IMG/VR virus record: IMGVR_UViG_3300022594_000519
Coordinates: 1-22,558 of that record
Strand: one strand, 5' to 3'
Length of the DNA stretch: 22,558 nt
Source of the DNA: a virus
The first letter of the stretch is position 1, and every line of letters starts with the position of its first letter. Below the pieces are notes generated by a model that was not told the DNA's origin, ran no database searches, and worked only from the letters and a program-made list of their open reading frames with translations. The translations under genes and the position numbers were made by a program. Of the stretch, positions 1 through 22,558 are shown in pieces.

Positions 1-564
1 ATGAAAAAACTATTATTAGTCTTATTATTTGCAATATCTGCACCAGCATTTGCAGACAAATTTGTTATCGAACGAGGCTGGGGGGACGATCTAGCCGCAA
101 ACGCACCAAGTTCAACTACTTGGTATTTCAAAGGTGTTCGCGATATCAACGAAAACTTTGCTATGGATACATCACTACAAATAACACAGTTAGATGCTAA
201 TCCGCCAGCTAACAAACTTAGCTCACGCATTGATATTGGTGCTATTCCAAAGTTTGATATCTACGACCCGGTTAAAGGTTATACTAGATTTGCACTAGGT
301 GAAAAGCTGTCAACTAGCGGTAACTATGATTACTACTCAATCGAACCAGGCGTCCGTAGTACACTAGGCTACGGGTTTTGGGGGCAGGTTGGATGGCGGT
401 TTCGTACACCGTTTAATGTAGCAAATAACGATACTACCCGCACTTGGCGCACCAGTTTAAACTACGATATTACTCCTAAAGATACTATCGGTGTGCGTTT
501 AGACAATCAGCGTGGCGATTCTAACCAGAATATTTGGAACGTAAACTACGTAAGAAGCTTCTAA
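1..564 (+). CDS. Outer-membrane beta-barrel protein, phage-encoded
   Basis: The 187-residue protein begins with a clear Sec signal peptide: two lysines, a leucine-rich core and an A-F-A cleavage site near residue 18. The mature part of about 169 residues alternates polar and hydrophobic residues, is rich in aromatic and Asn/Asp residues, and ends in Phe. Tyr, Val and Trp sit at -5, -7 and -9, as in BAM-recognised barrels, although Arg at -3 is atypical. The size suits a barrel of about eight strands inserted in the host outer membrane. It lies just before tail-fibre-type genes, so a role in receptor masking or superinfection exclusion is possible but not shown. The start codon is the first base of the window, so no upstream signals can be judged. 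The barrel class is fairly sure; the family is not recognised. Confidence 0.75.
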   Translation: MKKLLLVLLFAISAPAFADKFVIERGWGDDLAANAPSSTTWYFKGVRDINENFAMDTSLQITQLDANPPANKLSSRIDIGAIPKFDIYDPVKGYTRFALGEKLSTSGNYDYYSIEPGVRSTLGYGFWGQVGWRFRTPFNVANNDTTRTWRTSLNYDITPKDTIGVRLDNQRGDSNQNIWNVNYVRSF

Positions 565-576
565 ATCAAATAGCAT

Positions 577-608
577 AATCCTGCTAAATATACTAAAGAG
601 AGCGGATT
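577..608 (+). promoter_or_regulatory. Leader with late-promoter-like TAAATA and possible hairpin
   Basis: The short gap before the first structural gene holds gctaaata (583-590), a 6/8 match to the T4 late promoter TATAAATA, ending 18 bases before the ATG. An imperfect hairpin (577-585 with 601-608, one bulged T) would place the bases just before the start codon in a stem. Both are weak signals judged by eye. Confidence 0.3.
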
Positions 609-1385
609 ATGACTATTCAAACAATTAATATAGGTAGCTACGCAAACGACGGGTCTGGCGACGATTTGCGCACGGCATTTACTAAAGTGAATGCCAATTT
701 TGCCTTATTAGGAACTGATATCCCAGTAGCTGAAGCTACAAATAATATTACTACATCAGTAGTTGTAACTAACACAAGTAAAGTTGGAAGCGGGCCATTT
801 TTAGTAACATTTACCTTTGACCGTTTAACAGCAGTGCCTGCAAGCAGTCAGTATTATTATGTAACAGGCTGTCCAAATCCCTTGTATAACGGACATTATT
901 TCTGCACAACTAGCGGATATAATACTGTTACTTTATCTTATCCTACTGATCCAGGGACATATATCGGTACATCTCCAACTAGTATAAAATCTAGCGTTGG
1001 CATATTTGGTTCAAAAGTTGGCAATGTTATAAACTTTAATAGTTTAAAAAGTAGTGACAACAGCGTTTCTATCGTTCCAAACTCCGATGGCACTATTGAT
1101 ATTAAAGCGGCTGGCGGTGTTATTAACGATACAGCTCCAAGCCTAGGAGGGGATTTACTTTTAAACGGACATGTTATCCGTGGTGCCAACGGAACTGGAG
1201 ATGTTCAGTCAACAGTCTACGGTATCGATGTACAAGTTCTAAACGGCATTGTTGGGTTACTAATACAAAATAATGCGTTTACTTTCGACTTAGGAGTCAT
1301 TGTTGGTAATTATAGCACTATTGATTTAATGATGGGTTATCTCAATGCGCCTATAAACAACGGGTTAGACTTTGGAAAACTATAA
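609..1385 (+). CDS. Virion structural protein, tail fibre/adhesin type
   Basis: The 258-residue protein opens with I-x-x-I-N-I-G-x-x-A-N-D-G-S-G-D-x-L-R-T-A-F and a K-V-N-x-N-F segment (residues 3-32). I recognise this N-terminal signature from tail and baseplate-associated proteins of marine T4-like phages, where it probably anchors the protein to the particle. The remainder is rich in Gly, Asn, Thr and Ser, with predicted beta structure and no catalytic motif. A T-A-P-x-L-G-G-D-L-x-L-N-G-H segment near residues 176-190 is also typical of phage fibre proteins. It begins a three-gene structural block. The exact position in the virion cannot be told from sequence. Confidence 0.65.
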   Translation: MTIQTINIGSYANDGSGDDLRTAFTKVNANFALLGTDIPVAEATNNITTSVVVTNTSKVGSGPFLVTFTFDRLTAVPASSQYYYVTGCPNPLYNGHYFCTTSGYNTVTLSYPTDPGTYIGTSPTSIKSSVGIFGSKVGNVINFNSLKSSDNSVSIVPNSDGTIDIKAAGGVINDTAPSLGGDLLLNGHVIRGANGTGDVQSTVYGIDVQVLNGIVGLLIQNNAFTFDLGVIVGNYSTIDLMMGYLNAPINNGLDFGKL

Positions 1386-1402
1386 GCATAACGGATTAAC
1401 TA

Positions 1403-3919
1403 ATGCTTAATATTTGGACTAAACCATCAGGATATACGTGGACGCATAATCAATTTGGCTTTGATGGCGGCAACACTTATTTTGATCAAAGACATACAAT
1501 ATTTGATCCAGGGCCTATTGTTGAACGTATTAATTTAACATTGCCATTACCTATAATTCCAACTGCTGGAGTTACTTTTACAGTTATCTCAGGATCATTA
1601 CCACCGGGTGTAAAAATTGTTGGTAGTGTGATTAAAGGAATTCCTTATGGTGTTGTTCGTGATACCACATATACATTTTGTGTTCGCGCATCTGACGGAA
1701 CAAGCGTTTCCGACAGAACTTTTTCAATAACAGTTGCTACAGGTAAAGCTCCTGAGTTTGTTACGCCCGGCGGATTATTACCTGTTGGATCTAATCAACA
1801 GCGTTATATACTAAACAACAACTTTGTAGATTTTAATCTTAACGCAGTTGATTACGATAATCAACCAGTAAGTTATTTTATTGCTAGTGGTGACGGTGTT
1901 TTACCTCCAGGATTAACTTTAGATGCTAGTGGAAGAATACATGGATTTGTAAATCCAGTATTAACTGTGCCTGCTCCAGTAACTGGAACTGGTGCGTACG
2001 ACATTGATTACTACGATTCTAGTTTTTATGATTTTGCTTACAAGCCATCGAACGGTTATGACTCATATAATTACGATCACGAGATATTTGATTTTAGTAC
2101 ACCAACCCTTCCTCCACGTAGTATTAACCAACGTTATGAATTTATTGTAACTGCTATTGCTGGAACTAAAACTGTCAAACGTACATTTGGAATATTTGTT
2201 GTTAGCCCAGAATTATTAACAGCTGACGACACAGTAATTTCTGATGACACTACTGTTTTCAAAGCAGACGCTACACCATTAGAAGCACCATTATTTGTCA
2301 ACGATTCTAATTTAGGAACGTTCCGTGCAAACAATTATATAACTATTGAAATTAGTACATTTAAAAGTGCTACAACAACAGCACCTACATTTACTATAGA
2401 CGATGCTAAAAAACTCCCACCTGGGCTACAGTTTGCTCCAGTTGGCGATACAGTATTCTTAGCAGGATCAATTCCGTTCCAAGCCGCTATTAGTAAAACT
2501 TATACATTTACAATTACAGGAACAAGAACTAGTACAGACATTCAGCCCGCAACTACAAGTAAAACTTTTACGATTACAGTTATCGGCGAAGTTAACAATA
2601 CTATCGATTGGTCGACTAATTCATTCTTAGGTGAGTTGCCTGCTAACTATAATAGTAATTTTAAAATACAAGCAGTTGCTACTGATCCAAATACTGTTGT
2701 TATCTATTCTAAAGATATTCAACCTAGTGAAATTGGATTACCTCCAGGTTTAGATCTAGATGTCAACGGAGAAATTGTAGGTAAAGTAAATCAGTTTGGT
2801 GTAACTAATATACCTCGTTATACAACTTTTGAAAACGGCACTTGGTATTTAGATAGACATTTTACAACCATTGATAATAATCATCAATACGACATTATCG
2901 GTAAACGTGGACTAATATTGTTTGACCAGGATACTGGTTTTAATATCGATAGCGGTGCAACTACATTTGATAGAACTTACAAATTTACAATTAAAGCTAC
3001 TGACCAATATGGCTATGCTATAGCAAGTAGACAATTCCAAATTAATATAAGTACTCCAAATCAAATATTGTACAGTAACATTAGAACTAAACCGTTCTTA
3101 AAGCCAACTCAAAGAAATTCATGGACTACGTTTATTAATGATCCAACAGTATTTGATATTAACAGCATTTATCGACCTGCTGATACAAACTTTGGTGTGC
3201 AAACTAATTTGAATATGTTAATATACGCCGGTATAGAAACGACACTTGCTGAAAAATATGTAAGTGCTATGGGTCTAAATCATAAGCGTAAACGTTTCCA
3301 CTTTGGAAGTGTTAAAAAAGGTGTTGCTGTTGAAAACGGAAAAACTGTATATGAAGTAGTATATGTAGAAATGTTAGATCCATTAGAACCTGCAACCGGA
3401 GTATTACCGTCTAGCATTAAATATTCCCAGCACGACACACTAACTGTTTCAGCAGATATTAGTAATTCAGTATGGTTAGGCCCAGTTGACAAAAACGGTA
3501 ACAGTAATGTTTCATTGTTAAACAAAGCAGATCCGTATTTAGATTACCCGCTACAGAATATTACTGTAGATAGTAAAGCGTATCAAGTAAGCGATAAATC
3601 GCCAAATACTTACCACCCAAGCAATATTTCAAACTGGCAGAAAAACATAGAATCCATCGGGCACGTAGAACGTAATTATTTGCCTATTTGGATGCGTAGT
3701 ATTCAGCCCGGAATGAAAGAACAGCTAGGATTTAAGCTGGCTGTACCGTTATGCTACTGCAAACCCGGAACTGCCGATAAGATAATTTTAAACATAAAAC
3801 ACAGTGGTTTTGACTTCAGAACACTAGATTACACTGTGGACAGATATATAATAGATTCCGTGGACGGATCTTCAACAGATAAATATCTAGTGTTCAGAAA
3901 CGATAGGATAACCGTATGA
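1403..3919 (+). CDS. Large virion protein with repeated Ig-like (PPG-type) domains
   Basis: This 838-residue protein contains about four or five Ig-like modules. They are marked by L-P-P-G-[VL]-x-[LIF] turns near residues 66, 167, 340 and 445, and by F-T-I-T-V or F-x-I-x-I closing strands such as those near 104-109 and 388-393. This is the putative-Ig pattern common in surface and phage adhesive proteins. The last 280 residues or so lack the repeats and contain E-R-N-Y-L-P-I-W-M-R-S-I-Q-P-G, which I recall from large structural proteins of marine T4-like phages. It overlaps the next gene by 4 bases (ATGA). A role in the tail or fibre surface and host adhesion is likely. There is no signal peptide, as expected for a virion component. 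Confidence 0.7.
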   Translation: MLNIWTKPSGYTWTHNQFGFDGGNTYFDQRHTIFDPGPIVERINLTLPLPIIPTAGVTFTVISGSLPPGVKIVGSVIKGIPYGVVRDTTYTFCVRASDGTSVSDRTFSITVATGKAPEFVTPGGLLPVGSNQQRYILNNNFVDFNLNAVDYDNQPVSYFIASGDGVLPPGLTLDASGRIHGFVNPVLTVPAPVTGTGAYDIDYYDSSFYDFAYKPSNGYDSYNYDHEIFDFSTPTLPPRSINQRYEFIVTAIAGTKTVKRTFGIFVVSPELLTADDTVISDDTTVFKADATPLEAPLFVNDSNLGTFRANNYITIEISTFKSATTTAPTFTIDDAKKLPPGLQFAPVGDTVFLAGSIPFQAAISKTYTFTITGTRTSTDIQPATTSKTFTITVIGEVNNTIDWSTNSFLGELPANYNSNFKIQAVATDPNTVVIYSKDIQPSEIGLPPGLDLDVNGEIVGKVNQFGVTNIPRYTTFENGTWYLDRHFTTIDNNHQYDIIGKRGLILFDQDTGFNIDSGATTFDRTYKFTIKATDQYGYAIASRQFQINISTPNQILYSNIRTKPFLKPTQRNSWTTFINDPTVFDINSIYRPADTNFGVQTNLNMLIYAGIETTLAEKYVSAMGLNHKRKRFHFGSVKKGVAVENGKTVYEVVYVEMLDPLEPATGVLPSSIKYSQHDTLTVSADISNSVWLGPVDKNGNSNVSLLNKADPYLDYPLQNITVDSKAYQVSDKSPNTYHPSNISNWQKNIESIGHVERNYLPIWMRSIQPGMKEQLGFKLAVPLCYCKPGTADKIILNIKHSGFDFRTLDYTVDRYIIDSVDGSSTDKYLVFRNDRITV
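3878..3885 (+). promoter_or_regulatory. Late-promoter-like GATAAATA inside a coding region
   Basis: This is a 7/8 match to the T4 late -10 element TATAAATA, lying 30 bases before the ATG at 3916 and inside the 3' end of the preceding gene. The same octamer occurs twice more in front of genes in this window (18086 and 22275). It could be chance, because the DNA is AT-rich and the site encodes ordinary residues. Confidence 0.35.
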
Positions 3920-5226
3920 CAAACCCAACCCAAAGTTTAATTAATTTCGGCTCAATTGATGCCACATACCCTGTAGCAGGACAGGATAATAATAGCCAAG
4001 GTTTTAGAGATAACTTTAGCAATATTAGAACTGGCTTAGGACAAGCTAGTACTGAAATTACTGCTTTACAGCAAAATGCCGCGTTCGTAAATGCCAATAA
4101 TAACTTTGGCGGAAATACAATTACTAACGCAATTTACAATCAATTCTACGGAACATTCCTTAGTCTTGGTACTGTAACTAGTAACCAGGACATTAATTTA
4201 CAAAACGGCCCTGTACAATCAGTATACCTAGGCGGTAATGTTACACTAACATTCCGTAATTGGCCAGCAAGCGGATCATACGGTCTTGTTAGACTATTTG
4301 TCTACAGCGATGGTAGCGGAGTTAGAACACCTACGCTAGCAACAGCAAGCGGTAACAGTATCAAATACGAAACAGCATTTCCAAAATTGCCAGGAACAAC
4401 AACTCCAGGTGTTGTAGTTGGCGGCGAAAAAGTTGTAAGTGTCGCTGTTACAAATCCAGGTTCCGGTTATACTCTTCCTGTTTCTGTAGGATTTAGTGGT
4501 GGTAGTCCACAAGCTAGCGGATCTGTAGCCACTGCTACTGCCGACTATAAAGTTGTTAGTGCTACAGTTACTGGCGGTTATGCTGGTAATGGTTATGCTG
4601 TTAATGACATTATTATGCTTAATTCTAATCCAACTGTAACATTTAGCGTTTCAAGTTTGAATTTAGGATTCACAGCTAATACTTCTAACGGTAGTCCTAA
4701 CCTAACTAATATTTCAAGTGCTTTGAATCTTGGCCCAGGAGTTGCTATTACTGGTAACGGTATTCCTGCTAACACAACTATTATTTCAGTTGCAAATGAC
4801 GGCTTATCTGCTGTTATGTCTGCTAACGCTACTGCTACACAAACTGCGGTCGCTCTTACTTACAATAGTTCAACAGGCCCAATCGGTGCATTGACTGTAG
4901 TAAGTGCTGGTGCATTTGCGCTACCTGCTTCAGGTTCATTTGAAACTACACTAGTAAATTATCCAGGTGTAAGTGCTGGTGCTCAAAGTACTGGATATGG
5001 TGCTCGTGTTGTATTAAGTTTTGGTATCAATACTGTTACTGTTACCTACGGTGGTAACGGTTATACTACTGTTCCAGCTGTAACATTTACAGGCGGTGGT
5101 GGTACAAATACTGCGGCTACTGCAACAATTACTACCAGTACAAGTACAAATCCAAAAATTATCGAAGCGTCTAGCTTCGACGGTGGTACTACTGTATTCG
5201 TAAGATACCTAGGCGAATATCACTAA
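3916..5226 (+). CDS. Virion structural protein with Gly-rich repeats
   Basis: The 436-residue protein has an N-terminal segment with N-N-S-Q-G-F-R-D-N-F-S-N-I (residues 25-37) and a short helical stretch ending near T-E-I-T-A-L-Q-Q. I recognise this pattern from fibre and baseplate-type proteins of marine T4-like phages. A later region repeats G-[SN]-G-Y-T-x-x-[PV]-x-V-x-F-x-G-G (near residues 182-195 and 378-393), with a related G-N-G-Y segment near 225, all in very Gly/Thr/Ser-rich beta sequence. It overlaps its upstream neighbour (ATGA) and its downstream neighbour (TAATG), so the three structural genes are probably co-translated. It is likely trimeric fibre or decoration material; no enzymatic motif is visible. 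Confidence 0.65.
   Translation: MTNPTQSLINFGSIDATYPVAGQDNNSQGFRDNFSNIRTGLGQASTEITALQQNAAFVNANNNFGGNTITNAIYNQFYGTFLSLGTVTSNQDINLQNGPVQSVYLGGNVTLTFRNWPASGSYGLVRLFVYSDGSGVRTPTLATASGNSIKYETAFPKLPGTTTPGVVVGGEKVVSVAVTNPGSGYTLPVSVGFSGGSPQASGSVATATADYKVVSATVTGGYAGNGYAVNDIIMLNSNPTVTFSVSSLNLGFTANTSNGSPNLTNISSALNLGPGVAITGNGIPANTTIISVANDGLSAVMSANATATQTAVALTYNSSTGPIGALTVVSAGAFALPASGSFETTLVNYPGVSAGAQSTGYGARVVLSFGINTVTVTYGGNGYTTVPAVTFTGGGGTNTAATATITTSTSTNPKIIEASSFDGGTTVFVRYLGEYH
5162..5180 (+). other. Hairpin at the 3' end of the structural block
   Basis: A perfect 7-bp stem (TCGAAGC with GCTTCGA) and a 5-base loop lie about 45 bases before the end of the last structural gene. No T-run follows, so it is not a clear terminator. 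It may help RNA stability or define an mRNA end. Confidence 0.35.
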
Positions 5227-5456
5227 TGCATCCATTAGTATCTGATTTGTCTACATTAAAAGAATCCGAGCTTCATGCTCGGATTTCCGACTTGACAAAA
5301 AAGTACTACATGACACGTAATCCAGATGTACAGTGGCAAATTGCTGGTGTTTTAGATTCACTCAGAGATGAAGTGAGAACTCGAAATGCCAAGCAGATGC
5401 AAGATACTATGAAAAACGGTAATAATAATCTTGACAGTTTAATTAAATTCAACTAA
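5226..5456 (+). CDS. Small conserved phage protein, unknown function
   Basis: The 76-residue protein is mostly helical and charged, without membrane segment, Cys pairs or known catalytic motif. It contains K-E-S-E-L-H-A-R-I-S and D-V-Q-W-Q-I-A-G-V-L-D-S-L-R-D-E, which look like two amphipathic helices. The TAATG overlap with the structural gene suggests translational coupling. Similar small proteins next to tail genes are known to me from marine T4-like phages, but I cannot name a function. Codons 13-20 encode a strong RNA hairpin, described separately. Confidence 0.7.
   Translation: MHPLVSDLSTLKESELHARISDLTKKYYMTRNPDVQWQIAGVLDSLRDEVRTRNAKQMQDTMKNGNNNLDSLIKFN
5263..5285 (+). other. GC-rich perfect hairpin at the start of a gene
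   Basis: AATCCGAGC and GCTCGGATT form a 9-bp uninterrupted stem with a 5-base loop, followed by TTTCC. It lies 36 bases after the structural block's stop codon and inside the following gene. It could act as an attenuator or mRNA 3'-end stabiliser. The short T-run makes it a poor classical terminator. Confidence 0.5.
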
Positions 5457-5465
5457 AATAGTTGA

Positions 5466-5981
5466 ATGAATCTAGACAAATACTCGAATCCAATTTTTAA
5501 TGAAAATGATTTGTTTGAAGCCTTATACAAAGGTTATCAAATAAACTCATCCGATGTAGTATTCGTTGCAGAACGAAACAGCGATATAATAAATCTTGAA
5601 AATCAAACCGGTGTTAGATTTTTTGAACCAATCAACGGTCCAACATTAACTGTTGAACAGCTCGACAACGAATGGCAAAAACAGTGGAACATGCCTTCAG
5701 AATATAAAACATTAGATATCGAAGCGTGGATATGGGAACAAACGCCACCATGGGATCCACAACATACTAGAGTTACAGAAGAACTTGCGGCTTTTAAAGA
5801 ACGCAACATGATGGATCTACTACGCTGGTTAAAGTACTTTGTCGATACTTGCAGGGCTAATAACATAGTTTGGGGTGTTGGACGAGGATCTAGCGTAGCA
5901 AGTTATATCCTATTCTTAATAGGAGTACACAAAATAGACAGTTTGAAATATAATTTAGACTGGCAGGAATTCCTCAGATAA
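5466..5981 (+). CDS. DNA polymerase III alpha (DnaE)-like fragment protein
   Basis: The C-terminal 55 residues or so of this 171-residue protein closely follow the bacterial DNA polymerase III alpha palm region. They run L-K-Y-F-V-D-T-C-R (122-130), then W-G-V-G-R-G-S-S-V-A-S-Y (136-147), then an I-D-S-L-K-Y-x-L-x-W-Q-E-F-L segment (158-170). In DnaE this matches the V-G-P-G-R-G-S motif through D-P-L-x-Y-x-L-x-F-E-R-F-L. The protein stops right where DnaE continues into its catalytic P-D-x-D-x-D motif, so both palm aspartates are missing and it cannot polymerise. The N-terminal 110 residues are not recognised. It may be a nucleotide- or DNA-binding relic reused by the phage. The match is by eye but strong. 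Confidence 0.6.
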   Translation: MNLDKYSNPIFNENDLFEALYKGYQINSSDVVFVAERNSDIINLENQTGVRFFEPINGPTLTVEQLDNEWQKQWNMPSEYKTLDIEAWIWEQTPPWDPQHTRVTEELAAFKERNMMDLLRWLKYFVDTCRANNIVWGVGRGSSVASYILFLIGVHKIDSLKYNLDWQEFLR

Positions 5982-6007
5982 GTAGTATTGTAATCCAGGA
6001 GATTAAA

Positions 6008-6229
6008 ATGGCAATGAAAGAACAACCAAAAATGATATACAGAACCATGCAAGGTAAAGAAATTGACATGGGTAAGCTAATTGCTCGTAATGAGAATAGT
6101 GTTGCTGTAGGCAATATGAAGGTTAATGCTCGTGGTGACTTACTAGGCCCGGGTGGCAAGGTTGTCAAAACTAGAGAACAACTTCAAGCAGAGCAAGCTC
6201 AAGCTAACGATGCAACAGGTGGTGTATGA
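6008..6229 (+). CDS. Small conserved phage protein, unknown function
   Basis: The 73-residue protein has a good AGGAG ribosome site 7 bases before the ATG. The central V-G-N-M-K-V-N-A-R-G-D-L-L-G-P-G-G-K-V-V segment is a pattern I recall from small proteins near structural and chaperone genes in marine T4-like phages. The tail is Gln/Ala-rich. There is no membrane segment or known catalytic site. It overlaps the GroES-like gene by ATGA, so it may be co-expressed with head assembly functions, which is an inference from position only. Confidence 0.7.
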   Translation: MAMKEQPKMIYRTMQGKEIDMGKLIARNENSVAVGNMKVNARGDLLGPGGKVVKTREQLQAEQAQANDATGGV

Positions 6230-6642
6230 GTATTAATCCTATCAAAGGCACAATTAAACCAATCAGAGATCATGTACTAATCTCCGATATGAGTTTTGAA
6301 GAACAAAAAACCAGCTGGGGTCTTGTTATTCAAAGCGATGATGGTAAAAGCGAAGGTATTAAGCCGCGATGGGGCCGAGTTTGGGCGGTTGGGCCTGAAC
6401 AAGACGATGTAAAAGTTGGCGAGTGGATTCTAGTAGAACACGGACGTTGGACTCGCGGTATTAACATCGAAAACGATGATGGTACAGTTACAACAGTTCG
6501 TCGGGTTGAAAATAAATCAATCCTCATGTCCGCAGATGAAAAACCATCAGATTTGTCATTTGGACTAGCTAGTCCTTCAAACGGTGATTCGTTTGATGCT
6601 TCACACTTTGCAGAAGCAATGTACGACGGTCAACGCGGTTAA
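6226..6642 (+). CDS. GroES/gp31-like co-chaperonin
   Basis: The 138-residue protein has the GroES fold signature: I-K-P-I-R-D-H-V-L-I at residues 10-19, a mobile-loop-like region (22-42) with the hydrophobic tripeptide L33-V34-I35 expected to bind GroEL, a G-R-V-W-A-V-G-P strand (50-57), and D-V-K-V-G-E-W-I-L-V (61-70). T4 gp31 replaces host GroES so that the major capsid protein fits inside GroEL, and this protein may do the same. Residues 105-138 form an extra low-complexity tail not found in host GroES. It overlaps the previous small gene by ATGA. The fold assignment is confident; equivalence to gp31 is likely but inferred. Confidence 0.8.
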   Translation: MSINPIKGTIKPIRDHVLISDMSFEEQKTSWGLVIQSDDGKSEGIKPRWGRVWAVGPEQDDVKVGEWILVEHGRWTRGINIENDDGTVTTVRRVENKSILMSADEKPSDLSFGLASPSNGDSFDASHFAEAMYDGQRG

Positions 6643-6661
6643 TAGATTATCTTTTGAGCAT

Positions 6662-6682
6662 CAGGGCTATTGACTAGCCCTG
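6662..6682 (+). terminator. Hairpin after the GroES-like gene
   Basis: CAGGGCTA and TAGCCCTG form a perfect 8-bp stem with loop TTGAC, 20 bases after the stop codon. The following bases (TTGTCACCTTTAT) are only moderately T-rich, so termination may be partial. The loop contains most of the -35 box of the promoter described next. Confidence 0.5.
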
Positions 6683-6698
6683 TTGTCACCTTTATAAT
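6670..6698 (+). promoter_or_regulatory. Strong sigma70-type promoter overlapping a hairpin
   Basis: TTGACT (6670-6675, 5/6 consensus) and TATAAT (6693-6698, 6/6) are separated by exactly 17 bases, close to the ideal host promoter. Transcription would start near 6705, giving a very short leader with the AAGGAG ribosome site and the ATG at 6718. It probably drives the small genes, gp44 and dCMP deaminase. The hairpin overlap resembles the promoter/stem-loop cassettes described in T4-like phages. Confidence 0.7.
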
Positions 6699-6717
6699 AA
6701 GGAAAAGGAGATCTCAG

Positions 6718-6858
6718 ATGTATATATTACATATTATTGCTACAGCGGCGGCGGTGTATTTTGCCAAAGAAGCCTATGACGATCACAGAATCGAATGGGC
6801 TATGTTTTGGTCGCTATTAATAGGCTGGGATTTACACACAATGTTAAGTTACATATAA
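6718..6858 (+). CDS. Small membrane protein, unknown
   Basis: I chose the ATG at 6718 because it follows an AAGGAG ribosome site at 6705-6710 and lies just downstream of the promoter. A longer reading from 6670 would start inside the terminator hairpin. The 46-residue product has two hydrophobic stretches (about residues 2-16 and 27-44) separated by a charged segment E-A-Y-D-D-H-R-I-E, suggesting a small inner-membrane hairpin. As the first gene behind a strong host-type promoter it may be expressed early. No family is recognised. Confidence 0.6.
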   Translation: MYILHIIATAAAVYFAKEAYDDHRIEWAMFWSLLIGWDLHTMLSYI

Positions 6859-6868
6859 GGAAAATACT

Positions 6869-7126
6869 ATGAGTACACATGGCGAAGCAGTTGAAGATAT
6901 TAAAAAGGCAAAAGATTTATTAGACTCTGTAGGTGATACATCAACTACTACACATCCAGATCCAGTAAAACACAAATATATTAGTTTTGTCAAAAGTGGA
7001 TTTAGAATTGCGGCAGGTCTAGCACTTGCAGGTGGCGGTTGGCTTGAAATGAATCCCTACATTCAAGGTGCAGGCCTATTGCTAGTATTAGCAGAAATTT
7101 TAGGCATTGCCGAGGAACTAGTATGA
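6869..7126 (+). CDS. Small membrane-associated phage protein, unknown
   Basis: The 85-residue protein has an AAGGA ribosome site before its ATG. The first 40 residues are charged and helical; the C-terminal half is hydrophobic, with a short Gly/Ala-rich segment (about 47-58) and a longer one (about 66-85, G-A-G-L-L-L-V-L-A-E-I-L-G-I-A-E-E-L). It probably associates with the inner membrane. It overlaps the next gene by ATGA. Holin function is conceivable but unsupported, because it sits with replication genes rather than with the endolysin. Confidence 0.65.
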   Translation: MSTHGEAVEDIKKAKDLLDSVGDTSTTTHPDPVKHKYISFVKSGFRIAAGLALAGGGWLEMNPYIQGAGLLLVLAEILGIAEELV

Positions 7127-7347
7127 TAGCAGACGATCAGCTACAACACATTTATAATCAGTGTTTAGAATTTAATTCTCACATGATTGAACAATATGGC
7201 GGAATGGAAGTGGCCGCTATTATGATGGCACAAGCATTAAGCATTTACAAAACTGCGTTGTCTACTGAAGATTTTAACCGTATGGTTGATAGCATTTCTA
7301 ACAGTAGAGATCAAGTTAAAACATTTATGGGACCAGCACTACAATGA
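7123..7347 (+). CDS. Small conserved phage protein, unknown function
   Basis: The 74-residue, mainly helical soluble protein contains A-A-I-M-M-A-Q-A-L-S-I-Y-K-T-A-L-S (31-47) followed by an acidic helix and I-S-N-S-R-D-Q-V-K. I recall closely similar small proteins in marine T4-like phages without known function. It is coupled by ATGA overlaps to genes on both sides, directly ahead of the clamp loader gene, so a replication-linked role is possible by position only. Confidence 0.7.
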   Translation: MIADDQLQHIYNQCLEFNSHMIEQYGGMEVAAIMMAQALSIYKTALSTEDFNRMVDSISNSRDQVKTFMGPALQ

Positions 7348-8261
7348 TTGAATTATGGGTTGACAAATACCGTCCAAAGTCCATCGAAGGTTATGTATGG
7401 CGTGATAACGCACAGCGTAGACAAGTTGAAAGTTGGATTAAAGACAAGAGCATTCCGCACTTGTTGTTAAGTGGTACTCCAGGTATTGGTAAAACTACTA
7501 TGGCTAAAATGCTAGTCAACGAAATCGGTATTGAAGATGCTGATGTGTTAGAAGTTAACGCAAGTCGCGAAACTGGTATTGATTTTATTCGTAACAAGAT
7601 TGTTCCGTTTATTCAAAGTATTGCATGGGGTCCATTTAAAGTTGTGCTACTGGACGAAGCAGACCGTTTGAGTCCGCAAGCGCAAGACTCGTTAAAAGGT
7701 ATTATCGAAGAGTACAGCAGTTTTGCTAGATTTATTCTTACTTGTAATAATCCTAACATGGTTGTTCCAGCACTACACAGTCGCTGTCAACAGTTCCATT
7801 TTACTAAGCTAGACCAAACAGAGTTTACAGTTCGTGCGGCTACTATCTTAGGAGATGAAGAAGTTGAATTTGATTTAGAAACATTAGACTTGTATGTATC
7901 TAGCACTTATCCAGATTTGCGTAAATGCTTGAACTTGCTACAACAAAATACTAGCGAAGGCAGATTACACTCGCCTCATAAAGAAGATGCTGGTACATTA
8001 GACTATAAGTTTGAAATGGTTGAGCTGTTTAAAGCTGGTAAAATACAAGAAGCACGTAAAATGCTTTGTAGTAAGGCTCGCCCAGAAGAAATGAGCGATA
8101 TCTATCGCTGGATGTATGACAACATCGAAGTGTTTAGTCCAGACGAAGCAATACAGAATAAAGCTATCTTAATTATTAAACAAGGACTTGTGGATCATAC
8201 TTTGGTAATTGATCCAGAGATTAACTTGGCCGCAACACTTATTAGAATCGCTAACCTATGA
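7344..8261 (+). CDS. 44: Sliding clamp loader ATPase subunit, gp44-like
   Basis: The 305-residue AAA+ ATPase starts with W-V-D-K-Y-R-P-K, the RFC/gp44 box. It has Walker A G-T-P-G-I-G-K-T at 44-51, Walker B V-V-L-L-D-E-A-D at 100-107, and the S-R-C arginine-finger motif at 146-148. T4 gp44, with gp62, opens and loads the gp45 sliding clamp onto primer-template DNA. Here no gp62 or gp45 gene follows; dCMP deaminase comes next (ATGA overlap), so the partners must lie outside the window. The length is near that of T4 gp44 (319 residues). All key residues are present, so it should be active. Confidence 0.93.
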   Translation: MIELWVDKYRPKSIEGYVWRDNAQRRQVESWIKDKSIPHLLLSGTPGIGKTTMAKMLVNEIGIEDADVLEVNASRETGIDFIRNKIVPFIQSIAWGPFKVVLLDEADRLSPQAQDSLKGIIEEYSSFARFILTCNNPNMVVPALHSRCQQFHFTKLDQTEFTVRAATILGDEEVEFDLETLDLYVSSTYPDLRKCLNLLQQNTSEGRLHSPHKEDAGTLDYKFEMVELFKAGKIQEARKMLCSKARPEEMSDIYRWMYDNIEVFSPDEAIQNKAILIIKQGLVDHTLVIDPEINLAATLIRIANL

Positions 8262-8710
8262 AACCAAAGTTTATCTATGCCTACATGAAAACTGCCGAAG
8301 TGTTTGCAGAGCTTAGTCATGCACGTAGATTACACGTTGGTGCTATCATTGTTAAGGACGATAGAATTATTAGTATCGGCTACAATGGTATGCCCGCAGG
8401 ATGGGATAATAACTGCGAGTATGAACTACTCGAAGATAATGGCGACGATGAACCTGAAGTAGTATTAAAAACTAAACCGGAGGTCTTACATGCTGAAACA
8501 AATGCAATCGCTAAATTGGCTAAAAGCAATGAGTCTGGGCTCGATGCTTATATGTTTATTACTCACGCTCCTTGTTTGGATTGCGCCAAACTTATATACC
8601 AGTCTGGCATTCGGAGTGTCTTTTATCGTGACGCTTATCGTAGCGAAGATGGAATACGTTTTCTCGAACAGTCAAAGGTAGCAGTTACACAAGTGAAAAA
8701 GGAGTCTTAG
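8258..8710 (+). CDS. cd: dCMP deaminase
   Basis: The 150-residue cytidine/deoxycytidylate deaminase-family enzyme carries H78-A-E80 (zinc ligand His and catalytic Glu) and P105-C106-x-x-C109 (zinc ligands). R24-x-x-x-V-G-A and G41-Y-N-G-M-P are typical of dCMP deaminases. The family converts dCMP to dUMP, feeding thymidylate synthesis for phage DNA. It is somewhat shorter than T4 Cd (about 193 residues). It overlaps gp44 by ATGA and is the last + strand gene before a bidirectional terminator; its final codons form the terminator's 5' arm. Confidence 0.9.
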   Translation: MKPKFIYAYMKTAEVFAELSHARRLHVGAIIVKDDRIISIGYNGMPAGWDNNCEYELLEDNGDDEPEVVLKTKPEVLHAETNAIAKLAKSNESGLDAYMFITHAPCLDCAKLIYQSGIRSVFYRDAYRSEDGIRFLEQSKVAVTQVKKES

Positions 8711-8721
8711 GACTCCTTTTT
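8696..8721. terminator. Bidirectional intrinsic terminator
   Basis: AAAAAGGAGTC, loop TTAG, GACTCCTTTTT: an 11-bp perfect stem with A-run and T-run flanks, so it works on either strand. It separates the convergent dCMP deaminase and phoH genes and includes the deaminase stop codon in its loop. Confidence 0.9.
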
Positions 8722-8732
8722 CTACGACAATC

Positions 8733-8750
8733 TAAAGTATTTCTACTTTA
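8733..8750 (-). other. Small hairpin at the phoH stop codon
   Basis: Read on the minus strand, TAAAGTA and TACTTTA form a 7-bp stem with a GAAA tetraloop, starting at the phoH stop codon. It lies just ahead of the main terminator for that strand and may stabilise the phoH mRNA end. Confidence 0.45.
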
Positions 8751-9467
8751 TTCTCCATACACTGCTAACACCTCCTTCACAGCGTTATGGCGTTCGATGT
8801 CCTTGGCTTCAAATTGAATGATGTCAATATGTTCCAAATATTCTTTTTGTTCGAGCAGTTTGCAGAAATCAATCAGACCATTATCGCTCAATCGGTCTGC
8901 TTGTGCCAAATCTCCAGTGACTACCATCTTAGAGCCCTCTCCTAAACGGGTTAGTAGCATTTTCATTTGATTGACAGTTGCATTTTGCATTTCGTCTGCA
9001 ACTATGTATGCGTTTTTAAATGTGCGTCCACGCATATACGCAAGTGGGCTTATCTCAATAACACCTTCCTCTAGCATTTTGGCTATTTCTTTAGTTTGAT
9101 AATATTCTCCGAGTACGTCAAATATAGGACGAGTCCAAGGTGCCATCTTTTCATTTAAGTCACCTGGTAAAAATCCTAAATCTTCGTCTACGGAAACGGC
9201 GGGTCTTGTCACAACGATTTTGTCAACCTTGCCTTCCTGAAACAACTTAACTCCATATTGTACAGCCAACATAGTTTTACCCGTACCGGCTGGGCCGATA
9301 GCAAGTACTATGCTTGTATGTTCTGCGTACAATTTACTGAGATATAGTTTCTGATTAGCATTACGTGCCTGAATTGACACACGTTGCTTTTTCGCCGGAA
9401 GATATGGCTGAAAATCAATTATGTTAACTTCTGATGTAAAACGCTTTTTCACTCGTTGTTTACTCAT
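8748..9467 (-). CDS. phoH: PhoH-like ATPase
   Basis: The 239-residue PhoH-family protein has Walker A G-P-A-G-T-G-K-T at 58-65, V-V-T-R-P-A-V at 85-91, Walker B V-A-D-E-M-Q-N at 156-162, and the conserved T-G-D near 184-186. PhoH proteins are P-loop ATPases related to helicase cores and are widespread in aquatic phages. The host family is often linked to phosphate starvation or RNA metabolism, but the role in phages is unsettled. It is the only minus-strand gene here, with its own structured leader (9497-9540) and its own terminator, so it forms a separate transcription unit. All ATPase motifs are intact. Confidence 0.93.
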   Translation of the reverse strand: MSKQRVKKRFTSEVNIIDFQPYLPAKKQRVSIQARNANQKLYLSKLYAEHTSIVLAIGPAGTGKTMLAVQYGVKLFQEGKVDKIVVTRPAVSVDEDLGFLPGDLNEKMAPWTRPIFDVLGEYYQTKEIAKMLEEGVIEISPLAYMRGRTFKNAYIVADEMQNATVNQMKMLLTRLGEGSKMVVTGDLAQADRLSDNGLIDFCKLLEQKEYLEHIDIIQFEAKDIERHNAVKEVLAVYGE

Positions 9468-9496
9468 CTAGTCTGCTCCTACTCTACATGGTTAAA

Positions 9497-9540
9497 GTAG
9501 GACTTGTAGTGACCGCCTTTGATAACTACAGAGGTCCTAC
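9497..9540 (-). promoter_or_regulatory. Two-part hairpin upstream of phoH
   Basis: GTAGGAC (9497-9503) pairs with GTCCTAC (9534-9540), and inside it TGTAGT (9505-9510) pairs with ACTACA (9525-9530). The stems are separated by a small internal loop and closed by a 14-base loop. It lies about 30 bases upstream of the phoH start on the minus strand, within the 115-base gap between divergent genes. It could be a leader control element for phoH or a protein-binding inverted repeat. No convincing -35/-10 pair was found beside it. Confidence 0.45.
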
Positions 9541-9582
9541 ACTATTATTTACTGTTTTCACAAAAGAATAAACTGCTAATGT

Positions 9583-10251
9583 ATGAAAACAAATCAGCTA
9601 AATAATGTAGTAGAAATGGGCCCACAAATTATGCACCACGACATATTAGACGTTATAAACAACATTCAAGAACTATACGAAAATAACAGCAATCTAGCCG
9701 CGTTAAAAGACTTTGAACGTGTTCTAGATGAAATGGATATGTACGTATATAAAAACTGGCTAGATGGCGAGTTAGCCTACGGCCCACGTGTAGAGCGTCA
9801 CTGGATTACAGCAGGCTTTATGTGGCCTAGAGATAAGATGCCAGACCCAGAAGCTGGTAAACGTTTATTAGAACTAGGCTGTAAAATCAGCTATCAGAAA
9901 AGTCATCTAGTAGAAGCACGTACTATTCGTAAACCAGAAGACATTCGTCCTGGTACAAAGAAAGGTAAGTTAGATCGCAAGCCTGTTTGGATTGTAGAAT
10001 TAACAATGCCTAAGAAATTAGTGTTCGATGTTTACAAAGGTTACATGAACAAGATGCGCGAAGAAATGGGCGCAGACGGATTGAAGACAAACACACCAAC
10101 ACCATTAGATACTAATGCGGCTCAACAAATTAGCCCAGCACCAAGTATGCCTATGGGAGGAGCACCAGGCGGAGCAGGAGCACCAACTCCAACACCAGGC
10201 GGTGGAGCACCAGCAATGGGCGCGGCTCCAACACCAGGAGCACCAGCATAA
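9583..10251 (+). CDS. Unrecognised phage protein with Pro/Gly/Ala-rich tail
   Basis: The 222-residue protein has an acidic helical N-terminal part (about 1-60). A basic central domain follows, with [12 protein letters not shown] and [13 protein letters not shown]. From about residue 182 to the end it is low-complexity sequence of Pro, Gly, Ala and Thr with G-A-P and P-T-P repeats. The tail is probably disordered. No signal peptide, membrane segment or catalytic motif is seen. It is coupled to the next gene by TAATG. The divergent phoH gene shares its upstream region. I do not recognise the family. Confidence 0.75.
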
Positions 10252-10994
10252 TGGAATTATCTGAAGCATTACGTGCCAGCGATCTTAAAAACTTAGTCAA
10301 GAATGTTTTTGATGTAGATGCATATAAAAGTAAGATTGGCAATGATAGAGATATCGTTGTACTTTCTTTTACAGTTGACAGCAAAGATCCAGCAGAAGAC
10401 TTAGAACATTTCTTTGAAATGGGTTATCAGTTTGTCATGGATGCTGAAGCGACATCGGGTGAAATGGACGATGGTAAACATCGCGTGTTTGTTGAAATAG
10501 AACGTAGCCGTCATATTGCAGAACAAATCATGGAATTAGTAGACGGTGTTAAAAAACTTACAGGTTTGGAAGATGTACGTTTCCGTTATCATAAAGAATT
10601 TAAAAGCGAAGAAGCTACAGAAGAAAACTTAGCTAGTAAAATTCCAGTTGATCCTGCTAGCTACGATCAACAAATACAAGAAAGCACACTAAACAATTTT
10701 AGTAATTTTTTCCGTAATAGTTATGTCGATGACATCAAGCTACTAGGGGAGAATATTAAATTCAAACGTATCTATAAAGATCCAATTGAATTTAAAATAG
10801 TAAACTTCGGCGACAAATATGAGATGCATGAGTCGTTAACGGGGGCGGTTATGTTGGAAACAAAGCATATTTCAGAATCTTTGTTTTTAACAAAATATAT
10901 CGGCGATTACAATATTACAAAAATAGGTAATCAATACATCTTTGAAAACAAAGATTACGCACTTATATTGGAGAAAGCGAATGTCGGATTTTAA
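10251..10994 (+). CDS. Unrecognised phage protein
   Basis: The 247-residue acidic soluble protein has an N-terminal helical region, a stretch [16 protein letters not shown], and [22 protein letters not shown], which looks like an alternating alpha/beta domain. Its last 90 residues or so are beta-rich. No enzyme motif or membrane segment is visible. It is coupled by TAATG to the previous gene and overlaps the endolysin start by 14 bases, so it is expressed with the lysis region. It is probably a virion or late accessory protein, by position only. Confidence 0.7.
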
Positions 10995-11607
10995 TTTCGA
11001 TTTTACATTAGATAAATTTAAAACAATTATTGGTAATAACCCATATGCAGACCATTGGTATGAAGCACTATGTGAAATACTACCAGATTATGATATTAAT
11101 ACAGTACCACGTGTTGCGGCATTCTTAGCACAAACAGCACACGAATCAGGTGGATACAAAGCCATTAAAGAAAACTTAAACTATAAAGCAGAAAGTTTAT
11201 GTAAAGTGTGGCCTAAGTATTTCAATGCTAGTAATGCTAACGAGTATGCTCACAATCAAGAAAAAATTGCCAACAGAGCTTATGCTAATCGTATGGGCAA
11301 TGGGCCAGAAGAATCAGGCGACGGTTACAAATTCTGTGGAAGAGGACTTATTCAATTGACTGGTAAAGACAACTATACACGTTATGCTCAAGCAACTGAT
11401 CAATCATTAGACGAAGCTAGTGAACACTTAACAACATTTGAAGGTTGTGTACAATCAGCGGCTTGGTTCTGGGAAGCTAACAACCTAAACCAATACGCAG
11501 ACACAGGCGATATTTTAACAATGACCAAACGTATTAACGGTGGTACATTAGGTTTAGAAGATCGTCAAAATCATTATAATCACGCTATTCAAGTATTACA
11601 AGGTTAA
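10981..11607 (+). CDS. Endolysin, GH19 (chitinase/muramidase-type) family
   Basis: I start this gene at 10981 because GGAGA lies 7 bases upstream; the upstream ATG at 10942 lacks a site and lies deeper in the preceding gene. The 208-residue product shows the GH19 pattern. A-Q-T-A-H-E-S-G-G (49-57) carries the likely catalytic E55; N-R-M-G-N and G-D-G-x-K-F-C-G-R-G-L-I-Q-L-T-G (113-128) follow; then an I-N-G-G motif (185-188). Phage GH19 proteins cut peptidoglycan glycan strands. There is no signal peptide, so it needs a holin to reach the cell wall. Spanin-like genes follow immediately. Confidence 0.88.
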   Translation: MSDFNFDFTLDKFKTIIGNNPYADHWYEALCEILPDYDINTVPRVAAFLAQTAHESGGYKAIKENLNYKAESLCKVWPKYFNASNANEYAHNQEKIANRAYANRMGNGPEESGDGYKFCGRGLIQLTGKDNYTRYAQATDQSLDEASEHLTTFEGCVQSAAWFWEANNLNQYADTGDILTMTKRINGGTLGLEDRQNHYNHAIQVLQG

Positions 11608-11609
11608 TC

Positions 11610-12059
11610 ATGTTAACATGGCTAATTGAACATACGCTACTACTTTTACCAACATGGTTTTGGTTTGTAGTAGCTGGTATCGGTGCAGTACTTTATTTCT
11701 TTAGCGATCTTGTAGGATTATTTCCCCCTGCAAAACCATATGCACGAATTATTAAAGTGTTAGGTGGAGTTGTATTATTAGCAGGTGTTTACTTAACTGG
11801 CGGAGCTGGTATTACTAGTTTGTGGCAAGAACAAGTAAATGATATGAAAGATAAAGTTGCTAAAGCTGAACAAGCTAGTGCTGATGCTAATTCACAAATT
11901 AAAACAGTTATACAAGAAAAAACAAAAGTTATACACGATACACAGATAATAGTACAGGAAAAAATTGTAAAAGATGCGGCCAAGATGGATGCTACTTGCA
12001 TAATCGATCCTGTTGCTATTGATGATTTAAATCAAGCGGCTGGAGGTAAGAAGAAATGA
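11610..12059 (+). CDS. Inner-membrane spanin-like (Rz-like) protein
   Basis: The 149-residue protein has two hydrophobic segments (about residues 11-34 and 47-68) joined by a loop with K-P-Y-A-R-I-I-K. A long Ala/Lys/Glu/Gln-rich coiled coil follows (about 72-120), and the end is T-C-I-I-D-P-V-A-I-D-D-L-N-Q-A-A plus lysines. The positive loop predicts both ends outside, which puts the coiled coil in the periplasm as expected for an inner-membrane spanin. It follows the endolysin by 2 bases and overlaps the lipoprotein gene by ATGA, the normal endolysin, i-spanin, o-spanin order. A holin function for the membrane pair is an alternative. Confidence 0.7.
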   Translation: MLTWLIEHTLLLLPTWFWFVVAGIGAVLYFFSDLVGLFPPAKPYARIIKVLGGVVLLAGVYLTGGAGITSLWQEQVNDMKDKVAKAEQASADANSQIKTVIQEKTKVIHDTQIIVQEKIVKDAAKMDATCIIDPVAIDDLNQAAGGKKK

Positions 12060-12325
12060 AACGTTTATTAATCTTATTTCCAGTAGTCGTGTTAGCAGGT
12101 TGTTTACAAACTGTTCCTGTTAAAATGAGTTTTCCATCTGTTCCAGAAGAACTTGCTCAAGCATGTCCAGATTTACAACAAGTAGAGCCGGGCACAACTA
12201 AACTAAGCGATGTTGTTAGTGTTGTTTCAAAGAACTACGGACAATATCAGGAGTGTCAAGTTAAAGTTGATCAGTGGATACAGTGGTACAATACACAGAA
12301 GAAGATCTTCGAGGAGGTTAAATGA
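12056..12325 (+). CDS. Outer-membrane spanin lipoprotein (Rz1-like)
   Basis: The 89-residue lipoprotein has the lipobox L-A-G-C with the lipidated Cys at residue 16. The mature part runs S-V-P-E-E-L-A-Q-A-C-P-D-L, then N-Y-G-Q-Y-Q-E-C, then W-I-Q-W-Y-N, a layout common in phage Rz1-like proteins with two Cys and an aromatic C-terminal helix. The outer-membrane partner is expected to bind the coiled coil encoded just upstream and fuse the two membranes at lysis. ATGA overlaps link it to both neighbours. The role is inferred from lipobox, size and position. Confidence 0.78.
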   Translation: MKRLLILFPVVVLAGCLQTVPVKMSFPSVPEELAQACPDLQQVEPGTTKLSDVVSVVSKNYGQYQECQVKVDQWIQWYNTQKKIFEEVK

Positions 12326-12726
12326 AACGCTTATTAACGGCAGTTTTATTAGCAACTAGTTTATCAGGATGTGCCATTTACGATGCTTATTTTATGGCAC
12401 GGTTTGACAACAACGAATACGCATTAATCAATCGTATTCGTACACAGGCAAATTTAGGTGCGGCCAAATGTGGCAAGCCTGAAGTTGTTGCTGAAGTAGA
12501 TGGCATTTGGCGTACGGCAGTAGAATTTAGAAATTACACACAGAGTATTCCACACAATGAAGAAGCAACTAAGATGGGCAACGAATTAGCAGAAATTGTT
12601 AAAGGGTTGAGCGATCGTTATCACGGAACTGAACCAGTTAGCATGATGTATTGTACTACAAAGTTTAGCAGTATTGAGCGTAATGCTGTTAACATACAAA
12701 ACGTTATCGGGAAGAAACCAAGATGA
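12322..12726 (+). CDS. Second lipoprotein, unknown role
   Basis: The 134-residue protein has a signal peptide ending in the lipobox L-S-G-C (Cys at residue 17) with Ala at +2, predicting an outer-membrane location. The mature domain is helical, with A-R-F-D-N-N-E-Y-A-L-I-N-R-I-R and two further Cys (C50 in A-A-K-C-G-K and C120 in M-M-Y-C-T-T) that could form a disulfide. It overlaps the spanin lipoprotein and the next gene by ATGA. It may assist lysis or modify the envelope; no family is recognised. Confidence 0.75.
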   Translation: MKRLLTAVLLATSLSGCAIYDAYFMARFDNNEYALINRIRTQANLGAAKCGKPEVVAEVDGIWRTAVEFRNYTQSIPHNEEATKMGNELAEIVKGLSDRYHGTEPVSMMYCTTKFSSIERNAVNIQNVIGKKPR

Positions 12727-12977
12727 GTCAAGATGTTCATAATGCCCTAGAGGCAATTTATAATACAGGCGATCCAGCGATGCAGGATCTTGCTAATCGT
12801 GCTTTGCAATTAAAAACAGCGTTAGAACAAAAGCAAATTAGCCCAAGTGAATTTAAAGAAATGGTTACAGACTTGTACCATGAAAAGAATATTAACGAAA
12901 GTGTGCAAGATTTAGAATTAAAAGAGCATATAAATACTACTATGAATGCTTTAATTAATTTAGCAAGTCTATATTAA
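12723..12977 (+). CDS. Small helical phage protein, unknown
   Basis: The 84-residue soluble helical protein contains D-L-A-N-R-A-L-Q-L-K-T-A-L-E-Q and I-S-P-S-E-F-K-E-M-V-T-D-L-Y-H-E. The I-S-P-x-E-F-x-E-M pattern is one I recall from small marine T4-like phage proteins. It has no signal peptide, although it sits between a lipoprotein and a holin-like gene. A perfect late-promoter octamer lies within it (12929-12936). The function is unknown. Confidence 0.7.
   Translation: MSQDVHNALEAIYNTGDPAMQDLANRALQLKTALEQKQISPSEFKEMVTDLYHEKNINESVQDLELKEHINTTMNALINLASLY
12929..12936 (+). promoter_or_regulatory. Perfect T4-type late promoter motif TATAAATA
   Basis: The octamer is identical to the T4 late promoter -10 element and lies 62 bases before the holin-like gene at 12999. 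That position would allow separate late expression of the holin. It lies inside a coding region, so chance cannot be excluded. Confidence 0.45.
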
Positions 12978-12998
12978 GTAGCGAAAGGAGCGAAAAAC

Positions 12999-13616
12999 AT
13001 GAGCGATAAAAAAGAAAGAGATCCGGAATGGATGCAAAAACTATGGCGTCCAGCAATGGGTTGGATGTACATGCTAATCTGTTTATTAGATATGGCAGTA
13101 TTTCCAGTCCTATGGTCATTGTTACAAGCAATGATGCACATGCCTATTACACAATGGAATCCACTAACACTTCAGGGTGCTGGTTTATTCCATATTGCGA
13201 TGGGTGCAGTATTAGGTATTAGTGCGTTTGGTCGTACACAAGAAAAACTAGCAGGCACAGCGGCTAACCCAACAGCAACAGCACAGATTACTACAAACAA
13301 TCAAAACATGACAGGCAACGTTGCTGGCGGTTTTGGTAGCAATCAAGGCGGTGGGTTCGGTGGTTCAGCAGGCGGATTTGGAGGAGCATCAAGTGGCGGA
13401 TTCGGTTCATCAACAGGCGGGGCTTCAGCATTTGGCGCACCTGCGGCAGGAGGCTTCGGTGCTTCCAGCGGTGGTTTTGGGGCAACAACATCTCCAGCAC
13501 CAGCCGCAAGTGGCTTTGGCGGAGGCGGCTTTGGAAGCTCACCTTCAACAACAGCACCAGTAACAACAACAGCAAGTGGTAAAAAGATCGTACCAACAGA
13601 CGATCCAGTTTTATAA
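12999..13616 (+). CDS. Holin-like membrane protein with FG-repeat tail
   Basis: The 205-residue protein follows a GAAAGGAGCG ribosome site. Residues 1-85 resemble small phage holins of the 3TM/GTA-type family. They show W-R-P-A-M-G-W near the start of a first membrane helix (about 18-42), and a second helix (about 61-78) ending in S-A-F-G-R-T-Q-E-K. From about residue 104 to 190 there is low-complexity Gly/Ser/Ala sequence with nine F-G dipeptides, mostly as G-G-F-G, unusual for a holin. The short end K-K-I-V-P-T-D-D-P-V-L is ordered again. The position after the spanins supports a lysis role; the tail could mediate self-association. A structural membrane protein is the alternative. Confidence 0.6.
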   Translation: MSDKKERDPEWMQKLWRPAMGWMYMLICLLDMAVFPVLWSLLQAMMHMPITQWNPLTLQGAGLFHIAMGAVLGISAFGRTQEKLAGTAANPTATAQITTNNQNMTGNVAGGFGSNQGGGFGGSAGGFGGASSGGFGSSTGGASAFGAPAAGGFGASSGGFGATTSPAPAASGFGGGGFGSSPSTTAPVTTTASGKKIVPTDDPVL

Positions 13617-13627
13617 GGACAATTAAA

Positions 13628-13804
13628 ATGAAAAAATTACTAGCACTATTAGCATTATGCGTAGCTACTACAGCATTCGCCGGCGGTGAAGCAAAAAAGG
13701 TTTGCGAAACTAACCCAAAAACAAAAAAGGAAGTTTGCAAAACCGTTAAAGTTCACAAGAAAGTAGAAGGCGATAAAGTTCCAGACGCTACCAAAAAGAA
13801 ATAA
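13628..13804 (+). CDS. Tiny secreted Lys-rich protein with two cysteines
   Basis: This 58-residue gene is short but clear. It has an A-G-G-A-C ribosome site at 13615-13619 and a textbook signal peptide (M-K-K-L-L-A-L-L-A-L, ending T-A-F-A at residue 18). The 40-residue mature part has K-K-V-C-E-T-N-P and K-E-V-C-K-T-V-K-V-H-K-K, giving two Cys 11 residues apart and about one third Lys. It would be periplasmic and strongly basic, with a possible disulfide. The basic charge suggests binding to lipopolysaccharide, peptidoglycan or nucleic acid, but that is a guess. It is the last gene before a strong terminator hairpin. Confidence 0.75.
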   Translation: MKKLLALLALCVATTAFAGGEAKKVCETNPKTKKEVCKTVKVHKKVEGDKVPDATKKK

Positions 13805-13815
13805 TTTCTTTAGGC

Positions 13816-13844
13816 TTGACAGGTCAAGTTAAATATAGTACACT
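13816..13844 (+). promoter_or_regulatory. Sigma70-type promoter for the dnaJ operon
   Basis: TTGACA (13816-13821, 6/6) and TACACT (13839-13844, 4/6) with a 17-base spacer. Transcription would start near 13851, giving a leader of only about 18 bases before the dnaJ ATG. The -35 box lies in the small palindrome CTTGACAGGTCAAG (13815-13828), a possible operator. The promoter is interleaved with the hairpin below. Confidence 0.55.
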
Positions 13845-13868
13845 AACTATATTACTTGACCTATTTTT
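13821..13868 (+). terminator. Intrinsic terminator hairpin, 17-bp stem
   Basis: AGGTCAAGT (13821-13829) pairs with ACTTGACCT (13854-13862), and AATATAGT (13832-13839) pairs with ACTATATT (13846-13853). A 2-base bulge separates the stems on one side, the loop is six bases (ACACTA), and ATTTTTA follows. It would end the lysis region transcript. The T-run abuts the dnaJ start codon, so transcripts that begin upstream would rarely express dnaJ. Confidence 0.8.
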
Positions 13869-14729
13869 ATGACTATGACTGATTACTATCAAATATTGGG
13901 TGTTGCTGAAAATGCTAGCCCAGACGAAATTAAAAAAGCCTACAGGAAGTTGGCTAATCAGCATCACCCTGACAAGGGAGGCGATCAAGCCAAGTTTAAA
14001 GATATTTCCGTAGCATACGATATTTTGAGCAATCCTCAGAAAAAAGCCGAGTACGACCAACAACGACAATTTGGAAACGGACAACAATTCCATTTTAATA
14101 CAGGTGCTGGCGGATTCGATCCTTTTTCACAAATGTTTGGCGGTGGACATCCATTCGCAGATATATTTGGACGAGCACACGGACATCAAATGCGCCGTAA
14201 TAGAGATCTTAATATCCAATGTCAAATTACATTGTTAGATAGCTACCAAGGTAAACAATTAGAAGCACAGTATCACTTACCTAGTGGCAAAAGTCAAACA
14301 GTTGTAATTAATGTACCAGCTGGTATCGAACACGGTTCAACTATTCGTTATAGTGGACTAGGTGACGATAGTGTTGCCGGTCTACAACGTGGAGATTTAA
14401 ACGTTACTATTTTAGTAATGCCCGATAAAAAGTTTGAGCGTCGTGGAGATGACTTGTACACGTTTATCGAAGTTAGTCCAATTGAAGCAATGATTGGTTG
14501 TAGAAAATCTATTAAGACTATTACAGGTGCTAGCATGGATTTAGAATTGCGTCCGGGTGTAGATACTGGGACTGAATTTGCTAGTGCTGGCAATGGATTT
14601 CCAAATGTAAACACTGGTCGTAAAGGGCGGTTTGTTAGCGTTGTAAAGATTGTTGTTCCAACAGTTATCGATCCAGTTATAGTGCAAAGGTTACAACAAT
14701 TAAATGCTGAACTTAGTCAAAGATCCTGA
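13869..14729 (+). CDS. dnaJ: DnaJ/CbpA-like J-domain co-chaperone
   Basis: The 286-residue protein has a J domain (about 4-68) with Y-Y-Q-I-L-G-V, the H33-P-D35 loop that stimulates DnaK, and Y-D-I-L-S-N-P. A Gly/Phe-rich linker follows (about 69-105), then C-terminal substrate-binding domains (about 110-275). The four C-x-x-C-x-G-x-G zinc repeats of type I DnaJ are absent, so it is a type II (CbpA-like) protein. No phage DnaK is visible, so it should work with host DnaK. The ATG at 13869 has no Shine-Dalgarno sequence; an ATG at 13875 is an alternative. It overlaps the deformylase gene by 26 bases. Confidence 0.92.
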   Translation: MTMTDYYQILGVAENASPDEIKKAYRKLANQHHPDKGGDQAKFKDISVAYDILSNPQKKAEYDQQRQFGNGQQFHFNTGAGGFDPFSQMFGGGHPFADIFGRAHGHQMRRNRDLNIQCQITLLDSYQGKQLEAQYHLPSGKSQTVVINVPAGIEHGSTIRYSGLGDDSVAGLQRGDLNVTILVMPDKKFERRGDDLYTFIEVSPIEAMIGCRKSIKTITGASMDLELRPGVDTGTEFASAGNGFPNVNTGRKGRFVSVVKIVVPTVIDPVIVQRLQQLNAELSQRS

Positions 14730-15192
14730 TCCAAAATTAAAACAAAAGGCCGCAAACTGGGACTTTGAACAGTTCGTTAATGCGGCTGTTGTCGAACGAG
14801 AAATGTTCGAGTTAATGAATGCTAGCGGAGGTATTGGCCTTGCTGGTAACCAAGTTGGATTATTATACAGAGTATTTGTTATGAAATTATCCGATGGACG
14901 AGAAATCGGTTGTTTCAATCCATGGATAATGATTGGCGATAATGACATGATACAAGCCGAAGAAGGGTGTTTAAGTTTCCCCAATTTATGGCTTAAAGTC
15001 CCTCGTCATAACAAAATTACTGCCGCATATCTTGACAGTGCAGGAAAACAATGTATAATAGAACTTGAAGGCATCGATGCTAGATGTTTCCAACATGAGT
15101 TGGATCATCTAGACGGTATTACATTTACAGAACATGTAAGTGATTTAAAACTTAAAATGGCTCGAAAGAAGCAAAGGAAAATAAATGGTTGA
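14704..15192 (+). CDS. def: Peptide deformylase
   Basis: The 162-residue enzyme has all three deformylase motifs: G43-I-G-L-A-G-N-Q50, E87-G-C-L-S91 with zinc ligand C89, and Q-H131-E-L-D-H135 with zinc ligands H131 and H135 and catalytic E132. It removes the formyl group from N-terminal Met of new proteins. Motif 1 has Gly-Asn where most bacterial enzymes have Ala-x, a minor change. Phage deformylases are known from marine T4-like viruses, often as auxiliary genes. It overlaps dnaJ by 26 bases and clpA by 8, so the three are translated as one protein-maturation unit. Confidence 0.93.
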   Translation: MLNLVKDPDPKLKQKAANWDFEQFVNAAVVEREMFELMNASGGIGLAGNQVGLLYRVFVMKLSDGREIGCFNPWIMIGDNDMIQAEEGCLSFPNLWLKVPRHNKITAAYLDSAGKQCIIELEGIDARCFQHELDHLDGITFTEHVSDLKLKMARKKQRKING

Positions 15193-17461
15193 ACCAAGCG
15201 ATAATCTACAAGTGGTATTTGAAAAAGCAATTGAAACTGCTAAAAAACTCAGCCACGAATATCTAACTATCGAGCACTTGTTGTTTGCTATGCTTTGTGA
15301 AGAAAGTTTTGCAAACACTATTACAGGTTTTGGTAGCGACCCGCTTTTTATTAAAAAGAATTTAGAACATTATCTAAACAATAAATGTGACGAAATTGTT
15401 AGCCCTGGGCCTGTTATTAAACCTAAGAAAACACAAACCGTAGAACGTGTACTTAATAAAGCATTTACACAAGTATTGTTTAACGGACGTCAAAAGATCG
15501 AACCAACAGATGTATTCCTTGCTATGATGGGCGAGAAACGTAGCTGGGCTCATTTCTATATTGCTCAAGCAGAAATCGACAAAGAGAAATTTGCAGATTA
15601 CTTGAACAATAATATGGAAGAAGCTGAGGAAGAAGAAGTTGATATGGGTACTGCACAAGGTAATAAAGCACTCAAGGCATTTACTACCAATCTTAACGAT
15701 GCAGTTAAAAAGAATAAAATCGACCCAGTTATTGGTCGTGTAGACGAGCTAGAGAACGTAGCACTTGCTATGGGTCGTCGTAGTAAAAATAACGTAATCC
15801 TAGTAGGAGATCCTGGTGTAGGCAAGACGGCTATAGCCGAAGGTTTAGCATACAACATAGTTAAGGGCGCAGTTCCGGACTTCCTCAAGGAGTATACAGT
15901 TTATAACCTAGACATTAGTGCCATGTTAGCAGGTAGTAAGTACCGCGGTGACTTTGAAGAACGTTTTAAGATGGTTCTAAAAGGTTTGTCAGGCAAAGGT
16001 AAAACTATCTTGTTTATTGACGAAGCACACATGATTAGCGGTGCTGGTTCAGCAAGTAACTCTGCTAACGATTTGTCAAACATGATGAAGCCAGCACTAA
16101 GCAAAGGTACTATTAAAGTTATTGCTAGTACTACGTGGGAAGAATACCGTAAGCACTTTGAAAAGGATCGTGCGTTGATGCGCCGTTTCCAACGCATTAC
16201 GGTTGACGAGCCAACTACAGAAGTAGCATTACAAATTCTTAAAGGTATTAAGAAGTATTACGAAGAACATCACAAGGTCAAAATCAAAGACGAAGCATTG
16301 TCTGCGGCTATTAAATTGAGTGTTAAGTATCAAGCAGATAAGAAACTACCAGATAAAGCAATTGACTTGATCGACGTTGCTTGTAGTCGTTTTAATTTGA
16401 AAATGCCAGATAGTGAACGTGTTGTTAACGAAGCTAGTATTCAGTTTGAACTTGCTAAGATGGTTAATATGCCTGCTGAACAAGTAGCAGAACAAGAAAG
16501 CGAAAACCTAGTTAACCTACAAAGTCAACTATCCGCAGAAGTATATGGTCAAGATCTTGCACTGACAGAAGTTGTTGACAAGATTATGGTCGCACAAGCT
16601 GGTCTTAAGTCAGAGAACAAGCCAGTTGGTAGCTTTGTATTCATGGGTCCAACAGGAACTGGTAAAACAGAAACTGCTAAGAGTCTTGCTAAACACCTAG
16701 GCACCAAGTTGCTACGTTTTGATATGTCAGAGTATCAAGAAAAGCACAGTATCTCCAAATTGATCGGTAGCCCTCCAGGTTATGTTGGCTTCGAAGAAGA
16801 TGCTGGTCAGTTGATTACACAGATTCAAGAAGCACCTAATGCTGTTCTGTTGTTGGACGAAGTTGAAAAAGCTCATCCAGATGTTATGACTGTATTGTTG
16901 CAACTAATGGACAATGGCTTTATCACAGGATCTAATGGTAAGAAAGCAGACTGCCGTAATATCATTCTTATTCTTACAACCAATGCTGGTGCAAGTTCTG
17001 CTGAAAAGAATCAAATTGGCTTTGGCGCACAAGAAAAAGACTACAGTGATGCAGACTTGAAGAAGTTCCTAACTCCAGAGTTCCGTAACCGTTTGGATGG
17101 TATCATTACCTTTAACAAGTTGGGCAAGGAAACAATGGTTAAGATTGTTAACAAATTTGTTGACCAACTTAAAGAACAAGTTAAGGACAAAGCAGTACGC
17201 ATCAAGATTGATAAAGAAGCCATTAACTGGCTCATCGACAAAGGCTTTGATAGCAAGATGGGTGCTCGTCCTTTACAACGTGTTATTGACAAGGAAATCA
17301 AACGTGACCTTGCTAAACTCATGTTGTTTGGTGATTTGAAATCAGGCGGCTGGGTAACTATCACTGTTGATGATGATAAGATTGCTCTAGCAGTTAAGCC
17401 TAAAACTCCTAAGTTACCATTTGTAGCTGTTGAAATAGAAAATGATCTACAAGGAAACTAA
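15185..17461 (+). CDS. clpA: ClpA-like AAA+ unfoldase, full length
   Basis: The 758-residue protein matches the domain order and length of bacterial ClpA. It has an N-domain (1-140), an acidic linker (144-153), D1 and D2. D1 has Walker A G208-D-P-G-V-G-K-T215, pore loop K-Y-R-G (252-255) and Walker B L-F-I-D-E (276-280). D2 has Walker A G488-P-T-G-T-G-K-T495, Walker B L-L-L-D-E (555-559), pore loop G-Y-V-G (532-535) and sensor-2 G-A-R-P (693-696). An I-G-F tripeptide (611-613) sits at the ClpP-docking loop. ClpB's long middle coiled coil is absent. No phage clpP is visible, so it should feed substrates into host ClpP. Codons match the neighbouring phage genes. Confidence 0.93.
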   Translation: MVEPSDNLQVVFEKAIETAKKLSHEYLTIEHLLFAMLCEESFANTITGFGSDPLFIKKNLEHYLNNKCDEIVSPGPVIKPKKTQTVERVLNKAFTQVLFNGRQKIEPTDVFLAMMGEKRSWAHFYIAQAEIDKEKFADYLNNNMEEAEEEEVDMGTAQGNKALKAFTTNLNDAVKKNKIDPVIGRVDELENVALAMGRRSKNNVILVGDPGVGKTAIAEGLAYNIVKGAVPDFLKEYTVYNLDISAMLAGSKYRGDFEERFKMVLKGLSGKGKTILFIDEAHMISGAGSASNSANDLSNMMKPALSKGTIKVIASTTWEEYRKHFEKDRALMRRFQRITVDEPTTEVALQILKGIKKYYEEHHKVKIKDEALSAAIKLSVKYQADKKLPDKAIDLIDVACSRFNLKMPDSERVVNEASIQFELAKMVNMPAEQVAEQESENLVNLQSQLSAEVYGQDLALTEVVDKIMVAQAGLKSENKPVGSFVFMGPTGTGKTETAKSLAKHLGTKLLRFDMSEYQEKHSISKLIGSPPGYVGFEEDAGQLITQIQEAPNAVLLLDEVEKAHPDVMTVLLQLMDNGFITGSNGKKADCRNIILILTTNAGASSAEKNQIGFGAQEKDYSDADLKKFLTPEFRNRLDGIITFNKLGKETMVKIVNKFVDQLKEQVKDKAVRIKIDKEAINWLIDKGFDSKMGARPLQRVIDKEIKRDLAKLMLFGDLKSGGWVTITVDDDKIALAVKPKTPKLPFVAVEIENDLQGN

Positions 17462-18068
17462 GAGTTTATTCCTAAAACGTTACCAGTACAAAGTTGTATT
17501 GGTAACGTCGGGTGCTTCGTATTTTAGAGGTGGAGATTTTGATAATGCATTAAAAGAATTATCAGACCCTAAGATAAGCACAGGATACCACTGGCAAGTT
17601 AGGATTAAAGATCCAGAAACAACTATTCCAGTATGTATGGATCTGTGTGTTCAGTTAAAGAAGATGACTGATATAGAAGTAAGGGTCGAAAGTCCATTTT
17701 TAAGCATTTACACTAATAATCCTAAAGATGTAAGTATTTTAGAAAAGAATTTCAAAGATTCTATCAAGTATATCAGTAAACCGGCTACTCCTGGTAAGTT
17801 AGACGAAGATTCTGTAGTAATGCCCAAGCTAAGTGAATACGATTTTAAAGTTACACTAGCCGCTACTAAAACAGAGCACTCTGCTTTTGTAAGTTGGGCA
17901 TCTAATAACTCTAAAATAAGAATTACTAAGAGTTGCATACGTGAACTGTCACGTAATCGTAGTTGGGGTGGTACACACTTCTATGTTGCCGGTGATAAGA
18001 ATTTACTTGTTGCTAAGATGCATTTAGGCGGCGCTATTGCTAAAATACAGCGTATTGTCAAAGAATAA
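17442..18068 (+). CDS. Unrecognised protein in the chaperone/protease operon
   Basis: The 208-residue soluble protein begins inside the clpA 3' end (20-base overlap). The start is the first ATG; no good ribosome site is visible, so coupling to clpA is likely. It contains Y-Q-Y-K-V-V-L-V-T-S-G-A, W-Q-V-R-I-K-D-P-E-T-T-I-P, and a C-terminal segment with R-I-T-K-S-C-I-R-E-L-S-R-N-R-S-W-G-G-T-H-F-Y-V. It does not resemble ClpS by eye. A substrate adaptor for the phage ClpA is a possibility from position only. The family seems to occur in T4-like phages without an assigned role. Confidence 0.7.
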   Translation: MIYKETKSLFLKRYQYKVVLVTSGASYFRGGDFDNALKELSDPKISTGYHWQVRIKDPETTIPVCMDLCVQLKKMTDIEVRVESPFLSIYTNNPKDVSILEKNFKDSIKYISKPATPGKLDEDSVVMPKLSEYDFKVTLAATKTEHSAFVSWASNNSKIRITKSCIRELSRNRSWGGTHFYVAGDKNLLVAKMHLGGAIAKIQRIVKE

Positions 18069-18085
18069 TCTGCATACCCAAATAC

Positions 18086-18134
18086 GATAAATACTCTAAC
18101 CCCCTTGGTATTAGGGATTTATTAATAAATGGGC
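18086..18134 (+). promoter_or_regulatory. Late-type promoter motif and imperfect hairpin
   Basis: GATAAATA (18086-18093) is a 7/8 match to the T4 late element. It is followed by an imperfect hairpin in which AAAT and CTAA pair with TTAG and ATTT around a C-rich loop (about 18089-18121). This 72-base gap is the only real break between the chaperone operon and the 3' module, so it probably starts a new late transcript. Confidence 0.5.
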
Positions 18135-18140
18135 TAGAAA

Positions 18141-18515
18141 ATGCGAATTAATGAACTTTGCGAAAGCGTAGGCGCTGAATTAGATAAAGATATTGAACAT
18201 CAGGATAGACACGGTTTAGGGTTTAACCTTGCCGACGACTTGTTGTTTTTTATGCATCACGATGATGATGCATATCGTCGTCATACATATCCAGCTATTA
18301 TGAAAGCATACGATTCTCATAAAGCTGAAAAACCTACAGATATGGCATTGTTTAGTGCGGCAGTTCACGAAGCATACGAAAAATATCGTACTAAATTCCA
18401 AGACATTCGTGAGCTTCCAGAAAGTTTAGATGACGACACAGTTCGTGAAATTTGTGAACACATGCACGAACACGAAACTCAAAAAATCCAAGACGGTCAT
18501 TACGGGGAATACTAG
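18141..18515 (+). CDS. Phage protein with His/Asp-rich segment, unknown
   Basis: The 124-residue acidic, helical protein has M-H-H-D-D-D-A-Y-R-R-H and E-H-M-H-E-H-E, two His/acidic clusters that could bind metal. The N-terminus M-R-I-N-E-L-C-E-S weakly resembles the capsid-targeting starts of later genes in this module. Its TAG stop shares a base with the following GTG start. I recall similar proteins in marine T4-like phages, with no known function. Confidence 0.7.
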   Translation: MRINELCESVGAELDKDIEHQDRHGLGFNLADDLLFFMHHDDDAYRRHTYPAIMKAYDSHKAEKPTDMALFSAAVHEAYEKYRTKFQDIRELPESLDDDTVREICEHMHEHETQKIQDGHYGEY

Positions 18516-19750
18516 TGTTACTCCGTGAATTGTTTCTTAAAGAAAATGCGACTGGTCCACATCCTACTACAGGTGTTAATCTAGGCCGAGCGTTTAATCA
18601 CCCAGAACATTTTATTATATTCTACGGTCTGACTGGTATCAACGAAGCAATTCAACATTTAATAGATATAGTTGCAGAACCTAAACAATTAAGATTTAAA
18701 TGGGACGGTAATCCTCAGATCTATTGGGGGCGCGAAAAGAAGAACGGACCATTAGTACTAGCAGGACATAATGGATGGAGTAAAGGTGGCAGAGATACTG
18801 GCACTACAATAGACGATTTTACAAGTCCTAAAGCAATTGAAAACTTTATTGTTAATAAAAGTGGTAATCCAAAGACTCCCGAAGAAGTTGCAGAACGACA
18901 AAGATTTGCTAGCGAGTTTAGCGGATTGTATCATATATTTGATGCGGCTACACCAAAAGACTTTGTAGGGTTTGTTTATGCTGATGCATTATTCTTGCCT
19001 AACACTAAGCCAGCACCGGTCGACGGTGTGTATACTATGAGACCAAATCCGCATAGTAAAACAGAATATCATATAGACTCCAATGTTAAAAAAGAAGGTC
19101 CGTTAAAATTAGCATCACGTGTGCCGGGTGCTCAAGCTATGATAGTAGCACATGGAACATTTAAAACATTTGGTGCTCCAGATAATGAACAGATTCCAGA
19201 AGATGACTTTAGCAAATTTAATAAGACTCCTGGGTTGATTGTTGTAAGTCCAATTTACAATGATACAAAACCTCAAGTCGACATGTCTGAAATTGAAGAA
19301 GTAAAAAAGGTTGGTGGATATATTGACCAACATGGACAAAATATACAAAACTTTGTAACACATATACCGCCTGCGGACAGACAAGGATTCTTTTATAGAT
19401 TTTTGAATATACATAATTCAGCTAACGATTTTGATAGTATTACTCCGCAAATGTTCTACGACTGGATGGCTAGCCCTAAAGATCCTAAAAATCTAGATAG
19501 CCCATCTATGGTAAGTTCTAACAAACAACTACATATTAAAAATACAGATTTAAAATTTAATGCGTTAGCACCAATGTTTCACTTGATGAAAATTATGCGA
19601 CGCACACGTCATGCTATTAACGATAGCATTAATAGTACACATAAACCAGAGTGTTGGGCAAGTAATCCAGAAGGATTTGTACGTTACGCAGGTCAAGGAC
19701 ATCAACACGGTCATATAAAACTTCAGAATGCAGGATGGAAAGATGAGTAA
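18515..19750 (+). CDS. KWDG nucleotidyltransferase/ligase-like phage protein
   Basis: The 411-residue protein starts with GTG (GGGG 8-11 bases upstream). L-R-F-K62-W-D-G65-N-P-Q-I-Y-W-G fits the K-x-D-G motif I of nucleic-acid ligases and capping enzymes, in which Lys carries the nucleotide. G-F-V-Y-A-D-A-L-F (152-160) may be motif III. R-P-N-P-H-S-K-T-E-Y-H-I followed by an A-x-A-M-I-V-A-H-G-T segment matches my recollection of a large uncharacterised family in cyanophages. The first ten residues, M-L-L-R-E-L-F-L-K-E, resemble a T4 capsid-targeting peptide with an L-x-E cleavage site. Its stop overlaps the nucleotidyltransferase start. Ligase activity is unproven, and later ligase motifs are not convincing. 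Confidence 0.6.
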   Translation: MLLRELFLKENATGPHPTTGVNLGRAFNHPEHFIIFYGLTGINEAIQHLIDIVAEPKQLRFKWDGNPQIYWGREKKNGPLVLAGHNGWSKGGRDTGTTIDDFTSPKAIENFIVNKSGNPKTPEEVAERQRFASEFSGLYHIFDAATPKDFVGFVYADALFLPNTKPAPVDGVYTMRPNPHSKTEYHIDSNVKKEGPLKLASRVPGAQAMIVAHGTFKTFGAPDNEQIPEDDFSKFNKTPGLIVVSPIYNDTKPQVDMSEIEEVKKVGGYIDQHGQNIQNFVTHIPPADRQGFFYRFLNIHNSANDFDSITPQMFYDWMASPKDPKNLDSPSMVSSNKQLHIKNTDLKFNALAPMFHLMKIMRRTRHAINDSINSTHKPECWASNPEGFVRYAGQGHQHGHIKLQNAGWKDE

Positions 19751-21314
19751 TAGCAAACACGTTACTTTTTGCTTTGGTAGATTAAACCCTCCACACTACG
19801 GACACAGTGGATTAATTCAAGCTGTGAAAACTGACGCACAAAAACACGGCGGTGATTGGTTTATCTTTACAAGTAAGAGTCACGATAAGAAACCTGATCC
19901 AAAAAATAAGAATCCAATAGCGTACTCAGAAAAAATACAATGGATCGATTTAATCAATCCCGGACTAGGTAAACATTTTGTTAGAGATTCTAGTATTGCT
20001 AAAACATTCTTAGAAGCCGCGGCTTATTTGTATAGTTTAGGTTACACTAGTGCGACCTTTGTAGCAGGAGATGAAGATATGCCTGCTATGAAACCTGCGT
20101 TGGAACAATATAATCATCAACAAAGAGATGCTAAAGGTAATCCGCACAGACACGGATTTTATGCGTTTCATCCGTTTTTATTCCATGCAAACCCAAGAGT
20201 AACAAGTGCTACTAGTGCTAGAGCGGCCGCGATTGCAAACGATCCAGATGCATTTTTCTCAGCAACAAAAGTTCCAAAAGATTGGACTGTAAATGGCAGA
20301 ACGTTATTAGAAGCGACTCGCGCAGGACTTGTACCCGAGTTAGCAGAACCAGATGAGTCTATACCTGTACAGAAGAAGCCTGTGAAACAGTTAAATACAG
20401 TAGTACCCAAGGAAAAAGTTATGAAGAAAGGACCAGCACAAGAATTAGCTGAATCGATGCATAAGCATGGCATGGATGCATACGAACGCGACCATCGTGC
20501 CGCAACTAGTAACATGGGCGTGGATCATAATTTCCGTAACCAGGAACGTAACGCTGGATTAGAACACGAAAGAAACAATATTGCTATTTCTATTAACGGA
20601 AAAAAATGGAAAGTATTTCCAGGCAAAGGTCATGCTGACAGTCACGAAGAGTGGAAACATTTACAACACATGAAAGACTGGTGTGCTAAAAAGTCTGCGT
20701 CGACTGGTAAAAAATGGTCTGCACACTTAACTGGCGAGAATCCTACTGTGTCCGAAGGCAAAACACAAAAACAAGAAGCACCTAAGCCACGTAACTTTGT
20801 TGCTAAGAACGCAATTCAAAGCGGTGCTGGCGCACATAAAGATAAAAAGAAAGCTATGAAGCAAGGCGATACAAAACACAAAGGCAAATTAGAATTTGCC
20901 GAAGGTCGTTTGAGTGCTAGCCTAAATAGTATTTTTGAAGAAAGATTCGAAGTATTGTATGAAGCTGAAAAGATTCCAGACAGTCATGCTACTGCTACAC
21001 CCGGAATGACTACTCATCCAAGTTTAGATAACAGCAGTCCGTATCACCCATGGCGTTTTGCGGCCAACTTCTTACCTGGTGCTAACGGTAAAGATCCTTA
21101 TGAACATCAACCGGAACGTGATGGCCCAAACGGACAGCACTTGGTCACTGTAGCATATACTTCTGAAGAAGATACCATGATTAAACAAGCAGAAAAAGCA
21201 TTCGGTGCTGAAGCAAGACGAATTGCAATTTCTCCACCAGGAAGCACTGAACTACCCGATACATACAAAACTAGTCCAGTAGCAACTCCTAAACGTAACA
21301 AGTACGGTGTATAA
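19743..21314 (+). CDS. HxGH nucleotidyltransferase fused to extra modules
   Basis: I start at the ATG at 19743, which overlaps the preceding stop codon and gives M-S-N-S-K-H; the ATG at 19728 would extend further into the previous gene. Of 523 residues, 1-200 are a cytidylyltransferase-like domain: F-G-R-L-N-P-P-H18-Y-G-H21, and S-A-T-S-A-R (155-160) as the second nucleotide-binding motif. Residues 238-340 form a basic His-rich module, and 350-385 a Lys-rich segment (K-D-K-K-K, K-H-K-G-K). Residues 408-523 are a domain duplicated in the gene at 21628. L-A-E-S (235-238) and L-Y-E-A (405-408) at the module borders fit T4 prohead protease sites. The substrate is unknown; NMN or another nucleotide is possible. 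Confidence 0.75.
   Translation: MSNSKHVTFCFGRLNPPHYGHSGLIQAVKTDAQKHGGDWFIFTSKSHDKKPDPKNKNPIAYSEKIQWIDLINPGLGKHFVRDSSIAKTFLEAAAYLYSLGYTSATFVAGDEDMPAMKPALEQYNHQQRDAKGNPHRHGFYAFHPFLFHANPRVTSATSARAAAIANDPDAFFSATKVPKDWTVNGRTLLEATRAGLVPELAEPDESIPVQKKPVKQLNTVVPKEKVMKKGPAQELAESMHKHGMDAYERDHRAATSNMGVDHNFRNQERNAGLEHERNNIAISINGKKWKVFPGKGHADSHEEWKHLQHMKDWCAKKSASTGKKWSAHLTGENPTVSEGKTQKQEAPKPRNFVAKNAIQSGAGAHKDKKKAMKQGDTKHKGKLEFAEGRLSASLNSIFEERFEVLYEAEKIPDSHATATPGMTTHPSLDNSSPYHPWRFAANFLPGANGKDPYEHQPERDGPNGQHLVTVAYTSEEDTMIKQAEKAFGAEARRIAISPPGSTELPDTYKTSPVATPKRNKYGV
20964..21311 (+). repeat. C-terminal domain, copy 1 of a duplicated protein domain
   Basis: It encodes residues 408-523 of the nucleotidyltransferase fusion. 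It shares P-G-[ML]-T-T-x-P, a beta-alpha segment around T-x-x-x-Y-T-x-x-x-E-x-x-M, and the 13-residue end T-S-P-V-A-T-P-K-R-N-K-Y-G with the protein encoded at 21628-22068. Confidence 0.75.
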
Positions 21315-21631
21315 TGCGACAATATAGAGTTACTAGTCAAGATATAAATCAAGACAGTCCAGATGACTGTTTTCTCGATCCTAGTGACCCTATACACGAA
21401 ATGAAAGCTATAGCACACTTAGGCGGACTGGGTGCAGATGCAAGACTACACAAATTACGTGTAGAACAAGGATCTAACATAAGTGTTACTGGAACTGAAA
21501 AAGGTCGTATACAACGAGAAATGAATATCAAACCTGGAACGGACGAATGGTTTAAATTATGGTTTAGTTTACCTAAATTTATGGAAGGCGAACGAGCTGT
21601 TGGCACAGGATTTAGAGGCGTAAGAAAATGA
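21314..21631 (+). CDS. Conserved phage protein, unknown
   Basis: The 105-residue protein contains L-D-P-S-D-P-I-H-E-M-K-A-I-A-H-L-G-G, N-I-S-V-T-G-T-E-K-G and a C-terminal P-G-T-D-E-W-F-K-L-W-F-S-L-P segment. I recall this combination from a small family found in T4-like marine phages next to similar nucleotidyltransferase genes. There is no signal peptide or catalytic motif. It is linked by TAATG to the previous gene and by ATGA to the next. It lies between the two copies of the duplicated domain. Confidence 0.72.
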   Translation: MRQYRVTSQDINQDSPDDCFLDPSDPIHEMKAIAHLGGLGADARLHKLRVEQGSNISVTGTEKGRIQREMNIKPGTDEWFKLWFSLPKFMEGERAVGTGFRGVRK

Positions 21632-22068
21632 GATTAAGGGAATTTTTTAATAAATTAAACGAAGGGTCGGATGGCATTAGTACTAGCGATTCGGACGTCG
21701 ACGGTTCTGGAACTGCACAGGGCGGTAAAAAACGCTCTAAAGGTCGCGGTAAAATACACGACCATCACCAAGCCGCAATTCCTGGATTAACTACTATTCC
21801 CGATTGGCCCGGTATGTACTATAACATGTATCGTTTAGGTGTGCATCTAGCTGGTAGTCCTGAAAATCCTAATGATAATGCTGGTCCTTTTAGAAACGAG
21901 ATGACGTTTACTACATATACTGATATTGAAGAAGAAATGGTAAAACATAGCGCCAAAGAAATGGGTGTAAAATTAAATGTATTAAGCAGTAAGGACAGTA
22001 TTGAAACAGCTGATACTAACACTACTAGCCCTGTAGCAACACCTAAGCGCAATAAGTACGGAATTTAA
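21628..22068 (+). CDS. Small paralogue of the nucleotidyltransferase C-terminal domain
   Basis: The 146-residue protein has three parts. The N-terminal M-R-L-R-E-F-F-N-K-L-N-E-G resembles a capsid-targeting peptide with an L-N-E site at residues 10-12. A Ser/Asp/Gly-rich then Lys/Arg-rich linker follows (13-44, G-K-K-R-S-K-G-R-G-K). A domain (52-146) is homologous to residues 408-523 of the nucleotidyltransferase fusion and ends in the same T-S-P-V-A-T-P-K-R-N-K-Y-G plus one residue. If the leader is cleaved at assembly, a basic protein of about 134 residues would remain in the head. The function is unknown. Confidence 0.72.
   Translation: MRLREFFNKLNEGSDGISTSDSDVDGSGTAQGGKKRSKGRGKIHDHHQAAIPGLTTIPDWPGMYYNMYRLGVHLAGSPENPNDNAGPFRNEMTFTTYTDIEEEMVKHSAKEMGVKLNVLSSKDSIETADTNTTSPVATPKRNKYGI
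21781..22065 (+). repeat. Copy 2 of the duplicated protein domain
   Basis: It encodes residues 52-146 of the small paralogue. The shared 13-residue end is identical to copy 1, yet 7 of its 13 codons differ, all at synonymous positions, so this is an old duplication and not a recent DNA repeat. Confidence 0.75.
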
Positions 22069-22069
22069 T

Positions 22070-22279
22070 ATGAGAGCTAAAGAGTTTTTATTGGAGTTTC
22101 CAACCGCAGGAACAACTAATAGCAGTTCTTTTGCAAGTATTCCTAACCCGCATATTGCAAATAGCAAGCCTTATAAGAAAAAACCAGGTAAAATTAAGAG
22201 CGTTAATGCTTTAGATTCAAACGTAAGTCTGTTTGGAGCCGTTGGAGAAAACCAGGCTACAGCAGTGATTAAGAGATAA
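22070..22279 (+). CDS. Small phage protein with capsid-targeting-like N-terminus
   Basis: The 69-residue protein starts M-R-A-K-E-F-L-L-E-F, with L-L-E at residues 7-9 as a possible prohead protease site. It continues with Ser/Asn-rich sequence and a basic K-K-K-P-G-K-I-K patch (about 37-44). It follows the previous stop codon by 1 base. Size, basic character and leader resemble T4 internal head proteins, but no direct homology is recognised. Confidence 0.6.
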   Translation: MRAKEFLLEFPTAGTTNSSSFASIPNPHIANSKPYKKKPGKIKSVNALDSNVSLFGAVGENQATAVIKR

Positions 22280-22282
22280 ATA
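22275..22282 (+). promoter_or_regulatory. Late-type promoter motif GATAAATA
   Basis: A 7/8 match to the T4 late element, overlapping the end of the small gene and lying 21 bases before the ATG at 22304. A CGGAG ribosome site at 22292-22296 follows. It is the best-placed of the late-type motifs in this window. Confidence 0.55.
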
Positions 22283-22303
22283 TTAGAACAACGGAGTCCA
22301 CTC

Positions 22304-22558
22304 ATGGCCAAACAAGATCTTTATAAAACCGCACAACAAAGTGCAAAACTATTCAAGCTAATCAGCGAGAATGAAGAATTAGAGGGTTGGGTATCTAAAA
22401 AGATTACCAAAGCCGCCGCTGATATCGAAAGCGTATATCAGTACTTAAACTATGAAAAGCATTTCAAAGAACAAGAACGTGCTATCAATGCTAACGAAAG
22501 TCTTAGCGAAAGTGCTAAAGAAGAATTACGTGCTAAACTAGCAGAAGCCAAAGACAAA
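22304..22558 (+). CDS. Phage protein, 5' part only, unknown
   Basis: The reading frame is open to the window end (85 codons). It has a CGGAG site and a late-type promoter motif upstream. The N-terminal part A-K-L-F-K-L-I-S-E-N-E-E-L-E-G-W-V followed by K-K-I-T-K-A-A-D-I-E-S-V-Y-Q-Y-L resembles a helical segment I recall in several virion-associated proteins of cyanophages and related phages. The rest is a charged helix rich in Glu, Lys and Ala. It may be a head-core or internal protein; the C-terminus is not seen. Confidence 0.65.
   Translation, partial: MAKQDLYKTAQQSAKLFKLISENEELEGWVSKKITKAAADIESVYQYLNYEKHFKEQERAINANESLSESAKEELRAKLAEAKDK

What the first reader, a model, noticed from the sequence alone, without database searches (positions are those of the whole stretch)
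18141..22279. A run of proteins with T4-like capsid-targeting N-termini
Three, perhaps four, proteins in this module start alike: M-L-L-R-E-L-F-L-K-E/N, M-R-L-R-E-F-F-N-K-L-N-E/G, M-R-A-K-E-F-L-L-E/F and, weakly, M-R-I-N-E-L. Each of the first three has (L/I)-x-E, the known cleavage rule of T4 prohead protease gp21, at the end of a short amphipathic start. T4 internal proteins and Alt use such a leader to enter the head and are injected with DNA. The module may thus be a set of injected effector proteins, including a ligase-like enzyme.
Basis: partly seen in the sequence, partly recalled or inferred. Interest (0 to 1): 0.8.

Follow-up and report, generated by a model that had tools for sequence, protein, structure and literature searches.

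The report
Capsid-entry leaders on phage enzymes
Four neighbouring genes of an uncultured giant-phage relative start with the same short detachable tag that phage T4 uses to pull proteins into its head before cutting the tag off, so these proteins, one of them ligase-like, are probably carried inside the virus particle.

Summary
Four of seven ORFs at 18141-22558 (124, 411, 146 and 69 aa) share a leader, M-[RKL]-x-x-E-[LF]-[LF]-x-x-E. The other 27 window genes score far lower.

Related contigs show the leader on unrelated protein bodies, and it comes and goes on one orthologous enzyme. Amino acids are fixed while codons vary. The distal Glu sits at residue 8-10 in 168 of 201 distinct leaders, and P3 is L/I in most.

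A 356-kb relative carries this module plus a T4-type head operon with a gp21-type (S77) protease. There 14 of 432 genes bear the leader, against 0.7 expected.

The strongest new evidence is that the 69-aa family copies the major capsid protein's cleavage site and mature N-terminus (up to 13 of 16 residues), directly behind the leader. T4's own uncharacterised gp61.1 does the same with gp23.

I therefore support capsid targeting plus gp21-type trimming. Injection into the host and effector roles are untested. The ligase-like protein (DUF6267) has KxDG and EGxV motifs but no significant structural match. The strict (L/I)-x-E rule is relaxed to F/Y in some leaders, and an alternative LRE-5 site exists. 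Direct virion data exist only for a distant relative (PA5oct) and are weakly supportive.

The parts
18141..18164 (+). Leader MRINELCE of the 124-aa protein
   Evidence: 35 of 38 relatives keep M[RK][IM]xxLxE
18141..18515 (+). 124-aa protein, no family match; leader plus small acidic body
18515..18544 (+). Leader MLLRELFLKE (GTG start) of the 411-aa protein; L3 R4 E5 L6 F7 invariant, E10 in 33 of 36 distinct leaders
18515..19750 (+). 411-aa DUF6267 protein with invariant KWDG and EGxV motifs (ligase-like covalent nucleotidyltransferase, inferred); AlphaFold mean pLDDT 87, leader a poorly ordered helix
19728..21314 (+). Cytidyltransferase-like protein (start probably 19743), DUF7230-like segment, C-terminal domain shared with the 146-aa protein; no leader here, leader on many orthologues
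21314..21631 (+). 105-aa protein, no leader, no family match
21628..21663 (+). Leader MRLREFFNKLNE of the 146-aa protein
   Evidence: PSSM 15.6; relatives MRLREFF[TV]KLNE, MRAKEF[LIV]xE
21628..22068 (+). 146-aa protein: leader, linker and a C-terminal domain ending SPVATPKRNKYGI
22070..22096 (+). Leader MRAKEFLLE of the 69-aa protein; LLE precedes FPTAGTTNSSSFASI, comparable with the capsid-protein site L-x-E / SATAGATSAGNVATL
22070..22279 (+). 69-aa capsid-arm mimic (same arrangement as T4 gp61.1)
22304..22558 (+). Start of the next module gene (DLYK...EGWV protein), no leader, cut by the window end; 368 aa in L001
13869..17461 (+). Upstream context: DnaJ-like, peptide-deformylase-like (both by sequence motif) and ClpA-like ATPase genes

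Best explanation
The shared N-terminus is a capsid-targeting leader of the T4 type. While the prohead core assembles on the portal, the leader, an amphipathic helix of about 10 residues, binds the core and draws each protein inside the forming head. The S77 prohead protease then cuts after Glu at the leader's end ((L/I/F/Y)-x-E, residues 8-12; possibly also at L-R-E, residue 5) and frees the mature protein in the head with the DNA. Mature proteins probably leave with the DNA at infection, as T4 Alt and IPs do. The cargo here is a ligase-like DUF6267 protein, a capsid-arm mimic, a C-terminal-domain protein and a small acidic protein. Shown by sequence: the leader, its protein-level conservation, its modular attachment, and the protease and head genes in relatives. 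Inferred: core binding, cleavage, packaging. Assumed from T4: ejection.
For: (1) Leader amino acids L3-R4-E5-L6-F7 are identical in 48 of 48 relatives while codons vary freely (5 Arg codons, 6 Leu codons), so selection is on protein. (2) In 201 distinct leaders Glu lies at residue 8-10 in 168 (48 in shuffles), and for Glu at 9-12 P3 is L/I in 76% (13% in shuffles). (3) The 69-aa family repeats the capsid-protein sequence after its conserved L-x-E site: up to 13 of 16 (window member 8 of 16), against a maximum of 5 of 16 in 2040 non-leader proteins. (4) T4 gp61.1, also starting with a CTS-like MKTFKEFIKE, matches mature gp23 at 14 of 30 from the cleavage point; the next best of 2994 windows is 8. 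(5) The head operon in relatives is portal, MILRELFY 79-aa, acidic core, S77 protease, scaffold, gp23; G021 (356 kb) has operon and module in one genome, with 14 of 432 genes leader-bearing against 0.7 (max 4) shuffled. (6) The portal-adjacent leader protein has F7 in 51 of 51 and D/N at 10 in 50 of 51; in T4 IPIII, D10 blocks processing but not targeting (PMC9026906). Its PA5oct counterpart MKINDIITE is annotated ESI-MS/MS in virions. (7) A T4-style regex applied to T4 recovers ipII, ipIII, alt, gp21, gp22 and gp24 among 11 hits (2.9 expected). (8) The cytidyltransferase orthologue has the leader in 18 and lacks it in 16 relatives; in cyanophage P-RSM6 it carries MITFHVFITEA, like T4 MKTYQEFIAEA. 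(9) The leader is a low-confidence helix outside an ordered body in the DUF6267 model.
Against: No virion proteomics from this lineage. In PA5oct the association of leader score with MS detection is weak: PSSM>=5, 3 of 5 detected, p=0.064; no overall shift (Mann-Whitney p=0.85). A regex with L/I-x-E gave 5 of 7, p=0.005, but was drawn up after seeing the data. P3 is F/Y in about a third of DUF6267 leaders. Cyanophage DUF6267 has no leader, so packaging is not an ancestral need of that enzyme. The protease gene is not on the window contig, which is a fragment. Some leader-bearing proteins in G021 are cell-wall hydrolases, which could also be tail-located.
Confidence: 0.8

Rival explanations
1. 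The leader targets proteins to the virion, but outside the head cavity (portal, neck or tail), and is not cleaved; the Glu is incidental.
For: The portal-adjacent 79-aa protein carries the same leader without the distal E; G021 leader proteins include M23 and GH19 wall hydrolases, which many phages place on tails.
Against: The distal Glu is strongly conserved with L/I at P3 and in one family lies in the capsid protein's own cleavage context; T4 leaders of the same form are core-targeting.
Confidence: 0.1
2. The common start reflects recent paralogy or an mRNA-level translation signal, not targeting.
For: Some module proteins are paralogous in their C-terminal domain; the GTG start of the 411-aa gene is conserved in 45 of 48.
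Against: Synonymous codons vary freely under fixed amino acids; bodies behind the leader are unrelated (DUF6267, nucleotidyltransferase, capsid-arm mimic, M23, GH19).
Confidence: 0.05
3. The leader is a recognition tag for the phage's own ClpA-like unfoldase encoded just upstream (degron or chaperone delivery).
For: The ClpA-like gene precedes the module closely in the relatives viewed; PA5oct also encodes ClpA and ClpS.
Against: Does not explain the L/I-x-E spacing, the capsid-site mimicry, the portal-adjacent copy, or leader genes far from clpA in G021.
Confidence: 0.05

Closest known systems
T4 capsid-targeting sequence of IPI-III and Alt (Mullaney and Black 1996, as reviewed in PMC9026906)
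   Same: About 10 residues at the N-terminus, hydrophobic at 7-8, Glu at the end, several unrelated proteins tagged, T4-type head and S77 protease in the lineage.
   Different: Consensus is [RKL]xxE[LF][LF] rather than MKTYQEFIAE; E one or two residues earlier in many; F/Y allowed at P3; a gene cluster including a ligase-like protein; packaging and cleavage not demonstrated.
T4 gp24 propeptide (MAKINELLRE)
   Same: Very similar sequence; gp24 is cleaved by gp21 in T4 according to the record.
   Different: gp24 is a shell protein; ours are not capsid-protein homologues except for the short arm mimic.
T4 gp61.1
   Same: CTS-like start followed directly by a copy of the mature gp23 N-terminus, the same arrangement as the 69-aa family.
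   Different: No direct sequence relationship shown between gp61.1 and the 69-aa family; each copies its own capsid protein. Annotated only as hypothetical.
DUF6267 / cytidyltransferase pair of cyanophages (S-RSM4, S-H9-1, P-RSM6)
   Same: Adjacent genes of the same two families; the DUF6267 fold also occurs in a protein named cytidyltransferase-like in S-PM2.
   Different: Cyanophage DUF6267 lacks the leader; about 20-29% identity.

Membership tests
T4-type capsid-targeting sequence (CTS) | Short N-terminal leader with hydrophobic residues at about 7-8 and terminal Glu after (L/I)-x | tested here: met
   168 of 201 leaders have E at 8-10; P3 is L/I in 76% for E at 9-12; relaxed to F/Y in part of DUF6267
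T4-type capsid-targeting sequence (CTS) | Cognate S77 prohead protease and T4-type core/head genes in the same genome | tested here: met
   Close relatives: PF03420 7e-24, gp20 and gp23 hits; same contig as the module in G021. Not on the window fragment
T4-type capsid-targeting sequence (CTS) | Leader sufficient to drive packaging of unrelated proteins | not testable with these tools
   Only indirect: leader on unrelated bodies and gained or lost on an orthologue
T4-type capsid-targeting sequence (CTS) | Protein found in the virion, cleaved after Glu | tested here: inconclusive
   PA5oct MS flags: 3 of 5 PSSM hits detected, p=0.064; post-hoc regex 5 of 7, p=0.005; no cleavage data
T4 internal (ejected) proteins | Ejected into the host with the DNA | not testable with these tools
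   No ejection data for any relative
Covalent nucleotidyltransferase / ligase superfamily (411-aa protein) | KxDG motif I and EGxV motif IV invariant | tested here: met
   K62 W63 D64 G65 and E386 G387 V389 invariant in 22 aligned sequences
Covalent nucleotidyltransferase / ligase superfamily (411-aa protein) | Fold match to solved ligases | tested here: inconclusive
   No PDB match at E<=0.001; T4 RNA ligase 1 and DNA ligase IV appear with prob about 0.12, TM about 0.2; sequence search of PDB found no ligase

The most novel reading that the evidence does not exclude
The leader is a readable packaging code for a whole virion cargo in this giant-phage lineage: a ligase-like/nucleotidyltransferase set, wall hydrolases (M23, GH19), a polynucleotide-kinase-like phosphatase and basic proteins are packaged in the head and delivered at infection. 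T4-type heads also commonly carry a tiny leader-tagged mimic of the capsid protein's mature arm (T4 gp61.1 and the 69-aa family), perhaps a protease or shell-assembly regulator.
Probability: 0.4. Interest if true: 0.8.

Novelty: new variant of a known kind. Interest (0 to 1): 0.62.

Why it matters
If right, a virion's internal cargo can be predicted from sequence in uncultured giant T4-like phages, pointing to which unknown proteins act first in the host. It also gives T4's uncharacterised gp61.1 a testable role: a packaged, gp21-cleaved copy of the gp23 arm. The cargo enzymes (DUF6267 plus cytidyltransferase-like) would become candidates for early nucleic-acid repair or counter-defence.

Tried and rejected
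PF03420 and phrog_207/138 searches on the window and 20 DUF6267 contigs were empty: those contigs end before the protease; the phrog_207 search did find T4 as positive control. tblastn of the 411-aa and 146-aa proteins against annotated phages was empty; a diverged member (L057) found cyanophages. DUF6267 profile against T4, PA5oct, Phosso, SCTP-2, Atu_ph07, CBB, Vibrio 2.275, XaC1 and Munch: none. PDB sequence search: no meaningful hit. PDB fold search of the DUF6267 model: no significant hit. AlphaFold of the 146-aa family: low confidence (pLDDT 55), not interpreted. PA5oct genome-wide PSSM/MS correlation: not significant overall. The RNA-signal explanation was rejected by codon variation. 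The PSSM finds only 1 of 260 T4 proteins at >=5, and not a known CTS, because T4 leaders are offset by one residue; a looser pattern was needed there. No open paper found that names DUF6267 or describes gp61.1.

Full report
What is there. The window is a 22,558-base virus fragment. Downstream of DnaJ-like, deformylase-like and ClpA-like genes lies a run of small genes. Four of them, at 18141, 18515, 21628 and 22070, start MRINELCE, MLLRELFLKE, MRLREFFNKLNE and MRAKEFLLE. The two others in the run (cytidyltransferase-like 19728-21314 and 105-aa 21314-21631) do not. The four score 11.6-15.6 on a leader PSSM and the other 27 window genes at most -1.1. The PSSM was trained on this module, so that contrast is partly circular; a looser T4-style regex gives 3 hits against 0.22 shuffled, p=0.003.

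Relatives. The 411-aa protein is DUF6267 and has 169 relatives in viral contigs. Its first seven residues, M-x-L-R-E-L-F, are kept in nearly all, with synonymous codons varying, so the constraint is on the peptide. In neighbouring genes the same start sits on proteins with unrelated bodies. Over 201 distinct leaders a Glu falls at residue 8-10 in 168 cases (48 expected), with L or I at P3 in most. The cytidyltransferase-like orthologue has the leader in 18 relatives and lacks it in 16, including the window's own species.

Head genes. Three long related contigs were read. One, G012, has a T4-type portal next to a 79-aa protein starting MILRELFYID. Portal relatives show the order portal, MILRELFY protein, acidic core, S77 protease, scaffold, gp23. 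The nearest annotated phages by protease are the jumbo phages Phosso, PA5oct, SCTP-2, Atu_ph07 and CBB. A 356-kb contig (G021) has both this head operon and the DUF6267 module. Of 432 called genes, 14 carry the leader against 0.7 by shuffling. A second group at 308-335 kb includes M23, GH19, polynucleotide-kinase-like and DUF6321 proteins.

The cleavage context. In 19 capsid proteins the site is invariant, L-x-E followed by S[AP][TS]AG[ASGT]TSxGN[VI]xTLN with rare exceptions. The 69-aa family places nearly the same sequence directly after its leader: up to 13 of 16 matches, 8 of 16 for the window member, against at most 5 of 16 among 2040 non-leader proteins. T4 does the same: gp61.1, MKTFKEFIKE then DMVAGDSGGNPENISIGTTSGAV, matches gp23 from its cleavage point at 14 of 30; the next best of 2994 windows has 8. 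This is the best sequence evidence that the leader's Glu is a protease site.

Processing determinants. In T4 IPIII, residues 4 and 7 matter for targeting, 8 and 10 for processing, and Asp at 10 blocks processing but not targeting (PMC9026906). The portal-adjacent protein keeps F7 in 51 of 51 and has D or N at 10 in 50 of 51, which fits a targeted, uncut protein; its L-R-E at residue 5 remains a possible site. Alt is cut at ITE-6 (PMC5694885), so an early cut at LRE-5 in DUF6267 cannot be excluded.

Virion evidence. The PA5oct record flags 93 of 445 proteins as MS-detected. The portal-adjacent leader protein (MKINDIITE) is among them. A lineage PSSM gives 3 of 5 detected (p=0.064) and no overall trend. 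A regex gives 5 of 7 (p=0.005), but I drew it up after seeing the detected list. This is supportive, not decisive.

The cargo. DUF6267 keeps KWDG and EGxV motifs in all 22 aligned sequences. The model is good (pLDDT 87) with the leader as a loose helix. PDB matches are not significant, though ligases and capping enzymes recur weakly. In cyanophages DUF6267 lies beside a cytidyltransferase, and a viral-structure search matches the fold inside an S-PM2 protein named cytidyltransferase-like, so the two probably act together. Cyanophage DUF6267 has no leader, while P-RSM6 cytidyltransferase starts MITFHVFITEA.

Limits. Gene starts in uncultured contigs are my own calls from ribosome-binding-site scoring, not annotation. 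The window's own population has no head operon in hand; the link to the protease rests on G021 and, for portal and core, on G012. No relative close to the window has virion proteomics.

Verdict. Capsid targeting with protease trimming is the best explanation (0.8). Injection and an effector role are inferred from T4 only.

Noticed in passing
T4 record AF158101 18966-19130 (gp61.1): T4 gp61.1 is a CTS-like start followed by a copy of the mature gp23 N-terminus, 14 of 30 identical from the cleavage point.
   Followed up: partly
window 21270-21314 and 22025-22068: Two module proteins end in nearly the same SPVATPKRNKYG[VI]; 68 distinct C-termini of this kind occur in relatives, on proteins of 115-616 aa. 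Possible second sorting or binding signal.
   Followed up: partly
L218, L219 (G021 308-335 kb): Second leader cluster with M23 peptidase, GH19, polynucleotide-kinase-like phosphatase, DUF6321 and a protein with a weak Peptidase_M91 match.
   Followed up: partly
L113 3201-4709, L123 4076-4960 and similar: A further leader family, MKVxEIISE and similar, 143-502 aa, lies a few kb upstream of the portal gene in many contigs.
   Followed up: no
window 18515: GTG start conserved in 45 of 48 relatives of the 411-aa gene, often overlapping or close to the stop of the upstream gene; may reflect translational coupling.
   Followed up: no
L199, L200, L201; S-PM2 protein A0A0M6VVW4: DUF6267 and a cytidyltransferase are neighbours in cyanophages and apparently fused in S-PM2.
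   Followed up: partly
window 8748-9467 (- strand): PhoH-like ATPase gene on the opposite strand from almost all other genes of the window, also reversed relative to its neighbours in G017 and G019.
   Followed up: no
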